A DNA stretch of 64,000 nucleotides from Halorientalis regularis (GTDB lineage Archaea; Halobacteriota; Halobacteria; Halobacteriales; Haloarculaceae): the NCBI RefSeq assembly GCF_023698535.1, contig NZ_JALJCL010000014.1, forward strand, positions 46,467 through 110,466, in the 5' to 3' direction. Shown in pieces: positions 1-64,000 of the stretch. Position numbers and translations under genes: made by a program. Every line of letters starts with the position of its first letter. Positions within the stretch are counted from its first letter, which is position 1. Under the pieces are notes generated by a model. That model did not search any database and was not told where the DNA came from. It saw nothing but the letters and a program-made list of their open reading frames with translations.

Positions 1-468
1 TACGACTACCTCGACGCCGTGACGGTCTCGGCCGAGTCGCCGTTCGAGCCCTTCGAGACCTGCGGATTCGAGGTGACGCTGGTCCCGGTCGATCATCCGC
101 CGCTGGTCTGCTACGGGCTCGCCATCGAGGACCCGGAGACGGGCGCGAAACTCTCGCTGTCGGGCGACACCAGCTACGGGATTCCCGACGAGTCCCGCGA
201 GGCGCTGGCTGACCCCGATCTGTTGCTGGCCGATGGCATCGTCCCGGCCCACCTCTGTGAACACCACCCATACGGCGGGAAACACGAAGACGAGGACGGC
301 GTGCCACGGACGTTCGGGACCAAGCACATGACAATCGAGGGCGCGCGCTCGCTCGGCGCGGAGCTGGACGCCGACGAGACACGGATCGTCCACCTCTCAC
401 ACTTCATCCCGGCCGACGAGGCCTTCGACGAAGACCTGGCCGTCGACGGCGAGCGGTACGAACTCTGA
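1..468 (+). CDS. MBL-fold metallo-hydrolase, 3' part (partial)
   Basis: The gene enters the window already open; the in-frame codons before position 19 read YDYLDA, so the true start lies upstream. About 155 C-terminal residues remain. They resemble the second half of ribonuclease Z-like metallo-beta-lactamase hydrolases. There is a central strand LSLSGDTSYG, which supplies the bridging-metal Asp in such enzymes, then a loop TFGTKHMTIEGARSLGAE, and a terminal strand VHLSHFIPADEA carrying the last metal-binding His. The N-terminal HxHxDH site is outside the window, so the substrate (tRNA 3' end or a small molecule) cannot be judged. Confidence 0.75.
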   Translation, partial: YDYLDAVTVSAESPFEPFETCGFEVTLVPVDHPPLVCYGLAIEDPETGAKLSLSGDTSYGIPDESREALADPDLLLADGIVPAHLCEHHPYGGKHEDEDGVPRTFGTKHMTIEGARSLGAELDADETRIVHLSHFIPADEAFDEDLAVDGERYEL

Positions 469-511
469 AATCGAGCGGACCGTTTTGTCGTCCGAGCCGC
501 TGGAACGGACG

Positions 512-715
512 ATGACCGACGCCGAGCAGTTCCCGACCGACCACCCGCTGGTCGCGACCGGACTCGTCGCGGCAGTGGGCGCAGTGGGCTATGCCGTCCC
601 GACCGCGCTGTTCGGGCGATCCGTCGAGCCAGTGCCAGTCCTCGCGTTCGTCGTCGCCTTCACCGCGTGCTACATGGGCGCGGTCGTCGTCTCCCGGCGG
701 CTTGGAATCACGTGA
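512..715 (+). CDS. Small two-helix membrane protein
   Basis: A 67-residue protein of unknown function. ATG at 512 is preferred over an upstream in-frame codon at 485 because the protein from there is compact and typical. After a short acidic N-terminus two hydrophobic stretches follow (LVATGLVAAVGAVGYAVPTA and VPVLAFVVAFTACYMGAVVV), so it should be an integral membrane protein with a basic end (SRRLGIT). It starts 43 bases after the MBL-fold gene in the same direction and may be co-transcribed. Its 3' end overlaps the end of the convergent gene by 8 bases. Confidence 0.6.
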   Translation: MTDAEQFPTDHPLVATGLVAAVGAVGYAVPTALFGRSVEPVPVLAFVVAFTACYMGAVVVSRRLGIT

Positions 716-1676
716 ACCGGTCCAGCCCGGACTGGCGGCGCTGTCGTCCCTCGGGCTCGGGGTCCCAGGGCTGGCCGGCGGCGCGTTCGGCGGCCGCATC
801 CACGTCGGGCGGGTCCGCCGAATCGTACCCGTCACAGTCGGGGCCACACTCCCGTGCGGGGTCGACGATCCGGCCCTTCCAGGCGCAGTACGGGAGGCCG
901 CCCCGCTCGAACCGCTCGCGGGCCTCGACTTCCGCGCAGTCGGGGAAGTCGTAGGTCCGCCAGCCCTTGCCGTAGGCGCGTTCGGCCACGCGGCGGCGCT
1001 GGCGGCGTTTCTCGGCGGCGGTGACGACCGCCACGTCCGTCCGGGCCGTCCGCCGCTCCAGCACGTCGATTCCCGTTTCGTCGGTGTCCAGCGGCGTCGG
1101 CTCCCGGATCACCTCGCGCTCGCCACTGTCGGGGAAGAAGCGCCAGACGCCCACCACCTCGGGGATGCGATTGAGGTGTGCGCCGGTGACGTGGGATTCG
1201 GTCGCCAGGATCACCTCGTCCAGCAGGCCGAGGCTTACGTCTTTGCGGAGTTGGGTTTCGAGATCCCCGGGCCGCCCGAGATCGGGCTTGTTCTCGATGC
1301 CCACGAGAGAATCGAACCAGTCGTCGGGGTAGCGGGCGGTCTGGCGGACGTACGTGCGGCCGTTGCGGCGTTCGCGCCCGAAGAATCCCAACTCGACCGC
1401 GCGGTCGACGACGGCCTCGGCGCGCTCGGGACGGATGTCGAACGCGTCCTTCCAGTACCGGGCCGTCCCTGGACCGACATCGCTCTCGATGGCCGGTGCG
1501 GGAATGTGCTCGGGCGTGATGGCCGCCCGGTCGTCGAATCCAGGACCGGGCTCGACGACCACGAGGTCCATCACCCGGTTGCCGTGGCAGGCGGTCCCGA
1601 GTTGCCGGGCGATGACGGCCTCGCGGTCGCTCTCCAGACGGGCCGACAGGGCGACCTCGAACGCGAACTCGGACAC
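708..1676 (-). CDS. DUF5787-like haloarchaeal protein, possible PD-(D/E)XK fold
   Basis: A 322-residue soluble protein that resembles the haloarchaeal family of unknown function recalled as DUF5787. The first third has a helix-turn-helix-like stretch (PERAEAVVDRAVELGFF) followed by RRNGRTYVRQTARYPDDWF. The middle has SLVGIENKPDLGRPGDLETQ, where E-x-K after a hydrophobic strand looks like the core of a PD-(D/E)XK nuclease. Near the C-terminus are three Cys (YCAWKG, ECGPDCDGY) that might bind metal. A nucleic-acid role is inference from the E-x-K pattern only. The C-terminal tail is low-complexity and acidic/basic. Confidence 0.75.
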   Translation of the reverse strand: MSEFAFEVALSARLESDREAVIARQLGTACHGNRVMDLVVVEPGPGFDDRAAITPEHIPAPAIESDVGPGTARYWKDAFDIRPERAEAVVDRAVELGFFGRERRNGRTYVRQTARYPDDWFDSLVGIENKPDLGRPGDLETQLRKDVSLGLLDEVILATESHVTGAHLNRIPEVVGVWRFFPDSGEREVIREPTPLDTDETGIDVLERRTARTDVAVVTAAEKRRQRRRVAERAYGKGWRTYDFPDCAEVEARERFERGGLPYCAWKGRIVDPARECGPDCDGYDSADPPDVDAAAERAAGQPWDPEPEGRQRRQSGLDRFT

Positions 1677-1736
1677 ACCGGGTGCAGGGGCCCGGCGAGC
1701 AAAAGCGTCGCGCTCGGGCGTCGTCCGGTCGGGCGG

Positions 1737-2093
1737 TCACTCCGGTCGGGCGGGCCGCTCGGGGCTCGTGGCGTGATGGAGGGGGTCGGCCGCCTCGCGA
1801 GCGCCGGCGTCGTCCAGCACGTCGGACAGGACTTCCCAGTGTCGACGGTCGATCTCCCGGTCGGGGTTCGGGAACGCCGCCTGCGCGGCCTCGATGTCTT
1901 GGGCCTCGACGTAGTAGACGAGGAAGGTGCCGTCGTCGGTCTCCCGGAGGAAGGCAGTCTCGGTGTAGACGTTCCGTTCCCGGAGCGACTCGGCGACCTC
2001 GGCCTCGCGGTCGCGGCGGTCATCGATCCACTCCCGGAGCGTGGACACTTTCTCGGGTTCGACGCGCTGGCTGGTCAGTGCGACCTCGACCAT
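1737..2093 (-). CDS. DUF6176-like small conserved protein
   Basis: A 118-residue soluble protein beginning MVEVALTSQRVEPEKVSTLR. The layout of an N-terminal strand, a long helix (LREWIDDRRDREAEVAESLR) and a second strand pair (TETAFLRE, GTFLVYYVEAQD) resembles a ferredoxin-like alpha/beta dimeric barrel, as in the family recalled as DUF6176. No catalytic residues are evident and the function is unknown. It lies between the DUF5787-like gene and a HAD hydrolase on the same strand with short gaps, so joint transcription is plausible. Confidence 0.7.
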   Translation of the reverse strand: MVEVALTSQRVEPEKVSTLREWIDDRRDREAEVAESLRERNVYTETAFLRETDDGTFLVYYVEAQDIEAAQAAFPNPDREIDRRHWEVLSDVLDDAGAREAADPLHHATSPERPARPE

Positions 2094-2132
2094 ACACGAC
2101 GGTTCGGCGCGGGACCGAAAAAGCCCGGGCCC

Positions 2133-2816
2133 TCACGCGTCCAGCGCGTCCGCGAGGCCGTGGAAGTCCGCGACGGTGAGGTCGGGCTCGCCGCCGAAGG
2201 CCACCCAGGGGTCGTCCTTCCGGTCGACCCAGACACCCTGCATCCCGGCGTGGCTGGCTCCCTGCACGTCGAACCAGCCCGCGGTGGCGTGGGCGATCTC
2301 GTCGATGGGCGTCCCGGTCCGGGCGGCGGCGTGGCGGTAGAGGGTCGAATCGGGTTTGAACCGCTCGACCTCGTCGGCGCTGACGGTGTCTTCGAGCAGG
2401 TCGTCGACGCCGGCGTGGGCGACCATCGAGTCGAGCATCTCGGGGTTGCCGTTCGAGACGATGTAGAGATCGTAGCCGGCGTCGGCGAGCCGTTCCATGC
2501 CGTCGCGCACGTCCGCGAACACGTCGAGTTCGTGGTAGACGGCGAGGATGTCGTCGCGCTCGTCGGCGGTGTAGTCGACGCCGAACACGTCCAGCGCGTG
2601 GGTGAGGGCGTCGCGGTTCATTTCGTAGAACGGCTGGTAGGCGTCGACGTGGTTGGCGACCATGGTGTACATCAGCGAGTGGGCGCGCCAGAGGTTCGAG
2701 ACGGGTTCGGGTTCGGGAACGACATCGGCCAGCGCGCGTTCGGCGGCCTCGACGTCGACGACGGTGCTGTAAGAGTCGAACGTGACGGTCGTGACGCGGT
2801 CGGGATCGAAAGGCAT
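2133..2816 (-). CDS. Haloacid dehalogenase-like hydrolase (type II HAD)
   Basis: A 227-residue HAD-superfamily hydrolase. Motif I lies in the N-terminal strand VTTVTFDSYSTVVDV, where the nucleophile Asp is followed by SYST as in 2-haloacid dehalogenases rather than the phosphatase DxDGT. Motif II is IVSNGNPE. A Lys follows in VERFKPDSTLY, and motif III is represented by AGMQGVWVDRK. A helical cap with a Tyr-rich helix lies between motifs I and II. ATG at 2816 (MPFDPDRV) is chosen over an earlier in-frame codon because the family begins just before the first strand. The real substrate, dehalogenation or phosphate hydrolysis, is not determined. Confidence 0.85.
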   Translation of the reverse strand: MPFDPDRVTTVTFDSYSTVVDVEAAERALADVVPEPEPVSNLWRAHSLMYTMVANHVDAYQPFYEMNRDALTHALDVFGVDYTADERDDILAVYHELDVFADVRDGMERLADAGYDLYIVSNGNPEMLDSMVAHAGVDDLLEDTVSADEVERFKPDSTLYRHAAARTGTPIDEIAHATAGWFDVQGASHAGMQGVWVDRKDDPWVAFGGEPDLTVADFHGLADALDA

Positions 2817-2956
2817 GGCCGACGAGTGGGCCAGCAAGTGGATAATCTCTGGGGCCGATGCGGGGTCGGCGGGCCGGGGCGATCCCGCCGTCGGCAGGCG
2901 AGAACAGCAACTTTATCAGGTGCAGGCGGCGAAAGAACGGTAAGATTACTCTCGAA

Positions 2957-4186
2957 ATGACAGACGAACACCGACAACCGGAGGTGAACATCGGGCTCGT
3001 TGGCCACGTCGACCACGGCAAGACGACGCTGGTCGAGGCGCTGAGTGGGGAGTGGACCGACCAGCACTCCGAGGAGATGAAACGCGGCATCTCCATCCGC
3101 CTCGGGTACGCCGACGCAACCTTTCGGCAGTGCCCCGGCGCAGACGAACCCGAGAAGTACACCGTCGACGAGGAGTGTCCGGACGGCTCGAAAAGCGAGC
3201 CCCTGCGGACCGTCTCGTTCGTCGACGCACCCGGTCACGAGACGCTGATGGCGACGATGCTCTCGGGGGCCTCGATCATGGACGGCGCGGTGCTGGTCGT
3301 CAGCGCCTCCGAGCCCGTCCCGCAGGCCCAGACCGAAGAGCACCTGATGGCGCTGGACATCATCGGCATCGACAACATCGTCATCGCTCAGAACAAGGTC
3401 GACCTCGTCGACCGCGAGACGGCGGCCGACAACTACGAACAGATCACGGAGTTCGTCTCGGGCACGGTCGCAGAGGGCGCACCCATCGTCCCCGTCTCGG
3501 CCCAGCAGGGCGTCAACATGGACGTGCTGATCCAGGCTATCGAGGCGGAGATCCCGACGCCCGAGCGCGACCCCAGCGAGGACGCTCAGATGCTCGTCGC
3601 GCGCAGTTTCGACATCAACCGTCCGGGGACGACCTGGGACTCGCTGCTGGGCGGCGTCCTGGGTGGCAGTCTCGTCCAGGGTCGGCTCCGCGAGGGCGAG
3701 GACATCGAACTCCGACCCGGCCGGGAAGTCGAGGAGGGCGGCCAGACCGAGTGGCGGCCCGTCGAGACCACCGTCAGGTCGCTCCAGGCCGGCGGCGAAG
3801 ACGTCCAAGAGGCGACACCCGGCGGCCTGCTCGGTGTCGGGACTGGCCTCGATCCGTCGCTGACGAAGGGCGACGCGCTCGCGGGGCAGGTCGCCGGCCC
3901 GCCGGGGACGCTCCCGCCGACCTTCGAGCAGTTCGAGATGGACGTCGACCTGCTGGAACGGATCGTCGGCGAGACCGACGAGGTCGAGGAGATCTCGACG
4001 GGCGAGCCGCTGATGCTCACCGTCGGGACGGCCACGACCGTCGGCTCGGTCACCAGCGCCCGCGGGGGCGAGTGTGAGATCGCGCTGAAACGGCCGGTGT
4101 GTGCCGAGCCGGGCGCGAAGATCGCCATCAACCGCCGGGTCGGCGCGCGGTGGCGGCTGATCGGCGTCGGGACGCTTCGGGAATGA
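2957..4186 (+). CDS. eif2g: Translation initiation factor aIF2 subunit gamma
   Basis: A 409-residue GTPase core of the archaeal aIF2 heterotrimer that delivers methionyl initiator tRNA to the small ribosomal subunit. The G1 loop GHVDHGKTT is at about residues 16-24, switch II is [11 protein letters not shown], and the G4 motif is [10 protein letters not shown]. The zinc-knuckle region characteristic of the gamma subunit follows G1 but keeps only Cys residues near [10 protein letters not shown] and EECPDGS. Domains II and III follow. A TATA-like CTTTATC at 2911 lies about 45 bases before ATG 2957. The gene heads a conserved translation/transcription cluster, and its TGA overlaps the next ATG. 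Confidence 0.97.
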
Positions 4187-4560
4187 CGGTGTGTCTGGAC
4201 ACGAGCGCGCTGATGATGCCGGTCGAATGCGACGTGCGGCTGTTCGAGGAACTCGACCGCGTGCTGGGCGACCACGACCTGGCCGTGCCGCGAGCCGTGG
4301 TCACCGAACTGGATTCGCTGGCCGACGGCGGCGGCGAGGAAGGGACGGCCGCCAGCGTCGGCCGGGATCTGACCGACCGCGCTCGCGTCCTCGACCACGA
4401 GGAATCGTACGCCGACGACGCGATCGTCGAACTCGCCGCCGCCGGCGAGTGCGATTGTGTCGTCACGAACGACCGCCCCCTGCGAGACCGCGTACTGGAC
4501 CGTGGCGTTCCAGTAATTGGTTTAAGGGGCCAGAACAAACTCGCCATTACTCAACCATAA
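4183..4560 (+). CDS. PIN-domain protein of the aIF2-Rpo7 cluster
   Basis: A 125-residue PIN-fold ribonuclease-like protein. The first metal-binding Asp is in [10 protein letters not shown] at the N-terminus, an acidic helix contains VVTELDSL, and the C-terminal part has [24 protein letters not shown] with the last acidic residues. The start ATG overlaps the aIF2 gamma stop codon (ATGA), so translation is probably coupled. In archaea a PIN protein of the Nob1/Fcf1-like kind occupies this same place between aIF2 gamma and Rpo7, which suggests a housekeeping rRNA-processing role rather than a toxin. That role is inference from position. Confidence 0.88.
4518..4527 (+). promoter_or_regulatory. 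Internal promoter of rpo7 (TATA-like)
   Basis: GGTTTAAGG matches the haloarchaeal TATA consensus and lies inside the last codons of the PIN gene, about 40 bases before the rpo7 ATG at 4562. It would allow rpo7-spt4 expression independent of aIF2 gamma. Confidence 0.5.
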
Positions 4561-4561
4561 C

Positions 4562-5137
4562 ATGTACAAACGGGTTCGACTTCGCGACACAGTAGAGGTG
4601 CCCCCGGAACACCTCGCAGACGTGACTCCGGGACGGATCAAGCGACTCCTGCAGGACAAGCTCGAGGGCCGGATGGACGAGGACGTGGGCAGCGTCGTCT
4701 CCGTCATCGAGGTCCAGGACATCGGCGAGGGCGCAGTCCTCCCGAACCAGCCGGGCGTCTACTACGAGGCAGAGTTCGACGCGCTGACCTTCGACCCCCA
4801 GATGCAGGAGGTCGTCGACGGGGAGGTCGTCGAGGTCGTCAACTTCGGCGCGTTCGTCGGTATCGGGCCGGTCGACGGCCTCCTCCACGTCTCCCAGATC
4901 TCCGACGAGTATCTCGCCTACGACGAGGAGAACCAGCAGTTGGCTTCCCGGGACTCCAACGACACGCTGACGGTCGGCGACGCGGTGCGGGCCCGCATCG
5001 TCACCAAGAGCATCGACGAGCGCAACCCCCGTGACTCGAAGATCGGCCTCACCGCGAAACAGGTCGGCCTCGGGAAGCACGGCTGGCTCGAAGCCGAGCG
5101 CCAGGAACGCAAGAGCGAGGCGACCACGGGTGAGTAG
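4562..5137 (+). CDS. rpo7: RNA polymerase subunit Rpo7 (E')
   Basis: A 191-residue subunit that forms the stalk of archaeal RNA polymerase together with Rpo4. The N-terminal tip domain (MYKRVRLRDTVEVPPEHL onward, about residues 1-80) docks to the polymerase core. An S1/OB RNA-binding domain follows (about 82-165, with GEVVEVVNFGAFVGIGPVDG and GLLHVSQISDEYL). The length matches the family. It is preceded by an apparent internal promoter and followed after 2 bases by spt4, a pairing conserved throughout archaea. Confidence 0.97.
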   Translation: MYKRVRLRDTVEVPPEHLADVTPGRIKRLLQDKLEGRMDEDVGSVVSVIEVQDIGEGAVLPNQPGVYYEAEFDALTFDPQMQEVVDGEVVEVVNFGAFVGIGPVDGLLHVSQISDEYLAYDEENQQLASRDSNDTLTVGDAVRARIVTKSIDERNPRDSKIGLTAKQVGLGKHGWLEAERQERKSEATTGE

Positions 5138-5139
5138 GC

Positions 5140-5337
5140 ATGGCTGATAGACTCGTCTGCCGCGAGTGCCACCGCGTCCAGCAGTCCGGCGAAGAGGAGG
5201 CGTGTGTCTCCTGTGGCTCCAGTTCGCTGACCGAAGACTGGGCCGGCTACGTCATCATCGCTCACCCCGAGGAGAGCGAGGTCGCCGAGGAGATGGAAGT
5301 CGACGAGCCCGGCAAGTACGCGCTGAAGGTACGCTGA
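5140..5337 (+). CDS. spt4: Transcription elongation factor Spt4 (RNAP E'')
   Basis: A 65-residue zinc protein and partner of Spt5 that clamps RNA polymerase for processive elongation. Two CxxC pairs (CREC at residue 7, CVSC at residue 22) form the zinc site. The following GYVIIAHPEESEVAEEM is the strand that contacts the Spt5 NGN domain. It begins 2 bases after rpo7 and ends 1 base before the next GTG start, so the three are one operon. Confidence 0.96.
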   Translation: MADRLVCRECHRVQQSGEEEACVSCGSSSLTEDWAGYVIIAHPEESEVAEEMEVDEPGKYALKVR

Positions 5338-5338
5338 C

Positions 5339-5908
5339 GTGACCGACGACACAGACACCGAGGTCGTCGTCAGCCTGCAGGAGGCACTGCGCAGCGAGCT
5401 CAAAGACCCGATGGGCACGGTCTACACGGAGGCCGACGCGCTGTTCGCGGCCGCCGACCCGCCCCTGATCGCGGTCGGCGACATCGTCACCTACCACCTG
5501 ATCGAAGCCGACCACCGGCCGGACGTGGCGCTGATCGACGGCCAGACCAAGCGCTCGGCCATCGAGGACCACATCCAGGAGGCCATCGACGCGGGCGTGT
5601 TCGACCGCGAGGTCGACGTCGAAAACGCCGCGGCGGGCCTGAGCGCGGGCCTGCTGTCGGCGCTCGCGACGGCTATCGACGCCGCGAGCGACGGCGAGTC
5701 GACGGTGATCGTCGTCGACGGCGAGGAGGATCTGGCGACGCTGCCAGCCATCGCCGCCGCGCCGTCGGGAGCCAGCGTGGTCTACGGCCAGCCCGACGAG
5801 GGGATGGTCCTCGTCGAGTGTGACGAGGCGATCAAAACGCGTGTGACGGACCTGTTCGAGCGGATGGACGGCGACGACGAGCGGCTGTGGGACCTGCTCG
5901 ACGGCTGA
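5339..5908 (+). CDS. GTP-dependent dephospho-CoA kinase (DUF359)
   Basis: A 189-residue enzyme that, in archaea, phosphorylates dephospho-CoA with GTP in the last step of coenzyme A synthesis. Family motifs are present: a glycine-rich start DPMGTVYTE, GDIVTYHLIEADHRPDVALIDGQTKR with its conserved Asp residues, DGEEDLATLPAI, and VVYGQPDEGMVLVE. The start is GTG at 5339, one base after the spt4 stop. The gene sits in the rpo7-spt4-S24e cluster as in many euryarchaea, which supports the assignment. Confidence 0.93.
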   Translation: MTDDTDTEVVVSLQEALRSELKDPMGTVYTEADALFAAADPPLIAVGDIVTYHLIEADHRPDVALIDGQTKRSAIEDHIQEAIDAGVFDREVDVENAAAGLSAGLLSALATAIDAASDGESTVIVVDGEEDLATLPAIAAAPSGASVVYGQPDEGMVLVECDEAIKTRVTDLFERMDGDDERLWDLLDG

Positions 5909-5982
5909 GCCGGGCACCACCTGCGGGCGGTACGGGCTTCGAAATCCTTTTACTCGTTTCGCGGGGAGTACCACCAAGAACC

Positions 5983-6297
5983 ATGGATATCGACATCATC
6001 GAGGAGACGGAGAATCCGATGTTACACCGAACCGACGTTCGGTTCGAGATGGTCCACGAGGACGCGACGCCCTCGCGGCTCTCGGTTCGTGACAGTCTCG
6101 CCGCCAAGCTCAACAAGGACGCCGAGGAGGTCGTCGTCCACGAACTCGACACGAAATACGGGATGCGCAAGACCGTGGGCTACGCGAAGGTGTACGACAG
6201 CCCCGAGTTCGCCGCCGACGTGGAGCAAGACCACATGCTCGAACGCAACAAAATCATGGCCGACGGTGAGGCCGAAGAGGAGGCCGAGGAGGCATAG
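5983..6297 (+). CDS. rps24e: 30S ribosomal protein S24e
   Basis: A 104-residue ribosomal protein. The hallmark stretch MDIDIIEETENPMLHRTDV is followed by PSRLSVRDSLAAKLNKD and a conserved TKYGMRKTVGYAKVYDS segment. The C-terminal tail is highly acidic (EEEAEEA), normal for haloarchaea. A TATA-like CCTTTTACTC lies about 35 bases before ATG 5983, giving a nearly leaderless transcript. The stop codon TAG ends directly before the S27ae ATG. Confidence 0.97.
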   Translation: MDIDIIEETENPMLHRTDVRFEMVHEDATPSRLSVRDSLAAKLNKDAEEVVVHELDTKYGMRKTVGYAKVYDSPEFAADVEQDHMLERNKIMADGEAEEEAEEA

Positions 6298-6432
6298 ATG
6301 CCCCGCCACGAACTCTACGAAGAGGACGGGACGATCGAGAAGGAAACGTGCCCGCGCTGTGGCGACGCCTTCCTCGCTGATCACGGCGACCGCCTCCACT
6401 GCGGCCGGTGCAGCTACACCGAGTGGCAGTAG
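6298..6432 (+). CDS. rps27ae: 30S ribosomal protein S27ae
   Basis: A 44-residue zinc-ribbon ribosomal protein, [11 protein letters not shown] at the N-terminus, with CPRC and CGRC pairs forming the zinc site and ending SYTEWQ. Archaeal S27ae lacks the ubiquitin part of its eukaryotic counterpart and has this length. ATG 6298 follows the S24e stop with no gap, and S24e-S27ae-Kae1 order is conserved in archaea, although here a secreted-protein gene on the other strand lies before kae1. Confidence 0.95.
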
Positions 6433-6440
6433 GGCTCCGT

Positions 6441-7850
6441 TCAGTTTTCGTCCCGCCGATTCCGCCGGAGCAAAGCGGCAGCACTACCGACGCCAGCGAG
6501 TGCGCTCGCGATGCCCAGTCCCGGCCCCGAGCCGGACGTGGTAGTGGCTCCGGGTTCCTCGGCCTGCGCCGCCGTCGTGGTCCGGTCCTCCCGGGCCGTC
6601 TCGCCACTGGCACCCATCGTCCGGGCCCGGTCCGTCGGCGCCGTGCCGTCGGCGGTCGCCGTGGTCGTCGCGGCCGGAGTGGCCGTCGGCGCCGATTGGG
6701 AGTCCGACTCGGCCGATGGATCGTACAGGCCGAGGAGCGCGGATCCACCGTTCCCGCCAGCGACGATGACTCCATCGTCGGTTCCCAGCAGATCGTTGAA
6801 CCGGCTCCAGCCGTCGGTGTCGTAGATCTGCTCCCATCGCTGGTCACCCGCCTCGTCGACGGCCACGAGCCACGCGTCACCGGTCGAACCGGTGCCGGAC
6901 CAGCCACCGAGTATCGCCCCATCGTCGGTGGGCGCGAGCGAGAACAGGATGTCTCGTTGGTTCCGGTCGTAGCGGTGTTCCCAGCCCACCTCCCCGGGTG
7001 ACCCGATCTTGGCCATCCAGCCGTCGGTGGCCTCGGTCTCACCACCGGCCGAGTAGCCGACGAGGTACGCGCCGTCGTCGGCCGGAACCACCTGGTTCGG
7101 GACGGCGTTCGTCTCGTAGGCCCGGTCCCAGCGCATCCGGTTGGTCCCGGCCAGTGACGCGACCCAGGGGTTGGGGGCTCCCTCGGCGGTATACTGCACG
7201 CCACAGAGCAGGAACGTTCCGTCGCCAGCCGGCCGAATCGTGAACGCGAGGCTGTCGTTGCTGGTTCGGTCGCTGTCGACCGACCCATCTTCGTCGACGG
7301 CAGCCGTCCAGATACCGGCCTCTCGCCGCCCGAGGAGGAGATAGCCGTCCCCGGTTTGGGCGGCCGAGAGGATTTTCGTCGCGTCGTCGTAGGAGCGTTC
7401 CCACTGGATGTCGCCACTGCTCGATACCGTCGCCGCCCAGCCGCCGGTGGTCTCGCCCTCCACTCGCCCGCCCGCCACGAGGTAGGTTCCGTCACCGTTG
7501 GTGACGACCGTCTCGACGGTCCCGCGGACGCCGCCCCGGTATCGACGGTCCCACTGGAGTTGTCCGTCGGCGTCGGCCCGGCCGAGCCAGGCGCTCGTCT
7601 CGTCGCTATCGGACGCCTGCCGGCCGCCGACGAGATATCCCTCACCCTGGGCCGGAACGACCGACGATATCACGGTGTACCGTGAACCGCCGTAGCCGTT
7701 GGCCCAGGCCAGCGGTCTCTCCAGCCCCTCGTCGTCCGTGTCGTCCTGTGCGGCCGCAGGCACCGAACCGGCCGTTGCGAGCACCGTCCCACCGACGGCG
7801 GTGCCGCCGAGTGTCGCGAGTACCTGCCGCCGTCCGATCGCTCGTCGCAT
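6441..7850 (-). CDS. Secreted propeller-like protein with PGF-CTERM-type anchor
   Basis: About 469 residues. The N-terminus MRRAIGRRQVLATLGGTAVG carries a twin-arginine signal; an ATG 24 bases upstream (7874) is an alternative start. The body consists of roughly seven repeats with the pattern GDGxYLVGG...A.LxRxDxxGxxxWxR.Y, as in WD40/PQQ-like beta-propellers of haloarchaea. A Thr/Ala/Glu-rich linker follows, then GSGPGLGIASALAGVGS, a hydrophobic helix and a basic end (RRNRRDEN), a PGF-CTERM variant for archaeosortase processing and lipid anchoring. Ligand unknown. Its end lies 8 bases from the S27ae stop, convergent. Confidence 0.85.
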   Translation of the reverse strand: MRRAIGRRQVLATLGGTAVGGTVLATAGSVPAAAQDDTDDEGLERPLAWANGYGGSRYTVISSVVPAQGEGYLVGGRQASDSDETSAWLGRADADGQLQWDRRYRGGVRGTVETVVTNGDGTYLVAGGRVEGETTGGWAATVSSSGDIQWERSYDDATKILSAAQTGDGYLLLGRREAGIWTAAVDEDGSVDSDRTSNDSLAFTIRPAGDGTFLLCGVQYTAEGAPNPWVASLAGTNRMRWDRAYETNAVPNQVVPADDGAYLVGYSAGGETEATDGWMAKIGSPGEVGWEHRYDRNQRDILFSLAPTDDGAILGGWSGTGSTGDAWLVAVDEAGDQRWEQIYDTDGWSRFNDLLGTDDGVIVAGGNGGSALLGLYDPSAESDSQSAPTATPAATTTATADGTAPTDRARTMGASGETAREDRTTTAAQAEEPGATTTSGSGPGLGIASALAGVGSAAALLRRNRRDEN

Positions 7851-7964
7851 TGTCTCGTGACGGAGTGCTCCCATTCTGGTATTTGAACCTTCGGCCGACG
7901 ACAGGGTGCTGGAGGCGGTGGATGACAACCCCTTTGGCCGCTCGTCGCCTCTCGACTGGCAAGA

Positions 7965-9629
7965 GTGACGCCGGACACGCGCGTGCTGGGCATCGAGGGA
8001 ACGGCCTGGGCCGCCAGCGCGGCTGTCTACGACAGCGCGGCCGAGACCGTCGAGATCGAGACCGAGGCCTACCAGCCCGACAGCGGCGGTATCCACCCGC
8101 GCGAGGCCGCCGAACACATGGGCGACAACGTGCCAGCGGTCGTCGAGCGGGCGCTCGGGCACGCTCGCGAACTGGCAGCGGAGGACCCCGACTACGACGC
8201 CGACGGACCGCCCGTCGACTGCGTGGCCTTCTCCCGCGGTCCCGGGCTCGGCCCCTGTCTGCGGATCGTCGCGACCGCGGCCCGCGCGGTCGCCCAGCGG
8301 CTGGACGTGCCCCTCGTGGGTGTCAACCACATGGTGGCCCACCTGGAGATCGGCCGCCACCGCTCGGGATTCGAGTCGCCGGTCTGTCTGAACGCCAGCG
8401 GCGCGAACGCCCACGTCCTGGCCTACCGGAACGGTCGCTATCGCGTGCTGGGCGAGACGATGGACACCGGCGTCGGCAACGCCATCGACAAGTTCACCCG
8501 CCACCTCGACTGGTCCCACCCCGGCGGCCCGAAGGTCGAAGAAGCCGCAGAGGACGGCGCGTACCACGAACTCCCCTACGTCGTCAAGGGGATGGACTTC
8601 TCCTTTTCCGGCGTGATGAGCGCGGCCAAACAGGCCGTCGACGACGGGGTTCCCGTCGAGGACGTGTGTCACGGCCTGCAGGAGAGCGTCTTCGCGATGC
8701 TGACGGAGGTCAGCGAACGCGCCCTCTCGCTGACCGGGGGCGACGAACTCGTCCTCGGTGGGGGGGTCGGCCAGAACGACCGCCTGCGGGAGATGCTGGG
8801 TGAGATGTGCGAACAGCGCGGCGCGGAGTTTTTCGCCCCCGAACCGCGCTTCCTCCGTGACAACGCCGGGATGATCGCAGTGCTGGGCGCGAAGATGTAC
8901 GACGCGGGCGACACGCTCTCGATAGCGGAGTCGGGCATCGACGCGGACTTCCGGCCGGATCAGGTCGAAGTCAGTTGGCGCGGGCGGGCGTCGGACACGA
9001 CGCCCGCCGAACGAGCGAGCGGCGGGACGCCGCGAGCCGACGAACTGCAGGGCGCGGAGGCGACGGTCGAGATCGACGGGGAGCGCGTGATCAAACACCG
9101 ACGCCCGCGGAGCTACCGCCACCCGAAACTGGACGAGCGGTTGCGCGTCGAGCGCACCAGAGAGGAAGCCCGGCTCACCGCCGACGCGCGCCGCTACGGC
9201 GTCCCCACGCCGGTCGTGCTGGACGTGGACCCCTGGGAGACCCGGCTGGTCTTCGAGCGCGTCGGCGACGCGGACCTCCGCGAGCGATTGACCGAGGCGA
9301 ACGTCCGTGACGTGGGGCGGCACCTGGCGACGATCCACGAGGCCGGGTTCGTCCACGGCGATCCGACGACGCGGAACGTGAGGGTTTCCTTCGAGGGAAC
9401 CAGTGGGGACGATGGCCGCACCTACCTCATCGACTTCGGGCTAGGCTACTACACCAACGACCGCGAGGACTACGCGATGGACCTGCACGTGCTGGCCCAG
9501 TCGCTTTCGGGGACGGCCGACGACCCCGAGGCCCTGCTCGCGGCCGCCGAGGAGGCATACAGTTCTGTGGGAGACGAGCGCGTTCTCGATCACCTGCGCG
9601 AGATCGAGGGGCGCGGGCGGTACCAGTAG
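7965..9629 (+). CDS. kae1-bud32: Kae1-Bud32 fusion (tRNA t6A synthesis)
   Basis: A 554-residue bifunctional KEOPS component. Residues 1-325 are Kae1, the threonylcarbamoyl transferase for t6A37 of ANN-decoding tRNAs. They include NHMVAHLEIGRH with metal-binding His122 and His126, and the ATP/metal loop LGGGVGQNDRLREML. After a linker rich in Thr/Ala/Gly (about 326-355) comes Bud32, a small atypical kinase, with VIKHRRPRSYRHPKLDERLR, the catalytic loop FVHGDPTTRNVRV and DFG as LIDFGLGYY. Fusion of the two is known in several euryarchaea including haloarchaea. The start is GTG at 7965. Confidence 0.97.
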   Translation: MTPDTRVLGIEGTAWAASAAVYDSAAETVEIETEAYQPDSGGIHPREAAEHMGDNVPAVVERALGHARELAAEDPDYDADGPPVDCVAFSRGPGLGPCLRIVATAARAVAQRLDVPLVGVNHMVAHLEIGRHRSGFESPVCLNASGANAHVLAYRNGRYRVLGETMDTGVGNAIDKFTRHLDWSHPGGPKVEEAAEDGAYHELPYVVKGMDFSFSGVMSAAKQAVDDGVPVEDVCHGLQESVFAMLTEVSERALSLTGGDELVLGGGVGQNDRLREMLGEMCEQRGAEFFAPEPRFLRDNAGMIAVLGAKMYDAGDTLSIAESGIDADFRPDQVEVSWRGRASDTTPAERASGGTPRADELQGAEATVEIDGERVIKHRRPRSYRHPKLDERLRVERTREEARLTADARRYGVPTPVVLDVDPWETRLVFERVGDADLRERLTEANVRDVGRHLATIHEAGFVHGDPTTRNVRVSFEGTSGDDGRTYLIDFGLGYYTNDREDYAMDLHVLAQSLSGTADDPEALLAAAEEAYSSVGDERVLDHLREIEGRGRYQ

Positions 9630-9974
9630 TCACTCGGGGGTCACGTCGGCGGCGTGGTGGTCGTAGTAGTCGGCGACGAAGGCGACGAACAGGAACTTCA
9701 GCGCCATCGCGCCGGCGGTGGCGACGGCGGTCCGGACGGGCTGGCGGCGGACGGCCGCGCGGACGGCGTAGAGGGTGAGGAAGGCGTTGGCGACGTTCAA
9801 CAACTGGATCGGGTGGCAGCGGTTCCCGTGTTCGAGCCAGAGGCGTTCGCCGTAGACGACGCGGGTCATCCACGCGTCGTCGTCGGACGGGGGCGGGAAC
9901 AGGACGGGATCGAGGGCGACGAACAGCACGGTGCCGACCAGCAGGCGCTCGTCCCGGCGGTAGATCGAGAGCAT
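9630..9974 (-). CDS. Small membrane protein (DUF6653-like)
   Basis: A 114-residue protein of unknown function with three or so hydrophobic stretches: RLLVGTVLFVALDPVLF, IQLLNVANAFLTLYAVRAAV and AVATAGAMALKFLFVAFVADYY. The centre holds WLEHGNRCHPIQLLN. It resembles a family recalled as DUF6653; that match is from memory. It ends exactly next to the kae1-bud32 stop in convergent orientation, with no spacer, so transcripts must overlap. Confidence 0.65.
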   Translation of the reverse strand: MLSIYRRDERLLVGTVLFVALDPVLFPPPSDDDAWMTRVVYGERLWLEHGNRCHPIQLLNVANAFLTLYAVRAAVRRQPVRTAVATAGAMALKFLFVAFVADYYDHHAADVTPE

Positions 9975-10133
9975 GAGGGGGGAGACTGGCGACGCGCGAC
10001 CAGCCGCTTTTCGGGTTGGCGTGACGTTCCCGGACGGCCTCGCGCACGGCGACTCGGGACGGCTGTGACATGTGTCAACAGATACGACGAGGTGAGATAC
10101 AGACGAGTCCCGATCTGCCCCGTCAGGACAAAC

Positions 10134-10142
10134 GTCTTAACG
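10134..10142 (+). promoter_or_regulatory. TATA box for the 10164 gene
   Basis: GTCTTAACG is centred about 26 bases before the ATG at 10164, the spacing expected for a leaderless haloarchaeal transcript. Confidence 0.45.
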
Positions 10143-10163
10143 GGGCCAGACGAAATACGGAGT

Positions 10164-10436
10164 ATGGCTGACAAGCCGGAGTCCGGTGAAATCTTCGGGG
10201 TACCGTACAACTTCGAGCGGCCGAGCATCAAGCGTCTGCTCTCGTCGTACTGGCGGCCCGGCGAGGGGATGCTCGTCGAGAAGCCCTTCGGCATCGGCTA
10301 CACGCTGAACCTGGCCAACTGGCGGTCCTGGATCGTGCTGGCCGTCGCCGGCCTCCTGTTCTACCAGGGTCGGCAGTCGAGCGAGGAGGGCGAAGCCGGC
10401 GACGAGGACGAGCCCGTCGAAGTCATCGTCGACTGA
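10164..10436 (+). CDS. DUF5808-like single-helix membrane protein
   Basis: A 90-residue protein starting MADKPESGEIFGVPYNFERP, then a conserved soluble part IKRLLSSYWRPGEGMLVEK and GIGYTLNLANWRSW, one membrane helix (IVLAVAGLLFYQG) and an acidic tail. The conserved FGVPYNFERPS pattern matches a haloarchaeal family recalled as DUF5808. Function unknown. The TATA-like element 26 bases upstream of the ATG supports this start. Confidence 0.75.
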   Translation: MADKPESGEIFGVPYNFERPSIKRLLSSYWRPGEGMLVEKPFGIGYTLNLANWRSWIVLAVAGLLFYQGRQSSEEGEAGDEDEPVEVIVD

Positions 10437-10475
10437 ATCGACGCGTCTTTTGACCGGCGGCGCACACCGCCGGGT

Positions 10476-11126
10476 ATGCTCCGGTTCGTGACGACCAACC
10501 AGGGGAAGGTGCGGGAAGCCCGCGAGTATCTCGGGGACGGAACGGTCGAACAGCTCGATTTCGACTACACGGAGATCCAGGCCGACGATCTCGCGACCGT
10601 GGCGGCCCACGGCGCGCGGGAGGCCTACCGCCACATCGGGGAGCCGGTGCTGGTCGACGACGCCGGGCTGTTCGTCGACGCCTTCGACGGCTTCCCCGGC
10701 CCCTACTCCTCGTACGTCGAGGACACGGTGGGCGTCGAGCGCGTCTGGCGGCTCACCCGCGAGGAGGACGACCGCGCGGCGTCGTTCAAGACCGTGCTGG
10801 CTTACTGCGACGGCGAGGGCTTCGACGCGTCGCCGGAGCCAGTCGATCACGAGCGCCGCGGGCAGGACCAGAGTGCCGAGGAGCGCGCGGCGGCGACGAC
10901 GGACGACCAGGTGGCCGCGGGTGACCTCCCGGTGAAGATCTTCGAGGGGTACGTGCCCGGCGAGATCGTCGCGCCGCGGGGGGAGGGCGGCTTCGGCTAC
11001 GATCCCATCTTCGAGCACGACGGGACGACCTTCGCGGAGATGACGCCGGAGGAGAAGAACGCGGTCTCCCATCGCGGGCGAGCGTTGGCGAAGTTCGGGG
11101 AGTGGTACCGGGAGCGAACGGAGTGA
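10476..11126 (+). CDS. rdgB: XTP/dITP diphosphatase (HAM1/RdgB)
   Basis: A 216-residue nucleotide-sanitising enzyme that hydrolyses dITP and XTP to monophosphates, keeping deaminated purines out of DNA and RNA. Family motifs: TTNQGKVREAREYL at the N-terminus, VLVDDAGLFVDAFDGFPGPY (metal and substrate site), GGFGYDPIFEHDG and the closing SHRGRAL. It is longer than usual because of an acidic, low-complexity insert around residues 112-150 (SPEPVDHERRGQDQSAEERA), a common haloarchaeal feature. The start ATG at 10476 lies 39 bases after the previous stop. Confidence 0.95.
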   Translation: MLRFVTTNQGKVREAREYLGDGTVEQLDFDYTEIQADDLATVAAHGAREAYRHIGEPVLVDDAGLFVDAFDGFPGPYSSYVEDTVGVERVWRLTREEDDRAASFKTVLAYCDGEGFDASPEPVDHERRGQDQSAEERAAATTDDQVAAGDLPVKIFEGYVPGEIVAPRGEGGFGYDPIFEHDGTTFAEMTPEEKNAVSHRGRALAKFGEWYRERTE

Positions 11127-11187
11127 GCGACCGGTACGTCGGAAGACGAGCGAAGCATCTATGTGACGTGCTGATTCAGTGACAGGG

Positions 11188-11364
11188 ATGCTGGAGACGA
11201 GAGGGAAACGGCTGGCGGCGGGCGCGGGATTGCTGTCGGGGGCCGTCCTGACGACGACACTCTTGTTCGTGTATCAGGAGAGTCGGTTCCGACTCGTTGC
11301 CCCGGTCGCGGGTCTGTTGGACGCCACGATCACGTACTACGTGCTGTCGAAGAACGTCGAGTAG
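11188..11364 (+). CDS. Small two-helix membrane protein
   Basis: A 58-residue protein beginning MLETRGKRLAAGAGLLSGAV. ATG 11188 is preferred to GTG 11179 in the same frame. Two hydrophobic segments (AGAGLLSGAVLTTTLLFVY and LVAPVAGLLDATITYYVL) suggest a hairpin in the membrane. No family recognised. It follows rdgB by 61 bases. Confidence 0.5.
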   Translation: MLETRGKRLAAGAGLLSGAVLTTTLLFVYQESRFRLVAPVAGLLDATITYYVLSKNVE

Positions 11365-11407
11365 CGGAGAGGCGTTCGCGAGCGACGACGAGACGGGCGT
11401 CTGAACC

Positions 11408-11881
11408 TCACGCTCGCGGGTCCCGGTCCGGGCCGGGATACGCGCCGCCGACGACGACCCCGTACATCGCTTCGGGATCGAACAGCGAGACGAACGCCCG
11501 CGGGTCGCGGACGCTCACGTCGACGTGTTTCCGGAGGGCCGCGCCGGCCTGGACGGACTGGAGTCCTTCGTCGAAGGTGAGGAGGTGCGGGGCGTCGCCG
11601 TTGTAAGCGGAAGCGAGCGCCGGGTGGTCGCCGGGCGGGTGCTCGACGGGTTCGCGCAGGGCCTCGATCGTCTCGCGCCACTCGCCAGCCAGAGCGGCGT
11701 CGGCACAGTCGGCGATCACGGCTTCGGCGTCGTCGAGCAGGCGGTCGCTGGCGAGCAGCGACACCCAGTCGTGGGCCCGCGCGATGTCGAGGGCCTCGCG
11801 GGCGGGCCCGTCCACGAGTAGGTCGGCCGCCAGCACGTCCGCGTCCGCGACGAACCGGGCGGGGTTCGGTCCGTCAGTCAT
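11408..11881 (-). CDS. PIN-like protein with tiny upstream partner
   Basis: A 157-residue protein. N-terminal FVADADVLAADLLVDG has the first Asp pair of a PIN nuclease, LLASDRLLDDAEAVIADC follows, and HLLTFDEGLQ near residue 105 supplies the C-terminal acidic site. The assignment to PIN is structural inference, as the sequence is diverged. ATG 11881 overlaps the 3' end of a 33-codon ORF upstream by 8 bases, the architecture of translationally coupled pairs such as toxin-antitoxin modules. A GTG at 11890 is an alternative start. Confidence 0.7.
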   Translation of the reverse strand: MTDGPNPARFVADADVLAADLLVDGPAREALDIARAHDWVSLLASDRLLDDAEAVIADCADAALAGEWRETIEALREPVEHPPGDHPALASAYNGDAPHLLTFDEGLQSVQAGAALRKHVDVSVRDPRAFVSLFDPEAMYGVVVGGAYPGPDRDPRA

Positions 11882-11975
11882 CCTCGTCACCTCTGCGGGC
11901 CGCCAGTCGTTCGCGGACGGTCGCGAGGGCGACGTCGTACTCGTCGGCGCGGTCGAAGAGATCGGCCCAGGTCAT
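11874..11975 (-). CDS. 33-residue coupled ORF upstream of PIN-like gene
   Basis: Encodes MTWADLFDRADEYDVALATV plus a basic-acidic tail (RERLAARRGDEDD). It is amphipathic and helical, starts at ATG 11975 and overlaps the start of the PIN-like gene by 8 bases. Its reading frame fits haloarchaeal codon preference. It could be a small antitoxin-like partner or merely a leader peptide; nothing more can be said from the sequence. Confidence 0.5.
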   Translation of the reverse strand: MTWADLFDRADEYDVALATVRERLAARRGDEDD

Positions 11976-12012
11976 ACCCGGAATGGGTGGGCAGGTGCCG
12001 AAAACCCACCGC

Positions 12013-13101
12013 TCACGCGAGCCAGCGCTCGCGGGCGAGCCAGTACCCCAGGCCGGCGAGGAAGGCGACGCCGACGTTGGTGGCCACGGCGAGCAGACCG
12101 ATGGCACCGACCAGCGGCAGGTGGTCGGTGTCGAGCGCGACCCGGCCGAGCTGGACGGCGACGACGCCGAGCAGGGTACCCAGGAGTGCCATCGGGAAGG
12201 ACAGCCAGAGGCCGGCCACAAGCGCGCCGGCGAGATAGAGCACGCCGAGGACGACGTTGGCGGTCCCACTGCGCGCGCCGAAGGCGTACTTCCCGGCGAG
12301 GCCGCCGCTGCCGTGACACATCGGCAGGCCGCCCAGCGGCACCGCGGCCAAGGACATCCCGCCCATGCTCCGGGCGAGTCGGTCCGGCGACACGTCGCGG
12401 TCGAACAGGTCGGCACAGAGCAGCGAGGTCGCGACCGCGGCGTTGCCCACGGTCATCGCCAGCTGTGCCATAGTACCTTCGAGGGCACCAACCGTGAGCG
12501 CGGGACCGCCGGTCGGAAACAGCGACGCGGCGGGGAGTGCGGGTGCGGGGACGCCCGCAGCGACCGCGGTCCAGACGGTGCCGGCCGCGAGGACGACCAG
12601 CGCGGCGGCGCGGCGGTAGCCGGCGACGGCGACCACGCCAGCCAGCGCCGCGCCAGCGGCTGCGACCGCCGGGTCGCCCAGCGCGAGGTCGAGACCGGCC
12701 TGGGCGAGCAGGAGAGCGACGGCGAACTGAACGCCGCGGATGACCGGGCGGCCGACCACGGTCTGGAGGCGGGAGAGCGTCCCCGTCGCGCCGACGACGA
12801 GCAAGACGCCGCCCGCGAGCAGGCCGGCGGCGACGAGTTCGCCGTAGGTCAGCGCACCGGCGATGGCCAGCCCTGCCAGCGCCTTCATCGGCTCGACCGA
12901 CAGCGGGAGGCCGTACCGGAGCCCCCAGACGATCTGGAAGACACCGAACCCCACGAGGACGTGGGCGAGCGACGCGGGCGTCAGCGCACCCAGCGCCACC
13001 ACGAGGGGCAACACCGTAACCGAATCCCCTAACGCGCCCGTCAGGTCCCCGACAGCCACGGGAAGACGCTCCTCGACGCGTTCGACGGTCGATACGGCCA
13101 C
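12013..13101 (-). CDS. Sulfate/molybdate permease of the MOT1 type
   Basis: A 362-residue polytopic membrane protein with about ten hydrophobic segments. The conserved signatures VGDLTGALGDSVTVLPLVVAL at the N-terminus and GGLPMCHGSGGLAGKYAFGAR near residue 265 are those of MOT1-like molybdate/sulfate transporters related to SulP permeases. It is probably an anion importer. GTG at 13101 (encoding VAVSTVERVEERL) is preferred; a longer version would need TTG at 13143. No molybdenum-cofactor gene lies nearby, so the substrate remains open. Confidence 0.85.
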   Translation of the reverse strand: MAVSTVERVEERLPVAVGDLTGALGDSVTVLPLVVALGALTPASLAHVLVGFGVFQIVWGLRYGLPLSVEPMKALAGLAIAGALTYGELVAAGLLAGGVLLVVGATGTLSRLQTVVGRPVIRGVQFAVALLLAQAGLDLALGDPAVAAAGAALAGVVAVAGYRRAAALVVLAAGTVWTAVAAGVPAPALPAASLFPTGGPALTVGALEGTMAQLAMTVGNAAVATSLLCADLFDRDVSPDRLARSMGGMSLAAVPLGGLPMCHGSGGLAGKYAFGARSGTANVVLGVLYLAGALVAGLWLSFPMALLGTLLGVVAVQLGRVALDTDHLPLVGAIGLLAVATNVGVAFLAGLGYWLARERWLA

Positions 13102-13403
13102 GACACGCTTTCGGAACCGGTGGCATATCAGCGTTGTCAGCAACCGTTGGCCGTTTCACGACGCGTGCCACGTGTCCGGTATCGGCTAGCCGCCGCGACG
13201 CGGCGGGCGGTCCGGTCGCCTCGTGAGTGGGGCCCTCGTGTGGTTCCCCCGAGTGTGACGGATGTCTGACGCGATTTTAAGTACTACCGGCACCTGCTGA
13301 AAATTAGGGCGCGCTCAGGCGGCCTCAGTCTCCCATCCTTTCGCGCGCCCGGACACCGTTGACCCCACCCCACTTTCCTTTCACCGACGCCGAGGGCGAC
13401 GGC
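13102..13403. other. Intergenic gap with a promoter-like element and hairpin
   Basis: No protein gene is convincing here. A TTTTAAGTA element at about 13275-13283 on the + strand precedes a hairpin, GGGCGCGC at 13307-13314 pairing with GCGCGCCC at 13343-13350, followed by a C/T-rich run near 13363-13381. This could be a short non-coding transcript. Confidence 0.35.
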
Positions 13404-14066
13404 TCAGGCACTCTCGCCGCGCAACTGTTCGCGAGCGGCCGGCAGCGAGTCCGGATGTGAGATCAGGGCCACGCTGTCGTCGGCCTGGATCTCGGTCTGT
13501 GGCAGTGGGATCGTCATGGCCTCGTTCGCGCGCCCGTGGGCGTAGACGCGGGCGTCGGCAGGGAGATCGATCTCGACGACGCGTTTGCCGATCATCGGCG
13601 AGTCCTCGGGGATCTGCACACTGGCCGCCGAGAGCTGTTCGGTGATATCCGCGAGGACGTTGAAGTCACCGCCGAGCAACGCGGTCTTCGCGCCGGCGGC
13701 CCCGAGCCGTTCGGGGTAGATGATCTCGTCGACATCCTCGGCGTATTTCTCGTAGATCTCCTCGCGGTAGTCCTCGTCGATTCGCAGTACCGTTCGACAG
13801 CCGTGGTGTTTTCCGACCATACAGGCCGCGAAATTCGTGTTGAGGTCACCCGTGAGCGCGGCGATGGCGTCTGCCGCCTCGATTCCAGTCGCGTCCAGCA
13901 CGTCCTCTTCGGCTCCGTCACCCTCGACGACGGCAAAGCCCTCCGATTCGGCGCGAGCGATCTTGTCGTGGTCGCGCTCGACGATGACGACCTCGTGCCC
14001 TTCCGACTGGAGGGTCTGTGCGGTGCGCATCCCGACGCGCCCGAAGCCGACGATAACGAACTTCAT
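13404..14066 (-). CDS. trkA: TrkA-type K+ channel/transport regulator (RCK domains)
   Basis: A 220-residue cytosolic protein. Residues 1-120 form the NAD-binding RCK N domain with the Rossmann glycine motif FVIVGFGRVGMRTAQ, the acidic end of beta2 VIVERDHDK, and VVEGDGAEEDVL. The C-terminal half (from about residue 135) is an RCK-C domain with IPEDSPMIGKRVVEIDLP and DDSVALISHPD. It should gate potassium uptake through a TrkH-type channel not encoded here. ATG 14066 is supported by the TATA box 26 bases upstream, giving a leaderless mRNA. Confidence 0.93.
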   Translation of the reverse strand: MKFVIVGFGRVGMRTAQTLQSEGHEVVIVERDHDKIARAESEGFAVVEGDGAEEDVLDATGIEAADAIAALTGDLNTNFAACMVGKHHGCRTVLRIDEDYREEIYEKYAEDVDEIIYPERLGAAGAKTALLGGDFNVLADITEQLSAASVQIPEDSPMIGKRVVEIDLPADARVYAHGRANEAMTIPLPQTEIQADDSVALISHPDSLPAAREQLRGESA

Positions 14067-14088
14067 GGGTGTGTGGTATGCCACCATG

Positions 14089-14096
14089 GATAAAAA
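14089..14096 (-). promoter_or_regulatory. TATA box of trkA
   Basis: TTTTTATC on the minus strand lies about 26 bases before the trkA ATG at 14066, implying a leaderless transcript. Confidence 0.55.
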
Positions 14097-14183
14097 CACT
14101 AGCCCCGCTGTCGGTGCGGGAGCGGCCGGACGGTCACGCCGCCCGAGTGCCGTGTCGAGGCGGTATCCGGCGGGACCCGGAGG

Positions 14184-14193
14184 CTTATGCATA
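14184..14193 (+). promoter_or_regulatory. TATA box of the 14215 gene
   Basis: CTTATGCATA is centred about 27 bases before ATG 14215. It lies back-to-back with the trkA promoter, so the two genes share a 148-base divergent control region. Confidence 0.45.
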
Positions 14194-14214
14194 TTGGTCA
14201 CTTTACACAGGGTG

Positions 14215-14604
14215 ATGTCCGATCGGGACGCTGTGCGTGACGTGTTGTTCCAGTACACCGATAGCCGGCCCTGCCGACTGCTCTGGGGGGCGCTGGGCGA
14301 TGGCGGTGACCTGGCCGATCTCGACCTGGCCGACTACGTCGAGGTGACGCGGGTGACCGACGGCGACGTGTGCCTGGTGACCAGAGCCGACGAAGCAGAC
14401 ATGTACCTGCGGTGGGACCGCTCGCTCGGGCGTTTCGTCTACGCCGCGTTCTGGCCGCCCTGGGGCGTCGTCGACGCCGGCGCGGCCGACCGGGCGCGTG
14501 CGGAGTCGCTCCTGGCCGAGCGCGACCGGCCCCGGCCCGTCCCCTTCGCGGAGACGCCCTTCGCGAACGGCGGTCCCGCGTCCGATCTGTCCGACTGGCT
14601 ATAA
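14215..14604 (+). CDS. Conserved haloarchaeal protein of unknown function
   Basis: A 129-residue soluble protein. It begins MSDRDAVRDVLFQYTDSRPC and contains VTRVTDGDVCLVTRADEAD and YLRWDRSLGRFVYAAFWPPWG, a mix of strands with aromatic-rich positions and no catalytic signature. The N-terminal helix mentions no DNA-binding motif. It is transcribed divergently from trkA with its own leaderless-type promoter. No function is proposed. Confidence 0.6.
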   Translation: MSDRDAVRDVLFQYTDSRPCRLLWGALGDGGDLADLDLADYVEVTRVTDGDVCLVTRADEADMYLRWDRSLGRFVYAAFWPPWGVVDAGAADRARAESLLAERDRPRPVPFAETPFANGGPASDLSDWL

Positions 14605-14623
14605 AAACGAAGACGGTTGCCGC

Positions 14624-15937
14624 TCAGTTTCCGACGTCCATCGCGCGGTCGACGACGTCCTCGCTGTACAGCTCCGCGAGGTCGTCGTGCTGGTCCGGGC
14701 GGTTCTCGTAGACGTCCTGGAAGAGCTTGACCGGCGTCATGAGGGCCTGGTAGGTCGCCTCGTCCCACATGCGGTCGCTGGAAACGTCGACCTGTACGCC
14801 GTCGATCTCGACGGTGGCCGCGCGGGTCATCGCGATGGCACCCTTGCCGGCCTCCTTGGCCGCCTCGAACTCCTCCATGGAGTCGACGATGTCGTCCATG
14901 CTCGGGACGTAGTCGACCAGATCGAGCAGTTCGTCGGCGAGGTCCTCCTCGGACTCGACGAAGATCTCGTCGCTGCCGACTTCGAGTTCGTAGCCGCCGT
15001 CCTCCTCCTCGAGTTCGATCCGGTCGCCGCTGTAGACCTCGACGCCCTCTCGACTTTCGAGTTCGACTTCGCGACCGTCGGCGTCGATGATCCAGTAGCC
15101 CTCCTCCGGCGGGAGCGGGCTCTTGTTGGCCTCGACGACCTGCCCGGGGGTCAGCGACCAGATGCCGAGCATCCCCATCGCGTTGTTGGCGGTGATGCGC
15201 TCGTGGTAGCCGTCCACGTCGCGGATGTCGTCGTAGGGGCCGTCGACGGAGATACAGCCGGCGGCGCTGGCCGCGCGGGAGGTGTTGTGGCGGAGTTCCT
15301 TCCACTCGGGGAGGCCGCCGGTCGGCGTGATCGCGCGCTGGTCTTTGGTGTAGTCGACCTCACCGTCGACCAGCAGGAACAGGCGTTCGAGGTTGTTGTC
15401 GGCCTTGCCCATCTCCTCGCGGAGCTTGCCCATGGCCAGCTCGGCGGAGCCGGACTCGATGATGACGGACATCGCGAGGCTCCCCTCTTCGAGACCGTGC
15501 TCGTTCTCGACGATGGTAATGAACTCGTCGGCCTTCTTCCAGTCGTCGATGTCGCCGACTTCGGGGATGACGAACCCGTCGATGTTCTCGACGGCTCCGT
15601 TCTCGGGGTCGGTGATCTCGAGCATGTGCTGGAAGCCCTTGTAGCGCGTCGAGGGGTCGTCGCGGTGCCAGACGACGCGGGGGTGGATCTCGCCGGGGAA
15701 CTCCTCGCCATCGTCGGCGACGACCTCGGCGATGTTCTCGGCACCCTCGTCGCGCATGTTGGGCGCGGTGGCGTCCTCGTTGTCCGGCACCCACACGTCG
15801 GGGGCCTGCATGCCGCGCAGACCGATGGCGCTCCGGAGCTTCTTGGCCGAGTCGTCGGCTCCGCTCTCTGCTGTCGGAGTCGTGAAGAACGTCCGCACGA
15901 ACTTTCGGTCGTGGAGACGCTCGTCGATTGCAGTCAT
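14624..15937 (-). CDS. aceB: Malate synthase, haloarchaeal type
   Basis: A 437-residue enzyme that condenses glyoxylate with acetyl-CoA to malate, the second glyoxylate-shunt step. It is of the short haloarchaeal form, distinct from bacterial A and G types. The N-terminus is MTAIDERLHDRKFVRTFFTT. The barrel has DNEDATAPNMRDEG, GEIHPRVVWHRDDP, IIESGSAELAMG and SVDGPYDDIRDVDGYHER, with acidic metal ligands in the ESGSAE and DGPYDD segments. ATG 15937 is preferred to GTG 15946. Isocitrate lyase lies 1.4 kb away on the same strand, with a Bat-type regulator between. Confidence 0.93.
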   Translation of the reverse strand: MTAIDERLHDRKFVRTFFTTPTAESGADDSAKKLRSAIGLRGMQAPDVWVPDNEDATAPNMRDEGAENIAEVVADDGEEFPGEIHPRVVWHRDDPSTRYKGFQHMLEITDPENGAVENIDGFVIPEVGDIDDWKKADEFITIVENEHGLEEGSLAMSVIIESGSAELAMGKLREEMGKADNNLERLFLLVDGEVDYTKDQRAITPTGGLPEWKELRHNTSRAASAAGCISVDGPYDDIRDVDGYHERITANNAMGMLGIWSLTPGQVVEANKSPLPPEEGYWIIDADGREVELESREGVEVYSGDRIELEEEDGGYELEVGSDEIFVESEEDLADELLDLVDYVPSMDDIVDSMEEFEAAKEAGKGAIAMTRAATVEIDGVQVDVSSDRMWDEATYQALMTPVKLFQDVYENRPDQHDDLAELYSEDVVDRAMDVGN

Positions 15938-16041
15938 TGTAGTCACTCGAAGGGATTACTCCGCGGTTCTTAAAGCTGGCCGAATCGAGTCGCAAGCCGG
16001 CTATGCGGGTGCCTACCGTCCGGACGCCGACCGGGACGGGG

Positions 16042-16701
16042 TCACTCGGAGTCGTCGCTCGTCACCAGCAGCGAGTTGTCGACCAGGTTGACGATGGCCC
16101 GGCGGAGCCGTTCGGTGACGGCCTGGTCGGAGATGCCCAGTTTCTCGGCCAGCTCGACGGTCGTACAGGTCCGGGGGATGTCGTAGTAGCCGGACTCGAC
16201 GGCCAGCACCAGCGCCTCCCGCTGGGTCGGCGTCAGTCCGAACCAGGGACCAGCATCGGGTCGTGTGGGGTTGTACACCCGGATCACCTCGAACGAGATG
16301 CCGGCGCCGTTCAGCGACTCCCGGAACTCGGACAGGCAGTCGTGACCGGGGAATCGGAGTTCGAACTGCCAGGCGTCGCTGTGGCCCGTCGCGGCCAGAA
16401 TGTGGCCATCGTTCTCGACGATAGCGCCGAAGAAGTGGTCGAACTCGACGTCCCAGTCGATGGCGTACAGCGTGCGGTCCTCGAATTCGTCGATCTCGGT
16501 GACCGCGTCCACAGCGGGGTGGTCCCGGACGCTGGATTCGAAGGAGGACCGATCGCCGTCGTAAACCCAGAACAGCGGCACCGCTCGCTCGCCAGCGGGC
16601 ACCATCGTTTCCACCTCGATCCGAACGCCGGGGACGATATCGAGGATGCGACCCAGCTCGAAATCACTCGCGACAACCTCCATCTCCACGATGACACTCA
16701 T
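16042..16701 (-). CDS. Bat-like regulator with HTH_10 domain
   Basis: A 219-residue transcription regulator. Residues 1-150 form the bacterio-opsin-activator-type N-terminal domain (MSVIVEMEVVASDFELGRIL, then VPLFWVYDGD and FELRFPGHDCLSEF). The C-terminus carries the HTH_10 helix-turn-helix, LTPTQREALVLAVESGYYDI followed by CTTVELAEKLGISDQAVTER. Such proteins are common in haloarchaea and usually act on nearby genes. It lies between aceB and aceA, all on the minus strand, so control of the glyoxylate shunt is a reasonable inference. ATG 16701 is chosen because the family starts at this Met. Confidence 0.9.
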   Translation of the reverse strand: MSVIVEMEVVASDFELGRILDIVPGVRIEVETMVPAGERAVPLFWVYDGDRSSFESSVRDHPAVDAVTEIDEFEDRTLYAIDWDVEFDHFFGAIVENDGHILAATGHSDAWQFELRFPGHDCLSEFRESLNGAGISFEVIRVYNPTRPDAGPWFGLTPTQREALVLAVESGYYDIPRTCTTVELAEKLGISDQAVTERLRRAIVNLVDNSLLVTSDDSE

Positions 16702-16851
16702 GAGCCGTTCAGTGTCCTGTGGTTCTTGTTCTGGGGTCAAATGTGGCTGCCTTGGTATGCGAGGCTACACGGTCCAGTCATAAGCAATCCCGGGTTTTTT
16801 TTAAGATTTTGGACACTGGTTCGGAGACGACGGACGGATTGGGCAGTAATG

Positions 16852-16865
16852 CATGGTATACCATG
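16852..16865. promoter_or_regulatory. Perfect 14-bp palindrome in the bat / 16997 divergent region
   Basis: CATGGTATACCATG is a perfect inverted repeat in the AT-rich gap between the divergent Bat-like gene (start 16701) and the small gene at 16997. A T8 run followed by AAG at about 16795 and GTTGTTAAGTC at about 16876-16886 look like promoter elements. The palindrome may be a repressor site. Confidence 0.45.
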
Positions 16866-16996
16866 TTAATCACGGGGTTGTTAAGTCGGGGCCCCATAGC
16901 AGGGAGTACGGCGATTGTACACTGCTACGGACCTCGCGCGGCGCGACTCGGGGCACCGGTTCTGCCGAAGTCACTGCATACCCCCGTGAGGACACC

Positions 16997-17179
16997 ATGG
17001 AAGACCCACACCTGAACGTCACCGACGAACCGAGGTTCGAGACGATACTCTCCGAGTTGATACACACGGCACACCAGAACGGCATCGACGTCGAGGGTGG
17101 CTGGGACGTCGACGGCGAGGACGGCCACCCCGACTGGGACGTGGTCGTGACCGTCGTCGACCGGGCCGCCGACGACTGA
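16997..17179 (+). CDS. Small acidic protein, HalOD1-like size
   Basis: A 60-residue, very acidic protein beginning MEDPHLNVTDEPRFETILSE. It has one helix (ETILSELIHTAHQNGI) and a strand pair VEGGWDVDG and WDVVVTVVDRA. A longer reading from an ATG inside the upstream palindrome (16853) is possible but less likely, because the extra residues lack haloarchaeal composition. The gene is divergent from the Bat-like regulator. Function unknown. Confidence 0.55.
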   Translation: MEDPHLNVTDEPRFETILSELIHTAHQNGIDVEGGWDVDGEDGHPDWDVVVTVVDRAADD

Positions 17180-17330
17180 GCGGGCGACGCGTTTTTCGAC
17201 AGCATCAGACGGACGGAGCAGCCGCTATCCGGTTCGCGTCGAAAGAAAAGCGGCGATTAGAGACCGCTGTGCTCGCGGGCCAGTGGCCCGCTCGCACGTC
17301 CGGGGCTTCTCGCTGCGCTCGAAGCTCCCG

Positions 17331-18401
17331 TCAGTCGTCCTGGTCGGAGCTGATGACCGCGTCTTCCTCTTCGTCGCTGAAGCCGGCGGACTCTTCCTGG
17401 CGCTTGGCGGCTTCGGGGTCGAACTTGGCCTCGATGTTCTGGAAGCGCGGGACGAACGAGAGTTCGTGGTGGCTCTCGGTCTCGTGGCCCAGGTAGCGGT
17501 CTTCGAGGTCCCACTGCGCTTCTTCGTCGTTCTCGGCGATGTTCTTCATGTCCTCGTAGACCGCGTGTGCGCCCGAGTGCAGGGCGTACAGCGTGATGAA
17601 CTGGTACTTGTAGCCGAGGTCGCCCAGTTCCTGGAACGTGAGCGGGTCCTCTTCCTCGGACCAGGCGAAGGAGCTGGAGTAGTTGAACGCCAGCTTCAGG
17701 TCGGGGTGGGTCTCGTGGATGGTCTCGGCGTACTCGACGGCGTCCTCGCGGGACGGGTCGGGCATCTCGGGCCAGACCAGGTCGACGCCGGCGTCGGCGT
17801 ACATCCGACCACGCTCGAGGTGTTCCTCCCAGTCACCGTTGGCCGAGCCGTAGGCGTCGGTCCGGGCGATGATGACGGTGTCCTCGTCCTGCTTCGCGTC
17901 GACGGCGGCCTCGAAGCGGGCCTTGGCGTCTTCGCGGGAGACGATCTTCTTGCCGGCGATGTGACCACAGCGCTTCGGGGTCGTCTGGTCCTCGATGTGG
18001 ACCGCAGCGACGCCGACCTTCTCGTACTCTCGGACCGCACGGCGGACGTTGTGGATGCCACCGTAGCCGGTGTCACAGTCCGCGATGACGGGCAGTTCCG
18101 TGGCCTCGACGATGCGCTTTGCGTTCTCGACCATCTCGCGCATGTCGACCATCTCGAGGTCCGGGAAGCCGAACTGGCCCAGGACCGTCGAGTACCCCGA
18201 CATGTACGCGGCGTCCAGACCGGCCATCTCGGCCAGTCGGGCGTCGAGCGCGTGGTAGAGACCGGGCGCGAAGACGTAGTCCTGGTTGTTCAGCTGCTCG
18301 CGCAGTTCGCGTGCCTTCTTGTTGTCGACGTCGCGAAGGAACGGTTCTGTCGTCTCGACACTGCTTGCAACGGGGTCTTCCCCATCTGAGTCGTGTGCCA
18401 T
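17331..18401 (-). CDS. aceA: Isocitrate lyase
   Basis: A 356-residue enzyme splitting isocitrate to succinate and glyoxylate, the first glyoxylate-shunt step. The (beta/alpha)8 barrel motifs are all visible: [27 protein letters not shown] with the Mg-binding Asp, [20 protein letters not shown] with the catalytic Cys in [15 protein letters not shown], and [12 protein letters not shown]. The N-terminus is an acidic extension. A TATA-like AGATAAACC lies about 35 bases before ATG 18401, with GGAGG in the leader. Malate synthase lies on the same strand downstream. Confidence 0.97.
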
Positions 18402-19126
18402 GGTTATTGCGTCTAGGTCCTCCAGTAGAATCGGTTTATCTCTGTCGAAACGGTCCGCGAACGGTGGGACCTACGTGCCGCCCGAAGACCGTGCGGGAGA
18501 GCTCCAGTTCCGGTCGGCATCCGTGTTCGACCCAGCCGGTCGACCCCACTCCGGGGGCCAGCAGCGGCGCGAACCGCCCACTGTGCCCACGTGCCGACAG
18601 CGGCTGACGACTGGAATCTGCGACGGATCGTACACGGTAGCATGGAACTCCGCCCGCGTTGCCGCGGTGTCTGTTCGTACGCATCCGTCACGAGCATACA
18701 TCAGCGGAAAAATGTTATGGTCTATAATGTTAAAACTCTTTAATCGGCCTCCCGGACCTAGAGCGAGCTAACGAATATAAGGGATTGTGGTTCTCTAGCA
18801 CGGGATTTGGCGGTTATCAGATCTCGGTCGAGCCGGCGCACACAGCCGTCGCTCGGGGGTATGGCGTCGAAGTAGAAAGGGTGGGGGATCGGTGGGGGGT
18901 GGGGTGGGGTGGCACCGTGTTGGTGCCTACTCATCGATAATCGTGGATGGGTAAAGTATCTTGTGGCCGATTATCAGCAATAAAACTCAAGCGTGATGAA
19001 CGTCGGCGTCGGTCCGGAAGAACGGGCAGTAGATGTGACTCTCCGGTCCGTTTCGGCCTCGTGACTCTGCACCCGTCGCTGTCGCTCCGTGGTCGTCGAG
19101 TCGCGAGAAGCGCCTAGGCCGGAATA
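18402..19126. other. 725-base gap with G-run and hairpin
   Basis: No gene is supported. It includes the aceA promoter, an AT-rich stretch at 18705-18790, a run of four or more G-tracts on the + strand at 18879-18912, a hairpin GGCACC (18911-18916) with GGTGCC (18922-18927), and the undefined right flank of the TnpB gene at 19127. Confidence 0.5.
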
Positions 19127-20416
19127 TCAACTGCGTCGGTGTGACCAGCAGCCGGCATCCGATGGTGTCGGTGGCGTGGTACCACACCGGCGCTTGTCCG
19201 TGAACTCGGCCTCGAACCCATCGGGGTAAGCGGTAAATCCGCTGTTCGGAGTCACCGTTCCGGACTTCAGGGCGAGTTGACCGTCGCCCGTCCGCCGTGA
19301 CGACTGTTGGCCCCGGCGGACGTACCGCAATCCGATATTTTTCGCTGCGTTGTAATCCGCGTTCGCTTCCGTCTCACAGGCCCGACACTCGAACCGGTCA
19401 CGAGTGGGACGGTTCGCATCGGTGACGAACCCACACTCGCCACACCGTTTCGACGTGTCGGCAGGGTCAACCTGTTCGACCGCGATGCCGTGCCGTTCAG
19501 CCTTGTACTCGACGAACTGGTAGAGTTTTCTGTAAGCCCACCTGTGCCCCCACGCATCGTCCGTTCGTTTCCGGATGTGTGTGAGGTCCTCGAAGACGAT
19601 GCGATCGCACTCGTATCGGACAGCTTCGGTGACGATTCCCTTGGAGACACGATGCATCTCGTCGCGAACGGTTCGCAGTTGGCGGCCGCTCGCCTGTTCG
19701 AGCGTTCGGTGGGCGCTTCGGGTTCCGGTCCGTTGCAGCCCAGCACGTGTCTTCTCGAATTCGCTGAGAGTGTGATGTAGCTCTCGTCCCGAAAAGAACC
19801 GCGCAGTGCTTGTGACAGCGATGTTTTCGACACCGAGGTCGACCCCGAGAACCGTTCCGTCCTCGGCGGTGTTCGGTTGGTTGTTCGATTTCGGGCGTCG
19901 AAAACCGAGATGGAGGAAGTAGTCGTCCCCGTCAGCAGTGAGCGTGCTTTCGGTCACTTCCCAGCGTTCCGAATCAAGGAACCGCCACTGAAATCCGTCG
20001 TCGTCTTCCGGAAGGACGAGCGGACAGCGAATCCGGTTTTCGGTCGTACTGAGAGACACCGTCTCGTCGTCGAACAGCGTCAGCGTTCGAGAATCGTACG
20101 TCACTGTCGGCGCAGTGAACCGTGGCGTGCTGGCTTTCTCCCCCCTCGATCTGCGCTCGATACAGCCAGTTATCGCCTCTGCGGCTTGGTGTGTGGCGAG
20201 AATCGCATGTTGGCTCCCGAGATCGGTCTGCTCACGCAGGGGATCGTAGGCGAGTGACTGGACATCCGACTTCGCCTGACAGCGGTTCCACGCGAGGTCG
20301 GTCGCGATCTGACATCCACGCTTCCACTCGGATATCGTCTCTTCGAGTAGCGCGCGCTGCTCGTCGGAAACGTCGAGACGAGTGATCGCGGTCCGATACA
20401 CGCAGTCGTCCGCCAC
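19127..20416 (-). CDS. tnpB: TnpB (RNA-guided nuclease, IS200/IS605 type), copy 1
   Basis: A 429-residue TnpB. The RuvC triad appears intact: Asp193 in [13 protein letters not shown], Glu276 in RIVFEDLTHIRKR and Asp354 in [11 protein letters not shown] zinc finger CGECG...CRAC uses Cys325, 328, 344 and 347. The N-terminal half is the usual helical/wedge region. TnpB is guided by an RNA made from the element's right end and helps retain the element. No TnpA transposase accompanies it, so it is a solitary IS1341-type gene. The C-terminal 40 residues are unlike the other two copies, suggesting a rearranged end. Confidence 0.93.
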   Translation of the reverse strand: MADDCVYRTAITRLDVSDEQRALLEETISEWKRGCQIATDLAWNRCQAKSDVQSLAYDPLREQTDLGSQHAILATHQAAEAITGCIERRSRGEKASTPRFTAPTVTYDSRTLTLFDDETVSLSTTENRIRCPLVLPEDDDGFQWRFLDSERWEVTESTLTADGDDYFLHLGFRRPKSNNQPNTAEDGTVLGVDLGVENIAVTSTARFFSGRELHHTLSEFEKTRAGLQRTGTRSAHRTLEQASGRQLRTVRDEMHRVSKGIVTEAVRYECDRIVFEDLTHIRKRTDDAWGHRWAYRKLYQFVEYKAERHGIAVEQVDPADTSKRCGECGFVTDANRPTRDRFECRACETEANADYNAAKNIGLRYVRRGQQSSRRTGDGQLALKSGTVTPNSGFTAYPDGFEAEFTDKRRCGTTPPTPSDAGCWSHRRS

Positions 20417-20559
20417 GGGTCCGTTGCCGTCCGGCGGTTATGTTAATGTGACGATGAGACAACAGTTCGAGCGTTCTGCTCTCACACCTCGACTGTAGTA
20501 CCACCGGTCGGAATTCTAGAGGTTACAGCCAGTGCGGGTCGGCGACGAAAATTCGAGAG

Positions 20560-20631
20560 AGCCTGAGGCGGGAATTGAACCCGCGGTCTCGTCCTTACCA
20601 AGGACGCGCTTTACCGCTAAGCTACCCAGGC
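20560..20631 (-). tRNA. tRNA-Thr (anticodon GGT)
   Basis: A 72-base cloverleaf. The acceptor GCCTGGG pairs with CTCAGGC (one G-T), the anticodon stem is CGTCC/GGACG with loop TTGGTAA, and the T arm is GCGGG-TTCAATT-CCCGC. The discriminator is T, and CCA is not encoded. A TATA-like TTCTTATACGCC lies about 65 bases upstream. No intron. Confidence 0.97.
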
Positions 20632-20762
20632 GCTCGATGGGTTTCTACACCCGTTTTTCCTCTTCCGCACCCGATTCTACTACAGAGGCGTATAAGAATG
20701 TGATGAAAGCCACCGCGTGTGCCGTACCGTGACGCGCCATCAAACAAATCAGGGTGGGGCAT

Positions 20763-22073
20763 TTATGGGTGGACTTCAGGAAGAGCAGCATCAACCAGTT
20801 CAGTCTGTTTTTCGACGGGAAGAGGTTCCAATTGAGAATGGCATTTTTTACAGACAGTTACTAAATTCGTTAGATCATTTGCTTTGTCTAAGATACGTTC
20901 GACGGCCTTTCGGTCAGATTCGGATAGAGATTCTTCCGAACGAATGTCATCTTTTAGCTTGTCCGGCAGTATTTCAAAAAAGGACATAATTTTGTGAAGA
21001 TGGTGAACCTCTAAATCACGATCATAGATATCGGTATGCTCCTCCGAAGTCAAGCCACAACTACGGCACTTGTAATTATCGCGCTCACGGGCTTGTTCAG
21101 CGATATTACGCCAATTTGAACCATACGGAAATTCCAAATAAGACCCATCATCGTACGCATACAGATCAGCAAGTTCTTTCATATCATTCCACGACTCAAA
21201 CGAGTTTTTCATCACCCACGGTACTGGGTCTGTAGGACGCCGATGCCTCCTATATTCTCGTATTCTTGGACTCCGGCCAATTTTTTCAGCCACATATTGG
21301 AGTGCCTCGATGCATTCCTCTTCAGTATATTGGGACGGTTGAGGTAACAGCCCAGCGCTATCTAACGCCTGATTCCACGAGCCAAAGAGTCGCATTATCG
21401 TATCTACGGACGGGTCTGTTGGCTGTTTTAATTTGAGATACACCCTTTTTGATAACTGTCCGTCATGCTGTTCACTGACACGGGATATAGAATTGATTAC
21501 TTCTGATTTAGTCCATCCATGCTTCTCCACAACCTCAAGACCCGCGGCCTCCTTCGCGGCATTCCAAGATGAGAATTGATGCTTTATGTTAGCCGCAGAG
21601 ATTTCACCCTCAGAAATTGTGTTGTCATATTCTCTTTGACTGGGGCTCTTCCCAAGCTGATTCGCAACTTTACGGAGCGCACGAACACACTCCTCCTTTG
21701 AGGGCCCATCAGGGCCCGAAGAACAGGGGGATAATCCAGCGGCTTCCTTTGCTGTATTCCATGAATCAAATAATCCCTTGTAGGCACCCACGTTCGGTTC
21801 ATCTTTGCGCGAAACCTGCTTATATTCCTCTAAAGTAGGGCTTCTGCCCAAGCGATCTGCGACTCGTTGTAGTGCATCAATGTATTCGTCTCGTGAGGGA
21901 CTAACCTCTCCTCCAGTCGGTCTTCGGTCAATATCGTGTTTCTTCATCCAACGTAGAATAGTGTCTCCAGAAACCCCAACAATATCTCCGATCTCTTTGA
22001 GATTTAATTCCTCTTCCCAATATTTCTCTCGGAGCCAATCTGCATTTCTGTATTTTTTCGAGTTCTCAGTCAT
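20763..22073 (-). CDS. HNH endonuclease with four homing-endonuclease-associated repeats
   Basis: A 436-residue protein. The N-terminus has a resolvase-like HTH (LKEIGDIVGVSGDTILRWMK). Four repeats of about 60 residues then follow, each with a helix like ALQRVADRLGRSPTLEEY and ending SWNxAKEAAGL (copies end near residues 113, 179, 244 and 310, the last as SWNDMKELADL). These match the homing endonuclease-associated repeat. The C-terminus is an HNH domain: CRSCG, DLEVHHLHKI with the catalytic His pair, and TVCKKCHSQ. The DNA is visibly AT-richer than its neighbours, with different codon use, implying recent transfer. No intron or intein host is visible. Confidence 0.88.
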   Translation of the reverse strand: MTENSKKYRNADWLREKYWEEELNLKEIGDIVGVSGDTILRWMKKHDIDRRPTGGEVSPSRDEYIDALQRVADRLGRSPTLEEYKQVSRKDEPNVGAYKGLFDSWNTAKEAAGLSPCSSGPDGPSKEECVRALRKVANQLGKSPSQREYDNTISEGEISAANIKHQFSSWNAAKEAAGLEVVEKHGWTKSEVINSISRVSEQHDGQLSKRVYLKLKQPTDPSVDTIMRLFGSWNQALDSAGLLPQPSQYTEEECIEALQYVAEKIGRSPRIREYRRHRRPTDPVPWVMKNSFESWNDMKELADLYAYDDGSYLEFPYGSNWRNIAEQARERDNYKCRSCGLTSEEHTDIYDRDLEVHHLHKIMSFFEILPDKLKDDIRSEESLSESDRKAVERILDKANDLTNLVTVCKKCHSQLEPLPVEKQTELVDAALPEVHP

Positions 22074-22183
22074 CCCAGCTACTATCCATTGTTGGTCACC
22101 TTATCCAAAAAATGTATTCTCTATATCTCTATCTGAACACATTATAGAAAAAGAAACTAAGGATCTCTGTTAGCGAGTTTCGC

Positions 22184-22369
22184 TTACCAGATTTGCTCCA
22201 CCGCTGATGACCGAGTTTCGGAGTCTGAGTGGAGGTACTTCATCGTCGTCGTCACGCTCTTGTGGCGAAGTTGCTCCTTCGCGTGGTGTGGCCCGACATG
22301 ATTCGCCCAATGAGTCGCCACGCCGTGCCGAATTGAGTACCACGTCCCGGCCGTCCGCTGTGCCCGGTT
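22184..22369 (-). pseudogene. C-terminal remnant of a tyrosine-recombinase integrase
   Basis: A 61-codon frame ending in TAA reads GTWYSIRHGVATHWANHVG, then AKEQLRHKSVTTTMKYLHSD, and ends VEQIW. These are the catalytic Arg-His box (RHxxATH) and the final box with Arg/His and nucleophile Tyr of haloarchaeal XerC/D-type integrases. An in-frame TAG precedes it at 22370-22372, and the TnpB copy 2 element abuts it, so the N-terminal 250 or more residues are missing. It is the fossil of an integrative element. Confidence 0.8.
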
Positions 22370-22389
22370 CTACTGGGCTGCTGTTTGAG

Positions 22390-23643
22390 CTACCCACCAC
22401 TAAGGTCGTGGGATTCAGCGTGGACTCCTGTTCTAACCTCTGGCGAGGCAGGGGAATAGTCTCCGTTCACGTTCAGCGTCCCGCTGTTCAAGCGCACGCC
22501 CAAGGGTGCGCCTCCATCGCCCCCGGTTTGGTTGCGACGGAGATACCGTAAGCCGATGTTTTTTGCAGCGTTGTAATCCGCGTGGTTCTGATAGCCGCAG
22601 TTCAGACACTCGAAGTCCTCACCATCGCGGTTATCAAGATGCGTGAACCCACAGTGCGAACACCGCCGCGACGTGTTCTCTGGATCAACCTGCTCAACCT
22701 CAATCCCGTGTTCTTCGGCCTTGTACTCTACGTATTCGTAGAGACGGTCGAACGCCCACTGGTGACCCCACGACGCACCAGTTCGCTCGCGGATGTTAGT
22801 CAAACCCTCGAACACAATCACCGAACATCCATTTTCGCAGGCTTCTGCGACGATCTCGTTGCTAATGCGGTGCAGTATCACTTTGAACCGCCCTTCCTCT
22901 TTTTGCCCCACGGACTGGATATTCTCGTGTGCCCATCGGGTCCCGCACTGCTGGAGGGATTCACGACGGTTCTCGTATTCTCTGCGCCAGTGATCGAATT
23001 CCCCGCCTGTCCAGAACGTGCCCGTCGAGGTGACGGCGAGGGTGTTCACGCCGAGGTCAACCCCGAGAACCGTTCCGTTCTCAGTGGTTGTCTGTGACGA
23101 TGTGTCAGACTCCACTTCATTCTTGCAACGGATGTGAAGTATCCAGTCACCGTTACGATAGTGCAGTTCCGCACCCGTGGTTTCGTACGCGTCTGAAAAC
23201 AGGTACTCTGAGTGCGGTGTGTCGCTGTCCTCGTCGGGAAGCACGTACTCGGCTTCGATTCGTCCGTCGGTGGTAGCGAGGCTCACATAATCGTCATGAA
23301 ACGTCGCGGTGCGCTTGTCATAGACGACGTGCGGACTGGTGAACTGGGGTTTAGACGCGCTCTTGTCCTGCTTCCAGCGTGCGACCACGCTCTTGCAGGC
23401 TTCGGCGGCCTTGTTTCTCGCTGCTTGTACCAGTCCACCGTTGAAGCCGTCAGTCTGCTCGCGTACGTCGTCGTAGGTTTCATCGTCCAACGTCGTCTTG
23501 CTGGTGGTAACGTACCCGCCCTGAAACGCGTAGTCAACGACGTACTGTGCCGACCAGAGGAACGCATCGACGGTGTCTTCGAGGAGTGCAGCGTCGTCAC
23601 TGGCCACGTCGAGTGCAACGGGCACGGTACGCCGCACTTCCAC
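22390..23643 (-). CDS. tnpB: TnpB (RNA-guided nuclease), copy 2
   Basis: A 417-residue TnpB with an intact RuvC triad: Asp196 in [13 protein letters not shown], Glu279 in [13 protein letters not shown] and Asp356 in [10 protein letters not shown]. The zinc finger is CSHCG...CLNC (Cys328, 331, 346, 349). The last codons (ending ESHDLSGG, then stop) themselves form a hairpin, CCCAC with GTGGTGGG, which is where the guide RNA scaffold normally ends. The sequence just beyond would be the guide. Solitary, with no TnpA. It sits directly upstream of the integrase remnant, which it probably truncated. Confidence 0.94.
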
Positions 23644-23839
23644 GTCTTATACGTAAAACGGGTGTTACATAAACAATGGGGAGTCGGACTACCATCGTAG
23701 CAGAGCTTGGTTCCCAGCTGCCACCTTCATATCACGTCTAAACAAATGGGATTTTGCTACAATATAAAATAAACCACGTCGCCGTGGCGAACCGTGACGC
23801 ACCACCCACAGCGAGTCCAGAATCGTCGATTCTCGGGCG

Positions 23840-24589
23840 TCAGTGGTCCGCGGAGGTCCGCGCACCGCTGGCGGGCGACGGGTCGGTCCCGACCAGTCCG
23901 CCGAGTCGGTCGCGGACCTCGGCGGTGAGGACGGCCTCGGCCTGTGGGAGGTCGCCCTCGACGGTCGCGAGGTCGGTGACGAACTCCCGGCAGCCGACGG
24001 GGGCGCTCCCGCCCGCGGCGGTGGTGCCGGCGACGACGGCCAGCTCGAACACGTCGGCTTCGAGGTTGCCGTCGAGCGTGGGGTCGTCGGTCTCCCGGCG
24101 GACGGTCTGGTCCTGGCCGAACGAGCGCACGACCGTGACGGCAGCCTCGGCCGCCTCGGTCCGTGCGAGGAGGTAGAAGCCGCGTGCGACGAGGATGTCC
24201 GCGACCAGTACGTCGAGATCCGCCGCGGCGGCCGCCCGTTCCTTCCCGTCGCCGTCGCCGGATCGGGCCGCCGCGACCGCCGAGGTCGACCAGTCGTCGA
24301 GTCCGCCGCGGCCGGCCCACGGTTCGGCGTGGGCCAGCGAGCGGGTGAGGCGGAGCCCTTCGTAGATGAGCTGGACGCCGGCGGCGCGGTCGTCGATGCC
24401 GTCGGTGCCGACCTCCTCGGCCCCAGCAGAGGCCCCCTCGGCGACGGCCGCCGCACTGCACAGCGTCAGTGCGCCCGGCGCCATCGATCCACCCTCGATG
24501 CGCTGCTCGATGCGCTCGAAGAGACGATCCGGATCGACATCGTCGACGGCCTCCAGCGCCGCTCGCCGAACCACAGCGGCTTCGTCCAT
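23840..24589 (-). CDS. DUF7114-like helical protein
   Basis: A 249-residue, mostly helical acidic protein of unknown function. Segments such as VQLIYEGLRLTRSLAHAEPW and DLDVLVADILVARGFYLLAR recall the helices of isoprenyl diphosphate synthases, but the two DDxxD metal motifs are absent, so it would not be an active prenyltransferase. This resemblance is weak inference. It is divergent from the enoyl-CoA hydratase gene (62-base gap), so the two share a promoter region. The tail is Ala/Thr/Ser-rich. Confidence 0.65.
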   Translation of the reverse strand: MDEAAVVRRAALEAVDDVDPDRLFERIEQRIEGGSMAPGALTLCSAAAVAEGASAGAEEVGTDGIDDRAAGVQLIYEGLRLTRSLAHAEPWAGRGGLDDWSTSAVAAARSGDGDGKERAAAAADLDVLVADILVARGFYLLARTEAAEAAVTVVRSFGQDQTVRRETDDPTLDGNLEADVFELAVVAGTTAAGGSAPVGCREFVTDLATVEGDLPQAEAVLTAEVRDRLGGLVGTDPSPASGARTSADH

Positions 24590-24650
24590 TACGCTGAACT
24601 AGCGGGGGGAAAGGCAAAGACCTTTGGAAACGACCGACCACGGACCCCGC

Positions 24651-25331
24651 ATGATAACGACCGAACGGGCCGACGACGTGCTGGTCGTCACGCTCGACCG
24701 GCCCGACCGACGCAACGCCCTCACCCCGTCGGGGCTGGACGCACTGGAAGCGGCCGTCACCGACGCCGACACCCCCGTCGTCTACCTGCAAGGGGCCGGC
24801 GACGCCTTCTGTGCCGGGGCCGACCTGAACGTGGTCGCCGACCTCGACGACCCCCAGGAGTTCGCCGCCCACGGCCAGGTGGTCGCTCGCGCCATCGAGG
24901 ACGGCGAGCCCGTCGTCGTCGCAGGGATCGACGGGCCCGCCCGTGGCGGTGGCGTCGAACTCGCACTCGCGTGTGACCTCCGGGTCGGCACCCCGGACGC
25001 GAGTTTCGCCGAGACCGGCGTGGAACTCGGCCTGTTCGGTGCCTGGGGTGGTACCGCACGCCTCCCCCGCGTGGTCGGCGAGGGCGAGGCCATGGACATC
25101 GCGCTCTCGGGACGGGTCGTCGACGCCGAGGCGGCGCTCCGGATGGGACTGCTCTCCCGGATCACTGCCGATCCACGGGCGGTGGCGGACGAGATCGCGG
25201 CCAACGACCACGGCGCGCTCGCCGTCCTCAAGCGCCGACTGCGCGACGGCGCTGGCACGACCGAGCAGGAGCGTCGGGAAGCGGACGCGTTCGCGGACCT
25301 GCACGCCGCGGCCGACTTCGACCGGACGTAG
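24651..25331 (+). CDS. Enoyl-CoA hydratase/isomerase family protein
   Basis: A 226-residue crotonase-fold protein. The N-terminus DVLVVTLDRPDRRNALTPSGL, the first oxyanion loop GAGDAFCAGADLNVVADL, and the second oxyanion region GPARGGGVELALACDLRVGT followed by ASFAETGVELGLFGAWGGTARL are all present. The Glu of FAETGVELGL is in the position of a catalytic acid. The reaction is likely hydration or isomerisation of an acyl-CoA in fatty- or branched-acid breakdown; the substrate is unknown. The protein is slightly short for the family, with a reduced C-terminal helix. ATG 24651 is chosen over TTG 24624. Confidence 0.92.
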   Translation: MITTERADDVLVVTLDRPDRRNALTPSGLDALEAAVTDADTPVVYLQGAGDAFCAGADLNVVADLDDPQEFAAHGQVVARAIEDGEPVVVAGIDGPARGGGVELALACDLRVGTPDASFAETGVELGLFGAWGGTARLPRVVGEGEAMDIALSGRVVDAEAALRMGLLSRITADPRAVADEIAANDHGALAVLKRRLRDGAGTTEQERREADAFADLHAAADFDRT

Positions 25332-25411
25332 CGCCGCGGGGACGAGACTGCCGGATCGAAAAGGTTGAATCGTGGAGTCTCCAAGTGTGGGGGTACGACA
25401 CGGGGAATCTC

Positions 25412-26050
25412 ATGCCGGAATGTAACTACTGCGACGCGTCGTTCGAGCAAGAGGGGGCGTATCTCGAACACCTGCACACCGAACACGACGAATCGGAACT
25501 GAGCCGCATCGACCGTCGCCGGGTCGCCGACCACGTCGGCGACGACGAGGAGGGGGAGTTCCCGACGGGGCCGGCCATCATCGGTGGGACGCTTCTGCTG
25601 ACGGTAGGTATCCTCGTCTACGTCGTGTTCTTCCTGAACATCGGCGGCGGGAGTGGCCCCGCGGCCGCCAGCGGGAGCGTCGGCGACGTGGAACAGACGC
25701 CGTACGGCCTCCAGACCGTTCACCAGCACGGAACCATCGACGTGATCATCGACGGGAACACGCTCGACTTCAGCCAGCAGCAGTACCAGCTGCAGGCCGA
25801 CGCGTTCCACTTCGAGAGCGGCAACGGCGTGCGCTGGCACAAACACGCCCAGGGCGTGACGCTGGAGTACGCCATGTCGACGCTGAGCATCGGCGTCACC
25901 GACTCGTCGGTCACCTTCCAGGGGACGACCTACAACGAGAGCGACCCGGACACGAACGTCACGGTCGCCGTCGACGGGAACGACGTCGACCCGTCGTCGT
26001 ACGTCCTGCAGGACGACGACCGTATTCGGATCGTCGCCAACAGTTCCTAA
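25412..26050 (+). CDS. Membrane protein with N-terminal C2H2 zinc finger
   Basis: A 212-residue protein. Residues 4-21 are a C2H2 finger (CNYCDASFEQEGAYLEHLHT plus EH). After an acidic stretch there is one membrane helix (IIGGTLLLTVGILVYVVFFL, about 58-80). A C-terminal domain of about 130 residues then lies, by inference, outside the cell; it is rich in His (VHQHGTIDVIIDG, WHKHAQGVTLEY) and beta strands, which could bind metal. No enzyme signature. It converges with nadE, sharing 4 bases at the stop codons. Confidence 0.75.
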   Translation: MPECNYCDASFEQEGAYLEHLHTEHDESELSRIDRRRVADHVGDDEEGEFPTGPAIIGGTLLLTVGILVYVVFFLNIGGGSGPAAASGSVGDVEQTPYGLQTVHQHGTIDVIIDGNTLDFSQQQYQLQADAFHFESGNGVRWHKHAQGVTLEYAMSTLSIGVTDSSVTFQGTTYNESDPDTNVTVAVDGNDVDPSSYVLQDDDRIRIVANSS

Positions 26051-26901
26051 GACAGCGGCTCCGGCCCCGGCGGCGTCCGTCGCTTGTGCGCGCTGCGCTC
26101 GTAGAGCCCGCGAACTCGGTCGATGACCGACGGATCGACCCCGATCTCGCGGGCGGTCGCGGACTTCGACAGCGGCCCGTCGACGTGGAGCGCGAGCACC
26201 GAGTCGAGCGTCTCGTACGTCAGCCCGAGTTCCCGTTCGTCGGTCTGGCCCGACCACATCTCGGCGCTGGCGGTCTTTTCCGCCAGATCGTCGTCGACGC
26301 CGAGGTGTTTGGCCAGCTGGCGTACCTGCCCCTTGTAGAGGTTGGCGATGGGATGGCAATCGACCGCGCCGTCGCCGTACTTGGTGAAGTAGCCGACCAG
26401 TGCCTCGCTGCGGTTGCCCGTCCCCAGCACCAGCGCGTCCTCCTGGTTCGCGTAGAAGTAGTTCAGGATCGCGCGCGCCCGGACCCGGAGGTTTCCGACG
26501 GCCGTCCGGACGGGGTCGGACTCCACGTCGGTTTCGGGGTCGATCCCCGGCACCACGTCCAGAATCGTGTCGACGATGGGTTCGACCGGCACCACGTCGT
26601 ACTCGATCCCGAGCGTCTCCGCGACGCGTTCGGCGTCGCTCATGTTCCGTTCGCGGTTGACCTCGCTAGGCATCACCAGCCCGTGGACGCTGTCGGTCCC
26701 CAGCGCCTCGACGGCCAGGTACGCCGTCAGCGTGCTGTCGATCCCACCCGAAAGCCCGATGATGGCGTCTTCGACCCCCGCCGCGTCCACCTGGTCGCTG
26801 ATGAACGACGTGATGTGATTCCGACGGGCGTCCAGTTCCGCCGTCGACAGGGAGAGATCGAGCGGCTGATCGGCACGTGCAATCGCGTCCGTTTCTGCCA
26901 T
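26047..26901 (-). CDS. nadE: NAD+ synthetase
   Basis: A 284-residue ammonia-dependent enzyme that amidates nicotinic acid adenine dinucleotide. The ATP pyrophosphatase loop SGGIDST is at residues 51-57, followed by GLVMPSEVNRERNMSDAE. Further motifs are GNLRVRARAILNYFYANQ, LVLGTGNRSEALVGYFTKYGD and the closing KTASAEMWSGQTDERELGL. Length is as expected for single-domain NadE without a glutaminase domain. The gene overlaps the convergent neighbour by 4 bases. Confidence 0.96.
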   Translation of the reverse strand: MAETDAIARADQPLDLSLSTAELDARRNHITSFISDQVDAAGVEDAIIGLSGGIDSTLTAYLAVEALGTDSVHGLVMPSEVNRERNMSDAERVAETLGIEYDVVPVEPIVDTILDVVPGIDPETDVESDPVRTAVGNLRVRARAILNYFYANQEDALVLGTGNRSEALVGYFTKYGDGAVDCHPIANLYKGQVRQLAKHLGVDDDLAEKTASAEMWSGQTDERELGLTYETLDSVLALHVDGPLSKSATAREIGVDPSVIDRVRGLYERSAHKRRTPPGPEPLS

Positions 26902-27131
26902 GCCCGTTCGTTCGACCCCGATGAACTAATACGTCCCGACGCCCCCCGATTTCCGGACAGGCGTTCGGTTCGAGCGGGCGGAAAAGAACAAATCTCGTCC
27001 GACACGAAGTCCGGCGTGGTCCCGGAGGAAAACTGAGGCCACCGGAAGCCGGGGGCAGGTCGATGGGCCACGGCGTGACGGGCAGTTTCGAGCTCTATCG
27101 CGTGTTGGCCGCGGTCCCGGGAGCGGGCCAG

Positions 27132-27443
27132 TCAGCGACGCACGGGGCTGACGAGGTCGCTGGTCGCCGCGCACTCTCTCATCTCGGCCCACGTCTCGAA
27201 GTCGGTGGTCGTGGCCACGAACGCGTCGCGTTCGTCCGCGGAGAGCCGCTGGACACTCCCGACGGTGTCCCGCTCGCAGGGACAGGCGCGGCAGAACGCC
27301 TCGAGCGACTCGAAGTCCGTGTGTTCCCGGACGAACGACCGGCAGAAGAGTGCCTCGGTATTCGGTTTGGGTGTGACGGCTCGTGCGACGGTGGTCGCCA
27401 GGCGGGCAGGGGCGTACGTCCCGACCCGATGGTCGAGCGCCAT
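27132..27443 (-). CDS. Conserved haloarchaeal protein, unknown
   Basis: A 103-residue soluble protein that starts MALDHRVGTYAPARLATTVA. Features are a Cys cluster (FCRACPCERD, with a further Cys in ALFCRSF and ECAATSD) and several acidic helices (HTDFESLEAF, TTDFETWAEM). The Cys spacing might hold metal, but no known motif is met. A 230-base gap separates it from nadE; nothing else is seen there. Confidence 0.6.
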   Translation of the reverse strand: MALDHRVGTYAPARLATTVARAVTPKPNTEALFCRSFVREHTDFESLEAFCRACPCERDTVGSVQRLSADERDAFVATTTDFETWAEMRECAATSDLVSPVRR

Positions 27444-27553
27444 ACACCATCCCTCCCTCCGGAGACGTGTAAAACCAGTGCCACACGACGAAGTCGGGGA
27501 TGTCGGATAGCCCGTCCCGGCCCGAACGCGTCACGAGTCGTGATCCGTGCACC

Positions 27554-27730
27554 TCACTCGGGCGTCGGCGTCTCGGTCTCGGCGACGGTCACATCGACGG
27601 CCGCGTTCGGGACCGCGTGGACGATCCGGACCTGTGCCGTCCCGTCGTCGGTCTCGTTCGCCGGTGTCTCGTCCTGTGCGACGCCCGCTGTCGCCCCGGC
27701 GACCAGCAGGGTCCCGAGGAGTACGGCCAC
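27554..27730 (-). CDS. Short secreted protein with truncated DUF4397-like domain
   Basis: A 58-codon frame from GTG 27730 (VAVLLGTLLVAGATAGVAQD) is a signal-peptide-like helix followed by ETPANETDDG and then TAQVRIVHAVPNAAVDVTV, which matches the opening strands of DUF4397 surface domains, and stops after TPTPE. DUF4397 domains normally run over 100 residues, so this is truncated or a decayed gene. An upstream ATG at 27808 is in another frame, so a frameshift may have cut the N-terminus. Confidence 0.45.
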   Translation of the reverse strand: MAVLLGTLLVAGATAGVAQDETPANETDDGTAQVRIVHAVPNAAVDVTVAETETPTPE

Positions 27731-28024
27731 CGGAACGACACCGGAGGTGCGGCGCGGATAGTTCGTTGGTATGCACCGATGCGAGGACCGACGACGGCTT
27801 GGTCATGCGCGGGATAGCAACGGTCTGCAACTGTTGTCCGGCGGTCGGTCTGGTGATCGGCGGATTTGGCTCGGCTTAGGGCGCGTGCAACGGTCGCTGG
27901 GTGCGTCGAGTGAAACGCTACGTTCAAGTGCCGGGATGCGGTACGCTGGAACGTGAGCGCGCCGGTGTACCATCGAGCGAAGCGAGATGGTGCTCGGGGC
28001 ACGAGCGAACGAAGTGAGCGAAGT

Positions 28025-28095
28025 GCGCCGATGGTCCAGTGGTAGGACTCGAGCTTCCCAAGCTCGCGGCCCGGGTTCAATTCCCGGTCGGCGCA
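28025..28095 (+). tRNA. tRNA-Gly (anticodon CCC)
   Basis: A 71-base cloverleaf. The acceptor GCGCCGA pairs with TCGGCGC, the anticodon stem is CGAGC/GCTCG with loop TTCCCAA, the T arm is CCGGG-TTCAATT-CCCGG, and the discriminator is A. Just downstream a hairpin CCTGCGGC/GCCGCAGG (28099-28127) may end the transcript. From 28037 onward the gene belongs to a 107-bp repeat found again at 29680, marking it as an integration site. Confidence 0.97.
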
Positions 28096-28143
28096 TTTCC
28101 TGCGGCGAACAATTCGTGAGCCGCAGGTATCGGAGAGGGAATT
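28037..28143 (+). repeat. 107-bp direct repeat, left copy (att-like)
   Basis: Bases 28037-28143 are identical to 29680-29786. The copy covers tRNA-Gly from the D loop to its 3' end plus 48 bases beyond, including the hairpin after the tRNA. It bounds a 1.5-kb segment carrying the HsdR_N-type nuclease and a TRAM-like mini ORF. Confidence 0.95.
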
Positions 28144-28191
28144 GAAGTAGAGAAGACGCAGCGCAACCGACGGGAGCGACCGTCTTCGCGT

Positions 28192-28214
28192 GGTTCAATT
28201 CCCGGTCGGCGCAT
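28192..28214 (+). repeat. 23-bp repeat of the tRNA-Gly 3' end (core att copy)
   Basis: GGTTCAATTCCCGGTCGGCG plus CAT repeats the T arm and acceptor end of tRNA-Gly (28074-28096). It lies between the tRNA and the nuclease gene, whose stop codon is 6 bases away, and suggests a second or nested integration event. Confidence 0.9.
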
Positions 28215-28219
28215 GACAA

Positions 28220-29380
28220 TTAGAACAGATCGTCAGTCGTCTCTGCTGACCGAAGCGCCCCGAGAGTAGTATATCGAAGGCCTTGCGGGTACTTCGTCTC
28301 GTAGGGAACGGGGTCTTCCAACTCGTACAGACTGTCCGGTTCAAACCGAATCACCATCTTGTCCTCTGCGATTTTCGCGCCGTCGGCGTACTCTTCGATG
28401 GGGCGAGATAATTCGGCTTCTTCAGGTGGAACTACATCCTTGACCGTAGCGAAGTATTTGACCTGTCGCACGTCGCCAGTCACGTACATTGCTACGTACT
28501 CAAACTCGCTCCCGACACGAACGAACCCCCACGCATTGTTCTCCTTCAGGAAGGGCAGACCGGATTCTTTCGTCGGGAACACTGCGACCTTCGCGTCCCC
28601 GTTGCCATCCACCTCGGCGCGTCTAATCTGACCGGCGATGTGATTGTCCGATGGTTCGATACCACCACCGCTACCACCACCTATCGGGCCGTCTGTGCCA
28701 CCATCATCAGTGTCTATTTCGGATTCAATATCCGAGACGAGGCGGTCAATCATCTCCTTCGCCTGTGTTTCCGCAAGCGACGAGATAGCGTCTGAAACCT
28801 CGTCAGCTAGCGTGTTCGAGAGTTCGACTGCCAAGTCGTCCTTATCCGCTTCGAGGGTTCGGCGGGCTTCACGGAGTTCGTTGATACGTCCGAGTATTTT
28901 CCCTGACTCCCCTGACTCGATAGCGTCTTTTTCGTAGGCCTTCAGGACAGCAAGGCGGTTTGGAAGGTCTTCCAGGGCTACGTCACCGACCTTCTGAACG
29001 TCTACGTTCGAGGCGTCCACACGGCGCTGAAAGAAGCGGTACTGCTTGCCGTTCGTGAGGATTCCGTAGGTGACATTCTTGTTTGTCATGTACGACGACA
29101 ATTGGTCTTCGTGGTCGTCGGTCAGGGCTGTGTCTGCCCCCTTGGCCTCGAGGAAAGCGACCGGTGTGCCATCGAGAATCAGCGCGTAATCTACCTTGTA
29201 GGTCTGCCCGAACGCTTCGACAGAGTATTCAAGCTGAGTGTTTTGCGGAATCTGCCAATCGAGAAGATCTAAAAAGTCACGTAGCACGGCGGCCTTCGTG
29301 TTAGCCTCGTCCATCTGTGGAGAAGAGTCGAGAACGGCGTCAGATTGTTCGACATACTCCCAAACAGTGTCCCTATCCAT
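28220..29380 (-). CDS. Type I restriction HsdR N-terminal-like nuclease
   Basis: A 386-residue protein. Residues 1-160 match the HsdR N-terminal PD-(D/E)XK nuclease fold. YKVDYALILDG gives Asp64, VAFLEAKGAD gives Glu78 and Lys80, and TNKNVTYGILTNGKQYRFFQ is the typical following strand pair. Residues 160-225 form a coiled coil, then a Gly-rich linker (IGGGSGGG) leads to a C-terminal beta domain. No helicase, HsdM or HsdS is present, so it is a stand-alone nuclease, probably defensive. It is the main cargo of the tRNA-Gly island and has lower GC than core genes. Confidence 0.88.
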   Translation of the reverse strand: MDRDTVWEYVEQSDAVLDSSPQMDEANTKAAVLRDFLDLLDWQIPQNTQLEYSVEAFGQTYKVDYALILDGTPVAFLEAKGADTALTDDHEDQLSSYMTNKNVTYGILTNGKQYRFFQRRVDASNVDVQKVGDVALEDLPNRLAVLKAYEKDAIESGESGKILGRINELREARRTLEADKDDLAVELSNTLADEVSDAISSLAETQAKEMIDRLVSDIESEIDTDDGGTDGPIGGGSGGGIEPSDNHIAGQIRRAEVDGNGDAKVAVFPTKESGLPFLKENNAWGFVRVGSEFEYVAMYVTGDVRQVKYFATVKDVVPPEEAELSRPIEEYADGAKIAEDKMVIRFEPDSLYELEDPVPYETKYPQGLRYTTLGALRSAETTDDLF

Positions 29381-29445
29381 GTTGTTCTGTCACGTCACAG
29401 CGGCGGCTTATCAAACCCTGCGAACGAATTTCGGTGGCAAAGGAA

Positions 29446-29550
29446 TCAGTCGTAGTAATTCACACGCTCGACAACTTCCGCGAAGGCGGCGTTCTGATAT
29501 ACATCGGTAATCTCGACGGTGACGTGCTCGCCCTGTTCGGTGTCGGGCAT
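29446..29550 (-). CDS. 34-residue TRAM-like mini ORF
   Basis: ATG 29550 opens MPDTEQGEHVTVEITDVYQN, followed by AAFAEVVERVNYYD and a stop. The pattern GEHVTVEITDV...AFAEVVE is the second half of a TRAM RNA-binding domain, which in haloarchaeal small TRAM proteins is about twice this length. It is either a real short protein or a fragment. It lies inside the tRNA-Gly island, upstream of the nuclease gene on the same strand. Confidence 0.45.
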   Translation of the reverse strand: MPDTEQGEHVTVEITDVYQNAAFAEVVERVNYYD

Positions 29551-29679
29551 ATACGTTTTGCGTGAGAAGCGGGCGACTGTTGGACGGATTTTGGGTGTAG
29601 ACGCCTGAAAGCGCCGGTGCCGAGTCGAGCGGAGCGAGACGAGGGCTGATAGACGAGCGCCAGCGAGTCTATCAGAAGT

Positions 29680-29786
29680 CAGTGGTAGGACTCGAGCTTC
29701 CCAAGCTCGCGGCCCGGGTTCAATTCCCGGTCGGCGCATTTCCTGCGGCGAACAATTCGTGAGCCGCAGGTATCGGAGAGGGAATT
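29680..29786 (+). repeat. 107-bp direct repeat, right copy (partial tRNA-Gly)
   Basis: Identical to 28037-28143. It holds 59 bases of tRNA-Gly(CCC) without the 5' acceptor strand and part of the D arm, so it cannot make a functional tRNA. A degenerate further copy follows: 29825-29846 resembles the T-arm end, and 29886-29921 resembles the downstream flank. Confidence 0.95.
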
Positions 29787-29928
29787 CAACTACGCAAATC
29801 CGAGCGGTAGCGAGGATTTGCCATCGGGTTCAATTTCCGACCGACGATGTCGGTCGGCGTTCACCTCCCGGTACTCGGTGAACTGCCGGCCGGCGCATAC
29901 CTGTGGCGAACAACTCGCCAGCCCTGGC

Positions 29929-30231
29929 TCACTCCTCCCGGCCGAACCGGGAGAACAGGCCGACGCCGATGGCGATGCCCGCGGCGATGCCGGCACCGGC
30001 GACGGGACCGGTGGCCGACGGGATCTCCATCCCGGCACTCGCGTCGACCGGTTCGGTCGCGCCGGGATCGTCGGCGGCCGGGGCCGGCGTGGCGGGTGCC
30101 GGCGTCGTCGCGTTGTCGGCGGCGGCCGCGCCGGAGACGAACAGGGTCCCCAGCACAGCGAGCGCGAGCGCCAGTCGCGCCGCTCGGTCGATCACACTGT
30201 ACACGGTTCCGTCGTCGCGTGTCTGTCCCAT
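29929..30231 (-). CDS. Small secreted/anchored protein
   Basis: A 100-residue protein starting MGQTRDDGTVYSVIDRAARL. A signal-type helix (LALALAVLGTLFVSGAAAA) is followed by a Pro/Ala/Thr-rich linker (NATTPAPATPAPAADDPGAT) and a C-terminal hydrophobic helix GPVAGAGIAAGIAIGVGLFS ending RFGREE. It is likely exposed on the cell surface between two membrane-associated ends. Function unknown. It is divergent from the histidine kinase gene; the shared gap has a TATA box (CATATAAAAGG near 30319) for the kinase. Confidence 0.6.
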   Translation of the reverse strand: MGQTRDDGTVYSVIDRAARLALALAVLGTLFVSGAAAADNATTPAPATPAPAADDPGATEPVDASAGMEIPSATGPVAGAGIAAGIAIGVGLFSRFGREE

Positions 30232-30427
30232 CCGTTGACCCCCTGGAAGCGTTCGCTGCGTTGTCGTCCCCACGACGCCCACTCGATGCTTCCGTTGATA
30301 CCACCAACGTCAGCATCCATATAAAAGGTTGGTCCTCACATCCGAGGGATCGGGGGTGGTCGGCCGTCCCGCATCTGCCACTCCGATACACATAAGGCGG
30401 CGAGTCGAACAGGGAAAACCAGGGGAC

Positions 30428-31531
30428 ATGGCCTGGACCGATGTCGACGAGTGGGTCATCGACACGTTCTTCGAGTGGATCGTTCCAGTCGTGAGTCTCG
30501 TCTTGCTCGCGTTGTTCGTCGGGTTGGTCCGGATGCACGTCGACGAACCGTTCTTTCGGGCGCTCGATCTCGTGCTGCCGGCACTGTTCGTGACGCTGAT
30601 CGTCTGGCAGGGGCTGAAGCTCCACGAGCAGAACCTGACGACGGAGGGCCGACGGACGGTCGCGGTCTGGTACGCGCTGGGGATCTACACGATGGTGGGG
30701 CTGGCCGGGTGGTCGGTCCTGCTGGGGCTGCTGGGCCAGGACGTGCCGATGAGCGTCGAGTCGACGACGGAGATCGTCGCCGGCGGCTTCTTCGGGCTCC
30801 TGGTGGGGACCGCACAGGTCCGGGCCAAACAGAACGCGGAGGCGGCGACGCAGGCCCAGATGGAACAGGAGTTCGTCGAGCGCCAGCAGGAGACCAACGA
30901 ACTGTTGAACCGCATCCTGCGTCACCACCTGCTGAACGGACTGACGGTCATCCGGGGGCAGGCACAGCTGCTGGAAGCCCGCGTCGACGGCGAGGGAGTC
31001 GATCACGCCGAGACGGTGATCGACCGCGCCGACGAGATGACGGCGACCATCGAGGAGATCAGAGACATTACGCGGACGCTCACCGAGGAGCCGACCCTGT
31101 TGCCGGTCGATCTCGGGGCCGTCCTGTCCGAGGAACTGTCCGCGGCCCGGGAGACGTTTCCCGAGGGGACCTTCGAGGTGGTCGGCTCGATTCCGGCCGA
31201 CTGCACAGTCCGGGCCAACGACCTGCTCGGACGGGCCATCGCGAACGTCCTGGCGAACGCGGTCGAACACAACGACAGCGAGGACCCGCAGGTGGAAGTG
31301 TCGGTCGCGAAACGGGAGGACGAGGTCGTTCTCTCGGTGGCCGACAACGGCCCTGGCATTCCCGACGAGGTGCGGGCGGACGTGTTCGAGCCAAGCGAGC
31401 GGGGACTCGACAGCGACGGCGAGGGACTCGGGCTCTTCCTGACGGCGTCGGTCCTCGAACAGTACGGCGGGCGCGCCTGGATCGGCGACAGGGGGAAGGG
31501 GGCCGTCGTGAATCTCGAACTGCCACGGTAG
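30428..31531 (+). CDS. Membrane sensor histidine kinase
   Basis: A 367-residue kinase. Residues 1-140 contain about four membrane helices (VVSLVLLALFVGLV, LVLPALFVTLIVW, GIYTMVGLAGWSVLLGLLG, IVAGGFFGLLVGTAQ) and no large extracellular domain, so it probably senses a membrane signal. A coiled coil leads to the phosphoacceptor box NRILRHHLLNGLTVIRGQAQ. The ATPase domain has the N box IANVLANAVEHND, G1 VADNGPGIP and G2 GEGLGLFLTASVLEQYGG. No receiver-domain gene is adjacent. ATG 30428 gives a complete first helix. Confidence 0.93.
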   Translation: MAWTDVDEWVIDTFFEWIVPVVSLVLLALFVGLVRMHVDEPFFRALDLVLPALFVTLIVWQGLKLHEQNLTTEGRRTVAVWYALGIYTMVGLAGWSVLLGLLGQDVPMSVESTTEIVAGGFFGLLVGTAQVRAKQNAEAATQAQMEQEFVERQQETNELLNRILRHHLLNGLTVIRGQAQLLEARVDGEGVDHAETVIDRADEMTATIEEIRDITRTLTEEPTLLPVDLGAVLSEELSAARETFPEGTFEVVGSIPADCTVRANDLLGRAIANVLANAVEHNDSEDPQVEVSVAKREDEVVLSVADNGPGIPDEVRADVFEPSERGLDSDGEGLGLFLTASVLEQYGGRAWIGDRGKGAVVNLELPR

Positions 31532-31951
31532 CTACTCCAGGAACTCGGGGAACTCGGTCTGCTCGGGGTCCCGATCCGGTTGCTCGGTCATCTCGGGGAG
31601 ATCGGAGACGGCGGAGGGGAGGTCGGTCGCACGACTGGTCGTGTCGTCGTCCTCGGCGGGCTCGTCGTCGTCCAGTTCCGCGCTGATGACGGCCGCCCAG
31701 ATGTCTTCGAGGTCGGTCGCGTTGTCGACGGCCCGTTTCCGTTTGGTGCCTTTCTGTTTCCCCTCCTTGTAGGCGAGTTCGACGATGCTGGCGTCGTAGT
31801 TTGTCCCCATCGCCTGGTGGACGGCCTCGTACTCCTCCTCGTTGCGCTGGCCCAGCGAGGCGGCGACGCCGAGCGCGAAGGCACGCTCCATGGCCTCGTC
31901 GCGGTCGAGGTGGTCCCAGTCGGTGTCGAAGCGATTCTCGTAGAGGTTCAT
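31532..31951 (-). CDS. Conserved haloarchaeal protein paired with KaiC-like ATPase
   Basis: A 139-residue acidic protein beginning MNLYENRFDTDWDHLDRDEA. It has a helical N-terminal half (MERAFALGVAASLGQRNEEE, ASIVELAYKEGKQKGTKR) and a disordered acidic/Pro tail. The ATG overlaps the stop of the upstream KaiC-like gene (ATGA), implying coupled translation and a shared task. It meets the histidine kinase gene end-to-end with no gap. No family function known. Confidence 0.7.
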   Translation of the reverse strand: MNLYENRFDTDWDHLDRDEAMERAFALGVAASLGQRNEEEYEAVHQAMGTNYDASIVELAYKEGKQKGTKRKRAVDNATDLEDIWAAVISAELDDDEPAEDDDTTSRATDLPSAVSDLPEMTEQPDRDPEQTEFPEFLE

Positions 31952-32634
31952 CGCTGTACTTTCTCGTTGGGATGGACTCGCAACCCGCTGTCCGAGAAGT
32001 CGATCTTGTGGATGTCACAGTCGATGGCCGTCCCGCGCATCTTGATCGTCTGGACGCCGCGTGTCATCCCGCCGGCTTCCATGTAGTTGTGGAAGAAAAC
32101 CACTCCGTGGGCGAGGTAGTGCTCGTCCGAGTAGGAGGTCGGATCGGTCATCTCCGAGATGAGCAGGATCGTCGCGTCGGTCTGTTTCAGCGAGGAGAGA
32201 AAGCCCGTGATCTCCTCGGACATATCGGCGAAGAAGTGCTGGAGGAGCATCGTCGAGTCGATGACCGCGCGGTCGATATCGTTGGACTCGATGAAGGCCT
32301 TCAGCCGGTTTGTCAGGCCGCCGTCGGTGCCGAACTGGGTGATGGTCCGCTTGCCGGCCTCGGTCACGAGATTGAGAAACTGCACTCGATCCGAGCGCAT
32401 CACCTTCTCGAAGCCGAAATCGAAGTTCGACATGTCGTGGACGAGTTCGTCTTTCGACTCGTGCATCGTGACGTACAGGCAGTTCTCGCCGTTGCGGGCC
32501 CCCTCGGTGATGAACATCGAAGAGAAGGTCGTCTTGCCGCTCCCCGGCGGGCCACTGACCACGTACAGCCGGTTCGCCGGGAGGCCGCCCTCGACGATCT
32601 CGTCGAAACCCGGGACACCGCTCGAAACGCGCAT
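31948..32634 (-). CDS. KaiC/RAD55-family ATPase
   Basis: A 228-residue single-domain RecA-fold ATPase. MRVSSGVPGFDEIVEGGLPA leads into the Walker A VVSGPPGSGKTTFSS. Walker B is around DRAVIDSTMLL, and the sensor strand ATILLISEMTDPTSYSDEHY is typical of KaiC-like proteins in archaea. Such proteins take part in signalling or archaellum/chemotaxis control rather than recombination. It forms a two-gene operon with the 139-residue protein and converges with a histidine kinase, so a signalling role is plausible. Confidence 0.88.
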   Translation of the reverse strand: MRVSSGVPGFDEIVEGGLPANRLYVVSGPPGSGKTTFSSMFITEGARNGENCLYVTMHESKDELVHDMSNFDFGFEKVMRSDRVQFLNLVTEAGKRTITQFGTDGGLTNRLKAFIESNDIDRAVIDSTMLLQHFFADMSEEITGFLSSLKQTDATILLISEMTDPTSYSDEHYLAHGVVFFHNYMEAGGMTRGVQTIKMRGTAIDCDIHKIDFSDSGLRVHPNEKVQR

Positions 32635-32727
32635 ACCCGGAACAGATCCATCTCGGAATATATGTGTTCCTGCTGTGTTCTCACGATTGAGAACGGTACG
32701 GGGTCACGGCCCGGGTCGTTGGCCGTT

Positions 32728-33456
32728 TCACCGGCCCGACAACCGCGCGGCGTCGGCGGGATCGAGGGTCAGGACCCGGTCGGTCGCGTCGGGTTCGAAC
32801 CGGAGCGGGCGACGCCACCACGGCCCCTTCCCGGAATCGGCCGAGAGGGCGGTCACGACGGCGTTGGCCTGGCTTCCGGTCGACGAATCGCTCAGTGGGA
32901 CGGCGGTGTCGTACAGCCCCGACGCGTCGGGATCACCGTGGACCAGCACGCGCGCGTCGAACGGGTCGCGTTTGACGTGGGCGTTGTTGGCGAAGGCGGC
33001 TCGGGCCTCGGCATCGGCGGGCAATTCGCGGTACTGTTCGCCCGTCAGGGGGTCCCGGGCCAGTCGGAACTGGCCGATCAGGAACGCGCCCCACTCGGGC
33101 GGGGCCCAGTCGGGCCGGTCCCCGTCGGTGGCGAGTGTCGCGTAGAACAGCAGGTAGTCGCCGGCCGCGAGGTCGAGGATGGGGGCAGCTTTCACGCCGT
33201 TGGGATCGCCGTAGGTGTAGCGGTCACAGCCAGGATACGCCGCGAACTCCGGGTCGAGGTGGACCGGGTGAGACCGGTAGTCCTCGGGCACGTCGGTGGT
33301 TAGGTCGAGGTCGGCGTAGGTCGGGACGGTCGCGTCGGTATGGGTGGGTTCTGCCTCGGGGATGGGGACGTACTCGAAACTGCCGTCCGAAAAGAGCGGG
33401 CCGCGGACGCCGGGCTCGTTGGTGTTGGCGGCGACGTTGATCGCGACGCTACGCAT
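32728..33456 (-). CDS. Nmad3-like putative nucleotide-modification protein
   Basis: A 242-residue protein. The pattern VAINVAANTNEPGVRGPLFS with DGSFEYVPIPEAEPT, then YTYGD, LDLAAGDYLLFYATLA, FLIGQFRLARDP and NAHVKRDP, fits the nucleotide modification-associated domain 3 (Nmad3), proposed from genome context to act in modified-base systems. The match is from memory of the family pattern. The biochemical activity is unknown. No restriction or DNA-modification gene is adjacent here, so the role may differ. Confidence 0.7.
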   Translation of the reverse strand: MRSVAINVAANTNEPGVRGPLFSDGSFEYVPIPEAEPTHTDATVPTYADLDLTTDVPEDYRSHPVHLDPEFAAYPGCDRYTYGDPNGVKAAPILDLAAGDYLLFYATLATDGDRPDWAPPEWGAFLIGQFRLARDPLTGEQYRELPADAEARAAFANNAHVKRDPFDARVLVHGDPDASGLYDTAVPLSDSSTGSQANAVVTALSADSGKGPWWRRPLRFEPDATDRVLTLDPADAARLSGR

Positions 33457-33492
33457 ACCTGCCAGTCGGCGCAGTGGGGCAAAACCTCGTCG

Positions 33493-33768
33493 CTACCGGA
33501 GCGGTGAGACGCAGTGTTTGCAGTACCGATACGTCGCTTCGTGTTCGTTGAACGTGCCGCAGTGTTGGCACACCGTGCCATCGTCGTCACGGGTCCGGCG
33601 ACTCGTCTGGTCCCGCTCCAGTCCGTCGGTCGCGGCCGAGTACTGCTCGCCCGAGCCCGTCGAGGCTCCCTCGACCGACGGGTCGCTGTCCCGGAAATAC
33701 CGGTACACCAGCAACTGGAGCAGACTGAACCCGACGATGTACGCCACGATCCAGGTCCAGACCTCCAT
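33493..33768 (-). CDS. Membrane-anchored zinc-ribbon protein (DUF7577-like)
   Basis: A 91-residue protein. One N-terminal membrane helix (TWIVAYIVGFSLLQLLVYRY), a disordered linker, and a C-terminal zinc ribbon CQHCGTFNEHEATYRYCKHC ending VSPLR. This layout and the ending match a widespread haloarchaeal family recalled as DUF7577. It could hold a partner at the membrane; function unknown. It lies 36 bases downstream of the Nmad3-like gene start region on the same strand, upstream of it in transcription. Confidence 0.75.
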   Translation of the reverse strand: MEVWTWIVAYIVGFSLLQLLVYRYFRDSDPSVEGASTGSGEQYSAATDGLERDQTSRRTRDDDGTVCQHCGTFNEHEATYRYCKHCVSPLR

Positions 33769-34088
33769 GCCGTGTGATAGGGTGTCACGGTACTTGGCTT
33801 TTCCGTCGGTTGCAGGGGCCGAGGGGGAGCCGGTCGGGACGGGACAGTACGGGCGGGACCGTGTTCAGCAGTTTCGAGGCAGAGCCCCCGGCCTCAAGGA
33901 GCGAGAGCTTCTGACTGGTCGGAAGCGCGAAGCGAGTAGGCCGGGGAGGACAACGCGGAACGGAGTTCCGCGGGCCGTGCGAGCGGGCAAAGCCCGCGCG
34001 CAGAAGCCGACACTCCCCGACACACATGACGGGACTGTCGCTGTCCGACTCCCGATCTATTGAGAACCGTCGGAACGGCACCTGAAAT
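33769..34088. other. 320-base gap with three hairpins, left flank of TnpB copy 3
   Basis: No protein gene. Three hairpins occur in a row: CCCCGGCCT (33886-33894) with AGGCCGGGG (33938-33946), GCGGAAC (33955-33961) with GTTCCGC (33965-33971), and GCGGGC (33983-33988) with GCCCGC (33992-33997). The first resembles the terminal hairpin found after TnpB copy 3. Confidence 0.7.
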
Positions 34089-35345
34089 ATGGAGGTCAGA
34101 CGTACCGCGCCGGTCAAACTCGTTGTTCCCGACGAGTACCGCGACGACCTCCACGAAACTGCCGAGCAATTCCTCTACTGTGCGAACGAGGCAAGTGACT
34201 ACTGCTGGGACAACACCGACTACGAAGACTGTATCACCTCGAATGTGACAGCCAGAGACGCGCTCTACGACCGACTCCGCGAAGAAACCGACCTGACAGC
34301 GAACCTCGTTCAAGAAGCCATTCGGCGTGCTATCCACGCCGTCGATAGTGGTGTTGACCGCTGGAAGAAGGGCAAGCGGACGAACAAACCGGAGTTCACC
34401 TCGTGGAGTGTGGTCTACGACAAGCGGAGTGCGACGTTCTACCGGAACGAGATCTCGCTTTCGACGGTGAACGGACGCATCGAGTGTGACTTTGAGTTGC
34501 CGGCAGATAGTCCAACACCATACGAGGAGTACGTGCTTTCGGACGACTACGAGTTTCGGACGAGTACACTCCAATACGACCAAGCGACCGACGGGTTTTA
34601 CTTCCACATCAAAACGCGGAAGGTAGATACAGACGGTGAGGCTGTTGAAATCGGGAGTTCGGACGATACCGGGCACCAGACAGTCCTCGGGATCGACCTT
34701 GGTGTGAACAGCCTTGCCGTTTCGTCAACGGGCACGTTCTGGAGTGGCGACGAGTACGACCACTGGATTCACGAGTTCGAGAAGCGCCGGGCAGAGATGC
34801 AACAGCGTGGCACACAAGCCGCTCATAACGCCTTGCTTCGACTTGGAAAGCGAGAGCGAGCATGGCGCAAACAGTACATCCACACAGTCGCCAACGAGGT
34901 CGTTGAGGAGGCGGTTGTCCACGACTGCGACGTGATCGTGTTCGCGGATTTGACCGACATCCGAGGGCGGCTGCCCCACGCTGACTGGCATCACATCTGG
35001 GCATTTCGCCGTCTTGTCGAGTACGTCGAATACAAAGCGCCAGAACGGAGTATGGCTGTTGAGCAGGTCGAACCCGCCCACACCAGTCAGCGGTGTTCTC
35101 GTACTGACTGTGGGTTTACTCACGAAGACAACCGCGACGGCGAGCAGTTCCAGTGCCTCAACTGCGGGTGCGAAATCAACGCGGACTACGACGGCGCGAA
35201 AAACGTCGGCCTGCGGTATCTGCGGAAGCGACAACACAGACTGCGTTCCTCGCCCACGCCGGGGAGCGCAGACGCACCAGTAGACGTGCGTGTAAATGGT
35301 GGGATGCTGAACGGCGACGGCTATCGGCCAACCGCCGAGAGCTGA
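34089..35345 (+). CDS. tnpB: TnpB copy 3, predicted nuclease-dead
   Basis: A 418-residue TnpB, full length and in frame. RuvC Asp203 (VLGIDLGVNSLAV) and Asp366 (NADYDGAKN) are kept, but the catalytic Glu is replaced by Ala286 in VIVFADLTDIRGR (codon GCG at 34944-34946). The two other TnpB copies here have FEDL and FEGL at this place. The zinc finger is also altered: CSRTDC has two extra residues between Cys336 and Cys341, followed by CLNC. Loss of the Glu should abolish cleavage while RNA and DNA binding may remain, as in TnpB-derived repressors (TldR). No TnpA. A strongly structured segment follows. Confidence 0.93.
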   Translation: MEVRRTAPVKLVVPDEYRDDLHETAEQFLYCANEASDYCWDNTDYEDCITSNVTARDALYDRLREETDLTANLVQEAIRRAIHAVDSGVDRWKKGKRTNKPEFTSWSVVYDKRSATFYRNEISLSTVNGRIECDFELPADSPTPYEEYVLSDDYEFRTSTLQYDQATDGFYFHIKTRKVDTDGEAVEIGSSDDTGHQTVLGIDLGVNSLAVSSTGTFWSGDEYDHWIHEFEKRRAEMQQRGTQAAHNALLRLGKRERAWRKQYIHTVANEVVEEAVVHDCDVIVFADLTDIRGRLPHADWHHIWAFRRLVEYVEYKAPERSMAVEQVEPAHTSQRCSRTDCGFTHEDNRDGEQFQCLNCGCEINADYDGAKNVGLRYLRKRQHRLRSSPTPGSADAPVDVRVNGGMLNGDGYRPTAES

Positions 35346-35366
35346 TCGCCGGGAGTCCACATCAAA

Positions 35367-35474
35367 GCCACCGAAAGGCGAAGCCTTTCGAGGCCTCGAT
35401 AGAGCTCCGCTCTATCGGTGGCCCCACCCTCAACGAGCGAACCCCCTGCGGGTGAGCGAAGTAGGGTGGGGTAG
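35367..35474 (+). ncRNA. Putative omegaRNA (reRNA) scaffold of TnpB copy 3
   Basis: Just after the tnpB stop, GCCACC (35367) pairs with GGTGGC (35417-35422) to enclose two perfect hairpins, CGAAAGGC/GCCTTTCG (35372-35390, loop GAA) and CGATAGAGC/GCTCTATCG (35397-35417, loop TCC). A long terminal stem follows: CCCCACCCT (35422-35430) with AGGGTGGGG (35463-35471), then TAG. TnpB guide RNAs are made from exactly this region. The guide would be the next 16 or so bases from about 35475, which run into the end of the convergent acyltransferase gene. Confidence 0.65.
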
Positions 35475-35475
35475 T

Positions 35476-36384
35476 TTACCTGTCGGGCGGCGAGAGGTCC
35501 CGCTGGAACTCGTCGAACACGTCCACGTCGGGCACGTCGTACTCGACGACGCGCTCGTCGCTACGGTCGACGTTAGCGTCCTCGATGGGGTCGGCAACGC
35601 GCTCCCAGCCCTCCTTGATCGCGATGGATTTGGCGGGCTGGCCGGCGGCGATGTGGTGGGCCGGCACGTCCTTGCCGGCGATGGATTTCGCCGCGAGAAT
35701 GGAGTTCTCGCCCATGCGCACGCCCGCCTGCACCATCGAGTCGTAGGTGACGCGCACGTCGTCCTCGATGATGGTGTGGTAGTCGGTGACTTCGGTCTGG
35801 TCGACCACGTCGTGGTCGTGGGTGTAGACGTGGGCGTTGTCGGAGATCGACACGCGGTCGCCGACGGTGAGCGTCCCGCGGTCATCGAGGTGGACATCGT
35901 CGTGGACGACCACGTTGTCGCCCAGTTCGATGTTGTGGCCGAAGGTGAACGTGATCCCCTTGAACAGCCGGAGGTCGTCACCGGCCTCGGCGAACAGGTG
36001 ATCGGCGAGCATCTGGCGGAAGCGCAGAGCGAAGGCGATGTTGTCGGCCATCGGCGTGGCGTCGAACTGTCGCCAGAGCCACTGGAGGTGCTTCGAGCGC
36101 TCGTATTCGCCCTCGTCCATGCCCGCGACCTCGGCGTAGTACTCGCTCTCCAGGGTCGCGTTACAGGGGTCGTACCCCTGCAGTCGGACGCGTTCGGCCG
36201 GCGACACCGACTCGCCGGACTGCCAGCGTTCGTAGGCCTGGCGGTCGCCGTGGAGGTCCACGAGTACGTCCTCGACCACGTCGCATGTGTTCTCGTCACT
36301 GCTGAGGCGCTCGTCGACCTCGTCGATGAACGCCCGGAGCCCCTGTTCGGCCAGGGGCGGCAACGAGACGTGACGCTTCGTCAT
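35476..36384 (-). CDS. Hexapeptide-repeat acyltransferase-like protein
   Basis: A 302-residue protein. The N-terminal 120 residues are helical (MTKRHVSLPPLAEQGLRAFI, YERWQSGESVSPAERVRLQG). From about residue 130 a left-handed beta helix begins, with hexapeptide-like turns IELGDNVVVHDDVHLDDRGT, LTVGDRVSISDNAHVYTHDH, VRVTYDSMVQAGVRMGENSI and AGKDVPAHHIAAGQPAKSI. This pattern is that of maltose/galactoside O-acetyltransferases; His residues in YTHDHD may act in catalysis. The acceptor is unknown. The stop codon lies directly beside the putative TnpB guide region. Confidence 0.85.
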   Translation of the reverse strand: MTKRHVSLPPLAEQGLRAFIDEVDERLSSDENTCDVVEDVLVDLHGDRQAYERWQSGESVSPAERVRLQGYDPCNATLESEYYAEVAGMDEGEYERSKHLQWLWRQFDATPMADNIAFALRFRQMLADHLFAEAGDDLRLFKGITFTFGHNIELGDNVVVHDDVHLDDRGTLTVGDRVSISDNAHVYTHDHDVVDQTEVTDYHTIIEDDVRVTYDSMVQAGVRMGENSILAAKSIAGKDVPAHHIAAGQPAKSIAIKEGWERVADPIEDANVDRSDERVVEYDVPDVDVFDEFQRDLSPPDR

Positions 36385-36549
36385 ACCCCTCTCATTGGAA
36401 CCCGCGTTGATAGGGGTTTTCGTTACTCTCGGGACCGTTACCGGAAGGTAACCGCCGCACACGTTCGGGCGACCGGCGCGACCCGAGACGGCTGTTCCGA
36501 AACGAGCGTGACCCCCACGTTCATTCCATCGGCGGCCGACACACCGGCC

Positions 36550-37644
36550 ATGGCCGACGAGCGCGGGCCCGACGAGGGAGCGTCGGGCCTGGACGACGGG
36601 ACGCCGAACGAGGACGAGCGCGCCGGGACGGAACCGGGGTCCGGCGGACCAACGACGCAGGGCGCCGGCGGACGCGGCGTCGTCGGCCACGTCGTGAGCG
36701 TCTTCTGGAACCGCCGGGAGCGCCGCCTCCGACTCCCCTGGCGGTTCGCGGTTGCGGCCGTGCTGGTCGGCCTGCTCGTCCTCGTCGTCGGGTCCGTGGC
36801 CGTGGTTGCCCTCGGGGACGCCTGGATCGACGGTGCCGGCGGACAGGTGCTCTCCTTTGTCGGTATGGTTGTCGGCCTCCCGGCGGCGAGTTATCTGGTC
36901 GGGCGGCGACGAATCGACGGGCTGGGACTGGGGCTCGACCGTCAGTGGGCCCGTGATCTCGGCTTCGGCCTGGCGCTCGGTATGGTCCTCCCGACGCTGC
37001 TTTTCCTCGTCGGCGTGGCCGCCGGCTGGGTGACTATCACTGGGGTCGTCGGGACGACGCCCGATGCCTTCCTCGTGTTCGGTGACTGGCCCGTGTCGCT
37101 CTCCTTGCTCGCCGTCGTGCTGTTTTTCGTCGGCGTCGCGGTGTCCGAAGAGCTGTTTGTCAGGGGCTACCTCCTGACGAACCTTGCGGAGGCACTGGGT
37201 GGGTTCGACCGGATCGGCCCGCGGCTGGCGATCGGACTCGCCACGGTGTCGACCGCCGGGCTGTTCGGCCTGCTCCACGCCGAAAACCCCAACGCGACCG
37301 CCCTCTCGATCGCCAACATCACGCTGTTCGGCGTCCTGCTGGGGCTCGGGTACGTTTGGACGGACCGGCTCGGCGTCCCCATCGGACTCCACCTGGCGTG
37401 GAACACCGTGGTCGGCGCGGTGTATGGCTTCCCCGTCAGCGGCCTCACGATCGGTGTCACCGTCTTCGAAACCGAAACGAGCGGCCCCGCGCTCCTCACC
37501 GGCGGCGCGTTCGGCCCGGAGGGCGGCCTGCTCGTCCTGCTCGCGCTCGTCGTCGGCACCGGCCTGACCGCGTGGTGGGTCCGCCGGGCGTACGGCGATC
37601 TGGCGCTCCGGGAGTCCGTGGCGGTGCCGACCCTGCGGGAGTAG
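36550..37644 (+). CDS. CPBP-family intramembrane protease
   Basis: A 364-residue polytopic protein with an acidic, disordered first 55 residues and about eight membrane helices. CPBP (Rce1-like) motifs are present: SEELFVRGYLL with the paired Glu and Arg, FGLLHAENPN with the first metal His, and GLHLAWNTVVGAVYG with the second His and Asn. Members process prenylated or membrane proteins or mediate bacteriocin immunity; the target here is unknown. ATG 36550 follows an intergenic region containing the divergent acyltransferase promoter. Confidence 0.9.
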   Translation: MADERGPDEGASGLDDGTPNEDERAGTEPGSGGPTTQGAGGRGVVGHVVSVFWNRRERRLRLPWRFAVAAVLVGLLVLVVGSVAVVALGDAWIDGAGGQVLSFVGMVVGLPAASYLVGRRRIDGLGLGLDRQWARDLGFGLALGMVLPTLLFLVGVAAGWVTITGVVGTTPDAFLVFGDWPVSLSLLAVVLFFVGVAVSEELFVRGYLLTNLAEALGGFDRIGPRLAIGLATVSTAGLFGLLHAENPNATALSIANITLFGVLLGLGYVWTDRLGVPIGLHLAWNTVVGAVYGFPVSGLTIGVTVFETETSGPALLTGGAFGPEGGLLVLLALVVGTGLTAWWVRRAYGDLALRESVAVPTLRE

Positions 37645-37692
37645 CGGTCGGCAATCGTACGCGCTAAGTGGGCCGCGTGCCAACGAAGGGGT

Positions 37693-38745
37693 ATGAACCA
37701 GCGCGAACTCGGAAACTCGGGCGTCGAGGTCAGCGAAGTCGGCTTCGGGGCCTGGGTCGTCGGCACGGACTGGTGGGGCGACCGCTCCCGCGAGCAGGCC
37801 GTCGACATGGTCCAGCACGCCCTCGACCGGGGGATCAACTTCTTCGATACCGGCGACGTGTACGGCCACGGCGACTCGGAGGAGCTCGTCGGCGAGGCCC
37901 TGAGCGAACACCGCGAGGAGGTCACCGTCTCCACGAAGGTCGGCTACGACTTCTACAACAACCCGCAGGCTGGCCACGGCGAACTCCCGAAGCGCGTCGA
38001 TCCCGAGTGGATCCGCACGGCGCTGGACCGCTCGCTCGATAGGTTGGGGATGGACTACGTCGACGTGTTGATGTTGCACAACGCCAACGTCGACGAGGTC
38101 ACGCCGGACGTGCTGGAGACGCTGGACGAACTCCGCGAGGAGGGCAAGGTCGAGGCCATCGGCTGGGCGCTCGGCCCCTCCATCGGCTGGCTCGCGGAGG
38201 CCACCGAGGCCGTCGAGCAGGAGTTCGACGCCCTCCAGCTCGTGTTCAACGTGTTCGAGCAGACGCCCGGCCGCCACGCCATCGAGGAGGTCCGCCGGCT
38301 CGACGCCGACACCGCCATCCTCCCCCGTGTCCCTCACTCCTCGGGCCTCCTGAACGAGCAGGTCACGCCCGACACCGAACTCGGCGAGGGCGACCACCGC
38401 GCGCACCGGCCCCAGGAGTGGTACGAGACGGGCTGGGAGAAAGTCGACGCCCTCCGATTCCTCGAACGGGATGGGGAACGGACGATGGGCCAGGCCGCGA
38501 TCCAGTGGCTGCTGGCCTTCGACGAGGTGGCCTCGGTCACGCCCACCTTCCGGACCGCCGACGACATCGACGAGTGGGCTGGCGCAGCCGACACGCCCGC
38601 CCTCTCCGAGGAAGAGTTCCAGCGCGTCGAGGACCTCGCCGAGGACAACTTTGGGATCGACCGCGACGACGGGATGGACGCCCTGCGCTCCTCGGTCGGC
38701 GGTGCGGACCTCGAAGACATCGACAAGCAGGCCGCCGGGGACTGA
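37693..38745 (+). CDS. Aldo/keto reductase
   Basis: A 350-residue NADPH-dependent oxidoreductase of the AKR superfamily. The start MNQRELGNSGVEVSEVGFGA is typical. The catalytic tetrad is readable: Asp and Tyr in INFFDTGDVYGHGDSEELVG, Lys in VTVSTKVGYD and His in VDVLMLHNANV. The cofactor-binding end is QAAIQWLLAFDEVASVTPTF. It resembles the AKR5/YajO-like group for sugars or aldehydes; the substrate is unclear. Forty-eight bases separate it from the CPBP gene. Confidence 0.93.
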   Translation: MNQRELGNSGVEVSEVGFGAWVVGTDWWGDRSREQAVDMVQHALDRGINFFDTGDVYGHGDSEELVGEALSEHREEVTVSTKVGYDFYNNPQAGHGELPKRVDPEWIRTALDRSLDRLGMDYVDVLMLHNANVDEVTPDVLETLDELREEGKVEAIGWALGPSIGWLAEATEAVEQEFDALQLVFNVFEQTPGRHAIEEVRRLDADTAILPRVPHSSGLLNEQVTPDTELGEGDHRAHRPQEWYETGWEKVDALRFLERDGERTMGQAAIQWLLAFDEVASVTPTFRTADDIDEWAGAADTPALSEEEFQRVEDLAEDNFGIDRDDGMDALRSSVGGADLEDIDKQAAGD

Positions 38746-38866
38746 CGGGCGACCGCCGGCTGGCCGAACGGAGAGCGAACCGAGCCGTGAATCGGGAGGC
38801 AGGACTGAAACCGCGTCGCCGGACGCGGGCGACGTGCCCCACAGGCGAGATGTGGCGCCGCTGGCC

Positions 38867-39265
38867 TCACGCCATAGTATAGATGTCCTCGGGGCGGATA
38901 CGGAGAAGGATCCGTTCGCTCTCGGTGGCTTCCGAATACTCGTCTTCTCCCATGTACCGACCGGCGAGCTCGTCGACGTGCTCCGGTGCGCCCTCGGTGG
39001 TCACGGTCTCGACCTCGCCGGTGACCGAGAGGAATCGGTTGGGGTCGTCCGGATCGGTCATGCTGGCCGAGACTGTCGGGTCGCGTTCGACGTTTCTCGC
39101 TTTGCGGGTGTGGCGTTCGGTGTTGACCAGCAGGCGGTCGGCGTCGGTGTCGTAGTCGATCCAGACCGGCGTCGTGTGCGGGCGGCCGTCGGGCAGCATC
39201 GTCGTGAGGTGGGCGATGGTCGCCTTCTCGAACAGGTCGTGGTAGGCCTCTGGGATTTCGGGCAT
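38867..39265 (-). CDS. PPOX-class F420-dependent oxidoreductase-like protein
   Basis: A 132-residue split-barrel flavoprotein-fold protein. ATIAHLTTMLPDGRPHTTPV is the first strand pair, followed by IDYDTDADRLLVNTERHTRK, VSASMTDPDDPNRFLSVTGE and the final IRPEDIYTMA. Short PPOX-class proteins of this layout bind F420 or FMN and reduce small molecules. Haloarchaea make F420, so that cofactor is likely but not shown. Confidence 0.88.
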   Translation of the reverse strand: MPEIPEAYHDLFEKATIAHLTTMLPDGRPHTTPVWIDYDTDADRLLVNTERHTRKARNVERDPTVSASMTDPDDPNRFLSVTGEVETVTTEGAPEHVDELAGRYMGEDEYSEATESERILLRIRPEDIYTMA

Positions 39266-39322
39266 GGGACACTGGACGACGCCCCACCAATTATACGCTT
39301 GGCCTGGTTCCCGGGTGGCCGT

Positions 39323-39724
39323 CTACAGAAAATCCCGCACGTCGCTGTACCACATATCGTGGTGGTCGACTTCGTCGATGGCCTCGGCGACCCGGACGGC
39401 CAGGGCGTGCCAGCACAGTTGCGTGGGGTCGTCGGTATCGAGGTTGTACTCGGAGTCGGCGCAGTTGCAGTCCCCGGCCTCGACGATGTACTCGTCCTCG
39501 TAGCCGACGACGACGGTGAAGTCGCGGTACTCCTTGACGCGGTGTTCGCCGACGGCCTCGATGGCGCGCTGGCCACGCTCGCCGTGGAGCGAGACGATAC
39601 GGTCGACGCTCTCCGGAGTGAGTTCGCCGGCGGCGGCCAGGTCGGCCACCCAGTCGTCGACCGCTGTCACGGACTCGAAATAGTCCCGGACTGTCAAAAC
39701 AGGTTCGATGAGTGTAGAGCGCAT
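39323..39724 (-). CDS. SWIM-type zinc-finger protein
   Basis: A 133-residue protein beginning [20 protein letters not shown]. The C-terminal part has [20 protein letters not shown] followed by H, a CxC...CxH pattern matching a SWIM zinc finger that binds nucleic acid or protein. The preceding strands ([18 protein letters not shown]) fit SWIM topology. It is divergent from trm1 with only 31 bases between the two start codons, so promoters overlap and the longer upstream frame of trm1 is unlikely to be used. Confidence 0.75.
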
Positions 39725-39755
39725 CCCTTTTCGCCCCCGCGTCCGGATCGGAGGT

Positions 39756-40859
39756 ATGCGAATCGAGGAGGGCAGTGTCGAGGTCGAGGTCCCCGGAGAG
39801 GCCACCGACGGGAAGGAGGGCGAGGTGTTCTACAACCCGGAGATGGAGCTCAACCGGGATCTGACGGTAGCGACGCTGCGGGCCTACCGGGAACGGGCGG
39901 ACGCGGAGCCGTCCACGTATCTGGACGCGACGGCCGCCAGCGGAATCCGGGGCGTCCGGGCCGCTGCCGACGGCTGGACGGCGACGACCTGTGACGTAGA
40001 CCCCGAGGCCGTCGACCTGGCCGCCGAGAACTTCGAGCGCAACGGGGTAGCGGGGGAGACCGTCCACGGCGACGCCAACGTCCTGCTGCACCAGGAACGG
40101 TTCGACGTGGTGGACGTGGATCCGTTCGGGACGCCAATCCCATTCGCCGACGCCGCGGCCCGGAGCGCGCAGGGCCTCCTCGCCGTCACCGCGACCGACA
40201 CCGCGCCGCTGTGTGGGGCACACTTCGAGAGCGGCGTCCGCAAGTACGGCGCGGTCCCGCGCAACACCGAGTACCACGCGGAGATGGGGCTCCGGGTGTT
40301 GCTGTCGGCGCTGGTCCGCACCGCCGCGAAGTTCGACGTGGCGGCCCGGCCCGTGTTCAGCCACGTCACCGACCATTACGCCCGAACCTACCTCGACGTC
40401 GAGCAGGGGGCCCGCGCCGCGAACGCACTGCTGGACGAACTCGGCCACGTCGACCACTGCCAGCACTGTCTCTACCGCGGCCACGAGCGCGGCCTGCTCG
40501 CGGACCCGGGCGACGAGTGTCCCAACTGCGGCCACCACCTCCAGACCGCCGGGCCGCTCTGGCTGGGCGACTCCCACGACCCCGAGTTCGTGGCCGCCGT
40601 CCGCGAGCAGGTCACCGACGGGTTCGGGACCGCGGCCCGGGCGCGGGACCTTCTCTCGACCATCGAGGGGGAGCTATCCACGCCGACGCACTACGACCAG
40701 CACCGCCTCTACAAGCGCTGGAACGAGTCGGCGGTCGGGATGGACGACTTCCTCGCGGCGCTTCGCGACGCGGGACACGAGGCGTCCAGAACCCACTACG
40801 GGGGCACGACGTTCAAGACGACCGCGGACGTGGCCGAAATCGAGACGGCACTGCACTAG
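39756..40859 (+). CDS. trm1: tRNA (guanine26-N2/N2)-dimethyltransferase Trm1
   Basis: A 367-residue SAM-dependent enzyme that dimethylates G26 in the tRNA core. The N-terminus has [20 protein letters not shown], the SAM loop [16 protein letters not shown], an acidic ribose-binding VDPEAVDLA, and the catalytic [12 protein letters not shown] (DPFG motif). A C-terminal domain carries four Cys in CQHCLYRG and CPNCGHHL, the Trm1 zinc site. ATG 39756 is preferred over the upstream frame because it matches family starts. Ends in a 4-base overlap with the convergent membrane protein gene. Confidence 0.96.
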
Positions 40860-41257
40860 GAGGAGCGTTCTTCCTGGATCTCGCGGCCGATCTGGACCGC
40901 GCCGGCGACGATGTAGTGGACGATCCGATAGACGGGGCGGAGGATGAGGTTGAACACGCCGACGAGACCGACGATACCGCCCAGCGCCTGGAGTTCGCCG
41001 GGCGAAGCACCGATGACGAACCCGGCGACGGCGACGATGGCCGCCAGAACCGGGCCGAGCCAGAGTCCGGAGAGGTAGACGCCGTACTCGTCGCTTCGCT
41101 GCCAGGCGACGTACAGCCCGGCGGCCAGGACCGCGAAGCCGACGGGCAGGACCGGTGAGGCACCGATCCCGGCGTAGCCGACCGGGATGAGGAGCGCGGC
41201 CGCGAGCAGGAACACGGCCGAGATGCGGAGGATCCCCCGTTCGTATTTCTCGTCCAT
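40856..41257 (-). CDS. Four-helix membrane protein, unknown
   Basis: A 133-residue protein starting [20 protein letters not shown]. Four hydrophobic segments ([65 protein letters not shown]) and a C-terminal amphipathic helix [19 protein letters not shown]. No transport or enzymatic motif. It overlaps the end of trm1 by 4 bases in convergent orientation. Confidence 0.7.
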
Positions 41258-41368
41258 ACCGACTCCTGCAGGCCCGGGACTAAATGGGTTTTCGGTCCAC
41301 GGGAGTCCCGGCGCGAGGCGGGTTCGGCTTCCGGTGCGGTATTGGACCCGGAGGTGGAAGTGGGCGGC

Positions 41369-42637
41369 GTGTCACGGAACGCCGACGCCACGGGTGTCGC
41401 ACGGGCGGTCGTCAGCGCCGCGCGGTCCGAGCAGATCACGTTTTTGGCCGCCAGCCTCGCCTACTACACGTTCGTCTCGCTGATGCCACTCCTCTTGCTG
41501 GCACTCGTCGTCGCCTCGGCGCTGGGCGGGGAAGCGCTGGCCGGGACCGTGGTCGGCCAGCTGGGAAGCGTTCTCTCGCCGTCGGGTGAGCAGGTCCTGC
41601 TCGAATCGCTGACTGGTGCGAGCGGTCGCGCCGGCGCGACCGTCGCCGGTGTGGCGGTCCTCGTGTGGGGCGCGCTGAAACTGTTTCGCGGCCTCAACGT
41701 GGCCTTCGGACAGGTGTACGGCACCGCCGAGTCGAGTTCGTTCGTCAATCAGGTGACCGACGCCAGCGTCGCGCTGGTGGCAGTCGGGGTCGGTGTGGGT
41801 GTCGCGGCGGCCGTGAACGTCGTCGTCGGGCTCGTTCCGAGCCGGCTGGCCGACGCCCTCGGGACGCCCGTACTGGCGCTGACGCTCACCATCACGTTCC
41901 TCCCGCTGTACGTGATTCTCCCGGACGTGCCGGTCGGCGTCCAGGAAGCCCTGCCCGGGGCCGTCCTCGCGGGCGGTGGCTGGACCCTCCTGAGTACGGG
42001 CTTTCGACTCTACGCCGAGAGCGCGGGGAGTTTCCAGCTGTACGGCGTCATCGGCGGCGCCCTGTTGCTGGTCACCTGGTTCTACGTCGGGAGTCTCGTC
42101 TTGCTGGCTGGCGTCGTGTTGAACGCCGTACTGGCCGGCCGGGAGGACGGCAACCGGCAACTACAACAGGAACGCCCACGAGGTGTCGGCCAACGAGGCA
42201 TGTCCGAGGAACACGGGGGCGCGCCGGAGGACGGCGACGACGACGCCGACGCGAGCACCACAGCGACCGGTCCGGACGAGGACATCGAGGACGAACTGGC
42301 TGAACTCCGCTCGAAACTCGACGCGTTCGAGGAAGACATCGACGACCGGACGGTCCACCGCGAGGAGATCGAGCGCGACCTGAAACGGTACGTCCGCCGT
42401 CGCGTGGGCCGTGGCCGCGCGACCGGCTGGGGCCCGTACCTGGTCTTGCTGTACGGCACCGCCATGACCATCGGCGCGTTCTACTTCCTCGGCGGCGGCT
42501 GGGCCATCCTCGCCATGCTCGTCATCTGGCTCTCGACGCTGGGCCTGTACACGCTGATGGTCCTCGTCGGCATCGGCGTCACGATGGCCGGCCTCCCCGG
42601 TCGCCTCCGCAACACCGTCGAAGAGTTCCGGAGCTGA
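41369..42637 (+). CDS. YihY/BrkB-family membrane protein
   Basis: About 422 residues. The N-terminal 260 residues form the YihY/BrkB domain with six helices and the signature ITFLAASLAYYTFVSLMPLL, WGALKLFRGLNVAFGQVYG and LYGVIGGALLLVTWFYVGSL. An acidic linker with a coiled coil (DELAELRSKLDAFEEDIDDR) follows, then a haloarchaea-type C-terminal two-helix module (GPYLVLLYGTAMTIGAFYFL, ILAMLVIWLSTLGLYTLMVL). The family is widespread and its function unclear. GTG 41369 is the chosen start; GTG 41354 or 41360 and TTG 41342 are in frame too. Confidence 0.9.
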   Translation: MSRNADATGVARAVVSAARSEQITFLAASLAYYTFVSLMPLLLLALVVASALGGEALAGTVVGQLGSVLSPSGEQVLLESLTGASGRAGATVAGVAVLVWGALKLFRGLNVAFGQVYGTAESSSFVNQVTDASVALVAVGVGVGVAAAVNVVVGLVPSRLADALGTPVLALTLTITFLPLYVILPDVPVGVQEALPGAVLAGGGWTLLSTGFRLYAESAGSFQLYGVIGGALLLVTWFYVGSLVLLAGVVLNAVLAGREDGNRQLQQERPRGVGQRGMSEEHGGAPEDGDDDADASTTATGPDEDIEDELAELRSKLDAFEEDIDDRTVHREEIERDLKRYVRRRVGRGRATGWGPYLVLLYGTAMTIGAFYFLGGGWAILAMLVIWLSTLGLYTLMVLVGIGVTMAGLPGRLRNTVEEFRS

Positions 42638-42638
42638 G

Positions 42639-43544
42639 ATGCCGATCCGCGACGCCGGTGCCGTCGAGGCACTCGGTGCGTTGCCGGACCCGCTGGTCGC
42701 CGCGTTCGCGCTGGTGACACTGCTCGGCGACGTGGCCGCCTACTTCCTCGTCTTCTCGCTGGTGTACTGGCTTGGCGACCGGACGCCCGTCCTCGGCGAC
42801 CGGATCGACCGACCGTTGATCGTCCAGGTCGTCGCGGTCGGGTTCGGCGCGCTCGCCCTCGTCGCACTGCTGAAACACGCCTTCGCGTTGCCGCGGCCAC
42901 CGGGAGCCGGCCAGCCCGTGACCGTCGAGGGTGTCCCGGGGATCCTCCGCTCTGTCGTGGGCGACGCGACCGTCGACGACGGCTACGGGTTCCCGAGCGG
43001 CCACGCCTTCGGTAGCACAGCCGTCTACGGCGGCCTCGGCTGGCTGACGGCCGAGCGGGGCGACCGCCGACCGCTGTACGCCGGCGCGACCCTGGCAGTT
43101 CTCGTCTCGCTCTCCCGGGTCGTCGTCGGCGTCCACTACCTCGGGGACATCCTCGCCGGGATGGCGCTTGGCGTCCTCTGGCTGGCCGTCGCCGTCCGAT
43201 TCCTCCCGACGCCGCGTCGATCCTTCCCCGCGGCCGGCGCGCTGGCCGGGACGGGACTGATCGTCGCCGGGCCGACCGAGAACCTCCTGTTCGGCCTGGG
43301 CGCGTCGCTGGGTGGCTCGGTGGTCTGGTGGACGCTCGCTGATCGCGTTCCCACGCCCGTCGACACGGGCCGCGAGGCACTGGGAACGGCCGTGCTGGGG
43401 GTTCTGATCGTGGGCGGACTCATGGCTGTCGTCGCGGCGCTCGATCCACCGCCGCTTCAGAGTGTTCTCGCCACGGCAGTCGTCATCGGCGCGCTGGTCG
43501 CGATCCCGGTCGCGGGGTCGCGTCTGGACGCCCGACTCGGGTGA
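42639..43544 (+). CDS. PAP2-superfamily phosphatase, membrane
   Basis: A 301-residue polytopic protein. The three PAP2 phosphatase motifs are complete: KHAFALPRPPG, YGFPSGHAFGS and SRVVVGVHYLGDILAG, giving the Lys/Arg, Ser-Gly-His and Arg-His-Asp active-site residues. It probably dephosphorylates a lipid or isoprenoid pyrophosphate at the membrane. It starts 1 base after the YihY stop, so they are co-transcribed. A C-terminal run of extra helices beyond the catalytic domain is unassigned. Confidence 0.92.
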   Translation: MPIRDAGAVEALGALPDPLVAAFALVTLLGDVAAYFLVFSLVYWLGDRTPVLGDRIDRPLIVQVVAVGFGALALVALLKHAFALPRPPGAGQPVTVEGVPGILRSVVGDATVDDGYGFPSGHAFGSTAVYGGLGWLTAERGDRRPLYAGATLAVLVSLSRVVVGVHYLGDILAGMALGVLWLAVAVRFLPTPRRSFPAAGALAGTGLIVAGPTENLLFGLGASLGGSVVWWTLADRVPTPVDTGREALGTAVLGVLIVGGLMAVVAALDPPPLQSVLATAVVIGALVAIPVAGSRLDARLG

Positions 43545-43660
43545 CGGCCGCGTCGAGTCGACCCGGCACGCCAGGGCCGGGCAGCTGTCGACCAGCCAGC
43601 GTTACCCGAAACTGTCGGCACTCGAACACGGCAGTCGGAAAAAAAGACGTGTGTTGCCGA

Positions 43661-45043
43661 TTAGAACTTCTCGAGGTACCGGTCGAGCTCCCAGTCGGAA
43701 ACGTCGACGAGGTAGTCCTCGTGTTCCTGGTTCTTGGCTTCGACGAACTTCGGACCGACGTGTTCGCCGAGTGCGTTGTAGATCGTCTCGTCGGCTTCGA
43801 GTTCGTCGACGGCCTCGCCGAGGTTCTCGGGGAGGGTCTCGATGCCGTACTCCTCGCGTTTCTCCTCGTCGAACTCGTAGATGTTCTCCCGGACGGGGTC
43901 GGGGCACTCGAGGCCGCGCTCGATGCCGTCCAGGCCGGCGTGGATGAGCGCCGCGAAGGCGAGGTATGGGTTACACGACGGGTCGGGGAACCGGGCCTCG
44001 ATCCGGCTGGCGGCCGGGATGCGCGCGGCCGGCTTGCGGATCAGCGCCGAACGGTTGCGGTCCGACCAGGCGACGTAGACGGGAGCCTCGTAGCCGGGCA
44101 CCAGGCGCTTGTACGAATTCACGGTCGGGTTCGTGACCGCCGCCAGCGCGGGCGCGTGTTCGAGGATGCCGGCGATGAACTGGTGGGCCTCCTCGCTGAG
44201 GTCGAACTCGTCGTCCTCGTCGTGGAAGGCGTTCTCGCCGTCCTCGAACAGCGAGATGTGCGTGTGCATCCCCGAGCCGTTGATCCGCGGGATCGGCTTG
44301 GGCATGAAGGTAGCGTGCAGGTCGTGTTCGGCCGCGATGGCCCGCACGACCGTCCGGAAGGTCGCGACGTTGTCGGCCGTCGACAGGGCGTCGTCGTACT
44401 CGAAGTTGATCTCGTGTTGCCCCTGGGCGACCTCGTGGTGACTGGCTTCGATCTCGAAGCCCATGTCCTCCAGCCCGTAGATGATGTCACGGCGCACGTC
44501 GGAGGCGAGGTCCTTGGGCGCGACGTCGAAGTAGCCACCGGCGTCGCTAGTCTTGGTCGTCGCACGGCCGCCTTCGTCTTCCTCGAACAGGAAGAACTCG
44601 GGTTCGGGCGCGGCGTTGACCGTATAGCCCAGTTCCTCGGCGCGTTCGAGCGCGTTCTTCAGGACGCGGCGCGGATCGCCCTCGAAGGGCTCGCCGGTCG
44701 AGGTGTTGATGACGTCACAGATCAGCCGGGCGCTGGCGTGTTCCTCGCTGTTGCGCCACGGCAGGACTGCGAACGTGTCCGGGTCCGGCACGAGCCGCAT
44801 GTCCGACTCCTGAATCCGGACGAACCCTTCGATGGAGGAGCCGTCGAAGTAGATACCCTCGGAGAACGCCTTCTCGACCTGCTCGGCAGGCACGGAGACG
44901 TTCTTCACGGTCCCCAGAATGTCCGTGAACTGTAGCCGGAGGAAATCGACGTTTTTCTCCTCGATCTCGTCGACTACTGCCTGTGCGTCCTCAGTCAACC
45001 CGCCGTCAGCCTTGATATTCGGGTTTGTCATCTTTCTCGTCAT
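43661..45043 (-). CDS. glnA: Glutamine synthetase
   Basis: A 460-residue type I enzyme, ATP-dependent amidation of glutamate, the main ammonium assimilation step. Signatures: [47 protein letters not shown] (metal ligands), [34 protein letters not shown] with ATP site, and [18 protein letters not shown]. The adenylylation Tyr loop of bacterial GS-I-beta is absent, so control differs. ATG 45043 fits a TTTTGTATC TATA box about 25 bases upstream (leaderless); ATG 45031 is the alternative. It is divergent from lrp, a pairing common in haloarchaea. Confidence 0.97.
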
Positions 45044-45157
45044 CGGTAGGGAATACCCGAGATACAAAAACCCTACTGATTTGTGCAAGTCTTCCTTCGA
45101 CGCGCTGAAATTGAATATTCGTAAAATTCTAAAGGGTGGGGCGTCTGTCCAGACATA

Positions 45158-45613
45158 ATGACGTACGAAAATCTGGACCGAAAGTTGGTGAATGCCCTGC
45201 TGGGCGACGGTCGAGCAAGCTTGCGAAGTCTTGCCGAGGAACTGGACGTTTCCGTCACGACCGTCTCGAATCATCTCAAGGACCTCGAAGAAGACGGGAT
45301 CATCTCCGGGTATACACCAAAAGTCGACTACGACGCGCTGGGCTACGACGTGACCGCCGTCGTCCAGTTGAAAGTCGAGGGGTCGGCCCTGCCAGACGTG
45401 ACCGACCGACTCCAGGAACACAAGCAGATGATCTCGGTCTACGAGGTCACCGGCGACTACGACATCATCGCCATCGGCAAGTTCACCGACACGGACGGCA
45501 TGAACGACCAGATCAAGGAGATGCTGGTCGATCCCGAGATCAAGGAGTCCAACACCAGCGTCGTGCTCAACGCCGCCAGCGAACACGAGCAGTTCACGCT
45601 CGAAGTGGAGTAA
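45158..45613 (+). CDS. lrp: Lrp/AsnC-family transcription regulator
   Basis: A 151-residue regulator. The N-terminal winged helix is [20 protein letters not shown] with [20 protein letters not shown]. The C-terminal RAM/AsnC ligand domain includes [33 protein letters not shown] and [15 protein letters not shown]; effector pockets lie between dimers. Binding of glutamine or another amino acid is inference from its place opposite glnA, which it probably controls through the 114-base shared promoter region (AT-rich, TTGAATATTCG at about 45111-45121). Confidence 0.94.
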
Positions 45614-45754
45614 CGCCGCGATCAGTCACCGGTTCTGCGGGCCGCGAGTACCGCCAGCACCGCGAGCGCGAGTATCGCTCGCACAAGCCTCGTGTGTCGG
45701 TTCGACACGAAACAGTAGGACGTGAAACCGTGACACGGGGCCCCCAACCCTTTT

Positions 45755-45766
45755 GACTGACCAGTC
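45755..45766. promoter_or_regulatory. TetR-type operator (GACTG-AC-CAGTC)
   Basis: The inverted repeat GACTGACCAGTC, with flanking TT and AGTAA, sits 16 bases before the TetR gene ATG. It has the form of TetR/AcrR binding sites and would let the regulator repress its own operon with the MATE exporter. Confidence 0.6.
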
Positions 45767-45781
45767 AGTAAGTACGTGTAG

Positions 45782-46393
45782 ATGAGCGAGACTCGTGACG
45801 AGATCATGGAGGCGACCTATCGTGCGCTCTGTACGCACGGCTATGCGGATCTGACGATGCAGGACATCGCCGACGAGACCGAGTTGAGCAAGGCGGCCCT
45901 CCACTACCACTACGACAGCAAACAGGAACTGCTGGAGTCGTTCCTGGATTTCCTCTACGACGAGTTCACCGAGCGCGTTGGCGACCCCGAGGGCGGGACC
46001 GCGCCCGAGCGCCTGCACGCGCTGGTCGAGAAGGTCCTCTCGCCACCCGCCGAGGACGACGACGAGCGGGTGGCGTTCAAGACCGCGATTCTGGAGCTGA
46101 AGGCGCAGGCCCCCTACGACGAGGGCATCCGCGAGCGCCTCCAGCGGTTCGACGCGTTTCTCCACGACGAGTTCGAGGCCGTCATCGCGGACGGCACCGA
46201 AGCGGGAACGATTCGTGCCGCGGTCGATCCCGACGACGCCGCGCGGTTCCTCGTGACCGCGCTCGACGGCACGAGCACGAAACAGGTCGCGGTCGGGCAG
46301 GACCCCGACTGCGCGCGCCGGATGCTCACCGCCTACATCGAGCGGACGCTGACGGTCGACGGCGAGAACGTCGCGGAGGTCAGTCCCGAATGA
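45782..46393 (+). CDS. TetR/AcrR-family repressor
   Basis: A 203-residue repressor. The HTH region is DEIMEATYRALCTHGYADLT followed by MQDIADETELSKAALHYHYD and SKQELLESFLDFLYDEF, very typical of TetR. The C-terminal all-helical ligand domain is divergent. The stop overlaps the MATE ATG (ATGA), so the two are translationally coupled. An operator-like palindrome precedes the gene. It likely senses a drug or metabolite exported by the MATE protein. Confidence 0.94.
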   Translation: MSETRDEIMEATYRALCTHGYADLTMQDIADETELSKAALHYHYDSKQELLESFLDFLYDEFTERVGDPEGGTAPERLHALVEKVLSPPAEDDDERVAFKTAILELKAQAPYDEGIRERLQRFDAFLHDEFEAVIADGTEAGTIRAAVDPDDAARFLVTALDGTSTKQVAVGQDPDCARRMLTAYIERTLTVDGENVAEVSPE

Positions 46394-47817
46394 GCCGACT
46401 GTTCAAGGGCCAGGAGGAACTGAACCTGACCGACGGTCCCATCGCCAAGCCCCTGTTCTATCTCTCCCTGCCTATCGTCATCACCAACCTGCTGCAGGTC
46501 ACCTACAACCTGGCGGACACGTTCTGGCTGGGCCAGTACAGTACCGTGGCGCTCGCGGCGATCACCTTCGGCTTCCCCCTCGTCTTCCTGCTGATCTCGC
46601 TGGGGATGGGGCTCTCGGTCGCAGGGAGCGTACTGGTCGCCCAGTACACCGGGGCCGAGGAGACCGAGGACGCCCAGTACGCCGCCTCCCAGACCGTGAC
46701 CTTCGCCCTGCTGTTCTCGGCGCTTCTGGGACTGGCCGGCTTCTTCGTCGTCGAGGACTTCCTGGCACTGATCGGGGCCTCCGGCGCAGTCTTGCCGCCG
46801 GCGACCGACTACATGGAGGTCGTCACCCTCGGACTCCCGTTCATGTTCGGGTTCATCGTGTTCATCGCGCTGATGCGGGGCTCCGGTGACACGATCACGC
46901 CGATGCTGGTCATGCTCGGGACCGTGATCCTGAACGTCGCGCTGGACCCGTTCCTGATCTTCGGCTGGGGTCCGTTCCCCGAACTCGGCGTGCAGGGGGC
47001 GGCCATCGCGACGATCTTCTCGCGGGGGCTGGCGATGGCCGTCGGCGTCGCGATCATGATCGGCGGCCGGCGGGGCATCCAGATCAACGTCCGCGACATG
47101 GTACCCGACTTGGCCTACGCCCGCCGCCTCGTGCGGATCGGGATTCCGGCCTCCGTCGAGGGAACCGGGCGGGCGGTGTCGGTCAACCTCCTGCTGGTGA
47201 TCGTCGCGACCTTCTCCGTCACCGTCGAAGCGGCCTTCGGCGTCGGAATCCGCGTGTTCTCGACGATCTTCATGCCCGCCATCGCGGTAGACCGGGGCGT
47301 CGAGACGATGACCGGACAGAACATCGGCGCGGGCAAGCCCGACCGCGCAGCGACCGCCAACCACTTCGCCGCGAAGGCCTCGTTCGTGATCCTCGCGGCG
47401 CTGGGCGTCGTGACCTTCGTGGCCGCACCGGCGATCATGAGCCTGTTCTCGGACAACCCGGCGGTGATCGCCGAGGGCGCGAACTTCCTCCGGATCGTCG
47501 CGCCCACGTTCGGGTTCATGGGCGTGACCCGCGCGTACAGCGGCGGCTTCCGCGGTGCAGGCAAAGTGTTGACCGCCGCGGGGATCACGGTGCTCATGCT
47601 GGGACTCATCCGCCTCCCCATCGCCTGGTTCGGCGCGCAGGTCTACGGCCCGAGCGGCATCTGGGCCTCCTTCGCCATCTCGAACGTCCTGGCCGCGACC
47701 ATCGCCTACCTCTGGTTCAGGCGGGGCACCTGGCGCGAGGCCGACCTCACCGACGACGAGGGTGAAGGCGGCGAGGAGGCCGACCTCGGGAGCCCCACAG
47801 CCGCGACCGACGACTAG
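46390..47817 (+). CDS. MATE-family efflux transporter
   Basis: A 475-residue cation-coupled exporter with twelve predicted helices in two related halves (PIAKPLFYLSLPIVITNLLQ at the start of the first; DLAYARRLVRIGIPASVEGT of the second). Conserved positions include LADTFWLGQYSTVALAAITF and MTGQNIGAGKPDRA. It ends in an acidic tail. Controlled by the coupled TetR gene, it should expel toxic organic cations or drugs. It shares four bases with the convergent AEC transporter. Confidence 0.94.
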   Translation: MSRLFKGQEELNLTDGPIAKPLFYLSLPIVITNLLQVTYNLADTFWLGQYSTVALAAITFGFPLVFLLISLGMGLSVAGSVLVAQYTGAEETEDAQYAASQTVTFALLFSALLGLAGFFVVEDFLALIGASGAVLPPATDYMEVVTLGLPFMFGFIVFIALMRGSGDTITPMLVMLGTVILNVALDPFLIFGWGPFPELGVQGAAIATIFSRGLAMAVGVAIMIGGRRGIQINVRDMVPDLAYARRLVRIGIPASVEGTGRAVSVNLLLVIVATFSVTVEAAFGVGIRVFSTIFMPAIAVDRGVETMTGQNIGAGKPDRAATANHFAAKASFVILAALGVVTFVAAPAIMSLFSDNPAVIAEGANFLRIVAPTFGFMGVTRAYSGGFRGAGKVLTAAGITVLMLGLIRLPIAWFGAQVYGPSGIWASFAISNVLAATIAYLWFRRGTWREADLTDDEGEGGEEADLGSPTAATDD

Positions 47818-48770
47818 AGGGCGACTCCCGCCTGTAGCAGGGCGATCAGGCCGGTCAGCGTCACCAGACTCGCGAGCGTGGTGACGAGGATCGTCGTACT
47901 CACGTAGTCGGCGGCGGCGAGGCCGTCGCTTCGCGCCTCGCTCCCCCCGAACTCGATGGTCAGCAGCAGCGGCGTCACCGCGGCCGGCATCGCGCATTCG
48001 AGGACGAACACCCGGCCGACCGTCCCCGTCAACCCGACGGCGAGCGCGACACCCAGCGCGAGGACGGGCGCGACCAGCAGTTTGAGCGCGCTGGCCGGCG
48101 CGGTCCGGGCGACGGAACTCCCGCCGCCGGAGTCGGCGAGCTGGATCCCGAGCATGAGCAACATGACGGGAATCGCGGCGTCGCCGGTGAGTTTGATCGT
48201 CTCCATCACCGCCGAGTCCGTCGGCGGTGCGAGGTCGGCCACGCGGACGACGGCCGCGGCCGCCAGGGCGTACACCAGCGGCAGGCGAAACACCCGCGTG
48301 ACAGCACCCAGCGCCGACCCCGCCTCCCCGCGGGCGGCGACGTAGACCCCGACGGTGTACATCAACACGGACTGGGCGACGATGTAGAGGACGGCCGTGC
48401 TCCGCCCGAGTGCGCCGAAGGCGAAGGCCGACAGCGGAATCCCGTAGTTGCCCGCGTTCGAGAACGTGCTCGTCAGGACGAGCGCACCGAGGACGGGTTC
48501 GTCCTCGCCCAACGCCCGCCCGACCAGTTCCGCGAGCACGACCATCCCGACTGTGAAGGCCGCGACGCCGGCGAACAACCGGGCGACCGTCGGCCCCGCG
48601 ATGGGCGTGGTCACCAGACTGTAGAACACGAGGGCTGGCACGAGGACGTAGAGCGTGATATCGGAGAGGGGTTCGACGGCCACGTCTCTCCCCGTTCCGA
48701 GGCCGTACCCGACTGTGGCGACGGCCACGACTGGCAGAACCGCCGACCCCAGTACCGAGACCAGCGACAC
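47814..48770 (-). CDS. AEC (auxin efflux carrier)-family transporter
   Basis: A 318-residue polytopic protein with ten helices. The family signs are visible: the N-terminal VLPVVAVATVGYGLGTGRDV, TSTFSNAGNYGIPLSAFAFG (conserved NxGxxGxP) and AVMETIKLTGDAAIPVMLLM. Prokaryotic AEC proteins export or import organic anions such as malate; the substrate is unknown here. Its gene ends convergent to the MATE gene. Confidence 0.92.
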   Translation of the reverse strand: MSLVSVLGSAVLPVVAVATVGYGLGTGRDVAVEPLSDITLYVLVPALVFYSLVTTPIAGPTVARLFAGVAAFTVGMVVLAELVGRALGEDEPVLGALVLTSTFSNAGNYGIPLSAFAFGALGRSTAVLYIVAQSVLMYTVGVYVAARGEAGSALGAVTRVFRLPLVYALAAAAVVRVADLAPPTDSAVMETIKLTGDAAIPVMLLMLGIQLADSGGGSSVARTAPASALKLLVAPVLALGVALAVGLTGTVGRVFVLECAMPAAVTPLLLTIEFGGSEARSDGLAAADYVSTTILVTTLASLVTLTGLIALLQAGVAL

Positions 48771-48877
48771 GTTCGACGTGAACCGCGGCCGCGGGTCAAC
48801 GGTTACGATCCGCGGCGGGCGAAGACAGAACGTGTGAAATAGAGAGGGGAGCGGACTGGAAGCGTGTGGGGGAACAG

Positions 48878-49555
48878 TCAGCGCCGCCGAGCCAGCAGCG
48901 CCACGGCCAGCAATGCCGCGAGCGCGGCGACCACGCCGAAGCCGGGGCCGGCCGCCCCGGTCGTCGAGTCGTCACGGCCGGGGTCGTCGGCCGGGTCCAC
49001 AGGGGACGATCCCTCCGGCGCGTCGCCGTCGGTCTCGTCACCGCTGCCGGTGCCACCCCCATCGTTAGACAACGGTTCGACCGCCACCGAACCGGGGCTG
49101 TACGTGGGCGCGACCCGGCTCCCGTTGTCGGCGTCGACCTGCGCGTCGGTGACGCGGACGGCGGTGGTCCCGCCGCCGGAGCCAGTGACCTCGACGGTCG
49201 CCAGCGTGACGTTCGTCGCGCCTGGTGACGTGTCGGTGACGGCGGCTTCCAGCGTCACGCGCTGGCCGCCGCCGGCGATCGCTGGGTCGGTCGACAGCCG
49301 GAACGCGTCCGGATAGCTGGCGTTCGTAATCTCGGCGACGCCCGACTCGGAGAGTTCGAGGGTCACCTCGTAGCCCGACAGCCCGGCCGGGGCGCGCGAG
49401 AGCGCGAGCCGGAGCGTGCTCGTCTCGTTGTCCTCGACCGTCGCGTTCGTGACGGTCAGCTGTGCGCCGTCGTCGGCCGTCGCCGTGCCGGCCCCGCCGA
49501 CCAGCAGCAGGCCAGCGAGGAGGGCGAGGGCGGCGACCGTCTGGGTTCGTGTCAT
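48878..49555 (-). CDS. Cohesin-like surface protein with PGF-CTERM anchor
   Basis: A 225-residue exported protein. A Sec signal peptide (TVAALALLAGLLLVGGAGTA) is followed by a 130-residue beta domain of cohesin type: LSGYEVTLELSESGVAEITN, ASYPDAFRLSTDPAIAGGGQ, SPGATNVTLATVEVTGSGGG and AVRVTDAQVDADNGS. A Gly/Asp/Pro-rich linker leads to GPGFGVVAALAALLAVALLA and a basic end, the PGF-CTERM signal for archaeosortase and lipid anchoring. It follows the PhoX-dockerin gene by 38 bases, so they form an operon. The cohesin domain is visibly related to the one inside that protein. Confidence 0.88.
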   Translation of the reverse strand: MTRTQTVAALALLAGLLLVGGAGTATADDGAQLTVTNATVEDNETSTLRLALSRAPAGLSGYEVTLELSESGVAEITNASYPDAFRLSTDPAIAGGGQRVTLEAAVTDTSPGATNVTLATVEVTGSGGGTTAVRVTDAQVDADNGSRVAPTYSPGSVAVEPLSNDGGGTGSGDETDGDAPEGSSPVDPADDPGRDDSTTGAAGPGFGVVAALAALLAVALLARRR

Positions 49556-49593
49556 GGCTGTCGGGGGAAAGCGGGTGTCGGGAGTCGGTCGGC

Positions 49594-52308
49594 TTACTGT
49601 TCCTCGTACAGTTCGACCACGTCGTCGTAGTCGATCTTGCCGTTGTCGTTGAAGTCGTAGGCCTCGACGTTCATCGTCACCGCGTCGCTGTCGAGGTTCT
49701 CGAACAGGAGTTCGATGTCGGCGTAGTCCAGCCGGCCGTTGCCGTTGACGTCCTCGTACTTGCCGTCGCCGTCGGGATCGGTCGGGGCACTGCCGGCCGG
49801 ACCGAGACCGAGTCCGGGCGGGCCAGTGACGACCATCCCCATCCGCTCTTGTACGTCGATCTCGCTGCCGTCCTCGGCGTCCATGTTGTGAACGTCGATC
49901 TGGAGGTCCGTCGTGCCAGTGCCGGCGGCTTCGAGTTCGAGCGTGCCGAGCGTGACGTTCTGTGCGCCGGGCTGGATCTCGCCGTCGAGGTCCGCGACGC
50001 GGAGTTCGGCCGCCTGGCCGTCAGCGGCCAGTTTGGGCTCGGCGGTGAGACCGAGCGCGTCGTTGTAGGCCCCACCGGTGATGTTCGCGACGCCGTCGTC
50101 GCTGGTCGAGACGGTGAGCCGCGCACCCGAGAAGCCCTTCGGCAGCGAGGACACCGTGAGGTCGACCTCGCCGGTGGCGTTCTGGCTGAGCGCGGCGGAC
50201 TCGACGTCGACATCGACCGGCGGCTGGTAGACGTAGAGCGCGTCGTTCGGGAAGGAGGCAGGTCCCTCGTTGAAGCCGTCCTCACAGCACAGCACCCGGC
50301 CGTCTTCCATGGCGTAGACGTTGTCGATGTTGGCCACACCGTCGTCGCCGTCGGGGCGCTGGTCACTCCCGACGCCGAAGTCGGGCCCGACGATGACCGG
50401 TTCGAGTCGGGAGACGTTGTAGTCCTGTTCGAGTTCGCCGCGGAAGACGATCCCGCCGTCGATGCGTTCGAGCTGGATGTCGCCCTCCTCGTCGGCGAGC
50501 GCGTCGTTGAACTCCGAGATACCGAAGTAGACGTACTCGCCGGGACCGGCACCGTCGCGGCTGTCGACGCCCTCGGCCTTGTTGAACTCGATGGACGCGC
50601 CGATCTCCTTGGCGGCGGCACGTGTTTCGAGGAACGGGACCATCCGGAGGTCCGCGTCGACGCCATCGTGGCCGTTCGCCTCGTACTGGCGGGCCCACTC
50701 GACGATCTCCTCGTTGGTGATGTAGTTCTGATTGCCGTTCTCGACGACGGTCCTGTCGGCCTCTTCGAGGACCGCGTCGGTGACCTCGTCGCCCTCGCTC
50801 CAGTTCTCGGTGTGGGCTTCGAGGTAGTCGACCTGCGTCACGTCGTCGTACCGGGCGATCCACGCCTCACACTCCGCGTTGGAGGCGTGGCCCAGCGGGA
50901 GCCACTCGACTTCGAGGTCGGTCTGTGCCGGGTTGTTCCGGTCGTCCGACTCGGCGGCCGACGCCGCGTCGTTGGTGATCTTCGGGGCGTACAGGGTGCC
51001 CGCCACGTCCATCGGGTCGTCGTAGCTGTCGATCGCCGCGTCGGCGACGAACTTGTAGATCCCCTTGTTGTCGCCGTCGGAACAGCCGTAGACGGTCTTC
51101 TTGTCGGCCTGGATGTTCGGCGCTTCCCACGAAGCACGGCCCATGACGTAGTACTTGACCGGCTGGGGCGGGTCGGCGGCCGGCTCGCGGAAGTCGACGT
51201 GGTAGCCGTAGCGGTAGGGGTTCGGGTAGACATCCCCAATCGGCTCGGTCGTGTTCCCGCCCTCGCCCTGGTCGACCTGGTCGGCACCGAGGTAGTAGGC
51301 CAGGAACTCGACGCCGTCCAGCGCCCAGTAGCCCTGGACGTACCAGCCGTCGTCGTAGTAGTCCCCGACGGCGCCGTTGATACCGGTCGGGTTCGGTCGG
51401 TTCCAGAACTGACACCCGCCGATCATCCCCTTGCCGGTGCCGTCGTCGACCATGTCGCCGACCGTGTTGGTCAGCGAGACTCGGGTGTGCGCGTAATTCT
51501 CCTCGGAGGAGAGCATCGTGTTCCATGGGGTGCGGTCGCCATAGCAGTTGATCCGGGTCCCACCGAGGTCCCGCAGGGGTTCGGTGTTGGCGAGGTTGAT
51601 GGCCGCGTCCATGTCGGCCGCCCACTCGCCGTCGTCGGTCATGCTGATCGGGACGCGGCTGATGTTCCCGGGGCTGTTCTCCCAATTTGTGAACAGGTAC
51701 CCCTCGGTGCCCGCGTCGTTCGTGGGCACGAACTGGTTACAGTCCGGGTTGGTCGCGGCGGCCCCGTACTGGGTCCCCTCGAAGTTGTCCTGCGTGACGT
51801 TGGTCCCGTCCGGCGTCTGGGTCACGCCGAGCAGTTCGCTCCCGCCGTCGATCCGGTCGCGAGCCTGGGCGAGCATCACGAACTCGTGGTTGGCCGAGAG
51901 GACCTGGCCCTGCTGTTCGACGCTCGAGGGGACGGGCAGTTCCTCGAAGTCGTCGTTGTCGCCGTCGAACTCGAAGGTGAAACCGCTGAAGTAGCCGACG
52001 CCGGCCCGGTCGTAGGGCGGCTGGTTGGCCTTCGCGTCCGAACTCGAAAAACCGTCGCCACGTGTCCCCGTCGCCGGGTGCTGGAGGCTGTACAGCAGAC
52101 CGCCGTTCTCGAACACGAACGGGCCCGTGACCTCCGCGCCGAAGGCGGTCGTCGAGAACCGCTTGATGCTGCCGACGACGCCGGGCGCGCCCGCAGTATC
52201 CGTTTCGGAAATCTCTGTCTCTGAACCGGTCGCGATCCCCACCACACTGGCACCCAGTGCGGCCGCGACTGACGATTCCATCAGGTTTCGCCGAGTTAGA
52301 TCCACCAT
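49594..52308 (-). CDS. Tat-exported PhoX-like phosphatase with cohesin-like and dockerin repeats
   Basis: A 904-residue protein. The N-terminus VDLTRRNLMESSVAAALGAS is a twin-arginine signal. Residues about 40-700 form a PhoX/DUF839 domain, with RTPWNTMLSSEENYA as the calcium-site motif of PhoX alkaline phosphatases. A cohesin-like domain follows (VDVDVESAALSQNATGEVDL, FSGARLTVSTSDDGVANITG, PGAQNVTLGTLELEAAG). The C-terminus has two dockerin/EF-hand-like repeats, DVNGNGRLDYADIELLFENL and YDFNDNGKIDYDDVVELYEE. It probably frees phosphate at the cell surface and docks to a cohesin. ATG 52308 is the start giving the Tat signal. Confidence 0.9.
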   Translation of the reverse strand: MVDLTRRNLMESSVAAALGASVVGIATGSETEISETDTAGAPGVVGSIKRFSTTAFGAEVTGPFVFENGGLLYSLQHPATGTRGDGFSSSDAKANQPPYDRAGVGYFSGFTFEFDGDNDDFEELPVPSSVEQQGQVLSANHEFVMLAQARDRIDGGSELLGVTQTPDGTNVTQDNFEGTQYGAAATNPDCNQFVPTNDAGTEGYLFTNWENSPGNISRVPISMTDDGEWAADMDAAINLANTEPLRDLGGTRINCYGDRTPWNTMLSSEENYAHTRVSLTNTVGDMVDDGTGKGMIGGCQFWNRPNPTGINGAVGDYYDDGWYVQGYWALDGVEFLAYYLGADQVDQGEGGNTTEPIGDVYPNPYRYGYHVDFREPAADPPQPVKYYVMGRASWEAPNIQADKKTVYGCSDGDNKGIYKFVADAAIDSYDDPMDVAGTLYAPKITNDAASAAESDDRNNPAQTDLEVEWLPLGHASNAECEAWIARYDDVTQVDYLEAHTENWSEGDEVTDAVLEEADRTVVENGNQNYITNEEIVEWARQYEANGHDGVDADLRMVPFLETRAAAKEIGASIEFNKAEGVDSRDGAGPGEYVYFGISEFNDALADEEGDIQLERIDGGIVFRGELEQDYNVSRLEPVIVGPDFGVGSDQRPDGDDGVANIDNVYAMEDGRVLCCEDGFNEGPASFPNDALYVYQPPVDVDVESAALSQNATGEVDLTVSSLPKGFSGARLTVSTSDDGVANITGGAYNDALGLTAEPKLAADGQAAELRVADLDGEIQPGAQNVTLGTLELEAAGTGTTDLQIDVHNMDAEDGSEIDVQERMGMVVTGPPGLGLGPAGSAPTDPDGDGKYEDVNGNGRLDYADIELLFENLDSDAVTMNVEAYDFNDNGKIDYDDVVELYEEQ

Positions 52309-52568
52309 GCACCCGGAGAGCAGGATGCACGTACAAAACCGCTTTATATTACCAGTATGTTGGAAAGAAGAAGGTACGTTCCGGTAAGTGTGACGCGGGG
52401 TAGGACGTGCGACTACGTTTGTGAGTGTTTGACAATCGGCACTGACACCACAGTCAGACACGCCGGGACGGCGACAAACCACAGGCGGGAGTCGGACGGC
52501 AACAAAAAAACCGGACGGTCGGTGACCGAGACGGAGGAACGGTGGGGGACAGCGCCGTGTCCTGGCCG

Positions 52569-53018
52569 TTATCCTTCGGCCTGTGACTCGTCGGGGTCGT
52601 CCTCGATGCCGTGCTCGACGGCCTTACGCTGGATCTTCTCGGCGCGTGCCCGGACGTTTCGGAGCAGTCGCCGGATCTTCTCGGGGCGCTCCGCGAAGTA
52701 ACAGCTCAGCCACTCGGTGTCCGCACCGGGGAGCGTGCGCATATACGCCGCCATCGTGTCCCGTCCCGCCGAGACGATGGCCGGCGGCACACCGCGCTCG
52801 CCCGTGTCCGCCTCGACGAAGCCGTTCACGTCGAAGTAGACGGCGGCGTACAGCGTCGCGACCTCGGAGTCGTCGAAGGTCTCGCCGCAGTGGTCCGGTG
52901 CGTCGAACCGGTAGCGGGTGTCGTCCCCGTCGGTCAGTTCGACGACCCGGACACCCATGATGTACTCCTCGTAGACGGTCTCTTGCGTGTCGGCGGCCTG
53001 GTCCACTTGCTGGGACAT
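52569..53018 (-). CDS. Conserved haloarchaeal protein, unknown
   Basis: A 149-residue acidic soluble protein starting MSQQVDQAADTQETVYEEYI. The N-terminal part has strands GVRVVELTDGDDTRYRFDAP, then an alpha-rich middle TLYAAVYFDVNGFVEAD and a helical C-terminus RPEKIRRLLRNVRARAEKIQ. No known domain or active site. It has its own upstream region (53019-53237, shared with the lipoprotein gene in divergent orientation). Confidence 0.65.
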   Translation of the reverse strand: MSQQVDQAADTQETVYEEYIMGVRVVELTDGDDTRYRFDAPDHCGETFDDSEVATLYAAVYFDVNGFVEADTGERGVPPAIVSAGRDTMAAYMRTLPGADTEWLSCYFAERPEKIRRLLRNVRARAEKIQRKAVEHGIEDDPDESQAEG

Positions 53019-53237
53019 GTCCGGAGTTCGACTGCGCCACCGCTTTAGTTTAAGTAATTCTGATACGTTTCGGTCAGAGCGGAACAGGCGGCTCTATACT
53101 CTCAATAGAGGGAGTGGCGGAGAACAGGACAGGTGGTGGTCGGTCGCGGTGTCACGCGGCGGTCGTTCGACACAGCAGGGGTAGAGCCGAGGTACCGTGG
53201 GTTTTTGCCACTCGACTGTCTGGGTCGGCGTACTCGA

Positions 53238-54119
53238 ATGCGCTCGCGACGTTCGTATCTCGGTGTCCTCGGGGCGCTGAGTGCCCTGGGGCTAAGCGGC
53301 TGTCAGAGTACAGACGACCCGACGACCGACGCCTCGTCCCCGACGGCGACGCGACCGAGGGGGAGCGAGTCGCCGACGGCGACGCCGACAGGGCCGCCAC
53401 CGGCGTTCCACCACTATCGCGACAGTTTGACCATCTCCGACAACGAGCGGTATCACTCGACCCACCCCGGCGTCGTCTTCGAGGAAGAATCGGCGGAACT
53501 GGGACCGTCGACCGGCCGGTTCGAGGTCGAGAACGCAGAGACCGGCGCGACGCTGGCCGTCGTCCCGTCGGACTCGATCACCCTGGGCAAGGAGGCCCCC
53601 GTGCGGATGTTACTCTACGGTGCCGACGGGAGCCCTGCGGATACGCCGAAGTTGATCCAGAACGTCGACACGCGAGAGCGGTACCCCGTCCGCGTCTCGG
53701 GATCGGTGTCGGACGTGTTCGGACAGACGGCACCGCCGCTCCGGATCCGGTATCTGTCGGACGGCGAAACGCGATACGAGACCGGGACCCGGCGGGTCGT
53801 CGTCGGCTACTCCGGGCTCCTCCAGCAGTCCGGCACGAGCGGTGAGGTTCGGTTGTGGGTGCCCCGGCAGGGGCTTCCACGGGACCTCTCGGTCGACGGG
53901 GAACTCGTCCACGAGGACCGGGACCCGGTCACCTTCGGCCTGTCCTACGATCCATCGCCGGACCGGTTCGCGACGACCGTCGACGCGGCCGACCTCGAAA
54001 GTGGGAGCTACGACTGGACAGTCGAGTTCGGTTTCGAGAACCGCACGTTGCTCCACTTCGGGAGCCGGTGGGGCGGCCGGGAGTTCGAGGCGATTCCGGA
54101 GATAGAGATTTCGGAGTGA
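53238..54119 (+). CDS. Putative lipoprotein with Tat-type signal
   Basis: A 293-residue secreted protein. The N-terminus MRSRRSYLGVLGALSALGLS, followed by GCQS, has the twin-arginine and a lipobox with the modified Cys, so it should be anchored outside the membrane. A Thr/Pro/Ser-rich linker leads to a beta-rich domain of about 230 residues (VVFEEESAELGPSTGRFEVE, YPVRVSGSVSDVFGQTAPPL, YDWTVEFGFENRTLLHFGSR). No enzymatic motif was recognised. The ATG at 53238 is chosen because it begins the signal peptide; longer upstream frames lack one. Confidence 0.75.
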   Translation: MRSRRSYLGVLGALSALGLSGCQSTDDPTTDASSPTATRPRGSESPTATPTGPPPAFHHYRDSLTISDNERYHSTHPGVVFEEESAELGPSTGRFEVENAETGATLAVVPSDSITLGKEAPVRMLLYGADGSPADTPKLIQNVDTRERYPVRVSGSVSDVFGQTAPPLRIRYLSDGETRYETGTRRVVVGYSGLLQQSGTSGEVRLWVPRQGLPRDLSVDGELVHEDRDPVTFGLSYDPSPDRFATTVDAADLESGSYDWTVEFGFENRTLLHFGSRWGGREFEAIPEIEISE

Positions 54120-54368
54120 ATCCCCGAGCCGCTCCCGTGTCGAGCGTATCCCACACGGCTATCGAACGTGCGCGGTGCGGGTGCAGTGCGGCGGGCAGTA
54201 AGGCGTTGCACCGCACGCGAGCGGCGCGAAGCGCCGTGAGCGCGCGGAACCTCGGCGAGCGACTACGGACGCGCCGTGCGCGCCCACTGGAGCGAGCCGA
54301 GATTTTTCCCCACGTTTTTGCCTGACCGAGCGCGCCGAAGGCGCGCGAGGGAAGTGCGAAAAGTGGGT
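54120..54368. repeat. Hairpin - T5C4ACGT5GC - hairpin repeat, copy 1
   Basis: Between convergent genes. A stem CTCGGC (54251) with GCCGAG (54296-54301) is followed by TTTTTCCCCACGTTTTTGC (54303-54321) and then the hairpin GCGCGCC/GGCGCGC (54330-54346, loop GAA). The same arrangement occurs at 58121-58200 and 63738-63812. Confidence 0.75.
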
Positions 54369-56048
54369 TTACATCATCCCGCCCATACCGCCGCCCATGC
54401 CGCCCATGCCGCCGCCCATGCCGCCGGGCGCGCCGCCGGGGCCGCCTTCCTCTTCGTCGCCTTCGGTGGAGAGGTCACCGGCGGAGATGATGTCGTCGAT
54501 CTTGAGGACCAGGTTGGCGGCCTCGGTGGCCGAGGACAGCGCCTGTTCCTTGGCGTGGGCGGGTTCGACGACGCCGGTCTCGTAGGTGTCCTCGACGTCG
54601 CCGGTGAGGACGTTCAGGCCGGCCCGTTCGTCGCCGTCGTCGTGGGCGGCGCGCAGGTCGACCAGCGTGTCGATGGGGTCGAGGCCGGCGTTCTCGGCGA
54701 GGACGCGGGGGACGAGTTCCAGCGCGTCGGCGAAGGCCTCGACGGCCAGCTGTTCGCGGCCTTCGACGGAGTCGGCGTGGTCGCGGACGCGGCGCGCGAG
54801 TTCGACCTCGATGGCACCGCCGCCGGCCAGCACGCGGCCGTCGGTGACGGTGGCGGCGACCACGTCGAGCGCGTCGGAGATACCGCGTTCGAGTTCGTCG
54901 ACGACGTGTTCGGTCGAGCCACGCAGCAGGAGCGTCACGCCGTGGCTGTCCTCGCCCTCGACGTAGAATAGTTCGTCGTCGTCGCGGGTGAAGTCACCGG
55001 TGCCGAGATCGTCGGCTTCGACACCGTCGAGGTCCGAGACGATGTTCGCGCCCAGCACCTCGGCGAGGAACTGCATGTCGGTCTTCTTGACGCGGCGCAG
55101 GGCCAGGATGCCCTCCTTGGCGAGGTAGTGCTGGGCCATGTCGTCGATGCCCTTCTGGCAGACGACCACGTCGGCCCCGCTGTCGACGATCTGGTCGACT
55201 TTCGCGCGGAGCTGTTCCTCTTCCTGCTCGATGAAGGACTGGAGCTGGTCCGGGCTGTCGACCGAGAGGGAGGCGTCGGCCTCGGCCTCTTCGATCTCGA
55301 CGGGCTGGTCGAGCAGCATGACGGAGGCGTCCTCGAGGTCATTCGGCATGTCCTCGTGGACGGGATCCTTGTCGATGACCGCGCCCTCGAGCAGTTCGGA
55401 GTTGGCCGCGGAACTGCCTTCCTGGGTCTCGATGTTGAGGAATTCGAGGTCGACGACGTGGGAGCCGTCCTCGGCCTCGACGGTGACGGCCTGGACGGCC
55501 TCGTAGATGAGCTGGCTGAGATGCTCCTTGTTGAGTTCCGCGCCCTTGCCGGTCATGGAGGTTTCGGCGACTTTGCGGATAGTCTCCTCGTCGTCGGGGT
55601 CGACGGACTCGGCGATGTCGTCGATCTCGGCCTGGGCGTGCTTGCTGGCGATGTCGAAGCCCTTGATCATCGCCGTCGGGTGGATATCCTGGTCGAGCAG
55701 GTCCTGGGCCTGCTTGAGGAGTTCACCAGCGATGGCGACCGCGGTGGTGGTACCGTCGCCGGCCTCGTCCTCCTGGGTCTCGGCGACTTCGACGATCATC
55801 TCCGCAGTCGGGTTGTCGATGTCCATCTCCTGGAGGATGGTCACGCCGTCGTTGGTGACGGTGACCGACCCCATCGAGGAGACGAGCATCTTGTCCATGC
55901 CCTTCGGGCCGAGTGTGGACTGTACCGACTCCGCGACCGCGCGAGCAGCCGCGATGTTGTGTTCCTGTGCGTCCTTGTCTTTCATCCGCTGGGCGTCCTC
56001 GCCCATGATGATCATCGGCTGCCCTTGCATTCGCTGCTGCTGGCTCAT
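54369..56048 (-). CDS. ths: Thermosome subunit (group II chaperonin)
   Basis: A 559-residue ATP-driven folding chaperone subunit that forms double rings. Motifs: VQSTLGPKGMDKMLVSSMG, TNDGVTILQEMDIDNPTAEM, EAGDGTTTAVAIAGELL (ATP site), and AGLDPIDTLVDLRAAH near the C-terminus. The tail is a run of GGM repeats, typical of haloarchaeal thermosomes. ATG 56048 (MSQQQRMQG) is preferred; a TATA box CTTTTTTATAG (56085-56075, minus strand) lies about 32 bases upstream. The haloarchaeal subunit (alpha or beta) cannot be told with certainty. Confidence 0.97.
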   Translation of the reverse strand: MSQQQRMQGQPMIIMGEDAQRMKDKDAQEHNIAAARAVAESVQSTLGPKGMDKMLVSSMGSVTVTNDGVTILQEMDIDNPTAEMIVEVAETQEDEAGDGTTTAVAIAGELLKQAQDLLDQDIHPTAMIKGFDIASKHAQAEIDDIAESVDPDDEETIRKVAETSMTGKGAELNKEHLSQLIYEAVQAVTVEAEDGSHVVDLEFLNIETQEGSSAANSELLEGAVIDKDPVHEDMPNDLEDASVMLLDQPVEIEEAEADASLSVDSPDQLQSFIEQEEEQLRAKVDQIVDSGADVVVCQKGIDDMAQHYLAKEGILALRRVKKTDMQFLAEVLGANIVSDLDGVEADDLGTGDFTRDDDELFYVEGEDSHGVTLLLRGSTEHVVDELERGISDALDVVAATVTDGRVLAGGGAIEVELARRVRDHADSVEGREQLAVEAFADALELVPRVLAENAGLDPIDTLVDLRAAHDDGDERAGLNVLTGDVEDTYETGVVEPAHAKEQALSSATEAANLVLKIDDIISAGDLSTEGDEEEGGPGGAPGGMGGGMGGMGGGMGGMM

Positions 56049-56074
56049 AATCAAGCGAATGATTGAAAGTGCTT

Positions 56075-56085
56075 CTATAAAAAAG
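56075..56085 (-). promoter_or_regulatory. TATA box of the thermosome gene
   Basis: CTTTTTTATAG on the minus strand, centred about 32 bases before ATG 56048, predicts a nearly leaderless transcript. Confidence 0.6.
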
Positions 56086-56234
56086 TGTCGTCCCGGCGGC
56101 GAGCGAGCGATCGTCGATGGGGTCGCTCCGAGCCGAACAACCGGCCGCCTGCAACGGATTTTGGTCGACCGTGTGTCGTGTTCTCACACTGTCGGTCGTC
56201 GACCGGGATCCGAAATGCGGCCCTGTTTAAGTGA

Positions 56235-57107
56235 TCAGTCGACGAAGTCGAGGATTCGGTCGGCGACCGCATCGGGGCGTTCGGCGTGCAGGAAGTGGCC
56301 GGCGTTGTGCATGATGTCCAAGTCGGCGCGGGCGTCGAAGCAGTCGGTGACACCCTCGAAGAGGTCGGCCCCGATACAGCCGTCGTGCGCGCCCGCGAGG
56401 ACGAGCGTGGGCACGTCGATGCCGGCGATCTCCTGTTCTGCGCGGCGACGCGGCAGGAACATGTCGAAGAAGTCCCGGTAGTACCGCAACGCGGCCTCGA
56501 CGGTCTCGCCGGTGCGGAAGGTGTCCTTCACAGTTTCGAGGTGGTCCTCGTCGTAGTTCCAGTCGGGACTCCAGAGTTGCCAGAGCCGCTCGATGAGAGC
56601 GAAGTCGTTGGCCCGGACGATCTCCTCGCCGTGGCCGGGCACCTGGAACTGGTTCATGTACCAGCTGCGGGCCGCCTGGGTGGCGTAGTCGTCGAACTGC
56701 GACCAGAAGTTCGGCGGGATGGCCATCGAGACGCAGGTGCCCAGCCCGCGCCCGCCGGTGACCGCCGCCGTCGTGACAGCCATCCCGCCCCAGTCGTGGC
56801 CCACCACGAGGGGCTCGGGGTCGTCGAGTTCGCCGGTGAGCGCGAACACGTCCGAAGCGAGCAGCATCGGCGAGTAGTTCCCCGGCTCGGTCGGCGGCCG
56901 CTCGGTCTCACCGTACCCCCGCATGTACGGGGCGTAGCACGTGTAGCCCGCGTCGGCGAGTCGTTCCATCAGCGGCACGAACGTCCGTGGCGCGTCCGGG
57001 AAGCCGTGCAACAGCAGGGCGTCGCGATCCCCGTCCCCACAGGAAAGCGCCGCGAACTCCAGTCCAGTCGTGTCGAGCGTCGTCTCCGTAACTGCTGGCG
57101 TCGGCAT
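56235..57107 (-). CDS. Alpha/beta hydrolase (epoxide hydrolase/dehalogenase-like)
   Basis: A 290-residue alpha/beta-hydrolase-fold enzyme. The oxyanion region is LLLHGFPDAPRTFVPL, and the nucleophile elbow VVGHDWGGMAV uses Asp rather than Ser, as in epoxide hydrolases and haloalkane dehalogenases. The catalytic His is in NAGHFLHAERPDAVAD, and a further acid is likely in LVLAGAHDGCIG. A cap domain with YYRDFFDMFLP lies between. Which ester or epoxide it uses is unknown. Confidence 0.9.
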   Translation of the reverse strand: MPTPAVTETTLDTTGLEFAALSCGDGDRDALLLHGFPDAPRTFVPLMERLADAGYTCYAPYMRGYGETERPPTEPGNYSPMLLASDVFALTGELDDPEPLVVGHDWGGMAVTTAAVTGGRGLGTCVSMAIPPNFWSQFDDYATQAARSWYMNQFQVPGHGEEIVRANDFALIERLWQLWSPDWNYDEDHLETVKDTFRTGETVEAALRYYRDFFDMFLPRRRAEQEIAGIDVPTLVLAGAHDGCIGADLFEGVTDCFDARADLDIMHNAGHFLHAERPDAVADRILDFVD

Positions 57108-57188
57108 GTGTCAGGCCATACTACCGGCCCGGATTGGCCTGACTCCCGAGACGTGAGGGCGTTTATACCAGGTCGCGCCGAGTCACCG

Positions 57189-58010
57189 TCAGCGCGCGCC
57201 GCGGTCGAAGTCGACGTTGTCGAACTCCGGCGGGCGCTTGCCCTCGGTCGCGTAGACGTACAGCGCGGTCTTGGCGATGGCACCGAGTGCCGTCGAGAGG
57301 AGGGTCACCCCGAGGACGACGATGGCGGCGATGACGGCGGCGACGACGAAGCCCGGTCCACCGGCGAACCCGCCGAGTGCGAAGAAGACGACGGCGGCGA
57401 TGGCCAGGCCGACGAGCCCGAACAGGATCGACACCAGTCCGACGCCGAAGTTCGCACCCGCGGTCTCGCCCCAGGTGTTCTTGAACGTCTCACCGCTGCG
57501 CTTGAACATCTCCAGCGGGCCGACGTCCTCGAAGACGATCACTGGGATGATGAAGTAGGTGATGATCGACCAGGCGACGCTGACGACCAGCGCGACGATA
57601 CTGCTCACGATGCTGTCGTCGCTCTCGATGGCCCGGAGCAACATGCCCACGGTCGCCGAGATGACCGCCCAGACGAACAGCGGCGTCTTGTGCTCCCAGG
57701 CGGCATTCAGTCCGGACTTGACCGATGGCTCACGGCCTTCGAAGCTCTCGCGGGCACTGTACACCAGTCCGGCGTTGAAAAACGAGGCGATGAAGGCCGT
57801 CCCCAGGTAGAACACGAACAGGACGACGTACGCCATCGTTCCCTCGAACAGGTTCAAGACGTACGATCCACCGAACAGCAGTGCGATAAATAGCAACCCT
57901 GCGATACCACTGATCACCGGAAAGAGGGTCAGTTCCGGCTGCTTGCGGAGGACGCGAAGGCTGTCCATCGACAGGTTCCAGCCCATTTTCAGGCGGCTAA
58001 AGATCCCCAT
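57189..58010 (-). CDS. DUF6159-like polytopic membrane protein
   Basis: A 273-residue protein starting MGIFSRLKMGWNLSMDSLRV, a membrane-proximal amphipathic segment, then about six helices (LTLFPVISGIAGLLFIALLF, YVVLFVFYLGTAFIASFFNA, IVALVVSVAWSIITYFIIPV, GVGLVSILFGLVGLAIAAVV, GPGFVVAAVIAAIVVLGVTL). The centre holds VIVFEDVGPLEMFKRSGETFKN, a conserved block of this widespread family recalled as DUF6159. Function unknown, possibly involved in membrane-lipid homeostasis (inference). Confidence 0.85.
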   Translation of the reverse strand: MGIFSRLKMGWNLSMDSLRVLRKQPELTLFPVISGIAGLLFIALLFGGSYVLNLFEGTMAYVVLFVFYLGTAFIASFFNAGLVYSARESFEGREPSVKSGLNAAWEHKTPLFVWAVISATVGMLLRAIESDDSIVSSIVALVVSVAWSIITYFIIPVIVFEDVGPLEMFKRSGETFKNTWGETAGANFGVGLVSILFGLVGLAIAAVVFFALGGFAGGPGFVVAAVIAAIVVLGVTLLSTALGAIAKTALYVYATEGKRPPEFDNVDFDRGAR

Positions 58011-58425
58011 GCTACTTCTTTCATCCAGGAATCACATATCTGTTTTGGGTCGTCGCGTCCGTCGGTCGTGGGAGAAGCGGGAGCGGAGCGGTGGCTGTGC
58101 GGTTGGAACAGGTGTTGTACCGAACTCGCGGCGGCGCCGCGAGTTCGGCCTGTTTTTCGCCCACGTTTTTGCGAGGAGGGTGGCGGCCGTGCCGCCACCC
58201 GACGAAGTGAGAACGTGGTACGCCAGAACTGGGATTTGAACCACGGTCGTTCCCGTTCGCTCGTCGCTCGCAGCTCCGCCGCTCGCGTTTCGAGGCGCTT
58301 CGCGCCTCGCTCCCCTCGCTCACCTCCCACTCCCTGATTCAAATCCACTGTCGGTCGTGACTCGCGGGGAGTGAGCGACGCTTCGCTGGCGGTCGGCGTC
58401 GCTCACGGGTTGCTCGTCACAGACA
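58011..58425. repeat. Hairpin-T5/T5-hairpin repeat copy 2, and tRNA-Ser 3'-end copy
   Basis: No gene. Hairpin CGAACTCGCGGC/GCCGCGAGTTCG (58121-58147, loop GGC), TTTTTCGCCCACGTTTTTGC (58153-58172) and hairpin GGGTGGCGGC/GCCGCCACCC (58178-58200, loop CGT) repeat the pattern seen at 54303. At 58220-58242 a 23-base copy of the tRNA-Ser 3' end occurs, 205 bases from the true gene end. Confidence 0.8.
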
Positions 58426-58509
58426 CGCCAGAACTGGGATTTGAACCCAGAATCCCTAACGGGAACACGCTTTCCAGGCGTGCGCCTTACCAGATTCGGC
58501 CATTCTGGC
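58426..58509 (-). tRNA. tRNA-Ser (anticodon GGA)
   Basis: An 84-base class II cloverleaf: acceptor GCCAGAA/TTCTGGC, anticodon stem CACGC/GCGTG with loop CTGGAAA, a long variable arm TTCCCGTTAGGGA, T arm CTGGG-TTCAAAT-CCCAG, discriminator G. No intron. Its last 22 bases are repeated downstream at 58220-58242. Confidence 0.97.
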
Positions 58510-58536
58510 TCACGTGAGTCTATCGCCGTTCCGTGT

Positions 58537-58749
58537 TTAACGTTTACCCTTTGGGGCGTCCGCAGGGACGCCGAACTGGTAGACGTAGCTCACGCCGGTC
58601 GCGCCGACCACGACGAGGGCGGCGACGGCGAGCTTCACCAGCCAGGCCACCCGCTCGGCACTCACGAGTTCGTACCCCTGCAACAGGACCAGGAAGGCCA
58701 GCCCGCCGACCAGGCCCCACAGCAGGCTCGACTTGAGACGGGGGTCCAT
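58537..58749 (-). CDS. Small two-helix membrane protein
   Basis: A 70-residue protein starting MDPRLKSSLLWGLVGGLAFL. Two hydrophobic segments (LLWGLVGGLAFLVLLQGYEL and LVKLAVAALVVVGATGVSYV) with a short basic end (APKGKR). The ATG overlaps the RidA stop by one base (TGATG), so the pair is translationally coupled. The function is unknown. Confidence 0.75.
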   Translation of the reverse strand: MDPRLKSSLLWGLVGGLAFLVLLQGYELVSAERVAWLVKLAVAALVVVGATGVSYVYQFGVPADAPKGKR

Positions 58750-59126
58750 CAGGTCGTGGCGACAGCCTCGATCTCGACGCCGACGCCTTTCGGGAGGTTC
58801 GCGACTTCGACGGCACTGCGAGCCGGCGGCTCGTCGTCGAAGTAGGTGGCGTAGGTCTCGTTCATGGCCTCGAAGTCGTCGATGTCGGCGAGGTAGACGG
58901 TGACTTTCAGCACGTCGGCCATGCCCGCCCCGGCCTCGTCGAGGATGGCGGCGAGGTTGTCCAGGGCCTGCTCGGTCTGGTCGGCGATGGGGGCGTCGTC
59001 GAGCAGGTCGCCGTCCGGCGTGAGGGGAATCTGGCCGGCCGTGAAGACCAGGGAGTCGGTCGCAGTGGCCTGGCTGTAGGCCCCGACCGCCGCGGGCGCG
59101 TCGTCGGTGCTGACGGTGCGTTTCAT
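58749..59126 (-). CDS. ridA: RidA-family reactive enamine/imine deaminase
   Basis: A 125-residue protein of the Rid (YjgF/YER057c/UK114) family, which removes reactive 2-aminoacrylate made by threonine/serine dehydratases. MKRTVSTDDAPAAVGAYSQA and LVFTAGQIPLTPDGDL are the usual first strands, and ARSAVEVANLPKGVGVEIEA with the conserved Arg is the active-site strand. ATG 59126 is used because it begins the family core. The threonine deaminase at 61083 in the same window offers a functional partner (inference). Confidence 0.95.
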   Translation of the reverse strand: MKRTVSTDDAPAAVGAYSQATATDSLVFTAGQIPLTPDGDLLDDAPIADQTEQALDNLAAILDEAGAGMADVLKVTVYLADIDDFEAMNETYATYFDDEPPARSAVEVANLPKGVGVEIEAVATT

Positions 59127-59231
59127 GGACGACCACGGGGGCGGCGCGGACTTAAACACCGGCGGTGCGTCGCCGATGCGTTGGCATGTACACGCCCACC
59201 TTTTTGCACGGCCGGGGAGTCAGATGGAATA

Positions 59232-60086
59232 ATGACAGACGGAGTCGAACCCCCGGAACTCACGGCCGACCGCATTCTGACCCTGGACGACGACCGCTTC
59301 ACGACCGACAGCGTGGCGCTGGTGACCGGCGCGGGCTCGGGCATCGGCCGCGCGACCGCGGTGGCACTGGCCCAGAACGGTCTCGCTGTCGCTGCGACCG
59401 ACGTGGACGAGGAGGGACTGGCAAACACGACCGAGAAGGCCGCGGAACTGGACACGGGCGGCGAGATTCACGAGATCGCCGGCGACCTGACCGACGACGA
59501 GGACGTGCGACGGATCGTCGACGAGGCCGCCGAGGTGGGCGACCTGCGTTACGTCGCCAACATCGCGGGCCTCCAGCACATCTCGCCGCTGCCGGAGTTC
59601 CCGATGAAGCAGTACGATCTGCTGCACGACGTGATGCTCCGGGCCCCGTTCCTGATCGCCAAACTCGTCATGCCCCACATCCGCGAGACCGACGACGGCG
59701 TGGGCGCTATCGGCAACATGTGTTCGATCCACGGCCACACGGCGACACAGGACAAGGCCGGCTATATCACCTCGAAGTTCGGCCTGCGGGGGCTGACCAA
59801 GTCCATCGCGGCCGAGGGGGATGGTCCCCTGCGCGCGTTCACCGTCTCGACGGGCTACGTGAAGACGCCGCTCGTGACCGAGCAGATTCCCGACACCGCC
59901 GAGGAGCGAGGCATCTCCGAGCAGGAAGTCGTCGAGGACGTGATGCTCGGGGAGTCACAGGTCACGGAGATGATGGAACCGGTCGACGTGGCGAACCTCT
60001 TCACGTTCGGGTTCTCGAAGTACGGCCAGCACCTCGACGGCGAGGACCTCACCTGGGACGGCGGCCACCTCTCGACGTACGAGTAG
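59232..60086 (+). CDS. SDR-family 3-hydroxybutyrate dehydrogenase-like
   Basis: A 284-residue short-chain dehydrogenase. The cofactor loop ALVTGAGSGIGRATAVA, an acidic end of beta2 (AATDVDEEGL), NIAGLQHISPL, and the active site Ser-Tyr-Lys in GNMCSIHGHTATQDKAGYIT followed by SK are present. The resemblance to D-3-hydroxybutyrate dehydrogenases, and the patatin gene 31 bases downstream, suggest it oxidises 3-hydroxybutyrate freed from polyhydroxyalkanoate, as described for Haloferax mediterranei. Substrate is inference. Confidence 0.85.
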   Translation: MTDGVEPPELTADRILTLDDDRFTTDSVALVTGAGSGIGRATAVALAQNGLAVAATDVDEEGLANTTEKAAELDTGGEIHEIAGDLTDDEDVRRIVDEAAEVGDLRYVANIAGLQHISPLPEFPMKQYDLLHDVMLRAPFLIAKLVMPHIRETDDGVGAIGNMCSIHGHTATQDKAGYITSKFGLRGLTKSIAAEGDGPLRAFTVSTGYVKTPLVTEQIPDTAEERGISEQEVVEDVMLGESQVTEMMEPVDVANLFTFGFSKYGQHLDGEDLTWDGGHLSTYE

Positions 60087-60117
60087 AGTTACGTGGGCCG
60101 GCCGTCGAAGCAGTGAC

Positions 60118-61077
60118 ATGAGCGACGAGGCGAACGTCGCGATCGCGTGCCAGGGCGGGGGCAGTCACACCGCGTTCACCGCCGGCGTCCTCTCGGAGTT
60201 GCTGCCCGCCGTCGACGAGCGGGGCGACCGGCTGGTCGGCCTCAGCGGCACCTCCGGCGGCGCGTTCGCGGCGCTGGCCGGCTGGTACGGCCATCTCGCC
60301 GACGACACGACCGCGCCGGCGGTGCTGTCCGATCTCTGGACGGAACTGTCGGCCTCGGGCCCCGCCGACAGAGCGGGCAACGATACGCTGGTCTGGACGA
60401 CTCGGCTCGAGAACATGGGCGTCCCGTTCCCGGAGATCAGCCCGCACCAGCACCCGTTCACGGGCTGGGGACAGAACCGACTCCGGCGGACGCTGGAATC
60501 AGTCGTCGACTTCGACGCACTCCCCGGGCTGGCGACCGCCGCGGCCCCCGAACTGGTCGTGGGCACGGTCGACATCGAGGCCGGCACGTTCGAGACGTTC
60601 ACGAACGGCGACGTGACCGCCGAGGCGGTGCTGGCGTCGGCGGCGGTCCCGGCACTGTTCCCGGCCGTCGAGATCGACGGTGACGAACACTGGGATGGCC
60701 TCTTCTCGCAGAATCCGCCGATCCGTGACCTCTATCACGTCCCGCCGGAGCGCAAACCCGACGAACTGTGGGTCGTCCAGATCAACCCCCAGACCCGCGA
60801 GGGTGAACCGACCTCGATGCGGGAGATCGCCGACCGCCGCAACGAACTCGCGGGCAACCTCTCGCTCAACCAGGAACTACACACGGTCGAACAGATCAAC
60901 GAGTTCGTCGCCGAGGGCTACCTCCCCGACGACGAGTTCCGCCACACCGAGGTCCGCCGCATCGGCTTCGACGGCGACCTGGGGTACGCCTCGAAACTCG
61001 ACCGCAGTCCCGAGTTCGTCGACGATCTGATCGAGACGGGCCGCGAGCGTGCGACCGACTTCCTCGACGGGCTCTGA
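60118..61077 (+). CDS. Patatin-like depolymerase/phospholipase
   Basis: A 319-residue patatin-fold hydrolase. The oxyanion GGGS motif (CQGGGSHTAFT, residues 11-20), the nucleophile Ser45 in GLSGTSGGAFA, and the Asp193-Gly of the DEHWDGLFSQNPP loop make a complete Ser-Asp dyad. Haloarchaeal PHA depolymerase PhaZh1 is a patatin of this size located next to a 3-hydroxybutyrate dehydrogenase gene. The same linkage here supports a role in degrading stored polyhydroxyalkanoate; a phospholipase is the alternative. Confidence 0.88.
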   Translation: MSDEANVAIACQGGGSHTAFTAGVLSELLPAVDERGDRLVGLSGTSGGAFAALAGWYGHLADDTTAPAVLSDLWTELSASGPADRAGNDTLVWTTRLENMGVPFPEISPHQHPFTGWGQNRLRRTLESVVDFDALPGLATAAAPELVVGTVDIEAGTFETFTNGDVTAEAVLASAAVPALFPAVEIDGDEHWDGLFSQNPPIRDLYHVPPERKPDELWVVQINPQTREGEPTSMREIADRRNELAGNLSLNQELHTVEQINEFVAEGYLPDDEFRHTEVRRIGFDGDLGYASKLDRSPEFVDDLIETGRERATDFLDGL

Positions 61078-61082
61078 GAGAC

Positions 61083-62294
61083 CTACAGCAGGACCTCCGT
61101 CTCGTAGCCCGCGTCTTCGAGGGCGTCCAGCACGGTCTCGACGTGGTCGTGGCCGCGGGTCTCCAGGTCGAGTTCGACCTCGGCGTCGTTCATCGCCACG
61201 TCTCTGGAGGTACGGTCGTGGCGGATGGCGTAGATGTTCGCGCGATGCCGCGAGAGGATGTTCGTCAACTCCTCCAGCGTGCCGGGCCGGTCTTTCAGGA
61301 CCGTGCGCAATCGCAGGTAGCGACCGGTCTTGACCAGTCCCCGCAGGATCACCGTCGTGAGGGTGTTGAGGTCGATGTTCCCGCCACAGAGCGTCGGGAT
61401 CATAACCTCGTCGTCGGCGTACTCGAACCGCTCTTCGAGGATGGCCGCCAGCGGGACCGCACCCGCGCCTTCCACGAGGGTCTTCGAGCGTTCCAGCAGT
61501 TTGGTGAGCGCGATAGCGATCTCCTCGTCGCTGACCGTCACCACCTCGTCGACGCGGTCCCGGATGATCGGGAAGGTCTCGTCGCCGATCCGTCGGGTCG
61601 CGATGCCGTCGGCGATGGTCTCGACGCTGTCGCGCTCGACGATCTCGCCCTTCGCCAGCGACGCGGCCGCGCTGGAGGCCCCCTCGGCCTGGACGCCGAT
61701 CACGCGCACGTCCGGGTCCCGGCCCTTGATCGCCGTGGCAATCCCGCCGATGAGTCCACCGCCGCCGATAGGGACGACGACCGTCTCCACCTCGGGGCAG
61801 TCCTCGATGATTTCGAGGCCGAGAGTTCCCTGCCCGGCCATCACCATCGGGTCGTCGAAGGCGTGGACGTACGTGCGGCCCGCCTCGCGTTCGAGCTCGT
61901 GGGCGTGGTCGGCAGCCTCGCTGTAGTCCTCGCCGTGGAGGACGACCTCGGCCCCGTAGTTCCGGGTGGCCTTCACCTTCGAGACCGGGGCGGGTTCGGG
62001 CATGACGATCTTCGAGTCGACGCCGGAGCGCGTGGCCGCCAGCGCGACTCCCTGGGCGTGGTTGCCGGCGCTGGCCGTCACGACGCCAGCCTCGCGCTCG
62101 GCGTCGGTCAGCGTCGCGATGCGGTTGGTCGCACCGCGGATCTTGAACGCACCCGTCCGCTGAAACGTCTCCAGTTTCAGGTGGACCGCCGCGCCGGTCA
62201 TCGCGGAGAAACTGTGGGAGTACTCCAGCGGGGTGTGCCTGGCAGTCTCGGCGACTCGCTCTCTGGCGGCCTCCACGTCGGCGAGGTCGAGCAT
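61083..62294 (-). CDS. ilvA: Threonine ammonia-lyase (with ACT domain)
   Basis: A 403-residue PLP enzyme converting threonine to 2-oxobutyrate and ammonia. PLP Lys51 is in RTGAFKIRGATN, the substrate loop is SAGNHAQGVA, the phosphate loop PIGGGGLIGGIATA. A C-terminal ACT domain (about residues 325-403, YLRLRTVLKDRPGTLEELTN) should bind an allosteric amino acid such as isoleucine. ATG 62294 is preferred over an in-frame Met upstream. It meets the patatin gene nearly end-to-end (5 bases). Confidence 0.94.
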   Translation of the reverse strand: MLDLADVEAARERVAETARHTPLEYSHSFSAMTGAAVHLKLETFQRTGAFKIRGATNRIATLTDAEREAGVVTASAGNHAQGVALAATRSGVDSKIVMPEPAPVSKVKATRNYGAEVVLHGEDYSEAADHAHELEREAGRTYVHAFDDPMVMAGQGTLGLEIIEDCPEVETVVVPIGGGGLIGGIATAIKGRDPDVRVIGVQAEGASSAAASLAKGEIVERDSVETIADGIATRRIGDETFPIIRDRVDEVVTVSDEEIAIALTKLLERSKTLVEGAGAVPLAAILEERFEYADDEVMIPTLCGGNIDLNTLTTVILRGLVKTGRYLRLRTVLKDRPGTLEELTNILSRHRANIYAIRHDRTSRDVAMNDAEVELDLETRGHDHVETVLDALEDAGYETEVLL

Positions 62295-62539
62295 AGCCGG
62301 TCTTTCCACTACGCGGAGTTAGGTATTTCCCGACCCGAAACCACAGCGGGCTGATCGGCGCACTCCCTGCGCCGTCTGGCGGTCGGCAAAAGCGGAATGG
62401 AGCGTGTGACTGCGTTTCTACACGCACCCCCGAGGGACTTAAACCCCGTGGACATTCTATCGCTCCGAAACCGCCACACAGCGGCCGTATATGACCTGTG
62501 TCAGACGGGTAGCTGACGGGCGTCCAACTATATAAATGG
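62295..62539. promoter_or_regulatory. ilvA upstream region with TATA-like boxes
   Basis: A 245-base gap. On the minus strand GGTTTAAGTCC (near 62433-62443) is a good TATA box for the threonine deaminase gene, giving a leader of about 115 bases. A further TATATA-like element, ATTTATATAG, is at 62527-62536. Confidence 0.4.
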
Positions 62540-63187
62540 TTAGAGCAGTGACCGAAGTGAGCGAGTGCGGACGCCACACTGCTCGCGGAACTCGCAGGGG
62601 GAACACTTCGCGTCGTTGTCGATCCGGGCGGGTGGGCCGTCGACGGCGTCGGCCGTGCGGACGGCGCTCCGGTAGGCGGCCTTCCGGCGGGTGGTCAGCG
62701 GCACCGTTCGGACGACGCCGTAGGCCGGATACTCCGCGAAGGCGCGCTCGACCGGCGTCTCACGTTCCCACGACAGGGCCTTCGCCGCCGCGACCAGCCG
62801 CACGGTCTGGGGTTCCCAGACTCCCTCTTCGGGTGGCCGGCCGGCGAACACGAGCGACGGGGCCAGCGGGTCTTCGATGGTCTTGTGGGCGACGCCGCGA
62901 CACTCCCGGCCCTCAAGCGTGCGCTCGCGGATGGGTGGGTCGGCCAGCGCCTCCCAGGCGTCGAGGCGCGCCTTCGCCTGGCCCAGTCGAGACCGGAACG
63001 TCGTGGGCGAGACGTCGATGGGCGCGGCCAACAGGTCGGCGTCCGAATCGAGCAGGCGCTCGTACTCGAAGGCCAGACTCCGGCAGGCCGCGACGTCGTC
63101 TGGCACGTCCGGCGGGCCGGCGCGGCGGCGGTAGTACAGTTTTCGCGGACAGTACGCAGCCGTCTCCACGTCCCGGAACGTGTGCAT
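62540..63187 (-). CDS. Cas4-like Fe-S protein lacking an evident nuclease motif
   Basis: A 215-residue protein resembling stand-alone Cas4/RecB-type proteins (Dna2 family). FRDVETAAYCPRKLYYRRR at the N-terminus contains the first Cys; DNDAKCSPCEFREQCGVRTR at the C-terminus gives three more, the four ligands of a 4Fe-4S cluster. Between them the expected PD-(D/E)XK triad is not evident: PLAPSLVFAGRPPEEGVWEP and QTVRLVAAAKALSWE are in its place, without a clear E-x-K. It may bind DNA without cutting. No cas genes or repeats are in the window. Confidence 0.8.
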   Translation of the reverse strand: MHTFRDVETAAYCPRKLYYRRRAGPPDVPDDVAACRSLAFEYERLLDSDADLLAAPIDVSPTTFRSRLGQAKARLDAWEALADPPIRERTLEGRECRGVAHKTIEDPLAPSLVFAGRPPEEGVWEPQTVRLVAAAKALSWERETPVERAFAEYPAYGVVRTVPLTTRRKAAYRSAVRTADAVDGPPARIDNDAKCSPCEFREQCGVRTRSLRSLL

Positions 63188-63251
63188 GGCCGGAGGTGGT
63201 CCCGGACTGGTACTTGAACGTTCGTGACGACCCGGTCGCCGGCGGTGCGTC

Positions 63252-63647
63252 TCAGCCGGCGATCCGCGCGTAGACCGTCCGGAGCGCGACGAACACGACG
63301 ACGGCGAGCAACCCGCCGGTGCCGAGGCTGTGGAGCGGCGTGAACACGCCCTCGACGACCTCGGTCACCAGCCAGACGGCCGCGGCGACGGCGACGATGG
63401 CGAGTAGCCGCCCCTCGACGCCGATCCCACGGAACCAGGACCCGACGCGCTCACCGAACGACGACGCGGCGACCGGCCCCATCGCGACCGCGAACGCGAC
63501 GAAGCCGACGGCGGCCCAGAGCCAGGCGAGGGAACTCGGGAGGAGCAGGTTCTGGACCACGACGAGCAACGCCAGCGCCGCGACGAGTAGGTCGGTCCCG
63601 CTCGGCGAGTCCGTGGACAGCCAGTTGCGGGGAGCGAGGACACCCAT
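63252..63647 (-). CDS. Four-helix membrane protein, unknown
   Basis: A 131-residue protein beginning MGVLAPRNWLSTDSPSGTDL. Hydrophobic segments are LLVAALALLVVVQNLLLPSS, LWAAVGFVAFAVAMGPVAAS, GRLLAIVAVAAAVWLVTEVV and LGTGGLLAVVVFVALRTVYA. ATG 63647 is preferred to the earlier Met at 63788, whose extra residues come from a hairpin repeat. No motif of enzyme or carrier. Confidence 0.65.
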   Translation of the reverse strand: MGVLAPRNWLSTDSPSGTDLLVAALALLVVVQNLLLPSSLAWLWAAVGFVAFAVAMGPVAASSFGERVGSWFRGIGVEGRLLAIVAVAAAVWLVTEVVEGVFTPLHSLGTGGLLAVVVFVALRTVYARIAG

Positions 63648-64000
63648 CGTATTGGAGATTTGAACAACCGGCGAAAAGAAAACTGTGCTGTGCGGTGCGG
63701 ACGCCGTAAGCGTCCGGCGGCGAAGCCGCCGGTTCCCGGGATTCGCGCCGTTGGCGCGAATCCCGTGTTTTTCCCCAAGTTTTTGCAATAGTGAGGGAGC
63801 AAAGCTCCCTCATACCATGCGAACGGGCGGCTTCGCCGCCCGTGAGCAGACGGGGGGTTCGCCGCTGGCGAACGGCGGTGTTCAGATAAGGATGAAGAGT
63901 GAGGCGGTGTGTTTTCTGAGTGATCTGTGCCCGAAAACACACGCCTCGGCGGTAGTATCGACCAGATCGACTTAGAGTTTGTTGAACGCGAGGCGACACC
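63648..64000. repeat. Hairpin cluster, T5C4AAGT5GC repeat copy 3, and long hairpin
   Basis: No gene. A hairpin array includes GGCGGC/GCCGCC (63717-63731, loop GAA), GGGATTCGCGCC/GGCGCGAATCCC (63738-63764), TTTTTCCCCAAGTTTTTGC (63768-63786) and TGAGGGAGC/GCTCCCTCA (63792-63812). A separate 16-base stem with one bulge (63901-63916 with 63933-63947) follows. This matches the pattern at 54303 and 58153. Confidence 0.8.

Follow-up and report, generated by a model that had tools for sequence, protein, structure and literature searches.

The window, a stretch of 64,000 nucleotides from contig NZ_JALJCL010000014.1 of Halorientalis regularis, contains three tnpB genes, one of which is part of a complete IS1341-type element inserted next to a transferase gene. 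The element and its surroundings comprise the following features, with coordinates referring to the window:

33864-35479, tnpB on (+): complete IS1341-type element with both ends and a predicted omegaRNA
33864-33867 (+): TTCA of the left flank, a target- or TAM-like motif directly before the left end (26 flanks; alignment with 23 relatives)
33868-34088 (+): left end, with an extra hairpin-like segment of about 52 bases at 33951-34002
34089-35345 (+): tnpB, 418 aa, with Asp203, Ala286 and Asp366 (NF040570, PF07282, PF01385)
34944-34946 (+): codon 286, GCG (Ala), at the RuvC-II Glu position
35190-35192 (+): codon 368, GAC (Asp), Asn in 119 of 120 relatives
35230-35479 (+): predicted omegaRNA scaffold, formed by the tnpB 3' end and the right end; the 5' limit at 35230 is provisional
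35367-35422 (+): extra two-hairpin module within the predicted omegaRNA, also present in the related locus L034
35480-35499 (+): predicted guide, comprising the 20 bases that follow the right end (TAGTTTAC) and running antisense to the last part of the transferase gene
35476-36384 (-): hexapeptide-repeat transferase gene, 302 aa (PF00132, 30.1 bits against a cut-off of 27)

Both boundaries were placed by alignment with 23 relatives. On the left side TTCA at 33864 is followed by GCAGTTTCGAGGC, and on the right side the element terminates at 35479, from where the sequence continues with the guide. The four bases preceding the left ends were compared for 26 distinct flanks and read TTCA in 13, ATCA in six, CTCA in four, GTCA in two and GTCG in one of them. 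No tnpA was found within the element. Five matches to Y1 transposases, one of them with an internal stop, are located elsewhere in the genome, compared with 36 TnpB-like stretches including several broken TnpB copies; the genome thus carries a heavy load of TnpB-only elements.

The predicted fold of the 3' part of the element is much more stable than that of shuffled controls (z -8.3). In the omegaRNA consensus derived from 25 sequences, 58 pairs are formed with 98.5% of the cells paired, and double-sided changes are found at 16 of these pairs (76 such cells versus 22 in shuffles). All 58 consensus pairs are kept in the window copy. The hairpin-rich stretches 33951-34002 and 35367-35422 are missing in most of the aligned relatives, and a few others have altered versions of them (L053 for the left and L034 for the right one); the two-hairpin module of L034 carries matching changes in both arms. 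An Rfam search over 33800-35600 returned no match at E values up to 0.5.

The tnpB frame starts with ATG and is uninterrupted. Its product scores 153.1 bits with the family model NF040570 (guided_TnpB, cut-off 100) and matches both PF07282 and PF01385. The RuvC-I motif reads GIDLGV at residues 201-206, thus with DLG and not DPG. The D-E-D triad of the RuvC domain is incomplete, with Ala in the second position, and this substitution depends on the middle base of the codon, a C at 34945. At 19127-20416 (-) and 22390-23643 (-) the window holds two further TnpB genes that match the same families and encode Glu at this position, in agreement with the initial annotation, which had singled out the present copy among the three. 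The initial annotation had furthermore described an open frame with both other RuvC aspartates retained and had equated Ala286 with the catalytic Glu, and these statements hold as well. In an alignment with relatives of 70-90% identity (the best 120 of 1364 matches) the column of Ala286 contains Glu in 120 of 120 relatives, and all 121 sequences, the window copy included, retain both aspartates, Asp203 and Asp366. Consistently, in the phmmer alignment with AsCas12f1 (PDB code 8j12) Ala286 falls on the E of 'QMEDLTNIR'. The two-residue insertion in the zinc finger (Cx4C), which the initial annotation had also pointed out, is indeed present; however, it is shared by 117 of the 120 relatives and is therefore no peculiarity of this copy.

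In ISDra2 TnpB the catalytic triad is formed by D191, E278 and D361, as given in PMC10097598, and its E278A variant is termed catalytically dead in the context of an interference assay in PMC8612924. The window copy carries the same replacement at the same residue position as this laboratory variant, but it is a natural protein of a haloarchaeal relative, and its inactivity is predicted from sequence. Taken together, the loss of the Glu, the intact frame, the intact predicted omegaRNA and the behavior of ISDra2 E278A allow for the fair prediction of a protein that would bind DNA in an RNA-guided manner without cutting it, so that this part of the initial proposal can be retained. The gene would accordingly be classified as the inactivated copy of an IS1341-type element, not as an active TnpB.

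With a single base deciding, an error in sequencing or assembly at 34945 has to be considered. Against this stand other unusual replacements close by (E293G, N368D and Y361C), and the genome holds no near-identical copy that could have caused a collapse of the assembly, the next best being about 50% identical. Such an error is thus highly improbable.

Another explanation would be a nuclease that has remained active, with a different carboxylate, for instance Asp368 beside Asp366, filling the metal site. Asp368 is located two residues past the catalytic Asp366 and is the sole acidic residue unique to the window copy. It replaces an Asn that is conserved not only in the family itself but also in 120 of 120 members (the best 120 of 2702 matches) of a second, distant TnpB family. 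Two structure models are both weak at residues 360-368, too weak for an assessment of metal binding by Asp368. Relocation of the catalytic Glu to a site six residues before the zinc finger is known for TnpB-like proteins (PMC10711439), and such an arrangement is found in six distant TnpBs of the same genome (L012, L015, L016, L017, L018 and L019), in which Gly occupies the canonical RuvC-II position and Glu the relocated site; four of these (L015, L016, L017 and L019) have Y1 tnpA matches close by coordinates. However, the window copy has Pro329 at this known relocation site, which lies six residues ahead of the zinc finger's first Cys, and the Fanzor-type relocated Glu that was looked for is consequently absent. 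Glu328 is found in 97 of the 120 relatives that bear Glu286 as well and is therefore no replacement for the lost residue. With respect to the Fanzor-type TnpBs, as described in PMC10711439, the window copy thus shares the lack of a Glu at the canonical position but differs by the Pro at the alternative position and by the DLG instead of a DPG in RuvC-I. A nuclease active by means of another carboxylate is considered very unlikely.

The distribution of the substitution was followed in 391 genomes of the haloarchaeal class. The motif VFx[DE]LT[DE]IR, with any codon allowed at x, is matched 142 times in 101 genomes, and x is Glu in 138 copies, Gly in three and Ala in one, the latter being the window copy. 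Accordingly, the pattern with Glu is present in 100 of the 391 genomes, while the pattern with Ala (VF-Ala-[DE]LT[DE]IR) is limited to one, the genome studied here. In the second TnpB family this position is Glu in 120 of 120 sequences (again the best 120 of 2702). Of four matches on viral contigs, three carry Glu and one carries Asp. The idea that the Ala might be shared by haloarchaeal orthologs was not borne out, as no second copy with Ala was found among the 142 motif copies of the 391 genomes; of all the sequences examined, only the window copy carries the substitution.

None of the three Gly copies is an intact gene. One carries a frameshift at residue 263, while the other two are nearly identical to each other, are devoid of the 5' part of the gene and contain an in-frame stop. 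The frameshifted copy, from Halobacterium sp. KA-4 (L065/L117, G276:C22), is the only one of the three that can be placed on the full-length nucleotide tree, where it is not sister to the window copy but groups with L025 and L058, and a shared history of the two was thus rejected. Elsewhere in the family, the loss of the Glu hence accompanies broken genes, and the window copy is the only case seen with an open frame. Gene decay as such is common in the family: of 31 fetched loci 17 hold the whole gene in a single frame, in seven a frameshift or stop splits it, and the remaining seven are incomplete or reach the end of the contig. The split copies thus account for seven of 24 full-length copies.

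For the analysis of selection a codon set of 22 sequences was employed, from which the duplicates L024 and L028 were dropped for the count of private changes (20 sequences) and additionally three outgroups for the omega fits (17 sequences); frameshifted loci and L060 were never part of this set. On the branch leading to the window copy omega is 0.164 as compared to 0.085 elsewhere (LRT 4.67, p 0.03), the highest value of the 17 tips, although after correction for 17 tips p rises to 0.52. An omega of 1 on this branch is rejected (lnL -7896.3 versus -7879.2), which shows that most of the branch has been under constraint. Upon splitting the protein at residue 197, the nuclease half displays an omega of 0.245 versus 0.092 (LRT 5.85), ranking second of 17 after L054, and the N-terminal half an omega of 0.101 versus 0.079 (LRT 0.27), ranking fourth of 17. 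L054, the copy from Halorubrum vacuolatum, has a nuclease-half omega of 0.78 on a short branch in the presence of the catalytic Glu and may be another relaxing copy.

At columns otherwise invariant in the 19 close relatives, private changes of the window copy include V82I, E293G, V322M, Y361C, N368D and S391P. In total seven such changes were counted for the window copy, as compared to zero to seven in the 19 other sequences. Residues 286-391, a stretch chosen after inspection of the data, hold six of the seven changes and 66 of the 226 invariant columns. In the larger set of 121 sequences the window copy breaks four columns of at least 98% conservation (median one); since 15 of the 121 rows, the window copy included, break at least four highly conserved columns, it is no outlier in this respect. 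The mild increase in omega would fit a nuclease that recently stopped mattering. To a weaker degree the same pattern would be compatible with a binder still in use.

The right end of the element abuts the 3' end of the hexapeptide-repeat transferase gene, the TAA stop codon of which is now situated inside the element. In all seven genomes of the same genus that were searched the transferase gene is present, and neither the element nor its end motifs were found beside it in the fetched stretch of any of the seven. These seven loci represent the empty site and confirm the insertion; in one of them, L093, either flank matches the window at 93-94% identity. The insertion is therefore probably young. 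A single right-end-like motif was detected in L101, from another genus, but the stretch examined does not have it next to the transferase gene.

The guide following the right end is unlike those of all 25 related elements compared. Its possible targets were searched in the own genome with YTCA plus 13 guide bases, allowing up to three mismatches, which yielded 70 matches versus 48 for a reversed control pattern; as YTCA was used and not the wider NTCA, one of the three mismatches was already spent at any ATCA or GTCA site in this count. Ten of the 70 loci were extended. The best extended match comprises 17 of 20 bases next to a YTCA motif (G000:C6:79551) and is located inside a CARDB-repeat coding sequence; matches of this type are expected about 0.02 times per guide per genome, based on the background of the window itself. 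No promoter target of the guide was found among the ten extended loci; a weaker promoter site may be present among the other 60 matches.

These observations bear on the possibility, raised in the initial annotation, of a repressor resembling TldR, in which case the host would keep the dead TnpB and the guide would silence a gene. TldR-type repressors are thought to start with the loss of the TnpB nuclease, and Wiegand 2024 is reportedly the primary paper on them. In PMC13418256 TldRs are described as TnpB-like nuclease-dead repressors. The window copy resembles them in belonging to the TnpB family, in its mutated RuvC site and in the adjacent guide RNA. The missing catalytic Glu in an open frame, the complete set of omegaRNA pairs, a constrained N-terminal half next to a relaxed nuclease half and the presence of one other YTCA site with 17 matching guide bases, compared to about 0.02 expected, would all be in line with such a function. 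However, an open-frame loss of the Glu occurs in no other relative examined, so that there is no clade sharing the inactivation, and with the insertion missing in seven of seven same-genus genomes there is no stable non-transposon gene partner either. The transposon ends are intact, the guides differ in 25 of 25 related elements, and the guide itself is a copy of the 3' end of the element's own insertion target. The 17/20 match, finally, lies in a coding sequence and not in a promoter. A private change in a probably young insertion, with a guide of its own and no promoter target found among the ten extended loci of the own genome, leaves the repressor reading unsupported, and this part of the initial proposal is regarded as very unlikely, in contrast to the predicted RNA-guided binding. 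Among the papers searched, none was found in which both TldR and archaea occur as whole words.

We consider it likely that the window copy is a lone, recently inactivated copy of a TnpB-only (IS1341-type) element widespread in haloarchaea, which is predicted to bind but not to cut, rather than a domesticated repressor. It shares with the IS1341-type / IS200-IS605 TnpB-only elements, among them the family of the 120 relatives, the protein family, both ends, the 3' omegaRNA, the guide right after the right end, the NTCA-like left motif and the lack of an internal tnpA. It differs from its IS1341-type relatives by the exchange of Glu for Ala, by the unique Asp368 and by the extra hairpin module found in few of them. 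Transposition would have brought the element to a position next to an NTCA motif, where the transferase gene has its 3' end, and the Ala change may either have been carried along already or have been gained later. The dead protein would retain the ability to load the omegaRNA and to recognize NTCA plus guide, i.e. its own empty insertion site. Cutting of the empty site by TnpB promotes the retention of the element. Without cleavage, the window TnpB could not break this site and would thus not promote its own retention. Such a dead element, for which there is no known reason to be kept, would drift like other copies of the family.

The excess of changes in the nuclease half and the fully kept omegaRNA pairs would also fit an RNA-guided binder that is being kept. 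Nothing shows a domestication, although the copy may have made a start in the direction of a repressor. In a host with the polyploidy known from haloarchaea, a natural dead TnpB might block the empty copies of its own site at the transferase gene instead of acting as a homing nuclease, with the nuclease half relaxing while the RNA scaffold and the binding half stay constrained. That the window copy has reached this first step to an RNA-guided regulator appears unlikely, though less so than a repressor already in place. As a lone copy that lacks a catalytic residue but is otherwise open, it is an example of the raw material for TldR-type repressors. Such material is rare here, given that only four of the 142 motif copies lack the Glu and three of these are broken genes. 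A single open frame missing a catalytic residue is not in itself evidence of domestication, and clade sharing, a check for the empty site and guide conservation provide a cheap way to tell domestication from decay. The point of mild interest is the clean loss of the Glu combined with an intact RNA.

The frameshifted Gly copy of Halobacterium sp. KA-4 is located in a region syntenic with the window, yet at another insertion point. This region shares homologues of an Nmad3-type gene, the transferase and an aldo-keto-reductase-like gene. The two nearly identical Gly-bearing remnants, L118 (G280:C1) and L119 (G312:C29), originate from two genera and are part of five blocks of 97-99% identity amounting to about 8.5 kb, which suggests a recent exchange of the region between genera. 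In the window itself, an HNH protein with four homing-endonuclease-associated repeats (PF18780) is encoded at 20763-22073 (-) between the other two TnpB genes, and a nucleotide-modification-associated domain 3 protein (Nmad3, 165 bits) at 32728-33456 (-), near the element.
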